From: Natranaerofaba carboxydovora
Lineage (GTDB): Bacteria; Bacillota; Natranaerobiia; Natranaerobiales; Natranaerofabaceae
NCBI RefSeq assembly: GCF_022539405.1
Contig: NZ_CP054394.1
Coordinates: 1,428,501-1,492,500, forward strand
Length of the DNA: 64,000 nt
Direction: 5' to 3'
This document shows, piece after piece, positions 1 to 64,000 of the stretch; the stretch's first letter is position 1; every line of letters begins with the position of its first letter. Both the position numbers and the translations under genes were made by a program. Under the pieces are notes generated by a model that saw only the letters and a list, made by a program, of their open reading frames with translations, did no database searches and had not been told where the DNA came from.

Positions 1-1
1 A

Positions 2-688
2 ACTGGTTCAGCAGTACTGAGTTTGCAGTTTTACTTTATTCGTGATTGGTCACGGATAGTTCCCTCATTGCTTAATGATATACCAAAAAGTGAGATCGAA
101 GAATATTTGCCTCTACCAAAAGAAAAAGGAAATATTGGTATGCAGATTGTTATAAGTGGAGTTGGTCCTGAAGAAGAAAGGGTTAAACTTGGATTTATTA
201 ACATGATCACTCATGCCACAGAAGAGATTCAGATACAGACTCCTTATTTTGTGCCTGATCAGGAAATATTACAAGCATTAAAAGTAGCTATATTATCAGG
301 AGTTAGAGTCCAGATAATGGTTCCAGGGATATCAAGTAGTATGTTCTTACATCCCGTTACGCTATCATATGCTAAAGAATTGTTGATGGAAGGTGCTGAA
401 GTTTATTTATATAAAGGGTATATACATGCAAAAACCATTTCTGTTGACAAAAAAGTTTGTTCTATAGGGTCAACGAATTTTGATCAAAGAAGTCTTAATC
501 TTAGCGATGAAATTAATGCTTTTGTCTATGACAGCGACTTTGCTAGGTATCACAAAGAAATATTTAATGAAGATATAAAGAATTCTATTAAAATAAGAAA
601 AGAAGACTACGAAAACCAAGATAAAACTACTAAATTCATGGATGCTGTTAGAGAATCCACCCTAAGGCTAATAGCCCCATTTTTGTAA
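2..688 (+). CDS. cls: Cardiolipin synthase (phospholipase D family), 3' part only
   Basis: This is the C-terminal part of a phospholipase D-superfamily cardiolipin synthase, a membrane enzyme that joins two phosphatidylglycerol molecules. The frame is open to the left window edge, so the 5' end is missing; a TTG at base 23 is not a credible start. The visible part holds the linker region, the segment with IQIQTPYFVPD that is typical of bacterial Cls, and the second HKD motif (IHAKTISVDKK, followed by GSTNFDQRS) at about bases 424-480. The N-terminal membrane segments and first HKD motif must lie upstream. The protein ends in the hydrophobic tail LIAPFL, common for Cls. An inverted repeat follows 40 bases downstream. 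Family assignment is secure; physiological substrate is inferred from the family. Confidence 0.9.
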   Translation, partial: TGSAVLSLQFYFIRDWSRIVPSLLNDIPKSEIEEYLPLPKEKGNIGMQIVISGVGPEEERVKLGFINMITHATEEIQIQTPYFVPDQEILQALKVAILSGVRVQIMVPGISSSMFLHPVTLSYAKELLMEGAEVYLYKGYIHAKTISVDKKVCSIGSTNFDQRSLNLSDEINAFVYDSDFARYHKEIFNEDIKNSIKIRKEDYENQDKTTKFMDAVRESTLRLIAPFL

Positions 689-727
689 AATATATAAAAT
701 AGTATAATATACAAAATAGATCTACAT

Positions 728-775
728 TAAGAACTCCTCTTTCTTAAAGTCTTTAAAAAGAAAGAGGAGTTCTTA
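728..775. terminator. Perfect 18-bp inverted repeat between convergent genes
   Basis: Bases 728-745 pair perfectly with 758-775 around a 12-base loop. It lies between the cardiolipin synthase gene and the convergent chemotaxis receptor gene, so it probably ends transcription from both sides. The U-tract comes mostly from the stem itself. Confidence 0.8.
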
Positions 776-839
776 GTTCATTAATTATTCACCTTGATTT
801 ATAAAACCTCTAGAAGGTCTATTGCAATAATAATCCTCC

Positions 840-2474
840 TTATACTTGAAATCTCTTGATCAATTTATCCATATCTTTTGCCACTTTTGCTAAGTTGTTA
901 GCATTTGCAGTAATCTCTTCAGTCATAGCATTTTGTTCTTCTATAGTCGCAGCTATATCCTGCATAGCATTAGAAGTTGTACTTACTGTTTCATTTATTG
1001 TAGTTGTTTTTTCTTCAAGCTCCAAGCTATCTTTAGCTAATGAAGTAGTTAATTTTTCATTTTCTCGTATATGCTCTGTTGTAGACTGAACAGAGTTAAT
1101 TATTTCAGTGATTTTTTCGCTAGTTTCATTTATTACTGAGTTCCCTTTATCTATTTCTTCACTTCCTTTTTTCATTAACCCCATAACTTCTTGAATTTTA
1201 TTTTGAGTATCCTTTACAATTTGCATTATTTCATTTGCTGACTGATTAGAGTTTTCGGCCAGAGAACTTACTTCCTCAGCAACAACGGCAAATCCTTTTC
1301 CATGTTCACCTGCCCTTGCTGCTTCAATTGCAGCATTAAGGGCCAGAAGATTAGTCTGCTCAGATATTTCTGTGATTGCATTAATTATAGTGCCAATTTT
1401 TTCTGACTTTTCTTCTAAGTCCTTAATAGCTTCTTCAGAAGTTTTAAATGATGATCTAATTATATCCATTTGATTTTTTGAATCTTCGATAGCTTCACTG
1501 CCTTCTTTTCCTTTATTCGCATTTTCTTCACCAGCTTGCACAGCTTTTTTCATGCTGCCATCTAGATTATTCATGTTTTTGGATACTTTTTGCATGAAAT
1601 TTGCTATTTCACGCATGGCTTCTTCTTGCTCCTGAGCACTAGAACTTACTTCTTCGCTATTAGCAGCCACACTTTCTGTAGCTTTTTGTAGTTCATCTGT
1701 CGAAGAGTCCTGCTCTGCAGAGCTTTTACTAACTTCTGAAGATATATTGATAAGATCGCCTATTAATTTTCCAAGACCCATGCTTAGTTTGTTTGCTTCT
1801 AAAGCTAACTGCCCGAAACTGTCCTGTTTTTGAACTTCTTTATATCTTTGTACATCATTATTTTCGTGAAAGGTCAAATTGCCATTTATTACATTTTTCA
1901 TTCCTTCTTTTGTTAAATTTATAATTTTTTCATGACTCTTCTTTAAAAAATATGCTGCCACTCCACTTACAACAAAGCCTAATATAATGCCTATAATTAA
2001 TGAAAGGTAATTAAAACCACCTAACCATATTGTTAATCCAGAAGCTACAACAGGTATAAAAGCTGCAGCAAAGTTTTTATAAAAAATAACTTCTTCTTTC
2101 TTTTGTACTCCAACTCTTAATGTGTACCCTTTTTTTCCATCAATATATATAGGCGTTGATGCATCATATAGAGTTTCACCGGTATCTCTATGATACAGTT
2201 GTGTTAAAGGCTCATTACTATCAACGGTTTTCTTCCCAACCTCATCATCAAATACCATTCCTTCTCTAAAAGGGTTAGTATGTACTACACCTACATAGTT
2301 TTGGTCCATTAAAACAAAGTATTCAATATCTTTATCTTTTAAATGGTCTTTGAAATATTTATTTAACTTCTCATAACCACCCTTTTCTAGAGGAGTTTCA
2401 CTAAGTAACTTTTTGACATCCCCAGCCATCTCCTGACAAACATTCATAGCCCAACGGCCATTATTTGAGCTCAT
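840..2474 (-). CDS. Methyl-accepting chemotaxis protein with unusual N-terminal layout
   Basis: This is a chemoreceptor of 544 residues that would control CheA at the chemotaxis array. Residues 1-125 form a sensor-like region with no leading membrane segment. Two hydrophobic segments follow at about 134-152 and 156-177, then a HAMP-like stretch and a long coiled coil. The conserved signalling hairpin is near residues 365-410 ([19 protein letters not shown] and [11 protein letters not shown]). In a classical receptor the ligand domain sits between two membrane helices. Here the first helix is missing, so the N-terminal domain is predicted to be cytoplasmic with a membrane hairpin after it. The ATG start has a strong ribosome site (AAGGGGG). 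No che genes are nearby. The ligand is unknown. Confidence 0.9.
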
Positions 2475-2600
2475 TTTGGAACCCCCTTTTTATTCAAAAG
2501 ACAAAGTTTTGCTCGAATATTCTGAACATTCTGTTATCTCGTTATACTGTTCTTCTATACTGTTTTTAAAATCCCTTCTAAACTCTTTTAAATTATTAAC

Positions 2601-2640
2601 TCCACCGCAAAAATTATATAAAATTAATTGTTGCGGTGGA
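2601..2640 (-). terminator. Hairpin downstream of the stalk/NlpC-like gene
   Basis: TCCACCGCAA (2601-2610) pairs perfectly with TTGCGGTGGA (2631-2640) around a 20-base AT-rich loop. It lies 22 bases past the stop of the minus-strand gene at 2662 and before the chemoreceptor start. The trailing U-tract is only moderate, so it is a probable rather than certain terminator. Confidence 0.55.
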
Positions 2641-2661
2641 ATTAATAAAAGGTTAGTCTTA

Positions 2662-3519
2662 TTACGAATCTATCTTTATTATTTTATCCTTATTTATCTC
2701 TATGTCTGGATTAGTTTTATTTGCATCTGGCATTGCCCATCCAACATAACCTTCATACAAATAACTTCTATCTTTTTTGACAATTTTGTCAGCATGAATA
2801 TATTCAATTTCGCCTATTTCACCTTCTTCAAGGGCAATACCTACATGTCCCCAGTTCTTCTGAGTACCATTGACATTACCATACCAATCAAAAAATACCA
2901 ACGCACCTTTTGGTATAGTTTTGTCTACATTATCTGGTGCATTCATTATCTCAGCCGCATTTCTTGCAGAACCCCAGGGAAGTCCTTTTAGGCCTATTTC
3001 TCCTCCATTTTTATAAGCATCCTGCACAAATAATAGGCAGCGGTGATAGTAATCTGTATTACCTTTTCTGTTTTTGGCCCATGAAATTGCATTTTCAACA
3101 ATTTCATTAGAAGAATTTTCCCACTCGATTATTGTATCAAAACTATTTGAAATAAAATCTAAGGGCACAATAAGCCTATTTTTTTCTGTTACTTGAGGCT
3201 TAAAGTCTAACTCTTTTAGCTCACCGTTTATCTTATATTCTCTTTTATCTAACCATAGCATAATTTCTTTGTCCATATAGTTAATCTCTACTGCTTTTTC
3301 TCTCTCATTCCAACTAATATCAGCATCTAATTCTTCTGCTACGTGTTTAAGTGGAACCAACAAATTGTCATTATCATCCACGACTGTATCCTGATCAGGA
3401 AATTCTAAAACTTCATCATTAACATGAATCTCTACATTTTCATAAGCATTCACATTGCTAACACCAAGTAAGAGAAAGCATAGCAACGTTACAATAAAAC
3501 TGATTCTAGTTCCCTTCAC
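2662..3519 (-). CDS. Secreted stalk-domain protein with NlpC/P60- or CHAP-like cysteine hydrolase domain
   Basis: This protein of 285 residues has a signal peptide (about 1-25, hydrophobic core then VNAY). A copper-amine-oxidase-N-like stalk domain follows at about 27-135, shown by LLVPLKHVAEELDADISWNE and a second VPLDFISNSF half. A C-terminal domain at about 140-270 resembles papain-like cell-wall amidases: Cys161 in YYHRCLLFVQDAY, His225 in NWGHVGIAL and His242 in EYIHAD form a plausible Cys-His-His set. The likely role is peptidoglycan or surface-peptide hydrolysis outside the cell. The same stalk domain occurs in three other secreted proteins of this window. The domain pattern is seen directly; the exact hydrolase family and substrate are inferred. 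Confidence 0.75.
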   Translation of the reverse strand: MKGTRISFIVTLLCFLLLGVSNVNAYENVEIHVNDEVLEFPDQDTVVDDNDNLLVPLKHVAEELDADISWNEREKAVEINYMDKEIMLWLDKREYKINGELKELDFKPQVTEKNRLIVPLDFISNSFDTIIEWENSSNEIVENAISWAKNRKGNTDYYHRCLLFVQDAYKNGGEIGLKGLPWGSARNAAEIMNAPDNVDKTIPKGALVFFDWYGNVNGTQKNWGHVGIALEEGEIGEIEYIHADKIVKKDRSYLYEGYVGWAMPDANKTNPDIEINKDKIIKIDS

Positions 3520-3693
3520 GGTTCCACCCCTCTCATAATAAAATAAAATTTATTGGTATATAAGCTTTTATTTTATATTATTAACCAACGGTTTCCATTG
3601 TAAGTAATTTTTTTGATACTTGCAATGCAAATAGTGGAAAATTCGTATATAATTAATTAATAAGCAGTAATTATGAGAAAGGAGTAGAATTTT

Positions 3694-4134
3694 ATGCAAT
3701 ATATCGGTGTTATTGGTGCAGGGGTAAGTACAGAGGAAAATAATAAGCTAGCTTACGAAGTTGGCAAAAATATTTCAGAAAATAACTGCATTCTTGTATG
3801 CGGGGGTATGGGAGGTATAATGGAAGAAGCTTCCCGGGGAGCCAAGGAAGCTGGTGGTGTTGTTATTGGGGTTTTGCCTGGTCATGATTGTAGCGAAGGT
3901 AACCAGTTTCTTACTTATGCTCTTACCACCGGCATGGGTGAAATGAGAAATTTTCTGGTAGTAAGGTTTAGCGATGTATTAATCTCGATATCAGGTGAAT
4001 ATGGAACTCTCTCTGAGATGGCAATAGCCCTTAAAGAAAATAAAAAGGTTGTATCAATAAATCCCACTTATAATATTAAAGGATTAATTGAAGTTTCTTC
4101 ACCCGCTGAAGCTATAAAAGAAGCTATAGAATAA
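3694..4134 (+). CDS. TIGR00725/LOG-like Rossmann protein (SLOG superfamily)
   Basis: This protein of 146 residues has the nucleotide-binding glycine pattern CGGMGGIMEEASRGA (about 37-51), followed by GVVIGVLPG and SGEYGTLSEMAIAL. These are marks of the 'lysine decarboxylase-like' SLOG family, which contains LOG cytokinin-activating enzymes and molybdenum-cofactor-carrier-like proteins. The length matches the short TIGR00725 group rather than true LOG proteins. It probably binds a nucleotide or nucleotide-derived ligand; the substrate is unknown. The ATG follows AAAGGAGT by 8 bases. It stands alone, divergent from the stalk-domain hydrolase gene and convergent with the namZ-like gene. Confidence 0.8.
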   Translation: MQYIGVIGAGVSTEENNKLAYEVGKNISENNCILVCGGMGGIMEEASRGAKEAGGVVIGVLPGHDCSEGNQFLTYALTTGMGEMRNFLVVRFSDVLISISGEYGTLSEMAIALKENKKVVSINPTYNIKGLIEVSSPAEAIKEAIE

Positions 4135-4139
4135 TACTA

Positions 4140-4169
4140 TATAGAAAATAGAGTACTCTATTTTCTATA
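4140..4169. terminator. Palindromic bidirectional terminator
   Basis: A perfect 15-bp arm palindrome with no spare loop bases, centred on GTAC, lies just after the stop of the SLOG-type gene and 10 bases before the stop of the convergent gene at 4180. The arms are A/T-rich and supply U-tracts on both strands. Confidence 0.75.
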
Positions 4170-4179
4170 CAGTATCACA

Positions 4180-5799
4180 TTACTCAATATTCACTATCTG
4201 CCATTTTTCATTCCATTCTACATCTGCTCCAAGATATTCACTCACATAACGAGCTGGAAGCATAGTGCGCATATCATTAATAACAGGGGTTGTATCCATA
4301 GTAGTTGATTCGTTATTTACATATACATCCTGACTATCTATAGTAAAAATTACTTCATCATTACCCTTATTGATAGTAACAGTTCTGTTTTGATTATCCC
4401 ATTTTACAGAAGCTCCAAGAGCTTCTGTAATTCTTCTTACAGGCACCAGTAACCTGTTATTATTGTCTATGTATGGTTCTGTATCAAACATTAATGGTGT
4501 ATCATTATATCGAACCATAATTTGTGCATCATATTTATCGATCAAATAATTCTCACGTTTTTCCTTAAAGTCATTTAGAGAATCAGAGTATTCATTCTCA
4601 ATTTCTTCTGGTGCAAGGCCTTCTTCTAACCAATTTCCAACTTTGTCTGTACCCATAATTTTATCAAACATAACAATATCATCACTGCCATTGTTATTAA
4701 AACTGCTCTTTGGCGCATCAAACTCACCAAATTGAAAGGCATAGGTAAGAGCATATATTCCCGTCCTTGCCGGGTTAAATTTGTGATAATCTGTTATATT
4801 TAAGTTCACTCCACCTGCCTCACCTTTATATTCTGGGGCGAATTCTACACCTTCAAGGTCTGAATTATTTAAGGTTTCGGCGAAGTTTGATGCATCAAGA
4901 TCGCTGCCGCCAATCCAGTGAAAATAATCCGCCTGATATACACCTGTTCCCTGTCCAAGCCCAGTAGCCATATATTTGTATGATGAGTCTAACTCCGGTA
5001 TATTAGGAGAAGTTTGCTGCCAGGGAAGTCCTGTGTCCTGAAAAACCATATTTCTTTGATAGCCCTGCATCGGTACAATTTCTATTTGTGCATCTATATT
5101 TCTATTAAAATACTTAGCAATTTCACCAACAGTCATTCCATGGGCTTTGGGGAGCTTGTCCACACCAACAAAAGATTTAAACTTTTCTTCCAATACCGGA
5201 CCTTCTACAGTTATTCCCCCCAAAATATTTGGCCTATCTAATACAACTATTGGAGTGTCATATTTTTCTCCTGCAACCATACAGTAGTTCAATGTTGAAA
5301 TATAAGTATAAGTTCTAGCACCTATATCCTGAATATCAAAAAGTAAAACATCTACATCTTCTAGCATCTCTTCAGTAGGTTCTCTAGTGCTGCCATATAA
5401 GCTGTAGACAGGAATATCTAAATCTTCATGAGTGTAGGATTCTACATATTCACCAGCACTTGCCTTACCATCAAGACCATGCTCAGGTGTATAAAGTGCT
5501 GTCAAATTAATACCTTCATCTTCTGCTAATACATCGACAGTACTTTTTCCTGCACTATTTATTCCAGTTTGATTGGTAACAAGGCCTACTTTCTTCCCTT
5601 CAACTAAATGATAATAATCATCACTAAACAACACTTCATTACCGAGCTTAACTATTGGTGATTCTTGTGGTTGTGGTGTTGCTTGTGTTTGCTGCGTTTT
5701 TGGCATTTCTTGACCGACAACCGCCCTGCCATGATAATACACTGTTACAGATATTAACAAAACAAAAATAGACAATATGTACACTAGTTTCTTTGGCAT
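4180..5799 (-). CDS. namZ: Exo-beta-N-acetylmuramidase NamZ-like (DUF1343) with C-terminal stalk domain
   Basis: This protein of 539 residues is in the DUF1343 family, whose studied member NamZ removes N-acetylmuramic acid from peptidoglycan fragments. It has an N-terminal membrane/signal segment (about 5-25) and a Gln/Pro/Thr-rich linker. The DUF1343 core spans about 45-420, with KVGLVTNQTGIN, YTPEHGLDG, LLFDIQDIGARTYTYISTL and VLDRPNILGG. A C-terminal copper-amine-oxidase-N-like stalk domain follows (about 430-539, with RLLVPVRRITEALGASVKW and RTMLPARYVSEYLGADVEW). The longest frame begins at a GTG at 5811 that is part of the ribosome site (GAGAGGTGGAG). The ATG at 5799, correctly spaced, is the better start. 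A role in wall turnover or muropeptide recovery is inferred. Confidence 0.85.
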   Translation of the reverse strand: MPKKLVYILSIFVLLISVTVYYHGRAVVGQEMPKTQQTQATPQPQESPIVKLGNEVLFSDDYYHLVEGKKVGLVTNQTGINSAGKSTVDVLAEDEGINLTALYTPEHGLDGKASAGEYVESYTHEDLDIPVYSLYGSTREPTEEMLEDVDVLLFDIQDIGARTYTYISTLNYCMVAGEKYDTPIVVLDRPNILGGITVEGPVLEEKFKSFVGVDKLPKAHGMTVGEIAKYFNRNIDAQIEIVPMQGYQRNMVFQDTGLPWQQTSPNIPELDSSYKYMATGLGQGTGVYQADYFHWIGGSDLDASNFAETLNNSDLEGVEFAPEYKGEAGGVNLNITDYHKFNPARTGIYALTYAFQFGEFDAPKSSFNNNGSDDIVMFDKIMGTDKVGNWLEEGLAPEEIENEYSDSLNDFKEKRENYLIDKYDAQIMVRYNDTPLMFDTEPYIDNNNRLLVPVRRITEALGASVKWDNQNRTVTINKGNDEVIFTIDSQDVYVNNESTTMDTTPVINDMRTMLPARYVSEYLGADVEWNEKWQIVNIE

Positions 5800-5924
5800 T
5801 ATGTACTCCACCTCTCATTTTTCGTTAATTCTTACATTATTAGTTACTTATATTTAAAGTATATATCATTTTTTCTACATAGTCTATTATTATTTGGCAA
5901 TTATAGACAGGTAATCGTTGGCAA

Positions 5925-8372
5925 TTAAAATTCTATCCTATTCCCACCTAATAACTCAGCAGTAGAAGGGTCACATGTGGTTATAATGATTTGCTTTTCA
6001 TTTGCGAAGTCATTAATCATCTTTGAAGCTTCTTCTTTTCTGTTGGGGTCAAGGTCAACAAGGGGATCATCCATAATCAAAAATCCATACATTTCACTTA
6101 ATAAATATTCAGCCATAGATAATCTAATTGCAAGGGAAATTCCAGATTTAGTTCCTGCAGAAAGAAATTCAACAGGAAGTTTTTCACCATCTTCTCTAAT
6201 AACATTTTGAGGTTTTGCACCATCTAATACTCCTATTTCATATCTATCGTTTGTAACTCTTGGAAGGTAATTTGAAAAAGATTTTTCAAGGGAGTCAAAA
6301 TTATTTAAGTCTTTCTCTTCAATCAGTTTGTCAAGTTCCTGCTGGATAATTTTTAAACTTTTAGCTTTTTTCTTTAATTTATAGTATTGTTCTTTAGCAT
6401 TTATCTCTGCCATCTTTAATTCTTCTAAAGAGATCTCTGGTAGTTCATTTTCTAGTCCAATCTTTTCTTCTTTCACTTCATTAATCTTACTAGTTAGTTT
6501 ATCATATTCATTTCTTGAGTCTTTCAAATCCCAGAAAAACTCATCTTCACTTTTATAATCCTCCGGTAAAGGCGAAAGCTTTTCTAGCTCTTCTAATAGC
6601 TCTTTTTCACTGCTTTTTAGTGTACCTAATCTATCCGTCATGTTATCAAAAGTACCATAAGTTTCATTCCAACTGTTAATTTTTTCATGAAGTGAGTCTA
6701 TCTTTGACTTAAGACTGCTATTGTATATTTTGAGCTTATTAATCTTTTCTGAGATTATATCTGGATCTTCAAATGATTCATCTTTTTCTTGAATTAACGC
6801 TTTACTTTCATCTAATTCTTTAGATAAGGTATCAAAATCATTTTTCCCCAAGAGGTTTTTTTGTTTGTCTTCCAAATTATTTATTTTGTTTGTTAGCTCA
6901 ATTTTTTGCTGATAAACTTTTTCTGCATCTTCTAAAGCTTCAACTTTTAATTCCGTTAATTTATTCTTAAATTCTAATTCATTTTCTTCTAACAAATTTA
7001 AAAGAGAATCAATGTCTTCTTCGCCTGACTTAATCTCTATACTCCATTCATCAGTTACAAATTTTATTCTACCTTTTCCTTTTATTTCATAGCTTCTTTC
7101 CACATTAACACTACTTGATTCTCCAGCACCCGTTTCAATTTTGATTTTAGTTGGCTCTTTAGTAGTAAATGTTCCCTTAAGACTTACAGCTTCCACCTGC
7201 GCTTTTATTTTTATCATTTCAGTGTTTATTGATTTTAATATTTCAATATCTTTCTCTTTAATATCTGGATATTCTTCATATTTATTTTTTAGTTGATTCA
7301 ACTCATCTTTTATAGGCTTTACTTGTTCTACAAGGTTTTGTTTTTCTGTAATATCTTTTATTTTTAATGCCCTTTTGTGTTCTTTTTCCAATTCACTGAT
7401 TTTATTCAAGTTATCATTGTGCTCTTTTTGTTTTCTTTCTAATTCATCTTCTACTACCGGCCAAGTTCTAGTAACTTCTTTAATTGATTCAAGTTCTTTA
7501 TTAACTGCTTCTAGCTTTGGACTAACACTTGCCCTACTTCTGATATCATCTTCTATTTGCTCTAAGTCATTTATTTTTTGCTTCAATTGTCCAATTTTAG
7601 TTTCTAAATCTTTATATTCTACATTTACCCTCTCAAGTTCTAGTTCAATTTTCCGGGCTTGTTTTATGTCTCTTTTTATATTTTCAAGCTGATAAAAAGC
7701 TTTTAATAATTCTCCGGGATTTTTGTAGGGGTTGTCTATACCCCGGTTATTTTGAGGCCTATCCCGTTCATAATCCCAATACTTAAGTAAAGAATCTAGC
7801 TCCTTTTCTAATTCGTATTTAAAATCGTCAATAGAAACCCCACCGCTTTCAAATACCATCGATCTTAATATATAACCAACATCAAATACCGCTTCAGAGT
7901 TATTGCTTAATCTTTCTAGCGTATTCAATACTTCTGTTTGTTTTGTGAACATAACTGCTTCGTAAGTTGCTTTTCCATATTGCAAAGATTTTTTAAGTTT
8001 TTCATTGATTCTATTTTCATCAGATAAAACTTTGCCATCTGGCAAATACAGGCTGCAGCTTTTTTCTCTTCCCCAGCACTTTACCAGGGTATATTTCTTT
8101 TTTTCAAAACTACACTCAAATGACAAATTTACCTTTAAGTTTTCTTCTATATTATTGCCAATTATAGGAAAATAAGGTTTGATAAAGTCTTTATATTCAC
8201 TGCTATTTTTTCTCAAATTTGAAGGAAAAAAAAGAGAAGCAAATATTGCATTTATATGAGTACTTTTACCTGATTCATTAAGACCATAGCATACATTAAG
8301 ACCCTTGGATAATTCTACTTTTGAATTTTGCACCCCACCAAATTGTTCTAAAAAAACTTCATTTATAATCAT
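5925..8372 (-). CDS. SbcC/Rad50-like ABC-class ATPase (YhaN type)
   Basis: This coiled-coil ATPase of 815 residues should work with the nuclease encoded just upstream in DNA-end processing. The Walker A motif GLNESGKST is at 30-38. Long coiled coils run about 210-385 and 450-700. The signature-like LSAGTKSG is near 735, and Walker B with D-loop (GFLIMDDPLVDLD) is near 765. The CxxC zinc hook of Rad50/SbcC is absent. Instead the middle (about 390-445) is a short beta-strand-like, non-coiled segment rich in Thr, Lys and Ser. That resembles the shorter YhaN-type ATPases rather than full-length SbcC of about 1000-1200 residues. Its start overlaps the end of the nuclease gene by 14 bases, so the two are translationally coupled. 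Confidence 0.88.
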   Translation of the reverse strand: MIINEVFLEQFGGVQNSKVELSKGLNVCYGLNESGKSTHINAIFASLFFPSNLRKNSSEYKDFIKPYFPIIGNNIEENLKVNLSFECSFEKKKYTLVKCWGREKSCSLYLPDGKVLSDENRINEKLKKSLQYGKATYEAVMFTKQTEVLNTLERLSNNSEAVFDVGYILRSMVFESGGVSIDDFKYELEKELDSLLKYWDYERDRPQNNRGIDNPYKNPGELLKAFYQLENIKRDIKQARKIELELERVNVEYKDLETKIGQLKQKINDLEQIEDDIRSRASVSPKLEAVNKELESIKEVTRTWPVVEDELERKQKEHNDNLNKISELEKEHKRALKIKDITEKQNLVEQVKPIKDELNQLKNKYEEYPDIKEKDIEILKSINTEMIKIKAQVEAVSLKGTFTTKEPTKIKIETGAGESSSVNVERSYEIKGKGRIKFVTDEWSIEIKSGEEDIDSLLNLLEENELEFKNKLTELKVEALEDAEKVYQQKIELTNKINNLEDKQKNLLGKNDFDTLSKELDESKALIQEKDESFEDPDIISEKINKLKIYNSSLKSKIDSLHEKINSWNETYGTFDNMTDRLGTLKSSEKELLEELEKLSPLPEDYKSEDEFFWDLKDSRNEYDKLTSKINEVKEEKIGLENELPEISLEELKMAEINAKEQYYKLKKKAKSLKIIQQELDKLIEEKDLNNFDSLEKSFSNYLPRVTNDRYEIGVLDGAKPQNVIREDGEKLPVEFLSAGTKSGISLAIRLSMAEYLLSEMYGFLIMDDPLVDLDPNRKEEASKMINDFANEKQIIITTCDPSTAELLGGNRIEF

Positions 8373-9510
8373 TATTTTTCACCTTCCTAAACATTTGAAA
8401 AGCAATCTGAAGTGAATCATTTTCATCCATGTCCCCCAGGCGATTAAGTAAAAGAGCAGGAAATGAATCCTCCGGAAATTCTTCATTTATTAAACTAGGT
8501 GTAATAGCAATATTGACTTCAGAGTCATCAAATTCTAGATACAAAAACTCTTCATTTATAATTTTGATTGCATCGTATAAAAGGTCAAATTCTTCTTTGT
8601 CAAGGGTTCCACTTAAGTTAAGTCTCAAAAGAGTTTTGTCAGGTGCTGATTTAACTTTATCTTTTATCTCTAATATTTGTTTACTGCTTGAAATATTTTT
8701 CTCCAATACAGTAAATTTAAATTCACCAGTTTCAATAATTTTACTTTCAATTCTCGGTTTTTTGCTTTTGTCATCTTTAGTCGAAATCTCTGCTATCCTT
8801 GCATAGCCTCCATGTTTACAGTCAAATCCATCAGGTTCAGGAGTGCCACAATATGTAAATGTTGGGTTTATAGAATTTGTTTCTGGATATGTAATATGAG
8901 TATGTCCCAAAAACCAGTGATCAAGGCCCGTATTCTCCAGTTCATCCTCTTCCATAGGATAATACTGGGAATCAAAATCAGGAGAGACCCCTTTTATAGA
9001 ACCATGGGCAACCCCAAAATTCCAGGTTGTACTAAGCTTGTTATTATCAACCTTAGATATCCAGCCAATATTATTGTTAGATGAATGTTTTTTATAGCAT
9101 GGTGCAGGATATAAGGTTACATCTAACCCATAATCTGATAAATCATAAGAGATCTCTTTATCTAACAGCAAAACATGATCCGAAACTTCTTTTTTAAAGC
9201 TTTCCCAAATACTATCATAAGCTTCTAAGTGATCATGGTTCCCCGGAAGAATAGCACAACAGTTACCTTCAAATCTAGAAATAATTTGTGCTGTCTTTAA
9301 TATGTATTCTTTTTTTATCTTTGTTCTATGAAACATATCACCTGTAACAAGAAAAAGGTCACATTCGTTTTCATTTGCTATATCGATAAGTCTTTCTAAG
9401 GTATTTATTCTAGAATTTATAAGCTCTTGTTTAATTTCAGGGGGATAGTCTCTATTTCCGTATGTCATCCCAATGTGTAAATCCCCTGTATGAAAAACCT
9501 TAATAGACAA
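8359..9510 (-). CDS. SbcD/Mre11-like DNA repair exonuclease (YhaO type)
   Basis: This metallophosphoesterase of 383 residues carries the full metal-binding motif series near its N terminus: HTGDLHIG, VTGDMFHR, LPGNHDH, GVAHGS and LGHTH. It should be the nuclease partner of the ATPase whose gene overlaps its 3' end. The longest frame starts with GTG at 9519, but that codon abuts the ribosome site GAGGGG. The in-frame TTG at 9510, with about 9 bases of spacing, is the better start and removes three residues. The C-terminal 130 residues form the ATPase-binding/capping region typical of YhaO-like proteins. Family is clear; the in vivo role in break repair is inferred. Confidence 0.88.
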   Translation of the reverse strand: MSIKVFHTGDLHIGMTYGNRDYPPEIKQELINSRINTLERLIDIANENECDLFLVTGDMFHRTKIKKEYILKTAQIISRFEGNCCAILPGNHDHLEAYDSIWESFKKEVSDHVLLLDKEISYDLSDYGLDVTLYPAPCYKKHSSNNNIGWISKVDNNKLSTTWNFGVAHGSIKGVSPDFDSQYYPMEEDELENTGLDHWFLGHTHITYPETNSINPTFTYCGTPEPDGFDCKHGGYARIAEISTKDDKSKKPRIESKIIETGEFKFTVLEKNISSSKQILEIKDKVKSAPDKTLLRLNLSGTLDKEEFDLLYDAIKIINEEFLYLEFDDSEVNIAITPSLINEEFPEDSFPALLLNRLGDMDENDSLQIAFQMFRKVKNNDYK

Positions 9511-9729
9511 GGTTAACACTCCCCTCGTGTTATTGCTGAATTTAAGTTATTTTAAAATTAACTGTCTATAAAATAATTCATTAGTCATCTATAAAATCCT
9601 TCATTTATATAAAAACGTTATAAAAATCAAAAAATTTAAAAATAATAATTTAAACTATACCTTTTTCATTTGTTAACAACCGTGGTAAAATAGAAGTGTT
9701 GAAAAATTATCGATAGGAGGACTTCAAAA

Positions 9730-11091
9730 ATGAAAGAACATAGAATATTTCTACCTCAAAACGAGATACCTACCAAATGGTATAATATTCAAGCAGACAT
9801 GCCAAGTCCAATGAAGCCACCCCTTAACCCAGAAACCAAAGAACCTATTAAACCACAGGATCTTGAAGCTGTTTTTCCTATGAATCTTATTGAACAAGAG
9901 CTATCAACAGAAAGATGGATAGATATACCAGAAGAAGTTCTGGACAAGTTACTCCTTTGGAGACCTACACCATTACAAAGAGCTTATGGCTTAGAAAAAT
10001 ATCTTGACACTCCTGCAAAAATTTATTTTAAAGACGAAGGTATAAGTCCTGCAGGAAGTCACAAACCTAACACGGCTATTGCACAAGCTTATTATAACAA
10101 GGAATTTGGAATAAAAAAGCTAACCACTGAAACAGGTGCCGGTCAGTGGGGAAGTGCATTAAGTCTTGGCTGTTCATTATTTGGACTCGAATGTAAAGTA
10201 TATATGGTAAGAGTAAGTTATGACCAAAAACCTTATCGCCGTATGCTCATGCAGCTTTGGGGCGGCAACTGTATCCCTAGTCCAAGTAACGAAACTTCTT
10301 TTGGAAGAAAAATTCTAGAAGAAGACCCTGATTGCCCTGGAAGCCTTGGAATGGCAATTAGTGAAGCTATAGAAGAGGCTGTTAGTGATGATGATACCCG
10401 CTACTCTTTGGGCAGTGTACTAAATCATGTAATGCTTCACCAAACTGTAATTGGACTTGAAGCGAAAAAACAGCTCAAATCTATAGAAGAATACCCTGAC
10501 GTAGTAGTAGGATGTGTAGGTGGCGGTAGCAATTTTGCCGGGATAGCCTTTCCATTCATTAAAGATAAAATAGAAGGAACCGATGTAACCATAGTAGGTT
10601 CTGAGCCAAGTGCTTGTCCAACATTAAGCAGAGCTCCATTCGGTTATGATTTTGGAGATACTGCAGGGACAACTCCTTTACTACCAATGCATACTTTGGG
10701 GCACGAATTTATGCCTCCTCCAGTTCATGCTGGTGGCTTACGTTATCACGGTTCTGCTCCCCTTGTTAGTCAGCTTACTGAAGATGGGTTGATCGATGCC
10801 CGTAATTACAACCAACTTCAAAGTTACCAAGCAGGGGTAAATTGGGCCAGAGCACAAGGTAGTGTTGTAGCTCCAGAAACTACTCATGCCCTCGCGGCAG
10901 TTTTTGAAGAAGCAATCAAAGCAAGAGAGGAAGGCAAAGAGAAAACGATCCTGTTTAATTTGAGTGGACACGGTTTGATGGATTTAACAGGCTATGATGC
11001 TTATTTAAAAGGTAATTTAAAAGACATACATTTAACAAATGAAGAGCTAAGAAAAGGACAGGAAACTATATCTAAATATCCAAAACCGTAA
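9730..11091 (+). CDS. trpB: Tryptophan synthase beta-like protein, TrpB2 type
   Basis: This protein of 453 residues is a PLP enzyme of the TrpB2 class, longer than the usual TrpB of about 400. The PLP lysine is Lys112 in [11 protein letters not shown]. The phosphate-binding glycine loop is [10 protein letters not shown] near 258. Other family marks are [12 protein letters not shown] and HAGGLRYHG. It should condense indole and serine to tryptophan. No trpA or other trp gene is in the window, and the gene is alone between a divergent operon and a convergent gene. An indole-salvage role, as proposed for stand-alone TrpB2 proteins, is likely. The ATG follows a strong ribosome site (ATAGGAGG) by 8 bases. 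Confidence 0.92.
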
Positions 11092-11135
11092 AACAAAGCT
11101 TCTAGTTAATACAATTCAGTTTAATACAATTCACT

Positions 11136-11168
11136 AAAAAACGGCTGCCACTATGACAGCCGTTTTTT
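11136..11168. terminator. Bidirectional terminator after trpB
   Basis: AAAAAACGGCTG pairs with CAGCCGTTTTTT around a short loop. U-tracts exist on both strands. It separates trpB from the convergent prenyltransferase gene. Confidence 0.85.
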
Positions 11169-11204
11169 ACTTTTATTCATTTATTCTTCTGCTAATTTCC
11201 TGAG

Positions 11205-12092
11205 TTAACTTAAAGCCAAAAAAGTTATTGAAAATACGTATACCAAGCCAAAGTTAAGATGAAGCTTGGCTGTTAATAAGTCTACTGGTACTAATTCTTT
11301 GGGGCTAGAATCTTTTATAAAGTAAGTTAGTTTGACTGCGGTTGGCCATGTAATTAATGTAATCAAAATAAATGGAGAAAGAACACCTATTATTACGTAC
11401 AAAATAATTAAAAAGTAGGCCCCATGTACTAGTATGTAATAAAACATTTTTGCTTTTTTTTCACCAAGGAGCATGGATAGAGTTTTGATTCCTACTTTAT
11501 TATCATGTTGTATATCTCTCAGGTCATTAGAGTGTAAAATAGCTGTCACAAGTAATCCTATTGGTAAAGCAGCAAGTATTACCTGTATAGAGTGGTTTTG
11601 TACCTGGATGTAATAAGAACCCCACACCATTAGTGGGCCCATCATTAAAAATACAAGAGGAGCACCAAGAGCCCTGTACTTCAGTGAAAATGGTCTTCCT
11701 GTGTATCCATAACTACCTAATAAACCAATAATTATTAATACCGCCATAAACTTCCCACCGACTAAAACAAAATAAACCCCAACAAGGGCTGCAACGCTAA
11801 AGCAAAAATAAGCAAGTTTTAAAGTTTGTTGTGGAGATATTTCTTTTTGGACAAGCATACCTGTTGAAGAACCAGGAATATCAACACCTTCCATATAATC
11901 AAAATAATCATTAATAGTGTTAGTAGCACCATGAACCATAATACCACCAAGTATCGTTAATATAAATATCCCGGGATGAAAAAACCCTTCATAATAGGCA
12001 AAAACACCTCCGAAAATAACGGGGACAAGAGAGGCTGTAAAGGCCCATGGCCGGGTAGCTTTAAAATATAATTTAAAATTTTTATAATTCAT
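11205..12092 (-). CDS. UbiA-family prenyltransferase (MenA-like)
   Basis: This integral membrane prenyltransferase of 295 residues has both aspartate-rich motifs of the family: NDYFDYMEGVD at 61-71 and HSNDLRDIQHD at about 187-197. About eight to nine hydrophobic helices are visible. The sequence style (ATRPWAFTASLVPVIFGG at the N terminus, DIPGSSTG) is closest to 1,4-dihydroxy-2-naphthoate polyprenyltransferases. No other men gene is nearby, and the organism looks anaerobic, so the acceptor is uncertain. The ATG is preceded by GTGAGGTG. The gene stands alone, with a terminator of the efflux operon upstream and the trpB terminator downstream. Confidence 0.85.
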   Translation of the reverse strand: MNYKNFKLYFKATRPWAFTASLVPVIFGGVFAYYEGFFHPGIFILTILGGIMVHGATNTINDYFDYMEGVDIPGSSTGMLVQKEISPQQTLKLAYFCFSVAALVGVYFVLVGGKFMAVLIIIGLLGSYGYTGRPFSLKYRALGAPLVFLMMGPLMVWGSYYIQVQNHSIQVILAALPIGLLVTAILHSNDLRDIQHDNKVGIKTLSMLLGEKKAKMFYYILVHGAYFLIILYVIIGVLSPFILITLITWPTAVKLTYFIKDSSPKELVPVDLLTAKLHLNFGLVYVFSITFLALS

Positions 12093-12173
12093 CCAAACAC
12101 CTCACGATATACTTACTGATATCTTCCATTATATCCTTTTTCTAAATTTTAAATACATAAAATATGCTTAAAA

Positions 12174-12219
12174 CAAAAAAAGCGAATCAACTACAGTATT
12201 ATACTGTGTTAATTCGCTT
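12174..12219 (-). terminator. Intrinsic terminator of the TetR/ABC operon
   Basis: A stem of about 17 bp with minor mismatches (AGCGAAT outer arm, ACAGTA inner arm) is followed on the minus strand by seven U residues. It lies 38 bases past the stop of the membrane-fusion protein gene. Confidence 0.85.
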
Positions 12220-12256
12220 AATATAACTTAAAATTCTATTATGACCTTTATTCTTA

Positions 12257-13516
12257 TTATTCTTTAATAATATTAGAAACTCTAGTTCCAACATCAATTC
12301 CTTCTGCTTGCGGATCTATAACTATAAGATCTCCACTCTCCAAGCCATCTGTGATAACTACATCCTGCCTGGTTTCTAAACCTTTACTAACCTCTCTAAC
12401 TTCTATTATCCCGTCCTCTACAACAAAAACAGCATCTTCGCCCTCATAAGAAAACATTGCACTATTTGGAACAACCAGTTGATCTGACAGTTCCTGTGTT
12501 GTAAATTCTACATCTAGTTTGTACCCAGGCGCAACATAGAGATCTTTTGGTATCTCAGGTAATATAGTTATTTTCACCCTTTCTTCTTCGAGTCCAAGAG
12601 GCGAAAGATCTTCTCGAGCATACGGAGCTATATCTTTAACTTTTCCTGTAAACTCCTTATCCTCACCACTCAGTTCTAAAGTCAAATTCACTTCCATATT
12701 TTCTGTTATATCATAAACATCACGAGTTAAAACTCTGGTTTCTAATCTATAATCACCATTATAAAATAAATTCATCGCTGGTACCTCTGGACTAATTGTA
12801 CTTCCTTCTTTTGCTTCTAGGTCAGTTATTATTCCGGTTTGTGGGGCATAAATACGATAGTAATTTTCTTTTTGGTGACTTATAAAGTTTATTTGTGAAT
12901 TGATAGCACTTTTCCTAGCTTCTAAAATCTCTTTACTACCTGCTTGTGGCTCGTAGGATTCTTCTATTAGTTCTATATTTTTCTTTTGATTTTCTAGATT
13001 ATATACTGCTTCGTTTACTAGGTTATCAGCCTCCTCTAACTCCTGCTCTGAAACAAAACCACTATCATAAAGGGATTTAATTCTTTCATAATTGTTTTTT
13101 GCGTATTCTTTTCCTTCTTTTGCATGTTTAACACCTAAATCTAAGCTTTCAAGCTCTGCGTCCCCCGGCTCTTGTTCAAGCTTCTTTGCTTCTCCATCTA
13201 TAGCTCTTAAGTTTGCCCTTAATTCATTAATTGAATAATCTAGTTCGCTATCATCCAAAACAATAAGCAACTCTCCTTTTTGGACCCTATCTCCCTCTTC
13301 TACCTTTAACTCATCTACTCTTGTGCTAACCATCGAGTGAACAGTACCTTCTTCCGGGGATTTAACTACACCTTCTTCACTGAAGCTTTCTTTAACGTCT
13401 TTGTAGTCTAACTTTTTTACCTCTACTTCATCTCCTCCAATAGCTTGAACAGTTATAATTCCAGCTGCTACTATCAACAGAGCAGCACCCAAAATTATTT
13501 TCCATTTCTTTTTCAT
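12257..13516 (-). CDS. Membrane-fusion protein (HlyD/MacA type) of an ABC efflux system
   Basis: This protein of 419 residues has one N-terminal membrane segment (MKKKWKIILGAALLIVAAG), a lipoyl/barrel-sandwich half (VHSMVSTRVDELKVEEGDRV) and a coiled-coil hairpin of about 100 residues. A second lipoyl half and beta-barrel domains follow. It would link or gate the FtsX-type permease encoded just upstream, for export or surface delivery of a small molecule or lipid. The longest frame starts with a GTG at 13531 inside the ribosome site (GGGAGGGGAG). The ATG at 13516 is preferred. It is the last gene of the operon TetR-ATPase-permease-this gene, and a strong terminator follows. The substrate is unknown. 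Confidence 0.88.
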   Translation of the reverse strand: MKKKWKIILGAALLIVAAGIITVQAIGGDEVEVKKLDYKDVKESFSEEGVVKSPEEGTVHSMVSTRVDELKVEEGDRVQKGELLIVLDDSELDYSINELRANLRAIDGEAKKLEQEPGDAELESLDLGVKHAKEGKEYAKNNYERIKSLYDSGFVSEQELEEADNLVNEAVYNLENQKKNIELIEESYEPQAGSKEILEARKSAINSQINFISHQKENYYRIYAPQTGIITDLEAKEGSTISPEVPAMNLFYNGDYRLETRVLTRDVYDITENMEVNLTLELSGEDKEFTGKVKDIAPYAREDLSPLGLEEERVKITILPEIPKDLYVAPGYKLDVEFTTQELSDQLVVPNSAMFSYEGEDAVFVVEDGIIEVREVSKGLETRQDVVITDGLESGDLIVIDPQAEGIDVGTRVSNIIKE

Positions 13517-13537
13517 TAACTCCCCTCCCACTTACAT

Positions 13538-15919
13538 TTATTCTCGAGATTTTAATACATCTACCAAGCTCAAATTCTTTACTCTTCTAAGGGCGAATCT
13601 TTGTGCTATCCAAATTGACAATGCAGTAAGTAACACAGCAACAGCCAAAGACATAATCGAAATATCTGATGGTATGATGTAATGGTCAGTACTTAACTCC
13701 TCTGATAAACTCCACTGCATTATTTTTGCAAGAGGTACTGCTGCCAATATAGCAAAAAAGCTTATAAACCACTGTTCAAAAGTAATTACAGCAAAAACTT
13801 CCTTTGATGTCATTCCAAGAACCCTCATTGAAGCAAGCTCTCTGCTCCTTTCTGACAAAATAATAAAACTTGAACTATATATTATAGCAAAACCTATTAT
13901 TATTCCTACAAATACGTAAATATAAATGACACTACCGAACATATCCAAGAGTTCTTCTGTTTGCTTAATCCGTTCTGCTCTAGCATCAACTCCTGTAACT
14001 ATTTCACTCTCTCTGTATTTATTTCTTAAATCTGATATACTGGCTGTATCATTTTTATCGTCAGTATTAATCAAAAATGAAGTTGCTAAACTCCCCTGAT
14101 CTAGAACCTCATCCAAAGCATTTATCTCCAAATAGGCGTTCATTCCAAGGTACTGGGGAATTATTTTGCTAACTTTTATATCTTTTTTTTCGTCATTATT
14201 TCTAAAATAAGGACTTTCAAGTTCGATTGTAGAACCTACAGAAACATCTAATTTTTGCGCTAGTCTCTCAGAAAGTATAAGACCCTTTGCAGTTGGTGTG
14301 ACACGTCTGCTGTCAGAATCTAAGATATTATAAAGCCTAGTGTTTTCTTTTAAACCAATGAGCAAAACGTTTTCCTCGTTCCACAAATAAGACAAAGTTA
14401 CTGGAACTTCGCTCATCGGCTCTATTCTGGTGATTTCATCATGATTTCTCAATTCTCTTTCAACCAACACCCTGTTCATTGGGTTTGCTAGATTGATTTT
14501 TGCGTCATACACCTCAATTTCTTCATACTGACGTAAGGTCAACTTATCAACCATATCATTCAGAGACCAGGTCATGGCCACGATAGAACAGCTTAACATT
14601 ATTCCAATAAACATAAAAATACTTCTGCTTCTATTTCTAGACAGGTTTCTAATCGCCATTTTACCCTGAATGGTGAGCATATTCCAAAAAAAACTTATTC
14701 TTTCCAGAAGGGTTTTTCCTTTAAAAACAGGCGCTGGAGGTCTCATTGCTTCTGCTGGTTTTAATTTTAATGAATATTTGCACCCCTGATATCCCGCTAT
14801 CAAAAAAACTATAAGGGATAGCAACAACCCTAATAACAGGTAATAGTATGAAAACCTCTCATACATTTCGGGTACATTAAAAAATTCAAGAAGTAAACTC
14901 GTTAGAGGTGTAGCAGAGATAATCCCTAGTGTACCTCCTATAATTCCACCTAAACTACCGATTAACAAAGCATAAGATATATAATGAGTTACTATCTCTT
15001 TATTTGTGTAACCAAAAGCTTTCAAAATACCTATCTGGCCTCTTTGCTGTTCTACAAGTCTTTTAAGCATGATATATATAATGATAGCTGCTATTCCCAA
15101 GAACAATAATGGAAGTGCTGTCGAAACTCTTTCGAGCATAGCAACTTCTTCACTTAACATCATGTGACTTGTGTGTTCGTCTCTAGAATACGTCCTCTTT
15201 ACACCATATCCATCTAACTCACTTTCTAGCCTCTCACTTACTAAATCAGAGTTTGCATTATCCTCTACTGTAAAAACCAAGTTATTAACTCTATTGCTTT
15301 TATCAGGAAATAAATTACCGGCATCATCTAATGATAGAAAAGCAATTCCAAACTGTTCTGGATTTGGGAACAAATCAGTCTCGTTTCTCAAAGGATAAGT
15401 AAACTCCGGACTCATTCCAACACCTTGAATGTGAAGCTCCCTTATTTTACCTGAAGCTATCACTTCAATTACATCGTTTAATTCTAGATTGTTAGCATCA
15501 TAAAACTGATTGTCTATTATTATATTAAGGCCTTCCCTATCAAGAGCTTCGCCATTAAGTAGCCTAACATCATTTAATCTATCTGTTTTTGAAGTATCAA
15601 AAAAAACAAGTTTTAAATAGATACTTTCCTCTCTATCTTCATCATTAACTCTCAGCTCCTCAATAAGACGACCATTTATTTCTTTTACTCCTTCTATATT
15701 ATTTAACCTTTCAACACTAGATCTGGGCATTGAATCAAGTTCAACAAAACCATCAGAAAAATTTTGTTCTGTATAAAATGTTTCTTTAGAAAGGTTCAAG
15801 TTATCACTCAAAATTGAAAAAGAGGTAAATACAATTAAGCCTATAATAACTATAATAAGGCATGCAAGATACGATCCTTTGTTAGACCAAATATCTCGAA
15901 TCATTTTTTTCCAAAGCAT
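13538..15919 (-). CDS. ABC transporter permease with two FtsX domains
   Basis: This protein of 793 residues has the four-part plan of large FtsX/MacB-family permeases. A first membrane helix (about 15-35) is followed by a large extracytoplasmic domain (to about 255), a cluster of helices (265-380), another helix near 430, a second extracytoplasmic domain (about 450-655) and terminal helices (660-775). FtsX marks include QRGQIGILKAFGYTNKEIV and ERSRELASMRVLGMTSKEV. Its ATG overlaps the stop of the ATPase gene by one base (TAATG), so the two are coupled. Such systems act as mechanotransmitters or exporters rather than importers. The duplicated layout is like the lipoprotein or antimicrobial-peptide transport families. 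Confidence 0.88.
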   Translation of the reverse strand: MLWKKMIRDIWSNKGSYLACLIIVIIGLIVFTSFSILSDNLNLSKETFYTEQNFSDGFVELDSMPRSSVERLNNIEGVKEINGRLIEELRVNDEDREESIYLKLVFFDTSKTDRLNDVRLLNGEALDREGLNIIIDNQFYDANNLELNDVIEVIASGKIRELHIQGVGMSPEFTYPLRNETDLFPNPEQFGIAFLSLDDAGNLFPDKSNRVNNLVFTVEDNANSDLVSERLESELDGYGVKRTYSRDEHTSHMMLSEEVAMLERVSTALPLLFLGIAAIIIYIMLKRLVEQQRGQIGILKAFGYTNKEIVTHYISYALLIGSLGGIIGGTLGIISATPLTSLLLEFFNVPEMYERFSYYYLLLGLLLSLIVFLIAGYQGCKYSLKLKPAEAMRPPAPVFKGKTLLERISFFWNMLTIQGKMAIRNLSRNRSRSIFMFIGIMLSCSIVAMTWSLNDMVDKLTLRQYEEIEVYDAKINLANPMNRVLVERELRNHDEITRIEPMSEVPVTLSYLWNEENVLLIGLKENTRLYNILDSDSRRVTPTAKGLILSERLAQKLDVSVGSTIELESPYFRNNDEKKDIKVSKIIPQYLGMNAYLEINALDEVLDQGSLATSFLINTDDKNDTASISDLRNKYRESEIVTGVDARAERIKQTEELLDMFGSVIYIYVFVGIIIGFAIIYSSSFIILSERSRELASMRVLGMTSKEVFAVITFEQWFISFFAILAAVPLAKIMQWSLSEELSTDHYIIPSDISIMSLAVAVLLTALSIWIAQRFALRRVKNLSLVDVLKSRE

Positions 15920-16629
15920 TACCAGCTCACCTTCTCGGGTGGTAGTGGTTTTTCATTCACCACTACTTTTTCAACCAAACCATCTTTCAGAGAAAAAACT
16001 CGGTCAGCCATGTTGCTAATAGCTTCATTATGGGTAATTATGACTACAGTCTTATTGTAGGTATCACAGAAACTTCGAAGCAGTTTAAGTATCTGAATAC
16101 CAGTAGGCAGGTCCAAAGCTCCTGTAGGTTCGTCACATAGTAGCATACGCGGATTTTTGACAAGGGCTCTTGCTATAGCTACTCTCTGCTGCTCTCCTCC
16201 AGAAAGCTGCGAAGGAAAGTGATCTCTACGATCAAAAAGCCCTACCTGCCGGAGTAATTCATCAACCTGAAATGGTTCATTTGCAATTTGTACTGATAGA
16301 TCAATATTTTCATAAGCCGTAAGATTAGGCATCAGATTATAAAATTGAAAAATAAATCCAACTTCGTTACGTCTAAAATATGTCAATTCTCTTTCACTAG
16401 CTTTGTGAAGGGGCTTATCTCCATAATAAAGTTCACCTTCACTTGCCATATCCATTCCACCAACAATATTAATCAATGTACTTTTGCCAGAACCACTTGG
16501 TCCAAGTACAACTACTAATTCCCCATCATATAAACTAAAATCAACTCCTCTTAAAGCATAAACCGTAACTTCGCCCATTTTGTATTTCATTTTAACACTT
16601 TTAGCTACAATCAAAGGAGATTTTGTCAT
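15919..16629 (-). CDS. ABC transporter ATP-binding protein (LolD/MacB family)
   Basis: This ATPase of 236 residues contains Walker [10 protein letters not shown] (43-51), the signature [15 protein letters not shown], Walker [13 protein letters not shown] and an H-loop (VVIITHN). EPTGALD is characteristic of the MacB/LolD subfamily that pairs with FtsX-type permeases. It powers the permease encoded immediately downstream. The ATG start is 33 bases after the TetR stop, with AAAGGAAATT as ribosome site. Confidence 0.92.
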
Positions 16630-16662
16630 AAAATCAATTTCCTTTCTAAAGAAATAGATTTC

Positions 16663-17280
16663 TTAATCTTTGTTTCCTGCTATCCCATACATAAAAAAGT
16701 CCGTCAAATCATCCAAAATATGTTCTTTTGAAATATTTAGCATCTCATCAGAAAATTTGACTTCTTTCTTGTTAGACCAATCTTTAAAATTAGTATACAT
16801 CCATAAAGCTAAAAATTGACCCAGAGCAAATATCAGAAAATTTCTTGAACGTTTAATCTCTCCCATACTCTTCATATCCCCAATTAACTTTGTTAATTTT
16901 CCTTCGTTCGTTAAAAGAAAGTCCATATACTGATTCTTCATCTTATCTGAATAGGGTAGTTCATTAAAAATAATTCGAAAAGTATCATAATTTTCGACAA
17001 AAAGATTTAGCCTTAATTCTAAGCCTTTATACATTATATCCCGTAGGTTATAGGCTTCAGTAAAAATTTTGTGTTCAGCAATATCTATCATATTTTCAAA
17101 AATTGGTTTAACACACTCCATCATCAGTTCTTCTTTGTTTTCAAAATGTCTATAAATTGTTCCTTCAGATATTCCAGCAGATTTAGCAATTTCAGCCGTT
17201 GTTGCACCTTTAAAACCTCTCCTAGCGAATAGAGTCCTTGCAGATTCTATAATACTTTTTTTTGTATTTGTCTCATTCAA
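16663..17280 (-). CDS. TetR/AcrR-family transcriptional regulator of the ABC efflux operon
   Basis: This regulator of 205 residues has an N-terminal TetR helix-turn-helix (about 8-54: LFARRGFKGATTAEIAKSAG then ISEGTIYRHFENKEEL). The C-terminal ligand-binding part is helical. It is the first gene of the four-gene operon and so probably represses its own promoter. A promoter with a matching inverted repeat lies about 80-130 bases upstream. The ATG follows GGAGGGG. The inducing ligand is unknown, but the arrangement suggests the exported compound or a membrane stress signal. Confidence 0.9.
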   Translation of the reverse strand: MNETNTKKSIIESARTLFARRGFKGATTAEIAKSAGISEGTIYRHFENKEELMMECVKPIFENMIDIAEHKIFTEAYNLRDIMYKGLELRLNLFVENYDTFRIIFNELPYSDKMKNQYMDFLLTNEGKLTKLIGDMKSMGEIKRSRNFLIFALGQFLALWMYTNFKDWSNKKEVKFSDEMLNISKEHILDDLTDFFMYGIAGNKD

Positions 17281-17360
17281 ATAAACCCCTCCATTATTTC
17301 AAGCTAAAAAATACAAGCTAAAACTTCGAAAGTCGTAGATTATTGTAGATTCTTACTAAG

Positions 17361-17382
17361 TGTAAGTGAGTATTTACTTACA
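17361..17382. promoter_or_regulatory. Probable TetR operator (TGTAAGT inverted repeat)
   Basis: TGTAAGT at 17361-17367 and ACTTACA at 17376-17382 form perfect 7-base half-sites separated by 8 bases. The site abuts the -10 region of the operon promoter on its downstream side, where a repressor would block transcription. Confidence 0.7.
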
Positions 17383-17411
17383 TAATATATTAAAGGCATC
17401 TACAATGTCAA
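17382..17411 (-). promoter_or_regulatory. Sigma-A-type promoter of the TetR/ABC operon
   Basis: On the minus strand a consensus -35 TTGACA (17406-17411) is followed, after 16 to 18 bases, by a -10 region read as TATATT or TATTAT (17382-17389). It drives the regulator gene at 17280 and overlaps the operator. Confidence 0.7.
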
Positions 17412-17500
17412 TCACTTTAAAAATTAATTTCTATAATTTATAATATATAATGTGGTTAAGTAATTTCAAATATTTGCATATCTGTGGAGGCTTGATTCTA

Positions 17501-17923
17501 TTGACAAATAGACATAATAATGAACTACCATTTTTTGTATATGGCACATTAAGAAGAGATCAACATAACTATGAGCGATATTTTAATAATAAAACAGAAA
17601 AAGAAAAAACTGCATGGATTAAAGGTAGCTTATATAACTATGGGAATTTGCCTGCGTATTTACCCCAAGGGGAGACCTGGATAAGAGGAGATTTGATCTA
17701 CATAAAACCAAAATATTATCAGGAAGTTCTAACAGAGGTGGATTTCTTAGAAGGATATGAACCCTCATCAGAAGGTACTAGCCTCTACCTCAGAAGAAAT
17801 CACAAAGTAACAACAGAAAATGATGAAAAAGTAGAAGCGTGGATATATATATTTAATTATCCTGTAAGCGAAAAACTAATGACTAAAATTGACTCAGGAG
17901 ACTGGAACAGTCCTTTGGAATAA
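17501..17923 (+). CDS. Gamma-glutamylcyclotransferase (AIG2-like) family protein
   Basis: This protein of 140 residues carries the family's N-terminal loop FFVYGTLRRDQHNYER and the later LEGYEPSSEG region, which includes the usual acidic residue. Members release 5-oxoproline from gamma-glutamyl compounds or cleave related amide links. A longer frame starts at ATG 17450 but has no ribosome site. GGAGG at 17486-17490 is placed 10 bases before the in-frame TTG at 17501, giving MTNRHNNELPFFVYG, which puts the family motif at the usual distance from the N terminus. The gene is divergent from the TetR operon. The true substrate cannot be read from sequence. Confidence 0.82.
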   Translation: MTNRHNNELPFFVYGTLRRDQHNYERYFNNKTEKEKTAWIKGSLYNYGNLPAYLPQGETWIRGDLIYIKPKYYQEVLTEVDFLEGYEPSSEGTSLYLRRNHKVTTENDEKVEAWIYIFNYPVSEKLMTKIDSGDWNSPLE

Positions 17924-17925
17924 TT

Positions 17926-18282
17926 TCATAATCCAGTTAATTTAACTATTTGGTCCACAGCTTCCCTTTGCTCTTTATTAAAATCATAATAATAACTTAA
18001 CAAAAACTCCAACTGTTTTTGCGTAACTTTTCTAAAAAAACTTTCGTCATCTATATTATACATGCTGGTTTCCATAGAATAAACATTGTCTTCAGTAATT
18101 CGAATATATCCTTCTTTTTCTAAAATATAATCAGCATTTATATTGCCTCTGCTATTAATATTGTATTTTTCAATTATATCCTCAGCTAGATTTCTGTGTC
18201 CACAAGGCTTACAAGAATAAAATTTTCCATGGGGTGTTAACCAGCCGCATATTTGTTGATCACTATTTTGAAGATTTTTCAT
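17926..18282 (-). CDS. Small cysteine-containing protein of unknown function
   Basis: I do not recognise a named family for this protein of 118 residues. The N-terminal part is CGWLTPHGKFYSCKPCGH (about 12-29), with three Cys and two His that could bind a metal. It is followed by NLAEDIIEKY, and the rest is helical and acidic. The 'GWLTPHGKFYxC' pattern resembles short proteins found in Firmicutes and their phages, where it is also uncharacterised. It converges with the cyclotransferase gene, with stops 2 bases apart. A strong hairpin lies about 70 bases upstream of its start. The coding call rests on codon pattern, length and absence of overlap. Confidence 0.7.
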   Translation of the reverse strand: MKNLQNSDQQICGWLTPHGKFYSCKPCGHRNLAEDIIEKYNINSRGNINADYILEKEGYIRITEDNVYSMETSMYNIDDESFFRKVTQKQLEFLLSYYYDFNKEQREAVDQIVKLTGL

Positions 18283-18348
18283 AAGAGCTATCCCCCTATT
18301 TTTAAGTTAATTGCGAATTTTCTTTCGATTCAAATTATAACATGACCG

Positions 18349-18398
18349 AACAGGCAAAAACACCCCAAAATAAATACTTTGGAGTGTTTTTGCCTGTT
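18349..18398. terminator. Long hairpin terminator downstream of the NAGPA-type gene
   Basis: An arm of about 20 bases (AACAGGCAAAAACACCCCAA) pairs with its complement at 18379-18398 with one mismatch. On the plus strand it is followed by a U-rich tail. On the minus strand it sits just past the stop of the gene at 18409. Confidence 0.7.
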
Positions 18399-18408
18399 TT
18401 TCTTTATT

Positions 18409-20361
18409 TTATGATATTACTAATGCATTTCCAATGTTTCTTAAAGTTGCACCTGAGGGATGATTTATTATTTCATCTTCTAGCCACATCATTGTAGAGC
18501 CTCCACCATCTAGATTTAAGGCGGACTTAACACCTAAATCTTTTAAGTACTCTGCTAGTTCCTCTAACTCAAACCCTATACTTTTGGTTGGTGCTCTACC
18601 ATCCACTGTTATAAGTAATATTTCATCATCTGGAAGTATTCCAATAGCAGTACGTGGATTTCTACCAGTACTAATATTGTCTGCTACTTTTTCTTCTTCT
18701 GTTTTGACATTAATCTCACCATCAGAAATCAACCCAGGACCAGCCCCGATAGCAAAAGAGATGTTCTCTAGTGTAAGTTCTGGCTCTAGATCCCATTCAA
18801 GTTTTATTTCGTCATCTTCTTTTATAATATCCCAATCATCATCGTTTTTTTCATCCACGGATATAACGTAACCATCTTCAGGTATTTTGCTATCTCCGTA
18901 ATTTATTTCTTTAACTTTGCCATCAACCACTACAAATTCTTTATGCCCTTTATCATTTTCATCAGGTGTGCCGGTTTTTTCTCCATATTCTCTAGTGTAT
19001 ACAATAACACGTCCTTCGCCTCTGGTTCTATTAAAGTGATAAATGTTAAGTTCAAATTCACCATCATTTATTATAGCTTTATGATCATCACCCATATCTA
19101 TTTGTTTTATTTCTGCTTTATTTGTTTCCCCGTCCATAATAAAAGCGCTGCTAGAATTACGCGGATGAGTTATTAAACGACCATTTTTTATTGTTAAACC
19201 TAAAGGATCACCCTGCCAGTGAAAATATCCACCATTAATAGCTGCTACTGCTTCTTTTCTTTTGGCTATCTCCTCTATACTTTCAAGTCCTTTGATTTCA
19301 TCTTGTGCCAGTACCAAGTCAAGCTCTAAATCACTTTCTTCAGGATCAAAATATAACTTGTTTATGTTTAAGGGCCCATCTCTCACACCTTTGAATATGT
19401 TTCTTGATAATAAACCAGCTTCTAATTCTTTTTCTTTTTTCACTTCTTTAAATTCTCTAAAGATATTAAACTCAAGCTTATTTTCAGCATCTAGTAGATC
19501 ATAATATTCAAAGTTATTCTCGGGGATAGGATATTTAAGCCGAAAAGTTAGTTTATTTATATTTAATTCTTCATTGTCCTCATAATCATCCGAAACATCA
19601 TCAATTTCGTCTAAATCCAGTGGCTCTACTACTATCTCCTCTAATAACGGATCATTAAACTGATCTATTAATTTGTAATACTTTTCTCCAGTAAAGTAAA
19701 AATTAATTTCATTATCTTCAAATTCTACATCCAAAAGTTTTTGTTCTTCTTTATACACATGCTCGTCTACTGTTTGAAAATCTTCAATATTTAGTTCAAC
19801 TCTGATCTTTTCATCTTCTAAGTCTATATCAAAATCAGGTTGTTCATATTTTTCTTCTTTTTCTTTTTTTTCATCTTCTTTCTCTTCTTCTTTTTCGTAT
19901 TTTGGAGTTAGATCAACACTTCGTGATTCTTCATTCCATTTTACATCATATTCAAACCACTCTGCTAAAAATCTCAAAGGTGCATAAGACCTATCATTCT
20001 CAATAAATACTGGAGAATCCGTCTCTGTCTCCTTATCATTAACTATAACATATTCATTATCAATCCACATGCTAATTTCTAAATTATCATATGAAATTAT
20101 TATACGTCTATCCTCTGGCTTAAACTTAACATCTGCTCCCAAGGTTTCAGCTAAATTTCTAACAGGAGCATATGTCCTATCATCTCTTATAATAGGCTCT
20201 AACTCTTTGCTTACTTCTTCATCTTCTATGTATATTACAATATCGTTTTTTTGATCATTATTATTTTCTTTATTTGCAGCATTGTCTTCAGCTAAAACAA
20301 AACCAGTTGATAAAAATAGCATAATAATTGCTGAAATGGTTATTGTTGTTAGTTTTTTCAA
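18409..20361 (-). CDS. Secreted stalk-domain protein with phosphodiester glycosidase (NAGPA) domain
   Basis: This protein of 650 residues has a signal peptide (about 1-24, ending VLAED) and a copper-amine-oxidase-N-like stalk (about 40-155, two halves around APVRNLAETLGADVKF and APLRFLAEWFEYDVKW). A very acidic Glu/Lys-rich linker and a beta-rich region follow. The NAGPA/DUF2233 domain is in the C-terminal half: VAAINGGYFHWQGDPLG, FAIGAGPGLISDGE, TGRNPRTAIGI, LITVDGRAP and SALNLDGGGSTMMW. Family members cleave sugar-phosphodiester bonds such as those in wall polymers. Strong acidity suits a surface enzyme in salty surroundings. Surface location and domain order are visible; the substrate is inferred only at family level. 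Confidence 0.85.
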   Translation of the reverse strand: MKKLTTITISAIIMLFLSTGFVLAEDNAANKENNNDQKNDIVIYIEDEEVSKELEPIIRDDRTYAPVRNLAETLGADVKFKPEDRRIIISYDNLEISMWIDNEYVIVNDKETETDSPVFIENDRSYAPLRFLAEWFEYDVKWNEESRSVDLTPKYEKEEEKEDEKKEKEEKYEQPDFDIDLEDEKIRVELNIEDFQTVDEHVYKEEQKLLDVEFEDNEINFYFTGEKYYKLIDQFNDPLLEEIVVEPLDLDEIDDVSDDYEDNEELNINKLTFRLKYPIPENNFEYYDLLDAENKLEFNIFREFKEVKKEKELEAGLLSRNIFKGVRDGPLNINKLYFDPEESDLELDLVLAQDEIKGLESIEEIAKRKEAVAAINGGYFHWQGDPLGLTIKNGRLITHPRNSSSAFIMDGETNKAEIKQIDMGDDHKAIINDGEFELNIYHFNRTRGEGRVIVYTREYGEKTGTPDENDKGHKEFVVVDGKVKEINYGDSKIPEDGYVISVDEKNDDDWDIIKEDDEIKLEWDLEPELTLENISFAIGAGPGLISDGEINVKTEEEKVADNISTGRNPRTAIGILPDDEILLITVDGRAPTKSIGFELEELAEYLKDLGVKSALNLDGGGSTMMWLEDEIINHPSGATLRNIGNALVIS

Positions 20362-20490
20362 TTAAATAAGTCCACCTCCGTTATTTTGTAATTTATTTAT
20401 ATTAGACGTCTAATTTAGAAAAAAGTTCGCTTTAATAGGATTCTTTTCTCTTTATAAATATATTCAAAATTTATAGCAATTAAATTAACC

Positions 20491-20535
20491 AAAAAACCCC
20501 TTTAACCAGAAATATCCTTAGTTTAAAAGGGGTTT
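20491..20535 (-). terminator. Terminator of the iorA-iorB unit
   Basis: AAACCCCTTTAA pairs with TTAAAAGGGGTTT with one extra base. On the minus strand the stem ends in GGGG followed by six U residues. It lies about 75 bases downstream of the iorB stop. Confidence 0.75.
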
Positions 20536-20609
20536 ATTGAGAAAACCATTTTTAATACTTGATTCTGGTGCAAAATGAGTAGACTTTTTGCACTAGAATT
20601 TTACTTAAA

Positions 20610-21188
20610 TTAAGTATGATTATAACCTAACATGAATGCTTCTTTATTTGGCTCAATTATTTTTTCAGGTATAATACTTTCAAGGGCTCTAACCCAGTAA
20701 TTTTTCTCAAATTCTAACTGTCTGGCAAGCACTCCTAACAGGACAACATTAACTGTTTTTTCATTTCCAGCCTGTTCAGCTAATTTTAGCGCATCAACTT
20801 CTAAAGTTTTATCAACGTTTTTCTTTAATCTATTTATTATATTGTCAGGGTATTCTTGGTATCCTGATATTACGGGTACGGGGCTGATTACCTGTGTATT
20901 AACTACAGCCATCCCGCCCTCTCTTAAATACCCAAGCCAACGCCAGGCTTCTAATTGTTCAAAAGCAAGTATAACATCTGCTTGTCCTTTCTGAATAAGC
21001 GGAGAATAAACCTTATCTCCCATTCTGAGGTGAGTAACAACGCTACCTCCTCTTTGGGCCATTCCATGCACTTCAGAGATTTTGACCTCTAAATTATTAT
21101 CCTGAGCAACGTGGGCTAAAATTCTACTGGCCAATATGGTTCCCTGTCCGCCGACTCCAACAAGTAAAATGTCAGATCCTTTATTCAT
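20610..21188 (-). CDS. iorB: Indolepyruvate:ferredoxin oxidoreductase, beta subunit
   Basis: This subunit of 192 residues carries the glycine-rich start DILLVGVGGQGTILASRIL and EVHGMAQRGGSVVTHLRMG. Both are typical of the gamma-type domain of 2-oxoacid:ferredoxin oxidoreductases. With IorA it oxidises aryl-pyruvates, made from aromatic amino acids, to aryl-acetyl-CoA while reducing ferredoxin. A longer frame reaches 21236, but the ATG at 21188 has its own ribosome site (GCAGGTGAT) and overlaps the iorA stop by 8 bases (ATGAATAA). That indicates translational coupling. Confidence 0.92.
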   Translation of the reverse strand: MNKGSDILLVGVGGQGTILASRILAHVAQDNNLEVKISEVHGMAQRGGSVVTHLRMGDKVYSPLIQKGQADVILAFEQLEAWRWLGYLREGGMAVVNTQVISPVPVISGYQEYPDNIINRLKKNVDKTLEVDALKLAEQAGNEKTVNVVLLGVLARQLEFEKNYWVRALESIIPEKIIEPNKEAFMLGYNHT

Positions 21189-22941
21189 TTGTATCACCTG
21201 CTTTCTTGATAGCACCCTTTTTACATACCTGTTCACATAAACTGCAGCCAGTACACATGGTTTTTTCTACTTGAACTTTTTCTTCTTCAACATCATTCAT
21301 TAGAGCAGGACAACCAAGGTTCAGACAAAGTTTGCAATAGACACATTTATCCTCATCAACAACATAAGGTGTATCCTTTTTTCTTTCTAATAGAGCACAT
21401 GGCTTTCTAAAAATTATTACAGAGGGTTCTGATATGTTCACCTCTTCTTGGACAATTTCTTTTGTCTTTTCTAAGTTTGAAGGATCAGCAATAGTTACAC
21501 GGTCAACGCCCATAGCTTTTACAACTTCACTAAGACTTGCAGCTTTGGTCTCTTCTCCTTTTAGAGTTTTTCCTGTGCCAGGATGATCTTGATGTCCTGT
21601 CATGGCCGTTGTTCTGTTATCAAGAATTATTATAGTTGATGATCCAAGATTGTATGCCACATCCAAGGTGCCTGTTAAGCCAGAGTGAAAATACGTTGAG
21701 TCGCCAATAACTGCTACTATTTTACCTTTTAGCTCTGGATTAGCCTTTTCCATTCCAAGGGCTTTTCCAATGCTTGCCCCCATACAAACACAGCTATCTA
21801 TAGACTCCAAAGGTGGGAGACAACCAAGAGTATAACAACCTATATCTCCAGTAACTATAAGTTTTAATTTTTTGAGAGTATAAAAGACTCCTCTATGTGA
21901 GCAACCAGGACACATAACGGGAGGCCTGGCTGGAATTTCATCCTCATCATAATCACTTAATTGAATAGTTTCAAATTCTTTTTCACCTTTTATTTTTTCC
22001 TGAATCATAGATGCGCTTATTTCACCGTTTAGAGGAAATACTTCCTTGCCAATAACTTCTATCCCCATTGCTTTTATCTTTTCTTCCATATATGGTTCTA
22101 ATTCTTCAACAACATATAATTTGTTAACTTTGCTTGCAAATTCTTTAATTAATTTTTCAGGTAAAGGATGTGTAAAACCAAGCTTCAAACAAGAAGAACC
22201 AGGCAAAGCCTCTTTAACATATTGATAACATATTCCAGATGTTATTATTCCAATATCTTTGTCTCCCCACTCGATTTGGTTCAAACTAGAATTTTCACTA
22301 AAGCTTTTCATATCGACAAGTTTGTTTTCAAGTACTTCATGTCTTTTCCTTCCATACGCAGGTATCATTACATATTTTTCTTTGTCTTTATTGTATTCTT
22401 TTAAGTTGCCCTCATTAGGTTCTTCTAAATTAACTCCTGTCAGTGCATGAGATATCCTGGTAGTAACCCGAAGCATCACCGGAAGATCAAATCTCTCACT
22501 AATATCAAGAGCTTTACCTACATAGTCTTTCGCCTCTTGACTATCAGATGGTTCTAGTAAGGGTATTTTAGCAAATTTTGCGAAACGTCGATTATCCTGT
22601 TCATTTTGAGAACTGTGCATACCAGGGTCGTCAGCTGATACGAGTACCAACCCCCCATTAACACCTGTATATGACAGAGTCATCAAAGGATCTGCCGCCA
22701 CATTTACCCCAACATGTTTCATTGCCACAAGGGTTCTAGCTCCACCAATAGAAGCTCCAATCCCTACTTCTAATGCTACTTTTTCGTTAGATGACCACTG
22801 GGCATATATATCCTCATACTCTGCAACATTTTGCAAGATTTCTGTACTAGGAGTTCCTGGATAAGCAGCAGCAACCTTGACGCCACTTTCAAAAGCACCA
22901 CGGGCGATAGCTTCATTCCCGGATAACAAAGTATAGTTCAT
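21181..22941 (-). CDS. iorA: Indolepyruvate:ferredoxin oxidoreductase, alpha subunit
   Basis: This subunit of 586 residues contains an N-terminal pyrimidine-binding domain (LLSGNEAIARGAFESGVKVA, AAYPGTPSTEI) and a thiamine-diphosphate-binding domain (CPGCSHRGVFYTLKKL, GDIGCYTLG, DSTYFHSG). The C-terminal ferredoxin domain has two [4Fe-4S] motifs: CVYCKLCLNLGCP and CTGCSLCEQVC. The longest frame extends to 22962, but GGAGGGG lies 5 bases before the ATG at 22941, giving MNYTLLSGNEA. Together with iorB and the CoA-ligase gene 60 bases upstream it forms a unit for fermenting Trp, Phe or Tyr. Confidence 0.95.
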   Translation of the reverse strand: MNYTLLSGNEAIARGAFESGVKVAAAYPGTPSTEILQNVAEYEDIYAQWSSNEKVALEVGIGASIGGARTLVAMKHVGVNVAADPLMTLSYTGVNGGLVLVSADDPGMHSSQNEQDNRRFAKFAKIPLLEPSDSQEAKDYVGKALDISERFDLPVMLRVTTRISHALTGVNLEEPNEGNLKEYNKDKEKYVMIPAYGRKRHEVLENKLVDMKSFSENSSLNQIEWGDKDIGIITSGICYQYVKEALPGSSCLKLGFTHPLPEKLIKEFASKVNKLYVVEELEPYMEEKIKAMGIEVIGKEVFPLNGEISASMIQEKIKGEKEFETIQLSDYDEDEIPARPPVMCPGCSHRGVFYTLKKLKLIVTGDIGCYTLGCLPPLESIDSCVCMGASIGKALGMEKANPELKGKIVAVIGDSTYFHSGLTGTLDVAYNLGSSTIIILDNRTTAMTGHQDHPGTGKTLKGEETKAASLSEVVKAMGVDRVTIADPSNLEKTKEIVQEEVNISEPSVIIFRKPCALLERKKDTPYVVDEDKCVYCKLCLNLGCPALMNDVEEEKVQVEKTMCTGCSLCEQVCKKGAIKKAGDTNE

Positions 22942-23000
22942 CTTTTCCCCTCCAAACAGCATTGATTGCTAGTTATTTTCTTTATAAAGAAATATCTCTT

Positions 23001-24311
23001 TTAGACATTTAGTGTTCTTTTATCAATAACACGTTTAGCCTTTCCTTCTGTTCTTTCAATTGTTTTTGGTTCCACAAGTTTTACTTTAACATCAATAGTC
23101 AAAACAGAGTTTAACTTCTTTCTAATTTTGTTTTCCATAGCTTTTATATCCAAGCCACCTGCATATAATTCCTCTTCTAGTTCAACAACTACACTCAAAT
23201 CGTCAAGATGTCCTTTTTTGTCAACTATTATTTGATAGTGCGGTGCAATTCCTTTAACACCCATAAGTACACTTTCTATTTGTGAAGGAAATACATTTAC
23301 ACCTCTGATAATTATCATATCATCAGTTCTGCCAGTTACTTTGTTCATTCTAGCTGAGGTACGACCACATTCACACGGCTCGTCCCATAGGGTAGATATA
23401 TCTTTGGTTCTGTAGCGAATTACAGGCAAACCTTCTTTTGTAATAGTTGTAAATACTAGTTCACCTTCTTCTCCAGGTTCTAAATTTTCTCCGGTTTCTG
23501 GATCAATAATCTCTGGAATGAAATGGTCCTCTGCTATATGAAGTCCTTTGAAGGACGGACATTCTCCAGATACTCCAGGTCCAATTATTTCACTAAGACC
23601 ATAATTATCTGACGGAGTTATATCTAATTTTGCTTTAAGCTGTTCTCTCATATTTTCCGTCCATGGCTCAGCTCCAAAAAGACCTAATCTTATGTTCAAA
23701 TTCTGCCTACTATATTCTGATTCTTCCAAAACTTCTGCCATATAAAGTGCATATGAAGGCGTACAAGCTAAAACTGTAGCACCCAAATCTTCCATCAACA
23801 TAATTTGCCTGCTGGTATTACCAACAGAGGCAGGAATTATAGCAGCTCCTATTTTTTCGAGACCATAATGAAAACCAAGACCTCCAGTAAATAAACCATA
23901 ACCATAACTAACCTGTACTACATCATCTTTAGTGACTCCAGCCTGAGTAGCCATTCTAGCAATCAGTTCTCCCCAGACTTCTAAGTCATGTTTAGTATAG
24001 CCAACAACTGTTGGTTTCCCGGTAGTACCCGATGAAGCGTGAGTCCTGTTAATTTCGGATAATGGCGCGGCAAATAATCCGTATGGATAATTTTCTCTCA
24101 AAGCATCTTTGGTAGTAAAAGGCAACTTGTGTAGGTCATCTACTCCTTTAATATCCCCGGGCTCTATACCTCTCTCGTCAAAAAGTTTGCGGTAATACGG
24201 AACATTGTTATAAACCCTATAAACCACATTTCTTAATCTTTTTGATTGAAGTTTCTTAAGTTCTTCTCTGTCCATACATTCATACTTTTCGTTCCAAATT
24301 AAACCCGACAA
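23001..24311 (-). CDS. paaK: Phenylacetate-CoA ligase
   Basis: This adenylate-forming ligase of 436 residues is typical PaaK length. The phosphate loop is [16 protein letters not shown], followed by [32 protein letters not shown], a [10 protein letters not shown] metal-like loop and [20 protein letters not shown]. It links aryl acetates to CoA. It also runs in reverse in anaerobes, making ATP from the aryl-acetyl-CoA produced by IorAB. Its stop is 60 bases upstream of the iorA start on the same strand, so co-transcription is likely. The start has AAGGAGAG as ribosome site. Confidence 0.93.
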
Positions 24312-24479
24312 AACCAGACTCTCCTTTCCCTAACAATAAAAGTTTTATTTCAGAATTATTACTAATGTTAAGTAAATTATTACATTTTACCCTAAAAAAT
24401 TCGCCCCTACCCCCCTATTTCCTTTTAAAGATTTTATCACAAAACTTACTGATTGCGAAGTCTAAATTTTATATAATGA

Positions 24480-25022
24480 TCAATCTTCAACAACTTGGTA
24501 CAGTAATTTATCCTCTATGCTATAAAATAACGGTGCTATTAAAATCGGAGGAAATATTGATTTTAATCTTTTTGACTCTTTAAAAACAAATTCTATTTCA
24601 TTTTCAATTTCAAACTTAGGAGCATATTTATCAAAATGGTCTGTTGCCTGCTCTTCACTCCAACCTCCATTATCAACCAACCCTTTAACAAAATCATCTT
24701 TTTTTAATAATAGATCAACCATCCCACAATCATTATGAGCTATTAGGGCAACAGCATTCACTTTTCCAAGAGCAATAGTAAATGAAATTTTAAATTCAAC
24801 CTCCATCATATTACTTCCACCGGTTCTAATAACATAAGCAAAATTCTCCGGCATATTAATGCTTTTTCTGTTATCCATACACATACCTATCAATAGTGAA
24901 CCAGGTTTATAGGAAAGTTCTTGTTTTCCCAAGTTATGATGTTCTAAAAGCACTCCAACCGGAGTATTCAGGTAATCAGGCATTATATCCCTTCTCTTAA
25001 CAACAGGCATTAGCGAAGGCAA
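24480..25022 (-). CDS. Beta-carbonic-anhydrase-like protein
   Basis: This short protein of 180 residues has the zinc-site pattern of beta-carbonic anhydrases: Cys48-Met-Asp50-Asn-Arg52 and, after YVIRTGG, His96-Asn-Asp-Cys99. It should bind zinc and may hydrate carbon dioxide. The family is usually about 200 residues or more, and the C-terminal part here is divergent, so activity is not assured. The longest frame begins with a GTG inside the ribosome site (AGGAGGTG). The TTG at 25022, 8-9 bases downstream of that site, is preferred. It stands alone between paaK and a CDF-like gene. Confidence 0.8.
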   Translation of the reverse strand: MPSLMPVVKRRDIMPDYLNTPVGVLLEHHNLGKQELSYKPGSLLIGMCMDNRKSINMPENFAYVIRTGGSNMMEVEFKISFTIALGKVNAVALIAHNDCGMVDLLLKKDDFVKGLVDNGGWSEEQATDHFDKYAPKFEIENEIEFVFKESKRLKSIFPPILIAPLFYSIEDKLLYQVVED

Positions 25023-25139
25023 ATAAGCCACCTCCTTATTTTTAGTATTTGAAAATTAAGAAATTTTAGATAAATGATATTAACTTCAGATTCTTTTGCG
25101 ATTGGATAAATTCCTGCACTATTAAAAGATAAAATAAAA

Positions 25140-25778
25140 TTAATCAAAGAAAACACCTATCGATTCTGAAAAAACTTTAATAGCTGAAAATAGTATAAAA
25201 GCAGCTACTATCACAGAGCCTATTGGATCTATATATAAATGCCAGTGATAAGATTCAAAAATTTTAGAAGTAATCAAAGTGATAACTACGCTGGCATCTA
25301 CCATCGTTTTTGAACGATATAATCTTCTTTGAGCTTCAATAATTGGACTTGACTCTTCTTTAGAAAATTTAGTATGTCTTCTCCAAAAGTAGCTATTTAT
25401 TATAACTCCAAAAACAGCTAGCAAAAGGCCTGGGATTATCCATCCTACTGGTTTAGGTGACATAAACTCTTCAATAGTATTAATCGAGATAAGAATAAAT
25501 GAAAAAAACATAACAAAAGAAATAAGAAGACCTGAAACATTTTCTAATTTGGATGTAAAATAAACAGGCTTAATATTAGATTTTTTATTAATTTTGACAA
25601 ATATTAACCAGGAAATGAACATACTAAGTAGTTCTGTACTACGACGAAATAGATCTGCAAAAATAGTAGCAGATCCACTAACAATATAAGCATAAACTGT
25701 AATAGAAGAACCGATTAAACTTATTATCCAGGCCACGCGAAAAGTCTTTTCTTTTTTATAATAATCATTATCTTTCAA
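25140..25778 (-). CDS. CDF-like membrane protein lacking usual metal ligands
   Basis: This membrane protein of 212 residues has five or six hydrophobic helices and the overall pattern of cation-diffusion facilitators (SGSATIFADLF in helix 2, IDPIGSVIVAAFILFSAIKV near the end). The usual metal ligands are altered. The helix-2 site, normally D-x2-H-x3-D, here reads ADLFRRSTEL with His replaced by Arg. The helix-5 site reads SKTMVDAS, with Asp but no His. There is no cytoplasmic C-terminal domain. A longer frame to 25865 would run through the upstream gene's terminator. The TTG at 25778, about 10 bases after AAGGA, is preferred. Transport of a divalent metal is therefore doubtful. Confidence 0.75.
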   Translation of the reverse strand: MKDNDYYKKEKTFRVAWIISLIGSSITVYAYIVSGSATIFADLFRRSTELLSMFISWLIFVKINKKSNIKPVYFTSKLENVSGLLISFVMFFSFILISINTIEEFMSPKPVGWIIPGLLLAVFGVIINSYFWRRHTKFSKEESSPIIEAQRRLYRSKTMVDASVVITLITSKIFESYHWHLYIDPIGSVIVAAFILFSAIKVFSESIGVFFD

Positions 25779-25824
25779 TAATAAAAATTCCTTTCCACAC
25801 AAATTAATAAATATAAGCCGTAAA

Positions 25825-25850
25825 CAAAAAAAGGCCTTATGAAAGGCCCC
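25825..25850 (-). terminator. Terminator of the CAP-domain gene
   Basis: On the minus strand GGCCUU pairs with AAGGCC around UCAU and is followed by seven U residues. It lies immediately downstream of the gene ending at 25858. Confidence 0.85.
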
Positions 25851-25857
25851 TTGGTTA

Positions 25858-27162
25858 TTATTCAATAATAATCAAATTATAGTCCGCATTCCACGTAACT
25901 TTATAATCGAAGTTTTCACTTATTACTCGAAGAGGTACAAAAATCACATCTTCTATTTCCTCTACGGGAGTATTTAACTTTTCTTTTTTATCATTAAAAT
26001 AATATTCTTTTTTGTCTACTTGTAATTTTAGTGTATTACCTTCTTTTTTGGCTATTATAGTTTTAGTTTCTGGTTCCCATTCCATTTGAACATCTAACCT
26101 ATTGAACAAAGTACCCAAAGGTACTATAACACTACCATCAACGACTCTAGGCAAGCGTTCAAATTCCTGCCTTTTACCATCAACGTAAATATCAATATCT
26201 TCATTATTTTCTATACTTACAGCCTTCAGAATAGTTGATATTTCTTCATCTTCGGTTTTTGTAGTCCCTACAGAAGCAAAGGTAAAATCTTCAAAAATTA
26301 TTTCTCTATGATTTGATGGAGAGTTAAGCCAAGAATTCACAATTTCTAAAGCATTATTTTGACCTTTTGCAATGTTTATACTCCAATCTTCTATGTCAAG
26401 GTTTGAATCTACTATATCAGAGAAACTATGATTATTTTCTGCCATGCTTTGACTAAAAGTTCTAACCAATTCATTCAAACCTTCATGGGCATAATAAGAA
26501 GACTTTTCTCTAGTTGATCGTAATACATTTATCTGGTCAATAATTTGTTTCTCCATATCCTGAAAGTACTCTTGACTTTTATCACCGTAATTATTATATG
26601 AAAACAATGGATAATTATCGCTAAGTATTTTAGCTAAATAAACTTGATCATTATCAAAACTATCATAATAAAACCCAATTTTATAATCTACATTATCACC
26701 ATCGCTAGATATTGCGTAACCATCCTTGTGTTCACTTTTGTAATTAGGGTCACCATAATAGCTATGTACATCTTCTCTATTAATATTGTTATAATTTTTT
26801 TGGGGCGAATTAATAACACTTGGGGTGCCTAGAAGAGCTACTACTTCGTTATTTTTTATACCTACCTGCAAATATTCCTTGTACTTTTCATTATATATAT
26901 ACCAATCAAAATCATGTTCGCTTTCATCTTTTCTTCTAGGTTCCCCCAAAACTGCTTTTACATCACTCACCTTATCGCCAACTGATAATCCTTTTATACT
27001 GTGTTTTTTACCATTTTGTTCTTGCTTTTCTTTCTCTGCTTGTTCTTTTTCTAATATATTTCTGTCATCATTTGAAGGTTCAGTAAAGCCAGCTGCTATC
27101 TGAAAGATAAATATAAAAACCAGTGTTAATAAAATACCAGTAACAAATTTTGCTTCTTTCAT
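25858..27162 (-). CDS. Secreted CAP-domain protein with CAP-associated N domain and stalk domain
   Basis: This protein of 434 residues has an N-terminal signal/anchor segment (about 5-25) and a charged Lys/Glu/Gln linker. Two tandem repeats of the CAP-associated N domain follow (GLSVGDKVSDVKAVLGEPRR, then a second half with YYGDPNY). The CAP/SCP core is at about 205-310 (INVLRSTREK, LNELVRTFSQSMAENN, WLNSPSNHREIIFEDFTFAS). It ends in a copper-amine-oxidase-N-like stalk domain (about 325-434, SVIVPLGTLFNRLDVQMEWE and IFVPLRVISENFDYKVTWN). This is the YkwD-like surface protein plan with an extra stalk. The ATG at 27162 is chosen because AGGAGATGG just upstream is the ribosome site and lies within the longer frame. 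Function outside the cell is unknown. Confidence 0.85.
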   Translation of the reverse strand: MKEAKFVTGILLTLVFIFIFQIAAGFTEPSNDDRNILEKEQAEKEKQEQNGKKHSIKGLSVGDKVSDVKAVLGEPRRKDESEHDFDWYIYNEKYKEYLQVGIKNNEVVALLGTPSVINSPQKNYNNINREDVHSYYGDPNYKSEHKDGYAISSDGDNVDYKIGFYYDSFDNDQVYLAKILSDNYPLFSYNNYGDKSQEYFQDMEKQIIDQINVLRSTREKSSYYAHEGLNELVRTFSQSMAENNHSFSDIVDSNLDIEDWSINIAKGQNNALEIVNSWLNSPSNHREIIFEDFTFASVGTTKTEDEEISTILKAVSIENNEDIDIYVDGKRQEFERLPRVVDGSVIVPLGTLFNRLDVQMEWEPETKTIIAKKEGNTLKLQVDKKEYYFNDKKEKLNTPVEEIEDVIFVPLRVISENFDYKVTWNADYNLIIIE

Positions 27163-27189
27163 TATTCCATCTCCTATCATATTAAGTCT

Positions 27190-28146
27190 TTACTGAAATT
27201 TATTAAGGGCCCTTCCATTAAGATAGTTACATTTTTTCCCCTGCCAAGTATTTCTTTCTTGTAATGTTTTTTCTATCCTTTCTTTTATGTGCCACCAGCT
27301 TCTATCCCAATTGTTAAAAAGGAGTTTATTCTTAGGACCTTTCCCCACCAGGCGCTGAATCACTATATCACTTGAAAGATGTTCAATAAAGTTAATTACT
27401 CTTTCTACATATTCATCTAAAGAAATTACTTCAAATTCATTATTTTTATACATCTCACCCAGTACTGTACCTTCTACAATATAGAGTGAATGTAATTTTA
27501 CCTGCTCTACCTCAAGTGCTGACATTAGCTTAGCACATTCTACAACATCATTCATATTGTCCCAGGGTAAGTTTATAATCAAATGAACACAAGTGGCAAA
27601 GCCTCTTTTTTTATTTCTTTTTACTGCATCCACAAACTCTGCCAGGGTATGACCTCTGTTTATTTTCTCTAAAGTATGGTAATTAATCGTTTGAAGCCCA
27701 AGCTCAATATTAATATCAAGATTTTTGTTTTCACTCAAAGATTTTAATACATCAAGGTAATTATCACTAATACAGTCCGGTCTTGTTGATACAGATACTT
27801 CAACTACATCTTCAACTTCTCCACTTACTTCAACAAAAGATTTAAATTTGTCAAGAGGCCAATAGGTATTAGTAAAGGCTTGGTAATAGACAATAAATTT
27901 TTTTGCTTTAAACCTCTGGGAAAAAAATTTTTTATTTTTTTCAATTTGTTCTTTGATAGCCAACGAATTTGGAAGAAGATCAAACCCGGAACCTTCTTCA
28001 TCACAAAAAATACAGCCACTACTTCCTATAAAATTATCCCTATTTGGACATGTTCCAGGAAGATTTACCGGAAGTTTATATACTTTTTCCCCATACTTGC
28101 TTTTTAAATAATCTGAATAAGTCAGGTAACGTTTTTCTTCGTCCAT
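27190..28146 (-). CDS. TIGR01212-family radical SAM protein (YtqA-like)
   Basis: This protein of 318 residues has a family-specific cluster motif, CPNRDNFIGSSGCIFC, in which three Cys would hold the [4Fe-4S] cluster used to cleave S-adenosylmethionine. Other marks are YYQAFTNTYWPLDKF, VSVSTRPDCISD and IELGLQTINYHTLEKINRGH. These place it in the TIGR01212/YtqA group of the Elp3-like branch. The substrate is not established for most members. The gene precedes the CAP-domain gene by 27 bases and could be co-transcribed with it. Confidence 0.9.
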   Translation of the reverse strand: MDEEKRYLTYSDYLKSKYGEKVYKLPVNLPGTCPNRDNFIGSSGCIFCDEEGSGFDLLPNSLAIKEQIEKNKKFFSQRFKAKKFIVYYQAFTNTYWPLDKFKSFVEVSGEVEDVVEVSVSTRPDCISDNYLDVLKSLSENKNLDINIELGLQTINYHTLEKINRGHTLAEFVDAVKRNKKRGFATCVHLIINLPWDNMNDVVECAKLMSALEVEQVKLHSLYIVEGTVLGEMYKNNEFEVISLDEYVERVINFIEHLSSDIVIQRLVGKGPKNKLLFNNWDRSWWHIKERIEKTLQERNTWQGKKCNYLNGRALNKFQ

Positions 28147-28204
28147 ATAATTCTCCTTTTAATACTGCTTCGTCAGAAATTATACCATAAAATTGTAATA
28201 TAAT

Positions 28205-28921
28205 CTATTCGTTAACTTTTTTGTTCCAGTATTTGTTTGCCATTTTAATATATTCATCGTGAGGAATTAAGGGTTTGTTTAATTCAGCTTGCGTTTTATC
28301 TAGAATTTTATTTTCATTAACAAGTTCCTTGCCTGCATTCTGTAACAGCTCTTTGTACTTAGTCATTTGTTCTTTTAACATTGGATGTTCAACCTTAAGC
28401 AGTTCCCCTGCTCCCCTGTAGATTTCTCCTACCACTTCAGTGCCAAAATTTCTAGCCACACGCTTAAACAATAGCTCTAAGACTTGAAAATGACTTAGTT
28501 CCGGAAAGCCACTATTTGAAACTACCACTATCTTAGGACTCTTATCATATCTTTTTGGATGAACGCATTCGCCTTCTTGATCTTTTTCGAAGAAAGGTTC
28601 AGCCATCGGTATCAATCTTTCGAGAAAGAGTTTAAGTATCGCTGTAATATTATCTACATAAAGAGGACTGGCAAGAACAACTATATCTGAATCCAAAAAT
28701 TCTGGCAACAAATCATTCATGTCATCGTTTATCACACATTTTCCTGGAGTTTTTGTCCAGCAGTGAAAACATCCTTGACAACTGTTAACTGTGTAATCTT
28801 TTAAAAAGTGATTACCAATTGAAGCTCCTTCTTTTTCTGCTCCTTTTAAAAGCTCTTGTACTAAAACGTTTGTGTTCCCCTTCTCTCCCCTGGGACTTCC
28901 ATTATAAGCTGTAACCTTCAT
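28205..28921 (-). CDS. NADPH-dependent FMN reductase/iron-sulfur flavoprotein-type protein
   Basis: This flavodoxin-fold protein of 238 residues binds FMN through NGSPRGEKGNTNVLVQELL and SPLYVDNITAILKLFLERL. Between them is a compact Cys motif, CQGCFHCWTKTPGKC, which in the iron-sulfur flavoprotein family holds a [4Fe-4S] cluster. The likely role is redox defence or electron transfer in an anaerobe. AAAGGAGAG overlaps the first ATG of the frame; the ATG at 28921, nine bases later, is preferred (MKVTAYNG). A 14-bp palindrome about 80 bases upstream may control it or the divergent gene. Confidence 0.87.
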   Translation of the reverse strand: MKVTAYNGSPRGEKGNTNVLVQELLKGAEKEGASIGNHFLKDYTVNSCQGCFHCWTKTPGKCVINDDMNDLLPEFLDSDIVVLASPLYVDNITAILKLFLERLIPMAEPFFEKDQEGECVHPKRYDKSPKIVVVSNSGFPELSHFQVLELLFKRVARNFGTEVVGEIYRGAGELLKVEHPMLKEQMTKYKELLQNAGKELVNENKILDKTQAELNKPLIPHDEYIKMANKYWNKKVNE

Positions 28922-29001
28922 TAAAAACATCTCTCCTTTATATTCTATAATTATAAAAACCTTTATTATGTTTTTATTCTACCTTTGCAAAAAAAATCCT
29001 C

Positions 29002-29015
29002 TGAATGATCATTCA
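29002..29015. promoter_or_regulatory. 14-bp perfect palindrome in a divergent promoter region
   Basis: TGAATGATCATTCA is a perfect palindrome about 80 bases upstream of the flavoprotein gene and 130 bases upstream of the antiporter gene. Its form is like operators of TetR-type repressors. The binding protein is unknown. Apart from this site, the 222-base gap holds only A/T-rich sequence. Confidence 0.45.
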
Positions 29016-29143
29016 TTTTTTATTTATCTTAAAATTTCTTTGTTTTTATTATAGAATAGTAATGTGTAAATAGAATAATAATGACTTTACTACAAAAGTC
29101 TATTCACATAAGCTTTAATATTTACAACTAATGGAGGTAACCT

Positions 29144-30181
29144 ATGCTTATTTTATGGATTGTATTTATTTTACTATCTATTTTGATATTTGTTTCAGGG
29201 GCAACACTATCCAAAACAGCAGACAAAATTGCTATAAAAACAGGTATTGGTGGCCTATGGATAGGAGCTTTAACACTTCCTCTTATAACTTCAATTCCAG
29301 AAGTAGTTGTTGGGATAAGAGCAGCCAGTATAGAGGCAGTAGATTTAGCCATGGGTAATTTATTTGGCAGTAATATGTTGAACCTATCTATTATTATTTT
29401 TATAGATTTTTTTTCCGGTAAAAAACAACTCTCAAGAAGCCTACAACAAGGACATATATTGACGAGCGGGCTTTATATAGTTATGGTCGGAGTAGCACTT
29501 CTAGGTATGAGTTTAGAATGGATCCCTTCAATAGGGTTTATCGGGGTTGAATCCATAATAATCGCACTAATCTATATTTCAACGATAAGATTTATTAGCC
29601 GTGATCAGAAAAGAAGAAACAATGAAAGTTTAATACATGAAAACATTCAAGAGGTAGTACATAATGAAAATGATACAACCACAAAAAACAACTATAAAGT
29701 AGATTTAAAAAGAGTTTCAAAAAAAGATATTTTAATTTTTGTATCATCAGCTATAGTAGCAATTTTAGCCTCAAGAGGACTTGCAGATACAGGTAATTTA
29801 ATTGCAATAGAAACTGGGTTAAAAGAATCGCTGTTCGGATCAATTTTTATTGCAATTAGTACAACTTTACCAGAAATAGTTATAATAATCTCAGCTGCTA
29901 GAATAGGCGCAGTTGACATGGCTGTTGGGAATATTCTGGGTGCTAATCTACTAAATATCGGCTTGATCTTCTTAGTAGACTTATTTTACCTACAGGGGCC
30001 ATTATTATTGTCAGCAAGCAAAACTCATTTAATTTCAGGAATTATCACTGTAGTAATGACAGCGATACTTATTATAGGTGTGACTTACAGATCCCAAAGG
30101 AATATATTCGGTATAGGTTTGGACACTGTTTTTATCCTTTTGATGTACTGTGTAGGTTTAATAAATATTATTGTAAGTTGA
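29144..30181 (+). CDS. Calcium/sodium antiporter family (CaCA, YrbG-like) membrane protein
   Basis: This protein of 345 residues has about ten hydrophobic helices and two inverted alpha-repeats: GALTLPLITSIPEVVVGIRA with GNLFGSNMLNL, and FIAISTTLPEIVIIISAAR with GNILGANLLNIG. These are the ion-binding repeats of the Ca2+:cation antiporter superfamily. The first repeat has LPLITSIPE where the usual pattern is GTSLPE, so its ion choice may differ. A hydrophilic loop lies at about 150-190. The ATG follows AATGGAGG by 7 bases. It is alone on its strand, followed by the glnB-amt promoter. Confidence 0.88.
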   Translation: MLILWIVFILLSILIFVSGATLSKTADKIAIKTGIGGLWIGALTLPLITSIPEVVVGIRAASIEAVDLAMGNLFGSNMLNLSIIIFIDFFSGKKQLSRSLQQGHILTSGLYIVMVGVALLGMSLEWIPSIGFIGVESIIIALIYISTIRFISRDQKRRNNESLIHENIQEVVHNENDTTTKNNYKVDLKRVSKKDILIFVSSAIVAILASRGLADTGNLIAIETGLKESLFGSIFIAISTTLPEIVIIISAARIGAVDMAVGNILGANLLNIGLIFLVDLFYLQGPLLLSASKTHLISGIITVVMTAILIIGVTYRSQRNIFGIGLDTVFILLMYCVGLINIIVS

Positions 30182-30223
30182 TAAATTATAATCCTGTTTT
30201 ATAGGATATGGTATTTTATGTCA

Positions 30224-30251
30224 TTGACAAAGATTATTTTCCTGTTATAAT
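30224..30251 (+). promoter_or_regulatory. Sigma-A promoter of glnB-amt
   Basis: TTGACA (30224-30229), 16-base spacer, TATAAT (30246-30251): both hexamers are perfect consensus. The predicted leader to the glnB start is about 280 bases and holds two tandem attenuators. Such a strong promoter suggests control is mainly after initiation. Confidence 0.8.
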
Positions 30252-30293
30252 TGACTTAACATAAACACAGATTAATAAAAATTGATAATTATG

Positions 30294-30376
30294 ACTTACA
30301 AATACAAGGAAGTATTTATAAGTTGGGTGAAGAAGCCTACAGTCCTCATTTAGTTTTTTGAGACGTAGGCATTTTT
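30294..30376 (+). promoter_or_regulatory. ANTAR-type antitermination element, copy 1 (glnB-amt leader)
   Basis: The first hairpin is AAATAC/GTATTT closed further by ACTTA/TAAGT (30294-30323), with hexaloop AAGGAA. The second hairpin is GGGT/GCCT (30325-30338) with hexaloop GAAGAA. A terminator follows: GCCTAC (30335-30340) pairs with GTAGGC (30365-30370) and a U-tract follows. The second hairpin's 3' arm is the terminator's 5' arm, so the two cannot coexist. This is the architecture bound by ANTAR regulators. The second loop has the expected G at position 4 but not A at position 1. Confidence 0.75.
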
Positions 30377-30422
30377 AATTTTGGCAAATTATAAAATACT
30401 CATTACAATTTTATTATCTAAC

Positions 30423-30499
30423 GATACGAGGAAGTATTAACCGGGCAAAGAGGCCTATATATTCTCTTTTTTGACAAGAGAATATATAGGCCTTTTTTT
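30423..30499 (+). promoter_or_regulatory. ANTAR-type antitermination element, copy 2 (glnB-amt leader)
   Basis: The first hairpin is ATAC/GTAT with loop GAGGAA (30423-30438). The second hairpin is GGGC/GCCT with loop AAAGAG (30443-30456), which has A1 and G4. The terminator is a perfect 15-bp stem, 30452-30466 with 30478-30492, followed by seven U residues. It overlaps the second hairpin by five bases. It is 40 bases before the glnB start. Two attenuators in series should tighten the off state. Confidence 0.85.
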
Positions 30500-30525
30500 A
30501 TAAAAAATTTTAATTATAAAAATAG

Positions 30526-30885
<360 letters not shown>

Positions 30886-30910
30886 TTTTAAGACTAAGGA
30901 GGAGATTTTT

Positions 30911-32164
30911 ATGGATATAGGTGAAGTTTCAATTGCGGTTGATACCGTATGGGTCTTAATAGCTACAGTTTTTGTATTTTTGATGCAGGCAGGATTTGCA
31001 ATGGTTGAATCAGGTTTCACAAGGGCAAAAAACGCTGGTAATATTATCATGAAGAACTTAATGGATTTTTCTGTGGGATCGATTATGTACTGGACTATTG
31101 GATTTAGTATAATGTTTGGGGCAAGTGTAAGTGGGATTTTTGGGCAGATAGATCTTTTTTCAAGAGGAAGTTACGAAGGATTAGTAGATATACCATTATA
31201 TGCTTTCCTAATCTTTCAAACAGTCTTTGCTGCAACTGCAGCAACTATATTATCCGGTGCAATGGCAGAAAGAGCAAAGTTTATAGCTTATTTAATATAT
31301 AGTTTTTTCATTACAACTCTTATCTATCCAGTTGCAGGACACTGGATTTGGGGAGACGGCTGGCTAGCAGGACTTGGTTTTCATGACTTTGCAGGTTCAA
31401 CAGTAGTTCACTCTTTGGGTGGTTGGGCAGCATTGATTGGAGCTATGGTTATTGGACCAAGGATCGGAAAATATACAAAAGATGGAAAGCCTAATGCAAT
31501 ACCAGGTCATAGTTTGACACTTGGGGCTTTGGGTGTGTTTATTCTCTGGTTTGGATGGTTTGGCTTTAACCCGGGATCCACCTTATCAGGTATGGCAGTT
31601 GAAAGCATAGCACATATTTTTGTTACCACTAACTTGTCAGCAGCTTTTGGTGCAGTTGTAAGTATGTTTGTTACCTGGGCTAAGTATGGTAAACCAGATG
31701 TAAGTATAGCTCTAAATGGAGCTCTTGGAGGCCTTGTTGGAGTTACGGCTGGGGCTGATATCGTTAGTCCCTTTGGAGCAGCAATTATAGGAATTCTTTC
31801 AGGATTTGCAATAGTTTATGGAGTAGAGTTCATAGATAGAGTTCTAAAAATTGATGATCCTGTAGGGGCTGCAGGTGTACACGGAATATGTGGTGCAATT
31901 GGTACAATTGCCGTAGGTTTTCTTGCCACAGATGGTGGATTATTTTACGGTGGCGGTGCTGGTCTATTAGGAGTTCAGTTAATAGGTGTTGTAGCAATAG
32001 CAGTTTGGGTCATGTCAACGACCTTTGTCTTATTCAAAGCTATAGATGCTACAATAGGGCTTAGAGTTTCTGCAGCCGAAGAAACAACTGGGCTTGACAT
32101 AGAAGAACACGGTATTGAAAGTTATGCGGACTTCCAGGTAAAAGGAGCAGCAGGCAGTAATTAA
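30911..32164 (+). CDS. amt: Ammonium transporter
   Basis: This Amt-family channel of 417 residues has about eleven hydrophobic helices. Conserved parts include MQAGFAMVESGFTRAKNAGN, the first twin-histidine region FHDFAGSTVVHSLGGWAA, GFNPGS and the second histidine in GAAGVHGICGAIG. It carries ammonium or ammonia across the membrane and is normally gated by PII. The ATG at 30911 follows AAGGAGGAG; the longer frame overlaps glnB and is not used. A terminator begins 17 bases after its stop. Confidence 0.95.
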   Translation: MDIGEVSIAVDTVWVLIATVFVFLMQAGFAMVESGFTRAKNAGNIIMKNLMDFSVGSIMYWTIGFSIMFGASVSGIFGQIDLFSRGSYEGLVDIPLYAFLIFQTVFAATAATILSGAMAERAKFIAYLIYSFFITTLIYPVAGHWIWGDGWLAGLGFHDFAGSTVVHSLGGWAALIGAMVIGPRIGKYTKDGKPNAIPGHSLTLGALGVFILWFGWFGFNPGSTLSGMAVESIAHIFVTTNLSAAFGAVVSMFVTWAKYGKPDVSIALNGALGGLVGVTAGADIVSPFGAAIIGILSGFAIVYGVEFIDRVLKIDDPVGAAGVHGICGAIGTIAVGFLATDGGLFYGGGAGLLGVQLIGVVAIAVWVMSTTFVLFKAIDATIGLRVSAAEETTGLDIEEHGIESYADFQVKGAAGSN

Positions 32165-32180
32165 TAACCTATCAGAATAA

Positions 32181-32217
32181 TAAAAGCTGTCACCGATTTT
32201 CAAGGTGACAGCTTTTA
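32181..32217. terminator. Bidirectional terminator between amt and nadE
   Basis: A perfect 14-bp inverted repeat (TAAAAGCTGTCACC with its complement) around a 9-base loop. The flanking A/U arms serve both converging genes. It ends one base from the nadE stop. Confidence 0.88.
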
Positions 32218-33876
32218 TTATTTCGCCGCAATAGGCATTCTTCTTCCCGAACCAAAAGCTTTAGAAGTAATTTTTAGCCCGGGAGGAGCTTGCTGTCTTT
32301 TATATTCATTTTTATCAACCATTTTTATAATATTTTTCACCAAAGTCAAATCTATGTTTAACTGCCTAGCTATTTCTGAAGGTGAACTTTGAAGAGTTAT
32401 ATGATAATATAATATATTGTCTAATAGATCATAAGGCGGCAGACTGTCTTCATCTTTTTGGTCTGGCTTTAATTCTGCTGATGGTGCTTTATTAATAATA
32501 TTATTTGGGATTATTTCTTTATCCTTATTTATATAATTTGCAAGTTGGTAAACCATTGTTTTTGGAACATCTGAAAGAACTCCAAGTCCCCCACTCATAT
32601 CTCCATACAGAGTACAGTAACCTACCGCAAGCTCACTTTTATTACCTGTTGTAAGAAGCAAATGCCCAAATTTATTAGATATAGCCATTAATATATTACC
32701 TCTTATTCTTGCCTGAATATTTTCTTCAGCCACATTATCTTCTGTACCTTCAAAAATATGTGAGAGTGAATTAAGAAAGGTGTCATAAATTTCATTAATA
32801 TTAATCACTTCAAAATTTATCTCTAGCTTTTTCGCTAATTCTTCAGAATCAACCCAGCTTTCTTTTGAAGAATAAGGCCCAGGCATGTAGACTGCCATAA
32901 CATTTTCCCTGCCGAGGGCTCTTTTGGCCATAGCGCATGTTACAGCTGAATCTATCCCTCCAGAAAGACCTATTAAAGCTTTTTTAAAACCGCATTTTTT
33001 AAAATAATCCTCTATTCCAAGCAGCAGTGCATCATGTAAATTTTTAACCTTTATGCTTTCTACCGTATCTTTCTTAGAATAATCGGACATTTTTTGGTAT
33101 TTATTTTCTTCTATATCAATTGTAGTTATATTTTCTTCAAAGGCTGGTAGTTCCATCACATAGTTATTTAAATTAATAAATAGACTTTGGCCATCAAAAA
33201 TTAGCTCGTCATTCCCTCCTACCTGGTTAACAAAAATAAACATAGAATCGTGCCTTGACACATGGCTTTGAATTATCTTTTTTCTTAAATTTTCTTTGTC
33301 TAAATAATAAGGTGATGCTGAAATGTTTATAAACAAGTCAGCCCCTTTTTTACTTAGTTCTTCTATAGGATCTATCTGGTACTTGTTCTCCGTCCACAGC
33401 TGGTAATCGTTCCACATATCTTCGCAGATATTTATACCTATTTTATGACCTTTAAATGTTACGGGCTTGATTTCTTCTGCTTCTTTAAAATAACGCTTTT
33501 CATCAAATACATCATAAGTTGGTAATAGCTTTTTGTTATATCTAAAAATCTCCTTACCATTTGATATTAATAATGCCGAATTATATAGTTTGTTTCCTAC
33601 TCTTTCGCTAGAAAGTATAGGAGTACCAAACAATATTCCTAAATCAGGGTAGTTTTTAGACAATCTCTTTACTTCTTCTATATATTCGTTTATTTTTTCA
33701 ATAAACCAACCTTTTTCCAGAAGATCTTTTGGGGGGTAACCAGTTAAAAATAACTCTGGGAAAATCATTAAATCCGTTGATTTTGTAGTATCACTTTTTA
33801 ATGCTTTTTCTATCTTTTCATAATTTCCTTTAATATCACCTATAAAAGGGTTAAGCTGACAAATAGTAATTTTCAT
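32218..33876 (-). CDS. nadE: Glutamine-dependent NAD+ synthetase
   Basis: This two-domain enzyme of 552 residues makes NAD+ from deamido-NAD+, ATP and glutamine. The N-terminal nitrilase-type glutaminase domain (1-260) has the Glu-Lys-Cys set in FPELFLTGYPPK, YNKKLLPTYDVFDE and GINICEDMWND. The C-terminal synthetase domain has the PP-loop ALIGLSGGIDSAVT and later GNKSELAVGYCTLYGDMSGG. The longest frame reaches 33990 and would translate through a terminator. The ATG at 33876 has GGAG nine bases upstream and gives the canonical MKITICQLNP. The leader carries an ANTAR-type attenuator, tying NAD synthesis to nitrogen control. Confidence 0.95.
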   Translation of the reverse strand: MKITICQLNPFIGDIKGNYEKIEKALKSDTTKSTDLMIFPELFLTGYPPKDLLEKGWFIEKINEYIEEVKRLSKNYPDLGILFGTPILSSERVGNKLYNSALLISNGKEIFRYNKKLLPTYDVFDEKRYFKEAEEIKPVTFKGHKIGINICEDMWNDYQLWTENKYQIDPIEELSKKGADLFINISASPYYLDKENLRKKIIQSHVSRHDSMFIFVNQVGGNDELIFDGQSLFINLNNYVMELPAFEENITTIDIEENKYQKMSDYSKKDTVESIKVKNLHDALLLGIEDYFKKCGFKKALIGLSGGIDSAVTCAMAKRALGRENVMAVYMPGPYSSKESWVDSEELAKKLEINFEVININEIYDTFLNSLSHIFEGTEDNVAEENIQARIRGNILMAISNKFGHLLLTTGNKSELAVGYCTLYGDMSGGLGVLSDVPKTMVYQLANYINKDKEIIPNNIINKAPSAELKPDQKDEDSLPPYDLLDNILYYHITLQSSPSEIARQLNIDLTLVKNIIKMVDKNEYKRQQAPPGLKITSKAFGSGRRMPIAAK

Positions 33877-33904
33877 TTGAATCAACTCCAATTCATTAAA
33901 TAAA

Positions 33905-33990
33905 TAGTAAAATAATAAAGGCCTGTAAATCTCTTTAATTATAAAGAGATTATACAGGCCTCTTTGCCCTCTAATATCAAAATACATCAT
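33905..33990 (-). promoter_or_regulatory. ANTAR-type antitermination element in the nadE leader
   Basis: On the minus strand GGGC, hexaloop AAAGAG and GCCT (33956-33969) form the same hairpin as glnB copy 2. A terminator follows (GGCC-anchored stem, 33920-33936 with 33943-33960, one bulge, then a U-rich tail) and shares five bases with it. Just upstream of the hairpin is TTGATATTAGA, nearly the same as TTGATTAGA at the same place before glnA. The first hairpin of the pair is not clear: GATGT/ATATT with loop ATTTTG is possible but lacks G4. Confidence 0.78.
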
Positions 33991-34008
33991 CGCACCTTGA
34001 GTACCTTA

Positions 34009-34037
34009 AGTTTAATCCATAAGACAAAAATTGTCAA
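34009..34037 (-). promoter_or_regulatory. Promoter of nadE
   Basis: On the minus strand TTGACA (34032-34037), a 17-base spacer and TAAACT (34009-34014). The predicted transcript starts near 34002, just before the attenuator. Confidence 0.65.
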
Positions 34038-34050
34038 GGAATTCTCATTT

Positions 34051-35961
34051 TTATTTTTTTATCTTTATTTTACCTGACTCTTTACTATTCTTTATTGGTT
34101 TTTTTCCTTCAACAAAATTTTTATGCCAGATCATGAAAGTTATTATAGTCCATAGCTTCCTGCTGTAGTCATGGGGACCTTTCCGGTGTGAATTTAATAA
34201 TTTTAATACCTCATTTTTATTAAACAAATAATCGGTACCACTTTCCTTAATCAGGTCTCTTGCCCATTCATACATCGTATCCTTTAGCCAATATCTTATA
34301 GGTACTGGAAAGCCTAATTTTTTCCGGTATAATATTGATTTTGGTATCACATCTTCCACAGCTTTTCTGAGTGCATACTTTGTTGTCTGATCAGTTACTT
34401 TCCATTCTGGCGGAATCATTGAAGCAATTTCAAAAACCTTTTTGTCAAGGAAAGGTACTCTAAGTTCAAGAGAATGAGCCATAGTCATTCTGTCGGCTTT
34501 TACTAGTATGTCACCTGAAAGCCATGTTTTCAGATCTACGTACTGCATTTTGGCTAATTCATCAAAAGCAGTTATTTCCTTATAGATAGGCGCTGTTATG
34601 TCATAGTAAGAGATTTCCCGGTTATATCTTTTATAAACTCTATGTTTTACATCTTCTCTAAATATCCTCGCATTTCCGTAGTACCTTTTTTCAAGAGGAG
34701 TTGCTCCTCTTCTTATAAAATCTTTTCCCTTAGTACCTTCAGGCAAAACCTTTGATAAATAAAACAAGCTTCTTTTAACAGGTCCGGGAAAGTTATTAAA
34801 AATACTTAAATCTCTAGGCTCACGGTATATATTATACCCTCCAAAAAGCTCATCTGCTCCTTCACCTGAGAGTACAACTTTTACATGTTTTGAAGCTTCC
34901 TTACTTACATAATATAAAGGAACTGCAGCAGGATCAGCAACCGGATCATCCATGTGCCAGATTATTTCAGGCAAATCTTCCATTACCTCTTCGGCTGTGA
35001 CAAGTTTTGTATAGTGTTCCACTCCTAATTCTTCTGCAGTCTCTTTTGCAATATCAGCTTCATTATAAAACTGGCTCTCAAATCCACTGGTAAAAGTTTT
35101 TATCTTAGGATGAAATTTTTTGGCTAATGCAACTATTGCAGTTGAATCAATCCCGCTTGAAAGAAAAGCACCCACAGGAACGTCACTTCTCATGTGTATT
35201 TTTACTGAATCTAAAATTTTTTCTTTAATCAGGTCAAACAATTTTTTTTCATCACTTAAAAAACTGTCATTAGGCCTAAAACTAGGGGTAAAATATCTAT
35301 TAAAAGAGAGCTTTATATCATTTCTTTCAGGACAAAAAGAAAAAGAATTTCCTGGTGGTACTTTTTTAATATCTCTATATATTGTGCTAGGCTCTGGAGG
35401 ATATTGAAAAGTTAAATAATGCTGGAGGGTAGTCGTATCTACTGGGTTTACTTTACTATCATAAAGGTCAAGTAGAGCCTTCTTTTCTGATGAAAATAAT
35501 ATACCATTATTAGTCTTTAAATAATATAGGGGTTTAATTCCAAAAGGGTCTCTTGCTCCAAAAAGTTTTTTCTCTTTTTTATCCCAGATTAAAAAAGAAT
35601 ACATCCCTCTTAATTTTTCAATCATTTTATCTCCAATTTCACTATAAAGAGCAAGGACAACTTCCGTATCTGATTCTGTTTTTAATTCTGGATTTTTTAG
35701 TAATTTTTTCAATTCAAGATAGTTATATATCTCTCCATTTAGAACAATCCAATATCTTTGATTCTGATAAGAAAGAGGTTGATTTCCTTTTTCAATGTCG
35801 ATGATACTTAGCCTTTTAAATGCAAAAGTAACATAGTCATCACTATAAAAGCCAGAACTGTCAGGCCCTCTATGGACTAGCATATCAGATGCATTTAATA
35901 TTTTTCTATTAATTAATCCATTTTGATTATCTACTGTCACATAACCAATAAAACCACACAT
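34051..35961 (-). CDS. asnB: Asparagine synthetase, glutamine-hydrolysing (copy 1)
   Basis: This enzyme of 636 residues starts MCGFIGYV; the catalytic N-terminal Cys2 is exposed after Met removal. The glutaminase domain (1-215) has LVHRGPDSSGFY and VLNGEIYNYLEL. The synthetase domain has the PP-loop AFLSSGIDSTAIVAL and VVLSGEGADELFGGY. It converts aspartate and glutamine to asparagine, or amidates a related substrate. The frame extends six residues further, but only the ATG at 35961 places Cys at position 2, and AAAGGA is 9 bases before it. It is divergent from a second asnB. The two are clearly different paralogs, not a recent duplication. Confidence 0.92.
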   Translation of the reverse strand: MCGFIGYVTVDNQNGLINRKILNASDMLVHRGPDSSGFYSDDYVTFAFKRLSIIDIEKGNQPLSYQNQRYWIVLNGEIYNYLELKKLLKNPELKTESDTEVVLALYSEIGDKMIEKLRGMYSFLIWDKKEKKLFGARDPFGIKPLYYLKTNNGILFSSEKKALLDLYDSKVNPVDTTTLQHYLTFQYPPEPSTIYRDIKKVPPGNSFSFCPERNDIKLSFNRYFTPSFRPNDSFLSDEKKLFDLIKEKILDSVKIHMRSDVPVGAFLSSGIDSTAIVALAKKFHPKIKTFTSGFESQFYNEADIAKETAEELGVEHYTKLVTAEEVMEDLPEIIWHMDDPVADPAAVPLYYVSKEASKHVKVVLSGEGADELFGGYNIYREPRDLSIFNNFPGPVKRSLFYLSKVLPEGTKGKDFIRRGATPLEKRYYGNARIFREDVKHRVYKRYNREISYYDITAPIYKEITAFDELAKMQYVDLKTWLSGDILVKADRMTMAHSLELRVPFLDKKVFEIASMIPPEWKVTDQTTKYALRKAVEDVIPKSILYRKKLGFPVPIRYWLKDTMYEWARDLIKESGTDYLFNKNEVLKLLNSHRKGPHDYSRKLWTIITFMIWHKNFVEGKKPIKNSKESGKIKIKK

Positions 35962-36149
35962 AACATCTATTCCTTTCAAATTGCTTTTAGGTTTAATATT
36001 TGTTTAATTTAGCTCGCTTATTATATTACGTAACAAACCCTGAATCTGTTAAAATTTTATATCTTTTTCACAAGACAGCAGTTAGATGAATAGAATTTAT
36101 AAGCAAGAACAACGAACGATAGTCTAATTAATGTTAGGAGTGTTCGCTT

Positions 36150-38003
36150 ATGTGTGGTATTGTTGGCTGGCTTTATCCCGGAAAAGATATGTCAGAAGAA
36201 AAAAAAGAAATTAAAAAAATGACAGGCAGGTTAATGAAGCGGGGGCCTGATGATTTTAATATTTGGTCAAATCAAAATATCGCTTTCGGTCACACAAGGT
36301 TAGAAGTGGTTGATCCTGAGTTTGGAAAACAGCCTATGACAAAAAAAGAAAAAGATTCTACCTACACTATAGTTTATAACGGTGAGCTGTATAATACAGA
36401 GGAAATTAGAAGAAAGCTTAAAAACAAGGGCTATAAATTTAATTCCCATTCAGATACCGAAGTCCTCTTAACCTCATATATAGAATGGGAAGAAGAATGT
36501 CTTGAAATACTTAATGGTATATTTGCTTTTGCCATCTGGCATGAAAGAAAAAAGAGATTATTTTTAGCTAGAGACAGATTGGGTGTCAAGCCATTATTTT
36601 ATTCTAATAAGAATAATTCCTTTTTCTTTGCATCAGAACCAAAGGCCTTATTAGAAAATAGACTGATAGATACTAGTGTTGATTTAGAAGGTTTAAGAGA
36701 TGTTTTTGCCCTTAGTCCGTCTAGGACACCCGGATGTGGGATATTCGAAGAATTAGATGAATTAAGGCCCGCACACGCCATGATATGTAATCTAAATAAA
36801 GAAATTAAAATGTGGAGATATTGGCAGGTAAAAAGTAAGCCTCACAACAAAAGTATCAAAGATACCGCACTGGACTTACATGATCTCCTTCAAGATACAG
36901 TAAGAAGACAACTTGTGGCTGACGTTCCTGTATGTACATTCTTATCTGGAGGAATTGATTCTAGTATTTTAACAGCCTTTACAGCTGAGGCATTTGAAAG
37001 AGATAACAAAAACGCCTTAAAAACTTATTCAATTGATTACGAAAATAATGATAAATATTTTACAAAAAATAGTTTTCAACCAGAAGGTGATATGCCCTGG
37101 ATTCGATTAGTCTCAGAAACTTTTGGTACAAAACACAAAAACAAAATAATATCAATAAATGAACTTACGAATTATCTAAAAAGAGCTGTATATGCAAGGG
37201 ATATGCCAGGAATGGCAGATATTGACTCCTCTCTATTGTGGTTTTGCGAAAAGGTAAAAAAAGATGCTACAGTTGCCCTCTCTGGTGAGTGTGCCGACGA
37301 GATATTTGGCGGCTACCCCTGGTTTTATAAAGAGGAACTTATGAATAGGCCTTATTTTCCGTGGATGGATTCTATAAAAGATAGAGAATATCTTCTTAAT
37401 AATAAGTGGAAAGAAAAATTAAAACTTGAGGAATATATACGTACTAAATACAACGAAACTTTAAAGGAAACACCTTATCTTGATGGAGAAAATAAAGCAG
37501 CTGATAAAAGACGTGAGATCTCATATTTGAATATAATATGGTTTATGACCACATTACTAGATAGAAAAGACCGTATGAGTATGGATGCTAGTTTAGAAGT
37601 GAGGGTTCCCTTCGCTGATCACAGGTTGGTGGAGTATGTTTGGAACATACCCTGGGAGATGAAACAAAAAGACGATACAGAAAAGTGGATTTTAAGAAAA
37701 GCCACGGAAGACGTATTACCCCACAAAGTCTTATATCGCAAAAAAAATCCTTACCCTAAGACCCATAACCCAATATACAAAAATATAGTTGCTTCCTGGG
37801 TTGATAATGAAGTACTCCAGGATAAAAACGCCCCAATTTTAGAATTCATGGACAAAAATAACATCAAAGAGCTGGTCACTTCAAAAGGAGATTCTATGAA
37901 GACGCCGTTTTTTGGTCAATTGATGAGTGGTCCTCAACTGCTTGCCCATTTGGGCCAAGTTAACACCTGGCTTAAAGATTATAATATTACTATTAAAAAA
38001 TAG
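36150..38003 (+). CDS. asnB: Asparagine synthetase, glutamine-hydrolysing (copy 2)
   Basis: This enzyme of 617 residues begins MCGIVGWLYPG with Cys2. It has RLMKRGPDDFNIW, IVYNGELYNTEE, the PP-loop TFLSGGIDSSILTAF and VALSGECADEIFGGYPW. The later half (EGDMPWIRLVSETFGTKH) differs much from copy 1, so the pair are distant paralogs. The ATG has TTAGGAG nine bases upstream. That ribosome site lies between CGAAC (36113-36117) and GTTCG (36142-36146), which could pair. The stop codon overlaps the first base of an inverted-repeat element. Confidence 0.92.
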   Translation: MCGIVGWLYPGKDMSEEKKEIKKMTGRLMKRGPDDFNIWSNQNIAFGHTRLEVVDPEFGKQPMTKKEKDSTYTIVYNGELYNTEEIRRKLKNKGYKFNSHSDTEVLLTSYIEWEEECLEILNGIFAFAIWHERKKRLFLARDRLGVKPLFYSNKNNSFFFASEPKALLENRLIDTSVDLEGLRDVFALSPSRTPGCGIFEELDELRPAHAMICNLNKEIKMWRYWQVKSKPHNKSIKDTALDLHDLLQDTVRRQLVADVPVCTFLSGGIDSSILTAFTAEAFERDNKNALKTYSIDYENNDKYFTKNSFQPEGDMPWIRLVSETFGTKHKNKIISINELTNYLKRAVYARDMPGMADIDSSLLWFCEKVKKDATVALSGECADEIFGGYPWFYKEELMNRPYFPWMDSIKDREYLLNNKWKEKLKLEEYIRTKYNETLKETPYLDGENKAADKRREISYLNIIWFMTTLLDRKDRMSMDASLEVRVPFADHRLVEYVWNIPWEMKQKDDTEKWILRKATEDVLPHKVLYRKKNPYPKTHNPIYKNIVASWVDNEVLQDKNAPILEFMDKNNIKELVTSKGDSMKTPFFGQLMSGPQLLAHLGQVNTWLKDYNITIKK

Positions 38004-38154
38004 GCTCTATTAGAGTTCATTGTTGGTGATCTCATAGCATCTGCCTAGCTACCAACGTATCGGGGAAACTTGCTAAAAATCTCGCAAATTATAAGCTCAC
38101 TTAGGTAGCTAGCAGGTGTTATAAATAAAATCAAAAATGAACTAAAACAGAGCC
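38003..38154. mobile_element. 152-bp MITE-like element with terminal inverted repeats
   Basis: The ends are GGCTCTATTAGAGTTCATT (38003-38021) and the complement of GGCTCTGTTTTAGTTCATT (38136-38154), matching at 16 of 19 positions. An inner stem is formed by CTAGCTACC (38045-38053) with GGTAGCTAG (38104-38112). It has no coding capacity. GGCTCT ends recall the terminal repeats of ISL3-type elements; that link is from memory. A clear target duplication is not seen. It lies between convergent genes and could also act as a terminator. An alternative is a structured RNA. Confidence 0.55.
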
Positions 38155-38191
38155 AAAAACTTAAAAATCCCAATTAAATTATAGATTTGTA

Positions 38192-38959
38192 TTAACTTAC
38201 ATACAATCTGCCATATGGTCTGGTACTTACCGGCTCTAATTTAATAAACTCACTGTCTATAAGTTTATTTAGGTCTTTATCAAAGTAATTACAAAAGGTT
38301 TCTATATTATCTTTTAATATCTTTTTGTCTTTGTCATTTAATTCTATTTTGGAAACTTCTTTTCCAAGTTGGTCTTCATCTACATGCCCCCTGATATAAA
38401 TCGTGCCACCATGCATACCTGTACCAACATAATCTCCAACAGGACTCTTATCCTGAGGGGTGTTTAGCCCTAATACAATGAGAACTCCACCGGCCATATA
38501 TTCACCCAAAAAATCTCCCGTATTTTCACCGACTACAAGTACAGGTATCTTATCTTTATAAGCCTTCATATGAATACCCACTCTGTATCCTGCCTGTTCA
38601 CGAATAAAAATTTTCCCGCCTCGCATGGCAATTCCCGGTGTGTCTGAAACATGGCCGTAGATAATAATTTCACCATCATTCATTGTATTTCCAACCATAT
38701 CCTGAGCATTATCAAAAACTTCAAATTTCGGCCCATCACACATAGCTGCTAGATTATTACCCGGCACTCCATTTATTTTGATATTTATATTTCCCTCTAG
38801 ACCTGCACCAATATATCTTTGCCCAAAAATATTTTTAAGCTCAATATTCTGTTTATTTACTTCCTTTACAGCTTTTCGTATCTCCACGTTAAGATCTTTA
38901 TAATTTTTATCTTTCCCACAAATCAACATAGACTTTTCTGAAGTCAAATTGTTACTCAT
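38192..38959 (-). CDS. Glutamate synthase GXGXG-domain protein (alpha C-terminal domain, separate subunit)
   Basis: This protein of 255 residues corresponds to the last domain of the large subunit of bacterial glutamate synthase, a right-handed beta-helix built of GXGXG repeats. Visible turns include GIAMRGGKIFIREQAGYRVG, TGDFLGEYMAGGVLIVLG and GTGMHGGTIYIRGHV. The domain is structural and joins the glutaminase and synthase active sites. It is the third gene of a split, archaeal-type glutamate synthase operon and begins five bases after the synthase gene. No small-subunit (GltD) gene follows. An inverted-repeat element lies downstream. Confidence 0.9.
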   Translation of the reverse strand: MSNNLTSEKSMLICGKDKNYKDLNVEIRKAVKEVNKQNIELKNIFGQRYIGAGLEGNINIKINGVPGNNLAAMCDGPKFEVFDNAQDMVGNTMNDGEIIIYGHVSDTPGIAMRGGKIFIREQAGYRVGIHMKAYKDKIPVLVVGENTGDFLGEYMAGGVLIVLGLNTPQDKSPVGDYVGTGMHGGTIYIRGHVDEDQLGKEVSKIELNDKDKKILKDNIETFCNYFDKDLNKLIDSEFIKLEPVSTRPYGRLYVS

Positions 38960-38964
38960 TCATT

Positions 38965-40446
38965 TCACCTCCCAGCCCCTTTTACACCAAGGGTTTCCAT
39001 GGTATAACTGTCCAAATCCAATGCTCTAAGCCTCTCTCTATTGCCTTTAAGACTTTCAATTGAGGTGATTCCCAAAGATCCAAGAAGTTCTTTCATCTCA
39101 AGGCTCCAACTTCGTAGTAAATTATAGACTCTTTCGCCACCTTCTTCAGGATCTAAACGCTTAGTAAGTTCTGGTTTTTGAGTTGCTATCCCCCAGGCAC
39201 ACTTATTAGTATGACAGCTTTCACATACAGTACAACCAAGGGCAATCAGAGCTGCGGTACCAATGCTAGCACAATCAGCACCAAGTGCTATTATTTTCAA
39301 AATATCAGCACTTGATCTAATACCTCCTGACGCTATTATAGAAGCTTTATGTCTAATTTTCTCTTCCCTTAATCGTTTGTCAATGCTTGATATGGCCAGT
39401 TCTATTGGTATTCCTACATTATCTCTTATAGTAGCAGGTGTTGCACCTGTTCCACCTTTTAGACCATCAACTGCGACAAAGTCGGCACCTGCTCTTACTA
39501 TTCCTGTTGCTATTGCCGGTGCATTATGAACTGCTGATATTTTGACTCCTACAGGTTTTTTATACTCTGTAACTTCTTTTAACAAATATATAAGATTCTC
39601 TAAGTCCTCTATAGAGTAGATATCATGATGAGGGGCCGGCGAAATAGCATCAGAACCTTCAGGTATCATTCTTGTTTTTGAAATTTCTTTGTCGATTTTT
39701 TCCCCAGGCAGATGCCCTCCAATCCCAGGTTTTGCCCCCTGGCCGATTTTTATCTCTATAGCTGCACCAGATTCTAAATATTCTTTATCAATACCAAATC
39801 TACCTGAAGCTACCTGCACAAAAGTATTAGGGCCATACTCTACCATATCAGGATGCAGCCCACCCTCACCACAGTTCATACAGGTTCCGGCTTTTCTAGC
39901 AGCATTACCTAAAGCTTTATGAACATTGAGACTTAATGCGCCAAAGCTCATCGCAGCAAATACAATAGGTGTTTCAAGCTGCAGCTGTGGCCCTATTTCA
40001 TCTGAGATATTATCTGATTTTCTACCTACAAATGTTCTAAGTTCCATAGGCTCTCTCAAAGGATCAATTGAAGGATTGGTTACCTGGCAGGCATCAAGTA
40101 GTAAGTGGTCAAAAATATTTTTGTGCGAAAGACCTGTTCCAACAGAAGTTAATAGTTTGGCACCAGTATCTGACTGCTTATGAATATCATTTTGAGTTTT
40201 ATAATCCCAATTAAAGTGAGAGTTAAATGCAATTTTGTTTTCAGAAAGTTCAATAGCATTTTGTGGGCAGGTTAAGACACAGCGCCGACAAGCTACACAA
40301 TTTTTATTGTATGCCACAATATTATTTTCTGTTTCATCAAAAGTAAAAACATCAAAGCTGCATTCCTTGGCACACCTTTTACATTTGTTGCAGTTTTCAT
40401 TTATATTTAGTTTATACTTGGGAGGAAAATTATTTGTTATCATCAT
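38965..40446 (-). CDS. Glutamate synthase FMN/synthase-domain protein with fused ferredoxin domain
   Basis: This protein of 493 residues has an N-terminal ferredoxin-like domain with two [4Fe-4S] motifs: CNKCKRCAKEC (about 19-29) and CVACRRCVLTCP (about 50-61). The FMN-binding TIM barrel follows: FAAMSFGALSL, GEGGLHPD, KIGQGAKPGIGGHLPG, ISAVHNAPA and VDGLKGGTGATP. Cysteines in CTVCESCHTNKCAWG probably hold the [3Fe-4S] cluster. It joins ammonia to 2-oxoglutarate and reduces the product to glutamate. The fused ferredoxin suggests electrons come from ferredoxin rather than NADPH. It overlaps the glutaminase gene by 17 bases; either of two adjacent ATG codons could start it. Confidence 0.93.
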   Translation of the reverse strand: MMITNNFPPKYKLNINENCNKCKRCAKECSFDVFTFDETENNIVAYNKNCVACRRCVLTCPQNAIELSENKIAFNSHFNWDYKTQNDIHKQSDTGAKLLTSVGTGLSHKNIFDHLLLDACQVTNPSIDPLREPMELRTFVGRKSDNISDEIGPQLQLETPIVFAAMSFGALSLNVHKALGNAARKAGTCMNCGEGGLHPDMVEYGPNTFVQVASGRFGIDKEYLESGAAIEIKIGQGAKPGIGGHLPGEKIDKEISKTRMIPEGSDAISPAPHHDIYSIEDLENLIYLLKEVTEYKKPVGVKISAVHNAPAIATGIVRAGADFVAVDGLKGGTGATPATIRDNVGIPIELAISSIDKRLREEKIRHKASIIASGGIRSSADILKIIALGADCASIGTAALIALGCTVCESCHTNKCAWGIATQKPELTKRLDPEEGGERVYNLLRSWSLEMKELLGSLGITSIESLKGNRERLRALDLDSYTMETLGVKGAGR

Positions 40447-41578
40447 TTAGCTCCCCTTTCAGTCTAGCACCCTGAGATATTTTTGTGCCTTTATCACCTT
40501 TTTTATCTTTATTTTTTAGAGTAGCATATAGCGGCTTACCTGCATGAGAATAAGTATATTCTTCTGGTTTTGGTTCAATTTTTCTAATAGCTGCCTCTTC
40601 AGTGGAAATATAATACCAATTGTCTTTCTGGGCTGCTATTAAGGGACGTAATTTGATTCTATCTGTTAGACCAATCATCATATCAGTATTTGCAATAATA
40701 ACTCCAAAAGGGCCATTTAATAAAAGATCTTTATAGATTATCCTAAGTTTAGTTAGATGTTCTTTTACTGAAGGCTCCATATTATCAATTTTATCCCAAA
40801 ATGGTGCAGCAAGGACTGAAGCCATATCTTTTAAGGATAAAGAATGCTTACGCATCAATAAATCAACTGCATAAGTTATAACCTCAGTGTCTGTCTCTAA
40901 CGTACAGGGATAACCTTGAGTATCTAGATATCTAGCATTCGTTCCATAAGATGATATCTCACCATTGTGGACAACACTCCAATCAAGTAAACTAAAAGGA
41001 TGAGCACCACCCCACCAGGCAGAAGTATTTGTAGGGAATCGACCATGAGCCGTCCATAAATAACCATGATACTCCTCAAGCATAAAAAACTCACCTATAT
41101 CTTCGGGATAACCCACCCCTTTAAAAACTCCCATATTCTTACCTGAAGAAGAAACAAAAGCTCCTTTAATACCCGTGTTAATTTCCATGACACGTCTAAC
41201 TACAAATTCTTCTTCATCTATTTCCTCAACTAAGTGCTCCATCGGCTTTAGAAAATAACGCCACAACATTGGAGATGTTCTTATTTTAGCGGTATTTCTT
41301 GTAGGAATTGTCTCTCCACCAACCATTACAAAATATTTCCTCAGAAACTGTTCGGTTTCAACCCTACTTGGCTCATCATCATAAATTAGATGAAAAGCAT
41401 AACAATCTTTTAGATCAGGATATATGCCATAACTAGCAAAACCTCCACCTAGTCCATTAGAACGATCATGCATCACTTCTATACAATCCATAATTTTGTT
41501 ACCTGAAAAAGACATTGCTTCAGTATTCATAATACCAGCTATAGCGCAACCTGATGGGACTTTCTGATAAAATTCCAA
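40430..41578 (-). CDS. Glutamate synthase glutaminase-domain protein (class II amidotransferase)
   Basis: This protein of 382 residues corresponds to the N-terminal glutaminase domain of glutamate synthase. The nucleophile should be Cys11 in VPSGCAIAGIMN, so a short N-terminal peptide must be removed. Other marks are GRFPTNTSAWWGGAHPFS, VVHNGEISSYGTNARYL and LETDTEVITYAVDLLM. It frees ammonia from glutamine for the synthase encoded downstream. The longest frame starts at GTG 41587, inside GAGGTGAT. The TTG at 41578, with better spacing, is preferred. First gene of the split glutamate synthase operon. Confidence 0.9.
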   Translation of the reverse strand: MEFYQKVPSGCAIAGIMNTEAMSFSGNKIMDCIEVMHDRSNGLGGGFASYGIYPDLKDCYAFHLIYDDEPSRVETEQFLRKYFVMVGGETIPTRNTAKIRTSPMLWRYFLKPMEHLVEEIDEEEFVVRRVMEINTGIKGAFVSSSGKNMGVFKGVGYPEDIGEFFMLEEYHGYLWTAHGRFPTNTSAWWGGAHPFSLLDWSVVHNGEISSYGTNARYLDTQGYPCTLETDTEVITYAVDLLMRKHSLSLKDMASVLAAPFWDKIDNMEPSVKEHLTKLRIIYKDLLLNGPFGVIIANTDMMIGLTDRIKLRPLIAAQKDNWYYISTEEAAIRKIEPKPEEYTYSHAGKPLYATLKNKDKKGDKGTKISQGARLKGELNDDNK

Positions 41579-41599
41579 TACTATCACCTCGTCTTTTTA

Positions 41600-41637
41600 C
41601 GAACGAATAATGGTGAAGCGTAAAATTATATCGTTCG
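41600..41637 (-). promoter_or_regulatory. Hairpin in the glutamate synthase leader
   Basis: On the minus strand CGAACGA pairs with TCGTTCG and, after one bulged base, ATAAT pairs with ATTAT, leaving a 13-base loop. It ends 8 bases before the ribosome site GAGGTG. The CGAACGA/TCGTTCG sequence recurs near asnB copy 2 and glnA. No hexaloop of ANTAR type is visible here. Confidence 0.5.
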
Positions 41638-41662
41638 CTTTTTAGGTGTTCTAGTTTAAAAA

Positions 41663-41692
41663 AGTATATCATTGGTTTATTTCCAATGTCAA
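41663..41692 (-). promoter_or_regulatory. Promoter of the glutamate synthase operon with internal inverted repeat
   Basis: On the minus strand TTGACA (41687-41692), an 18-base spacer and TATACT (41663-41668). The spacer holds a perfect inverted repeat, CATTGG-N7-CCAATG (41670-41688), a possible regulator site. About 120 bases separate this promoter from that of the divergent glnA gene; that stretch is A/T-rich with no gene. Confidence 0.65.
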
Positions 41693-41815
41693 ACTTTTTT
41701 TATTTTATTTTTCTCCATAGCCTATAACTCCGATTTTTTAAAATTTTTTTGGCAGCGACGTGTTGTTACGACCGTACTGGACATTGACCAATTTTATTTA
41801 TTATGAATTTTTCCC

Positions 41816-41844
41816 TTGACAATTAGTTTGCCACATGATAAAGT
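41816..41844 (+). promoter_or_regulatory. Promoter of glnA
   Basis: TTGACA (41816-41821), a 17-base spacer and TAAAGT (41839-41844). The leader to the glnA start is about 210 bases and contains the attenuator. Confidence 0.65.
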
Positions 41845-41934
41845 TTAATCAAGTAAAACCTAACAAATAAGCAAAAATTAAATAAACGTTCGTTTTTTTG
41901 GTGCAAGGGCGCACTAAGAAAACAACCCAAGTAA

Positions 41935-42032
41935 CTAAATTTAAACTAAAATTTAGCAAATAACTTGATTAGAGGGCAAAGGTGTCCTTGAAAGGTACTA
42001 GTATACTCTAACCTTTTAAGGACACTTTTTTT
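41935..42032 (+). promoter_or_regulatory. ANTAR-type antitermination element in the glnA leader
   Basis: The first hairpin is a perfect 8-bp stem, CTAAATTT/AAATTTAG, with hexaloop AAACTA (41935-41956). The second hairpin is GGGC, loop AAAGGT with A1 and G4, and GTCC (41974-41987). The terminator is 41982-41996 with 42011-42025, 15 pairs with one G-U, then seven U residues. It shares six bases with the second hairpin, so the forms exclude each other. The first loop has A1 but C at position 4. Confidence 0.82.
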
Positions 42033-42063
42033 ATAAAATTTTATTTAAAGGAGTGGTTTAACC

Positions 42064-43389
42064 ATGGATATTAATGAAATCAAAAAATTAGTTGATGAGA
42101 AAAACGTTAAATTTATCCGACTTCAGTTTACGGACATAACAGGGGTGCTTAAGAACATAGCAATAACTCCGGAACAGCTTGACAAAGCTTTGGAAGGAGA
42201 ATTGATGTTTGATGGTTCATCAATAGAAGGCTTTGTAAGAATAGAAGAATCCGATATGTATCTGCGTCCAGATCCAAATACCTTTGTCCTCTTTCCCTGG
42301 CGTTCAACTGAAGGTACTGCTGTAGCTAGAATGATATGTGATGTTTATACTCCTGATGGCAAACCTTTTATCGGCTGCCCAAGGAGCAATCTACAAAAAA
42401 TAATAGATGAGGCAAAAGAGATGGGTTATACGATGAATGTTGGACCTGAAGCAGAGTTTTTCCTCTTCAACACTTCATCTGAAGGAAAACCTACATTAGA
42501 TACACATGATCAGGCTGGTTACTTTGATCTAGCACCAGTTGATCACGGGGAAGATGCAAGAAGAGATATGGTAATTACTTTACAGGATCTTGGCTTTGAA
42601 ATAGAAGCAAGTCACCACGAAGTTGCACCAGGACAGCACGAAATTGACTTCAAATATGATGATGCTTTAAGTACAGCTGATAATATCATGACCTTCAAAT
42701 ATGTTGTAAGAGCAATAGCCAAACGTCACGGCCTTCATGCTACCTTTATGCCAAAACCTATCTTTGGAATTAACGGATCAGGAATGCATGCAAACATGAG
42801 TCTTTTTAAAGATGGGGAAAATGCATTTTTTGACCCAAATGGAGAAAATCAATTAAGTGATGAATGCAGATACTTTATTGGTGGGTTAATTAAACACGCT
42901 AAAGCTATCGCAGCTATCACTAACCCTACTGTTAATTCTTACAAAAGGCTTGTACCTGGCTATGAAGCTCCAGTCTATATAGCATGGAGTGAGAAAAACA
43001 GAAGTCCATTAATTAGGATTCCTGCCAAAAGAGATGTATCTACCAGAGTAGAAATGAGAAACCCAGACCCATCCTGTAACCCTTATCTAGCAACTGCTGT
43101 AATGTTAAAAGCTGGGCTTGAAGGCATAAAAAATAAAATTGTCCCTCCTGCCCCAACAATTGAAAACATTTACGAAATGGATAAAGCTGAGATGGAAAAA
43201 AGAGGTATATCACAATTGCCAACAAACCTTAAAGAAGCAATAGAAGCCCTATCAGAAGACGAGGTAATAAAAGATGCATTAGGGCCCCATGTTTATGAAA
43301 GATTCGTGGAAGCCAAAATGCTAGAATGGGAAGATTATTCTATCACGGTACATCCGTGGGAAATAGATCAGTATCTAACCAAGTTTTAA
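42064..43389 (+). CDS. glnA: Glutamine synthetase type I (GSI-alpha)
   Basis: This enzyme of 441 residues makes glutamine from glutamate, ammonia and ATP. Marks include [71 protein letters not shown] and [12 protein letters not shown]. The length and the lack of the adenylylation-site region place it in the shorter GSI-alpha group. That group is controlled by feedback and gene expression rather than by adenylylation. The ATG follows AAGGAGTGG. Transcription should depend on the attenuator upstream. A terminator and then the ANTAR regulator gene follow. Confidence 0.97.
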
Positions 43390-43407
43390 TTAATGATCCA
43401 CAATTTA

Positions 43408-43447
43408 GGGTGAAGGGGTTTCAAATAACCCCTCCTCCCGTTTTTTT
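43408..43447 (+). terminator. Intrinsic terminator after glnA
   Basis: GGGTGAAGGGGTT pairs with AACCCCTCCTCCC (small internal mismatch) and is followed by a run of seven T residues. It lies between glnA and the ANTAR regulator gene. The regulator could be expressed by read-through or from its own start site; no clear promoter was found in the 60-base gap. Confidence 0.82.
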
Positions 43448-43508
43448 GTGTAGGCAAACATTTTGAATTATATTTGCTAGATCAAATTATGAAAAGAGGT
43501 TTTCTGTC

Positions 43509-44084
43509 ATGAAGCAGAATAGAATTGTGTTTCTCACAGAAAATGATAAATTAGATAAACAGGTTATAGGGATTTTGCAAAAGTATGGGTACGGCAATAT
43601 AGAAACTGGACCTGTAGGTCAGGATGGTCTAAGGTTAATAAGAAGAAAAGTACCAGATTTAATATTATTTGACGCTTCAAACAAAACAACTACCAGCTTA
43701 GAACTATTAAAAGTATTTGCTGAGGATGAGATAGCTGCAGTAATATTGATACTATCAGAATTGACCCCAAAGTTTGTTGAAGAAGCTAGAGATAGTGGTA
43801 TTTTGGCCTTTTTGTTAGAACCCATCTCAGAAGTAAATCTTATACCAACTGTTGAATCATCTTTAATAAACTTTGAACGCTTTAAAAAATTAAAAACAGA
43901 AAAAGAAAATCTTGAGAAATCACTTGAAAAACGAAAACTAGTTGAAAGAGCAAAAGGTATAGTAATGAAAAAATATAATTTACCAGAAGATGAGGCTTAT
44001 AGAAAATTACAAAAGCAGGCAATGGATAAATGTATCTCCTTAAAAGAATTATCAGAAGCAATTATCCTTGCCGATGAAGTATAG
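43509..44084 (+). CDS. ANTAR-domain RNA-binding response regulator (NasT/NitR-like antiterminator)
   Basis: This protein of 191 residues has a receiver-like domain (about 1-120), a short coiled coil and a C-terminal ANTAR domain (about 132-188: RKLVERAKGIVMKKYNLPED, EAYRKLQKQAMDK, SLKELSEAII). ANTAR domains bind paired hairpins with hexanucleotide loops and prevent terminator formation. The receiver keeps an Asp in LILFDAS, but the conserved Lys of the active site is replaced (FLLEPI instead of a KP motif). Control by ordinary phosphorylation is therefore uncertain. Its position beside glnA, and four matching elements in the window, make it the likely regulator of glnA, glnB-amt and nadE. The ATG follows AAGAGG. 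Confidence 0.92.
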   Translation: MKQNRIVFLTENDKLDKQVIGILQKYGYGNIETGPVGQDGLRLIRRKVPDLILFDASNKTTTSLELLKVFAEDEIAAVILILSELTPKFVEEARDSGILAFLLEPISEVNLIPTVESSLINFERFKKLKTEKENLEKSLEKRKLVERAKGIVMKKYNLPEDEAYRKLQKQAMDKCISLKELSEAIILADEV

Positions 44085-44118
44085 ATTATATTTCAAACTT
44101 TAGAAAGGGGGTTTTTTT

Positions 44119-45204
44119 GTGGAAGCAGTACTGTATTTAGAAGATGGAACTACATTTCATGGTAAAGCAATAGGAAAACAAGAAAATTGCGAAGGAGAGA
44201 TTGTATTTACTACCTCAATGACAGGATATCAAGAAACATTAACTGATCCCTCATACTGTAATCAAATTGTTACATTTACTTACCCTCTGATCGGAAATTA
44301 CGGTATCAATAAAGACGACATGGAGTCTATTAAACCTAATTTAAAAGGTGTCGTGGTAAAAGAAAACTGCGACAATCCAAGTAATTATAGAAGTCGGGTC
44401 AGTTTAAACGAGTATCTTAAAGATTGTAATTTGACAGGAATATCAGGGATAGATACCAGAAAATTAACCAGGTTAATCAGAAATAAAGGCACCATGAAGG
44501 CCAAGATTATATGTAATGTTAATCATAATGATAGCCAAAATAACATTTCTAAATTCAATTTTGATAATAGTGATTCAAATGAAAGCTGGGTAATGCAAGT
44601 TACAACCCCTAACCCTTATGTCATCCCAGGAAATAAATTTAAACTTGTTATCTTAGATTTAGGTTGCAAAAAAAGTCTAATCCATTATCTTTCAGAAAAG
44701 GGCGCTGGTATAGTTGTGGTTCCCGCAAATACAAATAAAGAAACAATACTTAGCTACAATCCTGACGGAGTAATTCTATCAAATGGACCCGGAGATCCTA
44801 AAAGCGTTCCAGATGTTATAAAAACTGTTAAAAGTATTATTTCTTCTAACATTCCTGTATTCGGTGTTTGTCTTGGTCACCAGATAATTGGTCTTAGCCA
44901 GGGATTTGATTCATTCAAAATGAAATTTGGCCACAGAGGAATTAATCATCCTGTAAAAAACCTTATTACAGGAAAAGTTAGTATTACTTCTCAAAATCAC
45001 GGTTATGCCCTAAAAAATGAAAATGTTCCCCCGGAAATGGAGATAACCCACTTAAATGTTAATGATAACACTGTAGAAGGTATAAAACATAAGTCCCTTC
45101 CTGTGTTTTCAGTTCAGTTCCATCCTGAAGCAAATCCTGGGCCTAAAGATAATAAGGATTTGATTCAGGATTTTTTGTTTACGTTGGAAAAAGATAAGAA
45201 CTAA
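44119..45204 (+). CDS. carA: Carbamoyl-phosphate synthase small (glutaminase) subunit
   Basis: This subunit of 361 residues has the CarA N-terminal domain (YLEDGTTFHGKAIG, TSMTGYQETLTDPSY) and a class I glutaminase domain with Cys in IPVFGVCLGHQIIGL and His/Glu in VQFHPEANPGPKD. It supplies ammonia to CarB for carbamoyl phosphate, used in arginine and pyrimidine synthesis. It starts with GTG after GAAAGGGGG and is 34 bases downstream of the ANTAR regulator gene on the same strand, so it may share a transcript. Confidence 0.95.
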   Translation: MEAVLYLEDGTTFHGKAIGKQENCEGEIVFTTSMTGYQETLTDPSYCNQIVTFTYPLIGNYGINKDDMESIKPNLKGVVVKENCDNPSNYRSRVSLNEYLKDCNLTGISGIDTRKLTRLIRNKGTMKAKIICNVNHNDSQNNISKFNFDNSDSNESWVMQVTTPNPYVIPGNKFKLVILDLGCKKSLIHYLSEKGAGIVVVPANTNKETILSYNPDGVILSNGPGDPKSVPDVIKTVKSIISSNIPVFGVCLGHQIIGLSQGFDSFKMKFGHRGINHPVKNLITGKVSITSQNHGYALKNENVPPEMEITHLNVNDNTVEGIKHKSLPVFSVQFHPEANPGPKDNKDLIQDFLFTLEKDKN

Positions 45205-45217
45205 GAGGGGTGAAATC

Positions 45218-48200
45218 ATGAAAAATAAAACAAATATTAAAAAAGTCTTAATGATAGGTTCAGGTCCAATTATCATAGGTCAAGCAGCAGAGTTTGATTA
45301 TGCCGGAACACAGGCCTGTAGGGCACTAAAAGAAGAAGGAATAGAAGTAGTACTTGTAAATTCTAATCCAGCCACAATTATGACTGATGAAAATATAGCC
45401 GATAGTGTTTACTTGGAACCGTTGACTAAAGAATATATTACTAAAATAATCGAAAAAGAACGCCCTGAGGGATTGTTAGCTACCCTCGGCGGTCAGGTCG
45501 GTCTAAACTTAGCTATGGAATTAGACCGAGATGGTGTTTTAGATAAATATGGTGTCAAACTCTTAGGTACTTCCCTAAATTCTATTAAACAAGCTGAAGA
45601 TAGAGATGGCTTTAAAAAACTTATGGAAAAAATAAATGAACCTGTACCAGAAAGTATTATAGTTTCTACAACGGAAGAAGCTATATCTTTTGCAGAAAGT
45701 ATAGGATACCCGGTCATAGTTAGACCTGCCTACACTCTTGGTGGCACAGGTGGCGGTGTAGCAAATAATAAAGACGAGTTAAAAGGTATCTCCACGAGAG
45801 GAATCCACTACTCTTTAATTGATCAGATATTAGTTGAACGTTCAGTAACTGGTTGGAAAGAATTAGAGTACGAAGTCATAAGGGATGCTAATGACAATTG
45901 TATAACCGTATGTAATATGGAAAATATAGATCCAGTAGGGGTTCATACTGGTGACAGTATGGTGATTGCCCCCTCACAGACTCTAGCAGATAATGAACAT
46001 CAAATACTTAGAGAAGCAGCAATAAAAATTATCAGGGCCCTTGAAATAAAAGGCGGATGTAATATTCAATTTGCCCTTGATACAAAATCAGATAATTATT
46101 ATGTTATTGAGGTTAATCCAAGAGTTAGTAGGTCAAGTGCTCTTGCTTCAAAAGCAACTGGATATCCAATTGCCAAAATAGCTGCAAAAATAGCCCTTGG
46201 TTATAATTTGGATGAGCTAAAAAATGAAGTTACAGGAAAAACTTACGCTTCTTTTGAGCCAAGTCTTGACTATGTAGTTATAAAATTACCTAGATTCCCA
46301 TTTGATAAATTCAATGTTGCTGATAGAAAGCTTGGTTCACAAATGAAAGCCATCGGAGAAGTCATGGCTATTGAGAGATATTTTGAGAGCGCTTTTTTAA
46401 AAGCATTAAGATCCCTTGAAATTAATCTTAATGAGTTTTGGAAAGATGATTTTTCACCGCACGAAATTTTTACAAATATGTCAGCAGGAAAAGATGATAG
46501 AATAATATGGTTGTTAAGAGCTATTAAAAGTCGTATTTCTATCGAAGAGCTACACGAGATAACAGGAGTAGATACATTCTTCTTAAATAAATTTAAAAAC
46601 ATTGTTGAGCTAGAGCAACAGTTAAAAGAAAACAAAGATAAAATCCTAACAGATAATAAGGTGCTTTTCTCGGAGGCTAAGAAAAGAGGGTTTACAAACG
46701 AACAAATCGCCAGCTTCACAGATGTTAGCTTAGATAAAATCTGTGAATTACAAGATAACGAAGATTTACACCCTGTTTATAAAATTGTAGATACATGTGC
46801 AGCAGAATTTGAAGCCGAAACTCCTTATTATTATTCTTCCTATGAAGATGAGAATGAAATAAAAAAAACAGATAACGAAAGTGTAATCGTTCTTGGTTCC
46901 GGACCAATTAGAATTGGTCAAGGTATAGAATTTGATTACTGTTCAGTACACTCAGTTCTTGCTCTTAAGGAACTTGGTTATGATGCAGTTATTATAAATA
47001 ACAATCCTGAAACTGTCAGTACTGATTTCAACATATCAGACAGACTTTACTTTGAACCTTTAACTACTGAAGATGTAATATCAGTTCTAAAGCAGGAAAA
47101 TGCCAAAGGAATAATTGCCCAATTTGGAGGGCAAACTGCAATTAACCTAGCCTATCCATTATATAATGCCAAAAATAATATTTTAGGAACCTGCGTTCAG
47201 GATATGGACCGGGCTGAAGACAGGAATAAATTCGATACATTACTATCAGATTTAAAACTTGCAAGACCTGAAGGAAAAACTGTTACAAGCACTGAGGAAG
47301 CTAAAGCTATTGCAGATAATCTTGGATTTCCCTTGCTAGTTAGGCCTTCTTATGTCCTTGGCGGCAGAGCTATGGAAATAGTATATAGCCTGGAAGATTT
47401 AGAAAGATATCTAAATTGGGCCGTCAAAGCTTCTCCAGATTATCCTGTACTGATTGATAAATTCATCCAGGGAACAGAAATAGAAGTAGATGCAATATGT
47501 GATGGAAATGATGTTCTAATACCTGGGCTTATGGAGCATATTGAAAAAGCTGGTGTTCATTCAGGAGATAGTATGGCTGTTTATCCAACTATATCTTTGT
47601 CTATCGACTTAAAAGAAAAGATTATTGAATCTACAAAAAAGCTTGCTCTTGGGTTAAATATCAAAGGTATGCTAAATATTCAGTATGTAGTTAAAAACAA
47701 TAATTTATATGTAATTGAGGTTAACCCCAGGTCCTCTAGAACTGTACCTTTTTTAAGTAAAGTTACAGGTGTTCCCATGGTCAATATTGCTACAAAAATA
47801 ATGCTTGGAAATTCACTAAAATCTCAAGGCTGGAATTTTCACAGAATACCTGAACCTGATTTTTATGCCTTAAAAGCTCCCGTTTTTTCTTTTGCCAAAC
47901 TCTCACAGGTTGATACAACCTTGGGACCTGAAATGAAATCTACTGGGGAGGTAATGGGAATTGACCAGGAGTTTGATAGAGCTATTTACAAAGGATTATT
48001 AGCAGCAGGATATAATTTAGAAGATGAAGGTGGGGTTTTGATAACAGTTGCAGACCGCGACAAAGAGTATGTTCATCCTTTAGCAGAAAAATTCGAACAA
48101 CTTGGATATAGGATATTTGCTACTTCTGGCACCGCTGATTATCTGATAAGGAAAGGGTTAAAAGTAAACAAGGTAGGAAAAATAAACTCAGGAAAACCTA

Positions 48201-48427
48201 ACTTATTAGACATCATTGATCAGGGAAAAATTAATCTAGTGGTAAATACATTTACAAAAGGTAAAGAGCCATCAAGGGACGGCTTTAGAATAAGAAGAGC
48301 TTCTGTAGAAAGCAACATACCTTGCTTTACATCTTTAGATACTGTTGAAGCATTTTTGTATGCTATAGAATCCAACAAAAAAGGTAGAGAAAAAAGGGTG
48401 AAGTCGTTACAATCTTATTTAGTTTAA
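45218..48427 (+). CDS. carB: Carbamoyl-phosphate synthase large subunit
   Basis: This subunit of 1069 residues is full CarB length. It has two homologous ATP-grasp halves: VLMIGSGPIIIGQAAEFDYA at the N terminus and VIVLGSGPIRIGQGIEFDYC near 555. Both halves carry the glycine-rich and VNPR motifs (YVIEVNPRVSRSSALASKAT, YVIEVNPRSSRTVPFLSKVT). The C-terminal allosteric MGS-like domain follows from about 935. It makes carbamoyl phosphate from bicarbonate, ammonia and two ATP. It lies 13 bases after carA with GAGGGGTGA as ribosome site. The stop is one base from that of a convergent small gene. Confidence 0.97.
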   Translation: MKNKTNIKKVLMIGSGPIIIGQAAEFDYAGTQACRALKEEGIEVVLVNSNPATIMTDENIADSVYLEPLTKEYITKIIEKERPEGLLATLGGQVGLNLAMELDRDGVLDKYGVKLLGTSLNSIKQAEDRDGFKKLMEKINEPVPESIIVSTTEEAISFAESIGYPVIVRPAYTLGGTGGGVANNKDELKGISTRGIHYSLIDQILVERSVTGWKELEYEVIRDANDNCITVCNMENIDPVGVHTGDSMVIAPSQTLADNEHQILREAAIKIIRALEIKGGCNIQFALDTKSDNYYVIEVNPRVSRSSALASKATGYPIAKIAAKIALGYNLDELKNEVTGKTYASFEPSLDYVVIKLPRFPFDKFNVADRKLGSQMKAIGEVMAIERYFESAFLKALRSLEINLNEFWKDDFSPHEIFTNMSAGKDDRIIWLLRAIKSRISIEELHEITGVDTFFLNKFKNIVELEQQLKENKDKILTDNKVLFSEAKKRGFTNEQIASFTDVSLDKICELQDNEDLHPVYKIVDTCAAEFEAETPYYYSSYEDENEIKKTDNESVIVLGSGPIRIGQGIEFDYCSVHSVLALKELGYDAVIINNNPETVSTDFNISDRLYFEPLTTEDVISVLKQENAKGIIAQFGGQTAINLAYPLYNAKNNILGTCVQDMDRAEDRNKFDTLLSDLKLARPEGKTVTSTEEAKAIADNLGFPLLVRPSYVLGGRAMEIVYSLEDLERYLNWAVKASPDYPVLIDKFIQGTEIEVDAICDGNDVLIPGLMEHIEKAGVHSGDSMAVYPTISLSIDLKEKIIESTKKLALGLNIKGMLNIQYVVKNNNLYVIEVNPRSSRTVPFLSKVTGVPMVNIATKIMLGNSLKSQGWNFHRIPEPDFYALKAPVFSFAKLSQVDTTLGPEMKSTGEVMGIDQEFDRAIYKGLLAAGYNLEDEGGVLITVADRDKEYVHPLAEKFEQLGYRIFATSGTADYLIRKGLKVNKVGKINSGKPNLLDIIDQGKINLVVNTFTKGKEPSRDGFRIRRASVESNIPCFTSLDTVEAFLYAIESNKKGREKRVKSLQSYLV

Positions 48428-48428
48428 G

Positions 48429-48662
48429 CTATTCTCCTCTGTCCCAGGTTAGTTTACATTCCTTACACTCAAACTCTTTAGTTTTAACGGCCATAGCTGC
48501 TGGGATTCCCAGGGCTATGGCCATATAAAAAATGACTCTAAACTCAGGAACAGAAAGAGACATCAAATACGTAATAAATACAAAAACCAGAGCCATAATT
48601 ATTCTATGGGATCTTTTCCCAATATGTCTAATATTTAAACCTTTACATTGAGGGCATTGCAA
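48429..48662 (-). CDS. Small membrane protein with zinc-ribbon-like ends
   Basis: This protein of 77 residues begins MQCPQCKGLNI and ends FECKECKLTWDRGE. The two CxxC pairs flank two hydrophobic segments (about 22-38 and 42-60). If the segments form a hairpin, both ends are in the cytoplasm and could bind one zinc together. The start is TTG with AAAGGTG nine bases upstream. No family name is recognised and the function is unknown. It converges tightly with carB. Confidence 0.7.
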   Translation of the reverse strand: MQCPQCKGLNIRHIGKRSHRIIMALVFVFITYLMSLSVPEFRVIFYMAIALGIPAAMAVKTKEFECKECKLTWDRGE

Positions 48663-48904
48663 GTTGTTTCACACCTTTCTTTCAGGATATACATTTAGTA
48701 CAAACATAGTACCATCTACTAAAATTTTTCTTCAATTTTTCTTCTTTAGGTTTGTTGCTAATAATTTGGACATTCATGTCTTCGGTTGCTGGATAATTTA
48801 GTCTTCATTTACCACATTTATTTTGGGCACGATAAAAACTCCTTTATACAATAACTCCCTCCCCCAGTTCTATTAATCAATTATATCAATATACCGGGAA
48901 AGAG

Positions 48905-48925
48905 AGTTATCAAATAACTTTTTTT
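48905..48925 (+). terminator. Short hairpin with T-run in the carB-methyltransferase gap
   Basis: AGTTAT pairs with ATAACT around CAA, followed by seven T residues on the plus strand. It could stop transcripts leaving carB. The rest of the 265-base gap between the small zinc-ribbon gene and the next gene holds no convincing feature. Confidence 0.45.
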
Positions 48926-48927
48926 AA

Positions 48928-49731
48928 TTACTTTTCTAATTTTCCAGCTCTTTGAGCTTTCAGATAGTTCATACAAAAGTCATCATTACCAATTAAAGTG
49001 TTAGAAGCTATTAGTAATGACATAATTTTCTTGTCTAGTGGGTCCAAAATAACTGAATCCATCCCTTTAGCCATACACATTACCAAAAATGCTCTGTTTA
49101 AGAGATGTCTATTTGGTAGGCCATAGGAAACATTACTTAATCCACAAGTTGTATGTACCTTGTCATACTCCTGATGAATCATCTCTATCGCATCTAGTAC
49201 TTCATTTCCAAAGTCTGTATTTACACTTACAGGCTTAACTAACGGATCTAGAAAGATATTTTCTTCTTTAACTCCAGCATTTTTCATGTTATCTGTTAAA
49301 TTTTTAGCAATATCAAGCCTTTCTTGCCCTGTATCTGGCATTCCGTCATCATTCATACATAATGCTATAATTTTAGCATCATATTCCAAAACCAAAGGAA
49401 GTACTTCATCATAACGTTCTTTTTCATCAGTAATAGAATTTATCATTGGTTGACCATTTTGGTGTGCTTCAAGGCCTACCTTTAGAGCTTCGGCACTTGG
49501 GCTATCTATACATAAGGGCATATCTATTTCTTCTTGGACAGTTTCTACAAGCCATTTTAGACATTCGGCCTCGTCATGAACTCTTGTTCCAGCATTAACG
49601 TCTATATAATTTGCACCAGCTTCTACCTGTTGTCTAGCTATATCTTTAATATATTCGGCATCTCTTTCTTCTACTGCTTTTGATATTGCTTTTCTGCTCG
49701 TGTTTATAAGTTCACCTATAATTAACATCAT
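48928..49731 (-). CDS. Methyltetrahydrofolate:corrinoid methyltransferase (MtgA/AcsE-like)
   Basis: This protein of 267 residues has the pterin-binding (DHPS-like) barrel of folate methyltransferases: GELINTSRKAISKAV, GANYIDVNAGTR, LCIDSPSAEALKVGL, KIIALCMNDDGMP and TTCGLSNVSYGLPNRHLLNR. It moves a methyl group between a corrinoid protein and tetrahydrofolate. In the glycine betaine system this partner is called MtgA. Its ATG overlaps the stop of the DUF1638 gene by four bases (ATGA). It is the last gene of the methyltransferase cluster, so the methyl groups released by the MttB-type proteins probably enter the folate pool here. Confidence 0.9.
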   Translation of the reverse strand: MMLIIGELINTSRKAISKAVEERDAEYIKDIARQQVEAGANYIDVNAGTRVHDEAECLKWLVETVQEEIDMPLCIDSPSAEALKVGLEAHQNGQPMINSITDEKERYDEVLPLVLEYDAKIIALCMNDDGMPDTGQERLDIAKNLTDNMKNAGVKEENIFLDPLVKPVSVNTDFGNEVLDAIEMIHQEYDKVHTTCGLSNVSYGLPNRHLLNRAFLVMCMAKGMDSVILDPLDKKIMSLLIASNTLIGNDDFCMNYLKAQRAGKLEK

Positions 49732-50396
49732 GCATCATCCTCCCTATCGAAAAAATAGTTATTCTTAACAATTTTACAAGGTGGAACTACTACAAAATTA
49801 TCGTCTTTTTCCCATTCCTTAACCACTAATTTTTTAAAAATATCTTCTTTGCCATCAAATACTTCAAATTTGATATTTAGAAAATCTGCCACTTTTTTTG
49901 CATAATCAATATATTTACTCTGATCACCCAGATTATTGCTTTTTACAAATGCAAGGCGAGTATAGTTTTTATATTGCATATCTATAGACCATTTTGCTAT
50001 TTCTTCACCAAATTTTTCTACATATTCCTGATATTCTGCATACGGCTCCCTTAATTCATCAATCCAACCTTTACTCAAGTAGTATGTCCCGGGTTCTTTG
50101 TCAAATTCTTCATTGTACTTCTCCCTTGATCCAAGAAGAATACCGATACAATCATGGAACCTAGGTATTACAAGGGTTTTATCTTTAGACTCAAGGCCGG
50201 CTAATCCATTTGAACATAAGCCATATCCAAATACTAATACATCAGCATCTGTAGTATTATCGATATATTCCTGCAATTTTTCCCTTAATTGATCTGGATA
50301 CCTGTGATATCCAGATTCCAAGAACTCAGCTTTAATATGTGAAGGCTTATAATAATTTATTTCATTCATTATAGTTTTACATGCAATAATCTTCAT
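49728..50396 (-). CDS. DUF1638-family protein
   Basis: This protein of 222 residues contains the DUF1638 pattern: DADVLVFGYGLCSNG, the HDCIGILLGSREKYN loop and FVVVPPCKIVKN near the end. Scattered Cys and His residues could bind a metal or cofactor. DUF1638 proteins are often found beside corrinoid methyltransferase genes in anaerobes, as here, but their role is not established as far as I know. It is tightly coupled to the folate methyltransferase gene. A strong hairpin separates it from the MttB-type gene upstream. Confidence 0.85.
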   Translation of the reverse strand: MKIIACKTIMNEINYYKPSHIKAEFLESGYHRYPDQLREKLQEYIDNTTDADVLVFGYGLCSNGLAGLESKDKTLVIPRFHDCIGILLGSREKYNEEFDKEPGTYYLSKGWIDELREPYAEYQEYVEKFGEEIAKWSIDMQYKNYTRLAFVKSNNLGDQSKYIDYAKKVADFLNIKFEVFDGKEDIFKKLVVKEWEKDDNFVVVPPCKIVKNNYFFDREDDA

Positions 50397-50444
50397 AAAA
50401 CCACTCCAACTATTGTCAGCTTTAAGGAAAGCTTATAAGAAATA

Positions 50445-50496
50445 GAAACATCTTAACTGCCATTTAAAAACCCGTCAGCAGCAGTTAAGATGTTTC
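50445..50496 (-). terminator. 16-bp inverted repeat inside the methyltransferase cluster
   Basis: Bases 50445-50460 pair perfectly with 50481-50496 around a 20-base loop. On the minus strand the tail is UAUUUCUUAU, only partly U-rich. It may be a partial terminator or processing site that lowers expression of the last two genes. Confidence 0.6.
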
Positions 50497-50555
50497 TTTT
50501 GAAAGGTCACGACCTCAGGTATACTAGTTCAAATTTATAGAGCTTAATAGGAGTT

Positions 50556-52019
50556 TTATAGAAATTTTTCTTCAGCTCGTTTAACAATTTCTGATATTTT
50601 CTTCTGTACATCTTCCGGCAACGGTTCTGGTTCGTAATTTTCTAGGATGTCTCTAACTTTTTCATTAGCTCTATCAAACAATCTTTTCTTGCCATCTGCT
50701 GCCCAATTATCATATCTGCTGCGATCCATAAGAGATGAAACACCATCTCTTGTATCATAGAATTCTTTTTTGAACCACTTTTTAGTATGAGCAGCTGTTA
50801 AGAAGTGTCCCGATGGACCTACCTCATCAAAAACTTCCATACCTAGAGCTTCATCGGTAACAGTTACTCCTTCAGCTACCCTGCGAACCATACCTATTAT
50901 GTCATCACAGATCACAAGACTATCCCAAGAAGTAGTCATTCCGTACTCTATATAGCCAACATCGTGATTCAAGTTAGAACCAGAAAGTTGAGTCATAAGG
51001 ATAGAGATAGCTGATTCTATACCGTCTTGCTCATCAGCTAACTTAGAGTCACTACAGCCACAAGTACCAAACATAGGTAGCTTTAGATAATGGCACATAT
51101 CTGCTAGAGCGCTTTGTAGTAGGTCAAACTCTGGAGCACCATAGGAGAATATTGTTGAGTTCATATCCATTATAGTATATACTCCACCTTTAATAAATGG
51201 AGCACCTTCATTTACTAGCTGATGAATCACTAGACCACTTAAACTCTCTGCAATACCAGTCGCCAGATTCCCCGCTAATGTAACAGGGCCAGTAGCTCCT
51301 GCCATTATACATGGCGTATATACAGCTGGAACTTCTTTTTCAGCAGTTATAATAAGCTTGCTCACTGCTTCTTCAGAGTGCTGCAACGGAGAACTAGGCT
51401 CAATATAAAGCCCCATAATCGGATTTCTCTTAAGTTCTTCTTCTCCTCCTGCAACAAGTTCACACATTTCAATTATATCTTTGAAACCATCTGCATCAGC
51501 AGCCGTAGTGATTATTGGCTTCGAAGTGTTTTTGATTTGTGCTTCAAACTGATGTCTATCATGAATTTTTTGGTCAACATCCTGAACGATACCTGCAGAC
51601 ATAACAAAATCTAAGTTAGGTAGTGCATCTATTATTTTACAGGAATTACTAACACTTTCTTTAGTAGTTTTCTTTTTCTCTTGAGTATAAGGATCAATGT
51701 AATATGGTGTATCCGAACCTGTACCATAGTATGCGTTATGGCTTTCTAAGTGGACCGTCCTCTCACCTGTTCTACTATCACATAGTGTAACTCTAGACGG
51801 AGCAGTTTGTAGAGCTTTTTCTACTTTACTTGCTGGAATCCTTACCCTATTTCCTTGAACCCAACATCCAGCTTTTTTTAGTATATCTAATGCCTGATCG
51901 TCAAATATATCTACCCCTGTTCTCTCTAAAATCTCAAGGGAAGCATGAAATACTTTTTCGCACTGGTCTTCAGACAAAACTTGCATAGACAAACTCTTAG
52001 AATTTATATTACTTTTCAA
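50556..52019 (-). CDS. MttB-family corrinoid methyltransferase, non-pyrrolysine (copy 1)
   Basis: This protein of 487 residues belongs to the trimethylamine methyltransferase (MttB) family. The frame is complete with no internal UAG, so it is of the non-pyrrolysine type that includes glycine betaine methyltransferase MtgB. Family marks include EILERTGVDIFDDQALDILK, YGTGSDTPYYIDPYT, CIMAGATGPVTLAGNLATG, GGVYTIMDMNST and FDEVGPSGHFLTAAHTKKWF. It should move a methyl group from a quaternary amine to the corrinoid protein encoded upstream. It starts with TTG after AGGAAGGAGG. It is similar in layout to copy 2, and the two probably arose by duplication. The substrate is inferred. Confidence 0.9.
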   Translation of the reverse strand: MKSNINSKSLSMQVLSEDQCEKVFHASLEILERTGVDIFDDQALDILKKAGCWVQGNRVRIPASKVEKALQTAPSRVTLCDSRTGERTVHLESHNAYYGTGSDTPYYIDPYTQEKKKTTKESVSNSCKIIDALPNLDFVMSAGIVQDVDQKIHDRHQFEAQIKNTSKPIITTAADADGFKDIIEMCELVAGGEEELKRNPIMGLYIEPSSPLQHSEEAVSKLIITAEKEVPAVYTPCIMAGATGPVTLAGNLATGIAESLSGLVIHQLVNEGAPFIKGGVYTIMDMNSTIFSYGAPEFDLLQSALADMCHYLKLPMFGTCGCSDSKLADEQDGIESAISILMTQLSGSNLNHDVGYIEYGMTTSWDSLVICDDIIGMVRRVAEGVTVTDEALGMEVFDEVGPSGHFLTAAHTKKWFKKEFYDTRDGVSSLMDRSRYDNWAADGKKRLFDRANEKVRDILENYEPEPLPEDVQKKISEIVKRAEEKFL

Positions 52020-52132
52020 TTACCTGTTCCTCCTTCCTGATAAAAAGGATGCTACACTATTTCTTTTTATCAAGTTTTTTCATTAAAAGATCTTTAATGA
52101 TACTGTTATAAACAGATTTTTATAATCAAATT

Positions 52133-53611
52133 TTATTTATTTTTTTCGGCGAACTTTTTCTCTGCTTCTTCTAGGATATCCGCTATATCTTTTTGAACAT
52201 CTTCACTTAATACTTCTGGACGATCATTCTCGATTAAGCGTACTGTCTTCTCTTTAACTCTATCTCTCATGCTCTTGCTACCGCTTTTCTGCCAAGCTTC
52301 ATATCTTTGTCTGTCAATCAGATCTGGGAACCAGAACTCATTTTTAAAGTTTTTCATTGTATGACTTTCTCCAAGGAAATGGCCTCCTGGCCCTACTTTA
52401 TCAATTACATCTAAAGCTAGAGTTTCGTCGCTTACTTCGATACCTTCCATAATGCGTCCTACCATTCCAACAACTTCGTCACCAAGTACACACTGATATA
52501 ACGATCCAGTATTACCATATTCACTATAACCAACATCATGTACTAAGTTAGCACCCATAGTAGCAGCCATACCGATTGATAACGCAGATTCTATAGCAGC
52601 CTGCTCGTCTAGCAGCTTTGAATCCGTACATCCTGCTGTACCAAAGATTGGGATTTCCATATAATGGCCAAGGTCAGCCATAGCACCTTGCATTAGCATG
52701 AACTCCGCAGAACCATAACTTAATATAGTACTCTGCATATCCATAATCGCAATCAATCCACCAATGATGAATGGGGCACCAGGGTTTACAAGCTGCCCTG
52801 CAAGTAGTCCAGGGAATGAAGTTACAAGTGACTGAGCAAGTACTCCAGCTATACTAGCAGGTGCAGTAGCCCCACCCATTATACAAGGTGTATAAACTTT
52901 AGGAAGACCTTTTTCTGCAGCCCACATAGCCTTTGATATTGCATCATAGTCCTGAATACTTGGAGGACTTGGCTCAGAATAAAAAGCGACAAAAGGTTCA
53001 TGACGTAGCTCCTCAAGGCTTCCTTTAATTGCTATAGCCATGTCTGTCATTACTTCATACTGTTCAACACCAAAGCCCCAATGGCATATTGGTTTAGTTG
53101 TATTTTGTATCATAGCTTCAAAAGCATGTACGTCCGCCAAGTTATAAGTAACACCTGTAGGAGTTCCAAGATCCATAACATAATCTATATTATCAAGCTG
53201 ATCACAGACCTTACCTACATTTCTTTTATCATCTTTGTTTGGCTTTCTTCTTTCCTCAGTGTAAGGGTCTATCCAAAATGTATTTGTAGGTCCCGGACCA
53301 TAGTAGCTATTGCTTCCTTCTAAATAAAGCTTTCGCTCTCCCTTCATGTCAGTCATTGTAACTCTTGAAGGCGCAGTCCTTATAGCCCACTCCATTAAAC
53401 CTGAAGGTATTTTAACCCTCTTTCCATCAACATGACAGCCATGATCAGCCAGTATTTCTCTAGCTTTGTCATAATACACATCAACACCTGTACGTTCTAG
53501 CATCTCCACAGCAGTAGAAACTATCCTACGACACTGGTCTTTAGTAAGAACTTTTGCCTGCGGAGTATCGTTTGTTGTATAATTACTTCTTACATAGTTG
53601 CTCTTTTTCAC
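52133..53611 (-). CDS. MttB-family corrinoid methyltransferase, non-pyrrolysine (copy 2)
   Basis: This protein of 492 residues shares the whole family pattern with copy 1: EMLERTGVDVYYDKAREIL, YYGPGPTNTFWIDPYT, CIMGGATAPASIAGVLAQS, GGLIAIMDMQSTIL and DKVGPGGHFLGESHTMKNF. It has no in-frame UAG. It begins with GTG after GGGAGG and lies 53 bases after the corrinoid-protein gene, so it is the closest partner of that protein. The gap to copy 1 is about 110 bases. The substrate could be glycine betaine or another quaternary amine; sequence alone does not tell which copy does what. Confidence 0.9.
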   Translation of the reverse strand: MKKSNYVRSNYTTNDTPQAKVLTKDQCRRIVSTAVEMLERTGVDVYYDKAREILADHGCHVDGKRVKIPSGLMEWAIRTAPSRVTMTDMKGERKLYLEGSNSYYGPGPTNTFWIDPYTEERRKPNKDDKRNVGKVCDQLDNIDYVMDLGTPTGVTYNLADVHAFEAMIQNTTKPICHWGFGVEQYEVMTDMAIAIKGSLEELRHEPFVAFYSEPSPPSIQDYDAISKAMWAAEKGLPKVYTPCIMGGATAPASIAGVLAQSLVTSFPGLLAGQLVNPGAPFIIGGLIAIMDMQSTILSYGSAEFMLMQGAMADLGHYMEIPIFGTAGCTDSKLLDEQAAIESALSIGMAATMGANLVHDVGYSEYGNTGSLYQCVLGDEVVGMVGRIMEGIEVSDETLALDVIDKVGPGGHFLGESHTMKNFKNEFWFPDLIDRQRYEAWQKSGSKSMRDRVKEKTVRLIENDRPEVLSEDVQKDIADILEEAEKKFAEKNK

Positions 53612-53664
53612 AACATATCCTCCCTTCCTAATATAAAAAAACTATCTTATACCAAATATAATAC

Positions 53665-54291
53665 TTACAGCTCTTCTATGATATCTGTTGCTGTAGGCGC
53701 ATCTGGTGCATAAGCATCAGCACCAATTTCTTCTGCAAACTCTTCTGTGACCGGAGCACCACCCACAATAATCTTGACGTCGTCTCTAACACCTGCTTCT
53801 TTAAGAGCATCAATTGTTTCTTTCATTTCCATCATTGTAGTAGTTAGAAGAGCTGACATTCCAACTATCTGTGGTTTTTCATCCTTAACTGCTTGTACAA
53901 AGTCTTCTGCTGGTACATCGATACCTATATCAACAACATAATATCCTACACTTTCAAGCATCATTTTTACAAGGTTCTTACCTATATCGTGAAGGTCTCC
54001 TTTAACTGTTCCCAAAACAACTTTACCTGAAGATGGAACATCGGCTTCAGCAATTAGTGGCTTAACTTTGTCAACCCCAGCTGCCATTGCTTTAGCTGCC
54101 ATAAGTACCTCTGGAACAAACATGTCACCATCTTTAAATCTTTGCCCCACAACGGTCATTCCAGCTATCAGGCCGTTATTAATGATTTCAATCGGATCAG
54201 ATCCCCCATCAATTGCTTGCTGAGTCAATTGTTCTACTTTCTCCACATCAGCATCAATAACAGAATTCTTTAATTCTTCAAAATTTGCCAT
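53665..54291 (-). CDS. Corrinoid (B12-binding) methyl-carrier protein
   Basis: This protein of 208 residues is of the MttC/MtgC type. An N-terminal helical cap (about 1-85) is followed by a B12-binding Rossmann domain with the base-off histidine in VKGDLHDIGKNLVKMML and later VGMSALLTTTMMEM and IIVGGAPVTEEFAEEIGADA. It shuttles the methyl group from an MttB-type enzyme to the folate methyltransferase. It is the only corrinoid protein for three MttB-type genes in the window. The ATG has CAGGAGG upstream. A promoter is visible about 145 bases upstream, which makes this the first gene of the cluster. Confidence 0.95.
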   Translation of the reverse strand: MANFEELKNSVIDADVEKVEQLTQQAIDGGSDPIEIINNGLIAGMTVVGQRFKDGDMFVPEVLMAAKAMAAGVDKVKPLIAEADVPSSGKVVLGTVKGDLHDIGKNLVKMMLESVGYYVVDIGIDVPAEDFVQAVKDEKPQIVGMSALLTTTMMEMKETIDALKEAGVRDDVKIIVGGAPVTEEFAEEIGADAYAPDAPTATDIIEEL

Positions 54292-54322
54292 AACTTAATA
54301 TACCTCCTGTAAAATTTTTTGA

Positions 54323-54464
54323 TCTGTTAAGCATTTTATTAATAAACATTTAAAATATCTTTTCTAAAGAAAGATATACAAAGGTAGCTTAACAGACCTA
54401 TTGTTTAATTATTTTAACCTTACCACCACTTCTTAACTATACTTGAATTTGCTAAAATTATCAA
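54323..54464 (-). promoter_or_regulatory. Promoter and structured leader of the corrinoid methyltransferase cluster
   Basis: On the minus strand TTGATA (54459-54464), a 17-base spacer and TATAGT (54436-54441) make a good promoter. The leader that follows can form an outer stem of TCTGTTAAGC (54323-54332) with GCTTAACAGA (54387-54396). An inner hairpin (ATATCTTT/AAAGATAT, 54354-54377) lies within it. The outer stem ends about 20 bases before the ribosome site. The remaining 130 bases up to the third MttB-type gene show nothing clear. Confidence 0.55.
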
Positions 54465-54600
54465 GCTCGATTAAAAGGGCAGATATAACCTCTCACGTTA
54501 AATAATCACCTCACTATAAATCATACCGGTTAAACTTTAAAAACTTCGTTATAACTTAACATATAGATTTAATGCTATAGAAAAAGTGTTCTGTTTGGTT

Positions 54601-56010
54601 TCACTCACCATTATTAACATACTCATCAAGACGTTTAATTGTCTCTTTGTCTAATATACCCATTTCTTTACCTAAGTATAACCTTTCCTCAACAATCTCT
54701 TTTGCTTTTGTAAATTCATTTTTCCCTTTTTCAATCCATTTGGAATAAGTATATCTGTCTGCAATTGTTGGGAAATAAAATTCCTTTTTATAATTTTCAA
54801 AAGTATGAAAGCTCGTTATAAATTCTCCCCTTGGACCCACTTCTTTAATTAAATCGAGAGCTAGGTTCTCTGGAGTTACCTTTACACCTTTTTTTATATG
54901 TTTTGCCATGCCGCAAAGCTCTTCATCTAAAATAAACTTTTCATAACTCATCGCATTATAGAACTGCAAGCCTCCTGCTGCATGCAAAATAAAATTGACA
55001 CCTGTAGCTGCTGAACCCATCAAGTTCATACTTGATTCCCAACTAGATTGGTATCCAGGAGCTTTGGCATCTGTCAAACTACCACCTCCACCTCTTACAG
55101 GTATGTCATACATTTTTGCCAGCTGAACACTACCGGTAACAAATAAAACTGTTTCTGGCCCTCCAATAGATAATTCTCCATCCTGCATATCAGTTATTGC
55201 AGAAGCACCACCATATATAATTGGATTCCCTGGGTTTAGCAGTTGTGTAAAAGTTAATCCTGCTAATACCTCGGCATTTTGCACAGCAAGAGAACCAGCT
55301 ATAGTTGCTGGCCCTGTAGTCCCAGCCATAGTAACCGAGGAAATTATAACTGGTTGATTATCCTTTACATATTCCATAATAGCTTCCAAACATGAATCAC
55401 TATAAGCAAGAGGACTAAATGAATTTAACAAAGGAACCATTACCGGATGACTCTTTACATAATCTTCCCCAAAAACTATTTTAGCTAAATTAATAGAGTC
55501 CCTAGCACCTTCTTTACCTTTAGAACTTCCAATAAATGGTTTATCAGAGTTTTTCATTAACCTAAATATCATTTCTCGATGCCTATTTTTTTGGGGTACA
55601 TCGCTAATAGCAACAAGTTCACCACCAGTAAAGTCCATATGCGGACTTGTCGCTGCTAAAACAGCAAAATTTTCAAAGTCTGAAAGTAATGCTTTTCTGT
55701 TGATGCCTCCTTCCAATACAAAAGGAGCTCCATAACCTGGAGCAAAAGTAATATTATTTCCCCCTAAATATACATTTTTATCAGGGTTTAAAGCATAAAT
55801 GGTAAAAGACGATGGTGCTTTTTTCATATTGTCTAATACCTGGCCCTCTGTTATATAAACTCTGTTTCCATCTACCTTATATCCTGCTTTTTTAAAAACC
55901 TCAATTGCAGGTTCATATAAAAATTCGATACCGGTATTCTCTAAAATTTCCATTGAAGCCGAATGAATTTGTTTTACATCTTCTTTACTTAAGACATCTG
56001 CTTTATACAA
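54601..56010 (-). CDS. MttB-family corrinoid methyltransferase, non-pyrrolysine (copy 3, divergent)
   Basis: This protein of 469 residues is shorter and clearly more distant from copies 1 and 2, though it keeps the family plan: EILENTGIEFLYEPAIEVF, TMAGTTGPATIAGSLAVQ, GGASAITDMQDGELSIG, GGGGSLTDAKAPGYQSS and KEVGPRGEFITSFHTFENY. No in-frame UAG occurs. It starts with TTG after GGGGGGAG. A promoter downstream of it serves the other cluster genes, so it is probably transcribed separately. It may act on a different substrate while sharing the corrinoid protein. Confidence 0.88.
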   Translation of the reverse strand: MYKADVLSKEDVKQIHSASMEILENTGIEFLYEPAIEVFKKAGYKVDGNRVYITEGQVLDNMKKAPSSFTIYALNPDKNVYLGGNNITFAPGYGAPFVLEGGINRKALLSDFENFAVLAATSPHMDFTGGELVAISDVPQKNRHREMIFRLMKNSDKPFIGSSKGKEGARDSINLAKIVFGEDYVKSHPVMVPLLNSFSPLAYSDSCLEAIMEYVKDNQPVIISSVTMAGTTGPATIAGSLAVQNAEVLAGLTFTQLLNPGNPIIYGGASAITDMQDGELSIGGPETVLFVTGSVQLAKMYDIPVRGGGGSLTDAKAPGYQSSWESSMNLMGSAATGVNFILHAAGGLQFYNAMSYEKFILDEELCGMAKHIKKGVKVTPENLALDLIKEVGPRGEFITSFHTFENYKKEFYFPTIADRYTYSKWIEKGKNEFTKAKEIVEERLYLGKEMGILDKETIKRLDEYVNNGE

Positions 56011-56114
56011 TTATCTCCCCCCACATGATTTGCTATGATTTAAAATCTTTATTTTATTTTCTCAAATAAGTCTATTTTTTGAAAGTCATTTTTAAAAATA
56101 ATCTGAAAATTTTA

Positions 56115-56150
56115 CAAAAAAATAAGCCCCACAAAAGAGACTTATTTCTT
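56115..56150 (-). terminator. Terminator of the citramalate synthase gene
   Basis: On the minus strand AAATAAG pairs with CTTATTT around 14 bases and is followed by seven U residues. It lies about 65 bases past the cimA stop. Confidence 0.6.
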
Positions 56151-56214
56151 AAAAAGGCGAAATACCACGAAATTTTGCAGAAAATGCGCTTTCCCAGGAA
56201 ATATTAATCAAGCT

Positions 56215-57825
56215 TTAACTACATAACCTTTCCATTTTTTCTTTCATTTTAACTAATCCCGGGTCATGTTCACACATTAATCCATACTCTATACTATCTA
56301 CTAAAGCAATCCAACTAGCTTCAATGATATTAGGGGACATCCCCACTGTACTCCAAGATTCTTTATCATTTTTTGATTCTATCAAAACTCTTACTTTAGA
56401 TCCTGTACCATCAGTACCTTCAAGTACCCTAACTTTATAATCAACAAGACTAATATTTTTAAGAGCAGGATAAAATTCTTCTAATGCCTTTCTAAGTGCA
56501 TGATCTAATGCATTAACTGGACCATTTCCTTCTGCAGCTTTTAATAAAACCTCGTCCCCGACTCTAATTTTGACTGTAGCTTCGGTATCTCTAAATGTTT
56601 CCTCTTTATTATCAACTATCACTCGAAAACTAATTAATTCAAAAAAACTTTCGTATAGATTTAATGTTTTCCAAATAAGCAACTTAAGAGAAGCTTCAGC
56701 ACCTTCAAGTTGGTACCCTTGATGCTCCATGCGTTTTATTTTTTCTAATACCTTTTGTGTTTGAGGTATATTTCTATTTAGGTTAAGATTAACTTCTTTA
56801 GCTTTTTGAAGTATATTACTCTTTCCTGATAATTCAGAAACAAGAACCTTTCTATCATTGCCTACAATTTTGGGGTCAATGTGCTCATAGGTATTATTTT
56901 GTTTCATTACAGCACTAACATGAATGCCACCTTTATGAGCAAAAGCATTTTCACCTACATATGGCGAGTTAGCTGGTGGTGAAATATTTGCAACTTCTGC
57001 CACAAAACGTGAAAGAGCCGTGATATCTTTAAGCTTTTCTTTACTGAAGTTACATTTTCGGTCTAATTTTAAAATTATATTAGGAATCAAAGTACATAAA
57101 TTTGCATTCCCACATCTTTCACCATAGCCATTCACAGTCCCCTGAACTTGAACAATACCATTTTGAACAGCTTTCATTGAATTAGCAACAGCAAGTCCTG
57201 AATCATTATGTGAATGAATACCTAGCGGAGTACTAATTTTTTCATTTACTTTTTTTATTATTTCTTCTAGTCTAGTAGGCTCTATACCACCATTTGTATC
57301 ACACAGGGTTATAGTATCTGCCCCTGCCCTCTGGGCAGTAATTAGAGTTTTAAGTGCATACTCTTCATTTGCTTCAAAACCATCAAAGAAGTGTTCTGCA
57401 TCATAAAAAACTTTTATCCCTTTATCCTTTAAAAATTTTATACTGTCTTCAATCATTTTCAAATTTTCTTCTAAAGTGGTATCTAAAGCTTTAGATACAT
57501 GGAGATCCCATGACTTTCCAAATATCGTAATGGCTTTGGCTCCTGATTCTAGTAAGTATTTTACGTTAATATCTTTTTCAACAGGTGTATCTGGCTTTCT
57601 GGTACTTCCAAAAGCTACAAGGGTAGTATTTTTCAATTCTATATCTTTAGCTGTCTTAAAAAATTCAATGTCTTTTGGATTAGAGCCAGGCCATCCACCT
57701 TCAACATAATCTATCCCGAATTCATCAAACTTTTTTAAAATATTTATCTTATCATTAATAGAAAATGAAATTCCTTCTCCCTGTGAACCATCCCTTAAGG
57801 TCGTATCATAAATTTGAATTCTCAT
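56215..57825 (-). CDS. cimA: Citramalate synthase
   Basis: This enzyme of 536 residues joins acetyl-CoA and pyruvate to give (R)-citramalate, the threonine-independent route to isoleucine. It begins IQIYDTTLRDGSQGEGISFS, the pattern of the TIGR00977 group rather than LeuA. It has HSHNDSGLAVANSM for metal and substrate binding, and NGYGERCGNANL. The C-terminal regulatory (LeuA dimer) domain spans about 405-530. The longest frame starts at 57840, but its second to fourth codons are the ribosome site (GGAGGAGTGG). The ATG at 57825 is preferred. No other ilv or leu gene is nearby. A homocitrate- or isopropylmalate-type reaction is less likely. Confidence 0.9.
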   Translation of the reverse strand: MRIQIYDTTLRDGSQGEGISFSINDKINILKKFDEFGIDYVEGGWPGSNPKDIEFFKTAKDIELKNTTLVAFGSTRKPDTPVEKDINVKYLLESGAKAITIFGKSWDLHVSKALDTTLEENLKMIEDSIKFLKDKGIKVFYDAEHFFDGFEANEEYALKTLITAQRAGADTITLCDTNGGIEPTRLEEIIKKVNEKISTPLGIHSHNDSGLAVANSMKAVQNGIVQVQGTVNGYGERCGNANLCTLIPNIILKLDRKCNFSKEKLKDITALSRFVAEVANISPPANSPYVGENAFAHKGGIHVSAVMKQNNTYEHIDPKIVGNDRKVLVSELSGKSNILQKAKEVNLNLNRNIPQTQKVLEKIKRMEHQGYQLEGAEASLKLLIWKTLNLYESFFELISFRVIVDNKEETFRDTEATVKIRVGDEVLLKAAEGNGPVNALDHALRKALEEFYPALKNISLVDYKVRVLEGTDGTGSKVRVLIESKNDKESWSTVGMSPNIIEASWIALVDSIEYGLMCEHDPGLVKMKEKMERLCS

Positions 57826-57927
57826 AAGCCACTCCTCCATTTTTCACACACATTTGTACATATACATACAGTTTATCAAAATTTTATTAGTAGAATCAAT
57901 GTATAATTAAAAACTTTTAAAATAAAA

Positions 57928-57952
57928 TCACCCCATTTTGTAAAAAGGGTGA
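57928..57952 (-). terminator. Terminator after the large anchored protein gene
   Basis: TCACCC pairs with GGGTGA, extended inside by TTTT with AAAA around a small loop. A T-rich tail follows on the minus strand. It starts 5 bases past the stop at 57957. Confidence 0.75.
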
Positions 57953-57956
57953 AAGC

Positions 57957-59498
57957 TTAGTCAATAAAAGGAAGATCAATCTCAGGATAATCATCTTGAT
58001 GCCTAAATACATATTTGTTATCTTTATTAAGTTCTAAAGATCTAGTAATTACATCTTTATTAAGTATATCCTCACCACTTTGATATTCTTCATAAGTTTC
58101 TTCAAATAGAACATTTACTATTTCCGTAAATTCTTCCTCATCAATGTCAAACTTAAGATTAAAGTTATTAAGATGAGTAGATTTTAAAAATTCTTGTTCT
58201 GGATAAGTTAAAATCAACTTATATTTTGAGTCTTCACTGCTTTCTTCAGTTATAATATCATCCTGTAAATAAAAAACTTCTTTTCGTTTTTCTTGATTAG
58301 AATCTGTAAGAAAATGATCAACGTATGCTTTTTTCTCCCTAATATAATTAATAAATTCATATATTCTTTTACCTTCTTCAATAAAATCAAAATTTACTAT
58401 CTGAATATACGGAGATTCATTAATTTTGAACTTAAATTCATCTTTGCAAAAGTACATATATGTACTCTTTTGAAAACTTTTTAAACTAGCTTCATTCAAG
58501 ACATTAATAAAAGCTGTTTCGATAATTCTATGCTTTGTACTCTCATCTATGTCTCTTCTTACCTGGCTAAAGAGATTTAAGTTTTCAGACAAAAATTCAG
58601 GATACAGTTCTACATTATCTGGATACTCAATTGTGTTTATTAAAGCCAAATTTTCATCATTATCTTCTAACGTAAGATCAAATTTAATATAATCATCAAT
58701 TCTACCTTCAACCCTTTCATTGTATCCAAAGTTGTCATTGATTAAATTTTCTTTATTGTTTAATGTTTTGAGAGCTAGATCTTTAAAGTCAGGAAAATCA
58801 ATTCCAATAAATTCAGCTTCTTTTATCTTCCAATTATCACTATTCTTATTTCTTTTAAGTATTACGTTTTCAGTAACAACCTTTGATTCAGGTCCGTCGT
58901 AATCTATCTTCTGTAAAGTTTCTACGAGAATTTCAGAGAGCAATCTATCCTTTTCTGCTTCATCCATATTCTCTTTTTGTTCAAAAAATGAGTTGTACGA
59001 ATTAATCATAAATTTTGGATAAACATCCTCAACTGATGGAATTGTAAGTTCTACTTTTACTTTTGCAAATTCACTGCCATTTTTATCTTTTGCCCTAACC
59101 TCTCCCAAATAATCTAATTGAATTTTATTAATAATTTTTTGATGTATGGCATTTTTATCACTTACATTTTCTTCAAATATCTCTTTCGACGGTGATTTTA
59201 AGTAAGATAAAGCACTCTCAAAATTTCCATTTTCATATTCTTGCCAAAAATCAATTATTGTGTTTTCTAATGGTGAATCGTCAATACTGTCATATTCAAT
59301 CTTATCGTTTTCCGCCATAAATAATCTATCATAAATAGAATAGCTGTATCTAGAAGATTGTTTTTCATCTTTTTCTTTTTCTTCTTCTTTTTGTTTTTGG
59401 ACAGTTTCTTCCTCTAGGTCAAAATCATAAATCCCTATAAATAACAAAGCTATAAATAGTAATACGCAAATATATGTTAGTACTTGTTTATCTTTCAA
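57957..59498 (-). CDS. Large membrane-anchored acidic protein of unknown function
   Basis: I do not recognise this protein of 513 residues. It has one N-terminal membrane segment (about 6-23, LTYICVLLFIALLFIGIY) with no lipobox Cys. A Glu/Lys/Gln-rich linker (about 27-50) follows, then a long extracytoplasmic part. At least two regions look alike: each has a run such as VKVELTIPSVEDVYPKFMIN or TIEYPDNVELYPEFLSEN, then FF or LFSQ, then a helix with a DRLLSEILVETL- or HRIIETAFINVL-like pattern. A third may occur near 440-490. That suggests tandem copies of a domain of about 120-150 residues. It starts with TTG after GGGAGAGGAA. Very high Asp/Glu content suits an exposed protein in saline surroundings. 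Confidence 0.75.
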   Translation of the reverse strand: MKDKQVLTYICVLLFIALLFIGIYDFDLEEETVQKQKEEEKEKDEKQSSRYSYSIYDRLFMAENDKIEYDSIDDSPLENTIIDFWQEYENGNFESALSYLKSPSKEIFEENVSDKNAIHQKIINKIQLDYLGEVRAKDKNGSEFAKVKVELTIPSVEDVYPKFMINSYNSFFEQKENMDEAEKDRLLSEILVETLQKIDYDGPESKVVTENVILKRNKNSDNWKIKEAEFIGIDFPDFKDLALKTLNNKENLINDNFGYNERVEGRIDDYIKFDLTLEDNDENLALINTIEYPDNVELYPEFLSENLNLFSQVRRDIDESTKHRIIETAFINVLNEASLKSFQKSTYMYFCKDEFKFKINESPYIQIVNFDFIEEGKRIYEFINYIREKKAYVDHFLTDSNQEKRKEVFYLQDDIITEESSEDSKYKLILTYPEQEFLKSTHLNNFNLKFDIDEEEFTEIVNVLFEETYEEYQSGEDILNKDVITRSLELNKDNKYVFRHQDDYPEIDLPFID

Positions 59499-59692
59499 TA
59501 ATGGTTCCTCTCCCTTTAAAAAATATCAATTCAATGTGTCTTAGGCTTTTCGACAAAACATTTCAAATTCCTACCTAATTTTTTAAATTAATATTTAATT
59601 TTGAAGGATTTGCTCCATACAAAAAAGAATATAGCACCTCAACGATGGTATTATAAAGAAATTGTAAAATTCAAACAAAAGAGGTGAGCAAA

Positions 59693-60085
59693 TTGAACAG
59701 GGATAACAATAATACTGAACTTGGAATCGATGAAAATATTTCTGGGGTTTTATGTTACGTTTTGGGTTGGGTTTCAGGTATAATCCTTTTATTTATAGAA
59801 AAAAATAGTTTTGTTAAATTTCATGCCTGGCAATCTATTATGGTTTTCGGTGTAATTACAGCAGTACAAATTATCCTTAAGGTTTTGGCTTCCATTTTTG
59901 GATTAATGTCAGTCTTCTTATTAGGCGGGATAGCTATGGTATTTGTAAGTATTTTAACTTTCATATCCATATTAATCTGGATTGGAACTTTTATTCTGTG
60001 GGTGATATTGATGGTCAAAGCATATCAAGGGGAAAAATTTATGCTTCCGATTGCAGGAGAGATCGCGGATAAGTACAGTTCATAG
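59693..60085 (+). CDS. DUF4870/Tic20-like small membrane protein
   Basis: This protein of 130 residues has the pattern GVLCYVLGWVSGIILLFIEK, then FVKFHAWQSIMVFGV, two long hydrophobic helices and a C-terminal MVKAYQGEKFMLPIAGEIAD. This is the DUF4870 family of three- to four-helix membrane proteins, role unknown. The longest frame starts with a GTG inside the ribosome site (GAGGTGAG). The TTG at 59693 is better spaced. Its 3' end overlaps the convergent methyltransferase gene by 6 bases. Confidence 0.83.
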   Translation: MNRDNNNTELGIDENISGVLCYVLGWVSGIILLFIEKNSFVKFHAWQSIMVFGVITAVQIILKVLASIFGLMSVFLLGGIAMVFVSILTFISILIWIGTFILWVILMVKAYQGEKFMLPIAGEIADKYSS

Positions 60086-60778
60086 GCTTAGCTTTAAACT
60101 TAAAGTTAACCCATCACCTATCGGTAATATCGAGCTATAAAGTCGTTTGTCATTGAAAACCTGATTGTTATATTTATCAACTGGATCACTCACTTTTTTT
60201 CGCAGGCCCTTAGGTTTAAAAAGGGTATCATCAGCTATTATAGCACCATTCTCGGAGACTATTTTTATACATCTCTCAACCAAATCAGGATACAAAGTTT
60301 TTTCTAAGTCAATAAAAATAAGGTCAAAATTTTCTTTTTTATCTGATTGTATTAGTGAGTCAATATAACTTATAGCATCCTGCAAAATAAGCTCAACCAA
60401 ATCTGTATTTAACCTTGCCTTCTTGATGTTTTCCTTAGCTATATTATACTTGTCATTATCTAGTTCTAATGATATTAGTTTACCGTTAGTATATTTTAAG
60501 GCTTCAGCTAGCCAAATAGTTGAATATCCTATTCCTGTTCCTAATTCTAAAACCTTTTGGGCTTGTATCGACCTGATATAAAAGTTTAAAAATCTACCTA
60601 CTTCTGGTTCAACAATTGGCGATAACTTTTTCTTTTTACTTTCTTCTTCAAATATCCGTTTTAACTCTGGATTATCATGACCTGTAAAATTTTTAGTGTA
60701 GTTATTTATTTTTTTAACTTTATCAATTACTATATTTGAATTATTATTTTTCATGATTTCATTATCTTTAAAACCCAC
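60080..60778 (-). CDS. SAM-dependent O-methyltransferase (family 3)
   Basis: This protein of 232 residues has the SAM-binding fold of the catechol-type (family 3) O-methyltransferases: VLELGTGIGYSTIWLAEAL for SAM, KLISLELDNDKYNIAKENI, a FDLIFIDLEK acid motif and GAIIADDTLFKPKGLR. Usual motifs carry DxDK at the metal site; here FIDLEKTLYPDL is slightly altered. Substrates range from catechols to tRNA hydroxyuridine (TrmR), which is a good candidate in Firmicutes. It starts with GTG after GGGAGAAG. The gene ends convergently with the DUF4870 gene. Confidence 0.85.
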   Translation of the reverse strand: MGFKDNEIMKNNNSNIVIDKVKKINNYTKNFTGHDNPELKRIFEEESKKKKLSPIVEPEVGRFLNFYIRSIQAQKVLELGTGIGYSTIWLAEALKYTNGKLISLELDNDKYNIAKENIKKARLNTDLVELILQDAISYIDSLIQSDKKENFDLIFIDLEKTLYPDLVERCIKIVSENGAIIADDTLFKPKGLRKKVSDPVDKYNNQVFNDKRLYSSILPIGDGLTLSLKLSL

Positions 60779-60802
60779 TACACTTCTCCCTTTCTTATAA
60801 GT

Positions 60803-61909
60803 CTATTTAAAACGGGCCATCAATAATGTGATATCGTCCTCGAGGCCATTATGACCGAGAAATTCATCAAAATCCTTAACAATCTTATCAACAAGTTCTG
60901 TTACACTTAAACTGTAATTATTTTCTAAAACACTCAAAAGTCTATCGAAATATTCCTCATTCTTTTCATTTCTTTGTTCTGCTATTCCATCAGTATACAA
61001 CACTACAATATCTTCGTTATCAAGCTTAATATTATAATCCTTATAGCTCATAACTTCCTCAGGTACAGCAGAAGAAATAGGTATCCCGCCACAATCTAAT
61101 TTTTTTAGTTTCCCATTATTCCGATTAATTACCAATGTAGGATACTGCATCCCTGCACTACTGTACATAAATTCTTGTAAGTTTAAATCAAATACTCCTA
61201 TTAATATTGTAACAAAATAGTCTCCAGGATAACCTTCTTGAAGAAACAGATCTTTTAAGTGTTCTAGTATTCTACTTGGTACAACCATTTCACCTTCATT
61301 ATGTTTGTTCATAAAATAGCTATCAATTGAATCTTTAACAAAAGTTGAAAGCAAAGTACTATCAAGCCCATGACCTGTTACATCGACAACATAACTAACT
61401 ACATGATCAAAAAAAACACTCATTGCCCCATGGTCTACTTCTATAACATCATACATATCCCCACCTAAATGATATTCTGCAGGTTGATAGTAGGAGGAGA
61501 AGCTTAGTTTTTCTAACTCGGGTAAATTTTTAGGTAAGTTTACTTCATGTATAAGACTTGCCTTATTTAACTGAGTTTGTAAATCATCTAACTTATCTTT
61601 TAGTTTTATATTTTCTCTTTTTTGATTTACAGAAGTTATAATTATGTACTTAGAAAAATGTTCAACTTCAACGGGATAGTTTTTTTCATTTATCTTAACG
61701 TTAGTTTCCTTTTTAGAGTCCTTAAGCTCAGAAAAACTGCCACTGTCGATCAAATCTTTTATATTTGTAGGAGATTCATCTACAATTTGACTTAAATAAT
61801 CATTATGATAAATAATGTTTCCATGGTAATCAGTAATGATCACTAACTCACCTATCAAGTCCAAAGTTTTTTTTAAATATATATTTTCTTCATAAAATTT
61901 GTCCTTCAT
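60803..61909 (-). CDS. PAS-SpoIIE (PP2C-type) serine phosphatase
   Basis: This protein of 368 residues has an N-terminal PAS-like sensor (about 10-95, ITDYHGNIIYHNDYLSQIV), a short coiled coil (about 95-120) and a C-terminal SpoIIE/RsbU phosphatase domain (about 135-368). The metal-binding residues are in YHLGGDMYDVIEV, VVDVTGHGLDSTLL, VVLYTDGIAEQ and GLEDDITLLMARF, all apparently intact. Such proteins dephosphorylate anti-sigma-factor antagonists in stress signalling. No partner switch gene is nearby. No membrane segment is seen, so it should be cytoplasmic. Confidence 0.9.
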   Translation of the reverse strand: MKDKFYEENIYLKKTLDLIGELVIITDYHGNIIYHNDYLSQIVDESPTNIKDLIDSGSFSELKDSKKETNVKINEKNYPVEVEHFSKYIIITSVNQKRENIKLKDKLDDLQTQLNKASLIHEVNLPKNLPELEKLSFSSYYQPAEYHLGGDMYDVIEVDHGAMSVFFDHVVSYVVDVTGHGLDSTLLSTFVKDSIDSYFMNKHNEGEMVVPSRILEHLKDLFLQEGYPGDYFVTILIGVFDLNLQEFMYSSAGMQYPTLVINRNNGKLKKLDCGGIPISSAVPEEVMSYKDYNIKLDNEDIVVLYTDGIAEQRNEKNEEYFDRLLSVLENNYSLSVTELVDKIVKDFDEFLGHNGLEDDITLLMARFK

Positions 61910-61928
61910 TTTTATGTTTAATCTCCTT

Positions 61929-62345
61929 TTAAAAATTTAACACTTTATTATAATCAATTATAGGTTTATATTGAAAGTATAATAGATGGGAAGGACAATT
62001 ACAATCTGAGGCCCCAAAACCATCAACAATAATCAGGCCACCCATATCAGATAATCGCCTTGCAAGACAACATTCTTCCTTGTCATAATTATTGTGATTA
62101 TCTATATTACTATCCTTTAAAAATCTAACTTCTACAGGGCTAGCAACAACTGATAAATAATCAATATGCCATCTTTTCTTTTTGTTTTTTTTAATGTGCC
62201 TAGCAACCCTAGCTTCAATGTTTTTTTTGCCACTTCCAATATAAACATAAAATCCCGGTGGGAAATGAAATTCCCCCAACTTGCCAATCTTAATTATTTT
62301 GGACTTCTCCAACTCAAAAACTATTAAATAAAAAGTATAACTCAT
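61929..62345 (-). CDS. DUF123-family GIY-YIG-like protein
   Basis: This protein of 138 residues matches the DUF123 pattern found alone or fused to endonuclease III. FPPGFYVYIGSGKKNIEARV is a degenerate GIY-YIG core, followed by ARHIKKNKKKRWHIDYLS and a C-terminal GFGASDCNCPSHLLYF with close Cys and His residues. A nuclease or DNA-binding role is possible but unproven. It lies 20 bases upstream of the phosphatase gene on the same strand and 40 bases downstream of the HAD gene. Confidence 0.85.
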   Translation of the reverse strand: MSYTFYLIVFELEKSKIIKIGKLGEFHFPPGFYVYIGSGKKNIEARVARHIKKNKKKRWHIDYLSVVASPVEVRFLKDSNIDNHNNYDKEECCLARRLSDMGGLIIVDGFGASDCNCPSHLLYFQYKPIIDYNKVLNF

Positions 62346-62386
62346 AGTTATTCAACCCACATAACGATTCTTTTTGATAATCTACC

Positions 62387-63055
62387 TTAGATAAATTCAA
62401 AAACCTCTTTAATATGATTTATATTTCCTATGTATTCAATATTTTTTTCTTTTAATTCTTGCTCATTTGCCTTGTATGCCAAAAAACTAATTCCACCATT
62501 GATAGCAGCCCTACCATCAATCCAAGAGTCTCCAATCAAAAGCCATTCCTTCTGCTTTAAGTCAAACTTTTTCAGAATATTTTTTACACCCCCAGGGGAT
62601 GGCTTAAGCTCAACAACATGGTCTCTAGTAACAATATAATCAAAGTATTTATCAATAGTATGTTCCTTTAATGCAGATACTGCAGCTTCGTTAGAATTAT
62701 TTGTTAAAACAACCAAAATATAATTCGAGTATATTTTGGTTAGTAAATCAACTACGCCTGGTTCTAAACAAGCATCTTTCATGCCTTCTTTTTCAATATC
62801 TAGGATTATCTCCCATACCTGTTTGTTAGCTTTGTCATCATAATTTCTGGATTCTTTTGCTTTTTGGATAATTGTAGATACTGTATGTACGTCTAATACA
62901 GTTTCCTGGTTAATTAAATTTTTTGATACCAAAAAGTCAAAGATCTCTTGTTTCATTCTATCAAAATCTATTCTAGATGATAACAGTGTGTTATCCATAT
63001 CAAATATAATCCCCCGAAATCTTCTTTTACAAATTAAGGACCACCCCCATTTCAT
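62387..63055 (-). CDS. HAD-family hydrolase
   Basis: This protein of 222 residues has the HAD motifs in order: FDMDNTLLSSRIDFD (nucleophile and acid Asp, near residues 19 and 21), VVLTNNSNEAAV, a Lys in ELKPSPGGVKNILKKF, and LIGDSWIDGRAAINGG. The helical cap between about 30 and 95 is of the phosphoglycolate-phosphatase type. The substrate is probably a small phosphate ester. The start is less certain than for its neighbours: the ATG at 63055 has AAGGGA only two bases upstream, and no better in-frame start is visible before the first motif. Confidence 0.87.
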   Translation of the reverse strand: MKWGWSLICKRRFRGIIFDMDNTLLSSRIDFDRMKQEIFDFLVSKNLINQETVLDVHTVSTIIQKAKESRNYDDKANKQVWEIILDIEKEGMKDACLEPGVVDLLTKIYSNYILVVLTNNSNEAAVSALKEHTIDKYFDYIVTRDHVVELKPSPGGVKNILKKFDLKQKEWLLIGDSWIDGRAAINGGISFLAYKANEQELKEKNIEYIGNINHIKEVFEFI

Positions 63056-63161
63056 TCCCTTAAATTATAATTCTTTTCTACTTATTTCTCAACGGGGTGG
63101 TCATAAATAAATCTATATTTAAGTTATGATTTGGTACAAAAAGTCACCAGAGTCAAATTAT

Positions 63162-64000
63162 TTATTTCAGAACTGGAACAGTTAAGGAGCCTTCCGGCAT
63201 TATATATAGAAGCGGAGAGGATTCAGAAGTTTGTTCTATTGCTTTAGACAAAGCATTATCTAAAGTTTCAACAATTGTAAAGCCTAGTTTATCTGCGTTT
63301 TCTTTTTCTATCGAGGAAACAAGCAGAACGTTAGCTCTATCAGCTATTTTATAAATAGCATAAGCTTTATGTCCTCCCAGTACGAAGTGTTTTTTTAAAG
63401 CTTTTTCAGTTTCGTCCAAAGAGTTATACTTTGAAACCCATTCTTCAAACACTTTTGAGCCCATACCTTCAGGGCAATGAGCAAGAAGTATAAGCTGTCC
63501 TCCTTCTTTTAAACCCTGTAACGCATTATCTAAGGTTTTTTGAGCCTGATAAATATTTATATCTTTTGGATATCCGCCACAGCTTGCAATGACTATATCT
63601 GCTGGTTTGTCTATTTTAACCCCATACACCTCTTTGACAAACTCACAAGCTTTAGAGTGAGCTTTTATCATATCCCCTGCATATATGTTTAGAAATTCTT
63701 TTTTTTCATTTAAAACAACATTCAATAAAAAATTGTTTTTGACCATTGATGAAGCTTCGATTTGGTCTTCATGAACAGGATTTTTTTCTAACCTTCCTAG
63801 TTTAGCATCATCTGATAACATTAACCTGTGATTAGCCTGAATGGTTTTATGGCCAGATACGCCCGGTACTAAAGCTTTTCTTCCTCCTCCAAATCCAGCA
63901 AAGAAATGATAAACTACACTTCCTGTTAGTATCCTCTTATCAGCCTCATAAACTAATTTGTTAATATAAACGGGTGTACCTCTACTAGTTTCACCCAGGT
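63162..64000 (-). CDS. larA: LarA-type nickel-dependent lactate racemase family (DUF2088), 3' part
   Basis: The frame runs off the right window edge, so the N terminus is missing. About 279 residues are visible. Near the edge is the family signature HFFAGFGGGRKALVPGVSG, followed by HKTIQANHRLML. Further on are DIVIASCGGYPKDINIYQAQ, ALQGLKEGGQLILLAHCPEG and GGHKAYAIYKIA. LarA uses a nickel-pincer nucleotide to interconvert lactate isomers; relatives act on other 2-hydroxy acids. No larB, larC or larE genes are visible here, though they could lie outside the window. A Met at 63821 is internal and not the start. Confidence 0.9.
   Translation of the reverse strand, partial: LGETSRGTPVYINKLVYEADKRILTGSVVYHFFAGFGGGRKALVPGVSGHKTIQANHRLMLSDDAKLGRLEKNPVHEDQIEASSMVKNNFLLNVVLNEKKEFLNIYAGDMIKAHSKACEFVKEVYGVKIDKPADIVIASCGGYPKDINIYQAQKTLDNALQGLKEGGQLILLAHCPEGMGSKVFEEWVSKYNSLDETEKALKKHFVLGGHKAYAIYKIADRANVLLVSSIEKENADKLGFTIVETLDNALSKAIEQTSESSPLLYIMPEGSLTVPVLK

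Follow-up and report, generated by a model that had tools for sequence, protein, structure and literature searches.

The nadE gene of Natranaerofaba carboxydovora, encoding a glutamine-dependent NAD synthetase, is preceded on the minus strand by a leader that lies between asnB (stop at 34051) and the nadE start (33876). This leader raises the question of whether NAD synthesis is placed under ANTAR-type transcription antitermination together with nitrogen genes, as a sequence-only reading of the region had proposed. All positions refer to the window, that is, the whole stretch of 64,000 nucleotides of contig NZ_CP054394.1 that was analyzed.

The nadE Leader

The identity of the nadE product (32218..33876, minus strand, 552 aa) was established with Pfam and NCBIfam. 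A nitrilase-type glutaminase (CN_hydrolase, PF00795, residues 2-260) is fused to an NAD synthase domain (NAD_synthase, PF02540, residues 284-530), and the match to NF010588 scored 681 bits against a cut-off of 479.

At the head of the leader, the promoter sequence TTGACA-N17-TAAACT, already pointed out in the sequence-only reading, was found at 34037-34009 on the minus strand. It is predicted from its match to the consensus and its place just 5' of the first hairpin; promoter-like matches as a class were no more frequent in the region than in shuffled sequences, and the assignment is supported mainly by position. The leader RNA would be expected to start near 34002.

The first hairpin, P1 (34000-33977, minus strand), reads UCAAGGUGC-GAUGAU-GUAUUUUGA, with nine base pairs and a six-nucleotide loop at 33991-33986; the definition applied requires P2 to be preceded by a hairpin of 3 bp or more with a hexaloop. 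When the RNA was folded from the predicted start, P1 was kept in the minimum free energy (MFE) structure with or without the terminator, and only 0.02% of shuffled sequences matched its score at such spacing (p = 0.0002). The earlier description of this hairpin as weak must therefore be corrected, while the accompanying suspicion that the first loop is unusual proved correct: position 4 is G, in agreement with the published consensus, and position 1 is G where the consensus has A.

P1 is followed by the linker UAUUAGA (33976-33970), whose 7 nt fall within the natural range of 5-12 nt given for the eut leaders of E. faecalis in PMC3369931. The second hairpin, P2 (33969-33956, minus strand), is GGGC-AAAGAG-GCCU and carries both A1 and G4 in its hexaloop. 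An intrinsic terminator spans 33963-33909 on the same strand; its stem (33963-33917) begins within the P2 loop, so that the two structures are mutually exclusive, and its U-rich tail extends to 33909. The computed MFE of the leader was -36.8 kcal/mol (z -7.6), and a strict combination of P2 and terminator arose in 0 of 5000 dinucleotide shuffles of the leader.

The G at position 1 of the P1 loop speaks against ANTAR control; in the eut system, a change of A1 reduced induction and P1 was required (PMC3369931). In the EutV-RNA structure, however, G4 is the base specifically contacted and A1 has no such contact (Walshe et al. 2022, PMC8934654), which explains tolerance of G1. G1 was also found in the P1 loop of the organism's own glnB leader and, in other genomes with ANTAR genes, in that of glnA, nifH, ANTAR and nadE leaders. 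Because A1 is replaced in P1, the nadE leader is regarded as a variant rather than a canonical ANTAR target.

Attenuators in the Same Genome

Exactly two copies of the 13-mer GGGCAAAGAGGCC are present in the genome (3.26 Mb), one in the nadE leader (within P2) and one in the glnB-amt leader (30443-30455), and a terminator overlaps each of them. The shared hairpin from which the idea of common control had started, GGGC-AAAGAG-GCCT, is thus confirmed as identical over 13 nt. The pattern read backwards, used as a control, had no occurrence in the genome.

A broader pattern (a GGGCAAWG hairpin with a T run after it) was found at six distinct places, three of which are the glnB, nadE and glnA leaders; at the remaining three, P2 is not formed or the match lies inside another gene. 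Sites combining the GGGCAAWG hairpin with a terminator were therefore confined, genome-wide, to the leaders of glnB-amt, nadE and glnA, all nitrogen genes, in a count obtained from pattern scans for GGGCAA-type P2 stems, which attenuators with other P2 stems could escape. The pattern matches L005 (coding) and L250 (inside another gene) were rejected, as were two matches without P2 pairing.

In the glnB-amt leader, the attenuator with the shared hairpin (30423..30496, plus strand) consists of P1 GATAC-GAGGAA-GTATT, P2 GGGC-AAAGAG-GCCT and the terminator. This leader (30300-30500, plus strand) appears to hold two attenuators in tandem, of which this one is the second; the first (30300-30376) comprises AAATAC-AAGGAA-GTATTT and GGGT-GAAGAA-GCCT with a terminator.

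The attenuator in the leader of glnA-ANTAR-carAB (41928..42030, plus strand) is made up of an upstream hairpin with the hexaloop AAACUA, the linker AUUAGA, P2 GGGC-AAAGGU-GUCC and a terminator. The run TTGAT(A)TTAGA before P2, earlier noticed as common to the nadE and glnA leaders, was recovered in both; in their folds it comprises the linker of 6-7 nt and, before it, the 3' arm of the upstream hairpin.

Two side observations concern neighboring nitrogen genes. A CGAACGATA-type sequence is present in the gltB-like leader (41596-41640, minus strand) and in the asnB leader (36108-36150, plus strand), followed in both by an incomplete inverted copy (GTTCG); a further shared regulator may act at this sequence. 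The glutamate synthase at 38192-41587 (minus strand) is divided into three separate genes, for an amidotransferase-like protein, an FMN/ferredoxin domain and a GltB C-terminal-like domain, and resembles the split form of archaeal type.

The ANTAR Regulator

The only ANTAR gene of the genome (43509..44084, plus strand) is situated downstream of glnA, between glnA and carAB. Its product keeps the RNA-contact residues R142, K143, Y164 and M172 of EutV, with K147 replaced by R.

The receiver domain is degenerate. It scored 27.5 bits against Pfam Response_reg, below the cut-off of 30.2, and compared with the complete phospho-acceptor site of the EutV type (acidic pair, Asp, Thr/Ser, Lys) it retains the Asp, while one acidic residue is changed to Thr and the conserved Lys to Glu. 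Since the conserved lysine and one acidic residue are missing, activation through contact with a protein or ligand, as in AmiR, appears more likely than activation by phosphorylation. From the company of the target genes, we infer that the inducing signal would be scarcity of ammonia or glutamine.

Recurrence Before nadE in Other Genomes

Two sources, GTDB genomes and 398 genomes of the phylum, supplied 161 glutamine-type nadE genes, which were searched for P2 with an overlapping terminator at most 150 nt upstream (strict criterion). Seven genes had such an element, where 0.16 would be predicted from the remaining sequence of these loci, and 60 rounds of shuffled leaders produced none. The other 154 genes lack it. 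Its absence before most distant nadE genes agrees with a gene that can enter the regulon and drop out of it.

Besides N. carboxydovora, the strict element was found in Desulfofundulus thermosubterraneus (L124), G251, G275, G370, G382 and a metagenome assembly (L123). The leaders of G251 and G275 are of the same type as that of L124, and these three are Desulfofundulus-like genomes, so that the six represent about four other lineages. Every genome with an ANTAR-type nadE leader carried at least one ANTAR gene. Two genomes of the same order (G001 and G002) have no glutamine-type NadE, and no second genome of the same family was found among those searched.

Genes carrying the element often adjoin nif or glnB genes, as judged from neighbor names read from translations. 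The order is amt-glnB-nifB-nadE in L123 and nifB-nifV-MCP-nadE in L124, and nifV and nifH adjoin nadE in G382; in G370, no nitrogen genes lie upstream. In G400 (L129), where a nifE/N-like gene, nifB and nifV accompany nadE, a weaker element lies 233 nt upstream and was left out of the strict seven. In G061, G188 and G329, nadE is divergent from an ANTAR-glnA operon, which has its own P2 leader, and nadE is without the element. In L176 (G321), whose genome has no ANTAR gene, a P2 match lay some 0.8 kb before nadE and was not counted.

The nadE leader of G382 has the full arrangement of P1, P2 and terminator, with a P1 of 8 bp whose loop carries G1 and G4. The leader directed toward nifH in the same genome (L188, minus strand near 506) has a dual-hexaloop attenuator of its own, with P1 TGGTGC-GTTGCA-GTACCA and the P2 loop AAAGAT, and in G382 ANTAR control may extend to both nadE and nif genes. 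The remaining five strict nadE leaders outside N. carboxydovora have P2 and no recognizable P1.

These five leaders favor a reading in which ANTAR control of nadE is real and operates through P2 alone, the G1-loop P1 not being recognized, and the minimal binding unit of EutV is indeed a single hexaloop (PMC8934654). For N. carboxydovora this is nevertheless considered unlikely. Its own P1 is strong and correctly spaced, G1 loops recur in the P1 of other leaders, including the hairpin retained in G382, and P1 is needed in the eut system.

The recurrence also bears on a simpler explanation, in which the hairpin does no more than terminate transcription of asnB and plays no part in regulating nadE. 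The two genes are adjacent and codirectional, asnB coming first, and the strong terminator may well end asnB transcripts too. A plain terminator, however, leaves unexplained P1 and its spacing as well as the 13-mer identity with the glnB leader; a promoter-like sequence stands between asnB and the hairpins, and the element recurs in genomes where nadE is preceded by other genes. We regard this explanation as very improbable.

Hardly credible, finally, is an attenuator that answers another factor (an NAD-sensing riboswitch or other RNA-binding protein) and resembles ANTAR targets only secondarily: NAD genes can have other regulators, and a second layer of control is compatible with the data, but no Rfam family scored above threshold within the window, a permissive scan returned only eukaryotic, plastid, viral or Wolbachia families at chance level, and the motif is common to the nitrogen genes of the ANTAR cluster.

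As a side observation, many glnA, glnB and ANTAR leaders of Firmicutes likewise have a P2 hexaloop overlapping a terminator and no recognizable P1 with an A/G1-G4 hexaloop (among them L008, L037, L040, L041, L045, L057, L086, L097 and L237). In some of these, a hairpin with a different loop seems to lie upstream.

Two Types of NAD Synthetase

The genome of N. carboxydovora also encodes a second, short NadE of 257 aa, and no P2/terminator element was seen in the region upstream of its gene. As a rule within the family, the short form uses ammonia.

Each of the eight genomes in which nadE has an ANTAR-type leader (the strict seven and G400) carried both kinds of NadE, whereas a second NadE match was found in 24 of 70 other genomes with the glutamine type. 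The difference gave p = 4.5e-4 in Fisher's test, in which genomes were taken as independent and kinship was ignored, the positive side comprising about five lineages.

Discussion

By all computable tests, the nadE leader is an ANTAR-type attenuator, for which binding by the protein is predicted. The proposal of ANTAR control of nadE held at the level of sequence in its main points, namely two hexaloops, a permitted spacing, mutual exclusion of P2 and terminator and a single ANTAR protein, with the A1 of the first loop as the exception. We therefore consider it highly probable that the leader acts as an ANTAR-controlled transcription attenuator, likely serving as a switch between the ammonia-type and the glutamine-type NadE.

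According to the proposed mechanism, RNA polymerase would start near 34002, and P1 would emerge first, followed by P2. As long as no active ANTAR protein is present, the longer terminator would take up the 3' arm of P2 by pairing, and transcription would end before nadE. The active protein would be recruited by the P1 hexaloop and would hold the P2 hexaloop, blocking the terminator, so that nadE would be transcribed together with glnB-amt and glnA-ANTAR-carAB. The short NadE would then serve when ammonium is plentiful, and the glutamine-dependent enzyme would be induced when ammonia becomes scarce.

The mechanism itself is known in kind. Ramesh et al. (2012, PMC3369931) describe ANTAR dual-hexaloop attenuators for eut/EutV, nasF/NasR and amiE/AmiR, and the nadE leader resembles them in having two short hexaloop hairpins, the second overlapping an intrinsic terminator, a permitted linker, an ANTAR protein in the genome and nitrogen-related company. 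It differs from them in the NAD synthetase target, in a first loop that departs from the published definition by G in place of A, and in a regulator with a degenerate receiver encoded beside glnA.

The same paper predicts ANTAR regulons in Desulfotomaculum and other anaerobes, with leaders of PII, ammonium transporter, glutamine/glutamate synthetase and nitrogenase genes, which the present case resembles in concerning leaders of nitrogen genes. NAD synthesis is not mentioned in its main text, and a nadE entry may be contained in its supplementary tables. The open literature on ANTAR together with NAD synthetase or nadE yielded nothing relevant, so nadE appears to be undescribed as an ANTAR target, in line with the sequence-only reading, which named nitrate, ethanolamine and glutamine genes as the known cases of such control.

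A connection of NadE with nitrogen status has been established at another level. The PII protein controls glutamine-dependent NadE (Santos et al. 2020, PMC7196632), and in that system, as here, NAD synthesis is tied to nitrogen status and glnB and nadE are neighbors; control is exerted there on the activity of the enzyme protein, and here on transcription. In Frankia, the glutamine-dependent NAD synthetase is needed for N2 fixation, as stated in the abstract of PMC10037102, so that the glutamine-type enzyme matters there too under nitrogen depletion; unlike the present organism, Frankia is an actinobacterium, and that abstract describes no ANTAR leader. Given the control of NadE by PII and the need for the glutamine type in N2 fixation, a link between ANTAR and nadE makes biological sense.

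It is possible, and is put forward tentatively, that ANTAR nitrogen regulons of anaerobic Firmicutes repeatedly include induction of the glutamine-dependent NadE, and that several lineages achieve it through a single hexaloop (P2 only), in which case the recruitment hairpin would not always be needed. The single-hexaloop motif recognized by EutV is relevant to such P2-only nadE leaders, and antitermination by one hexaloop alone was left as an open question by the authors of that work (PMC8934654). The leaders found here make it testable whether a single hexaloop supports antitermination.

Little is known of how bacteria adjust NAD synthesis to their nitrogen supply. The nadE leader offers a concrete transcriptional route, parallel to the known contact of PII with NadE, and would extend the known ANTAR targets to a gene of cofactor synthesis. 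It also leads to a simple hypothesis, with the ammonia-type NadE for plenty and the glutamine-type NadE for scarcity. Its recurrence in unrelated bacteria suggests that a second NAD enzyme is turned on when ammonia is short.
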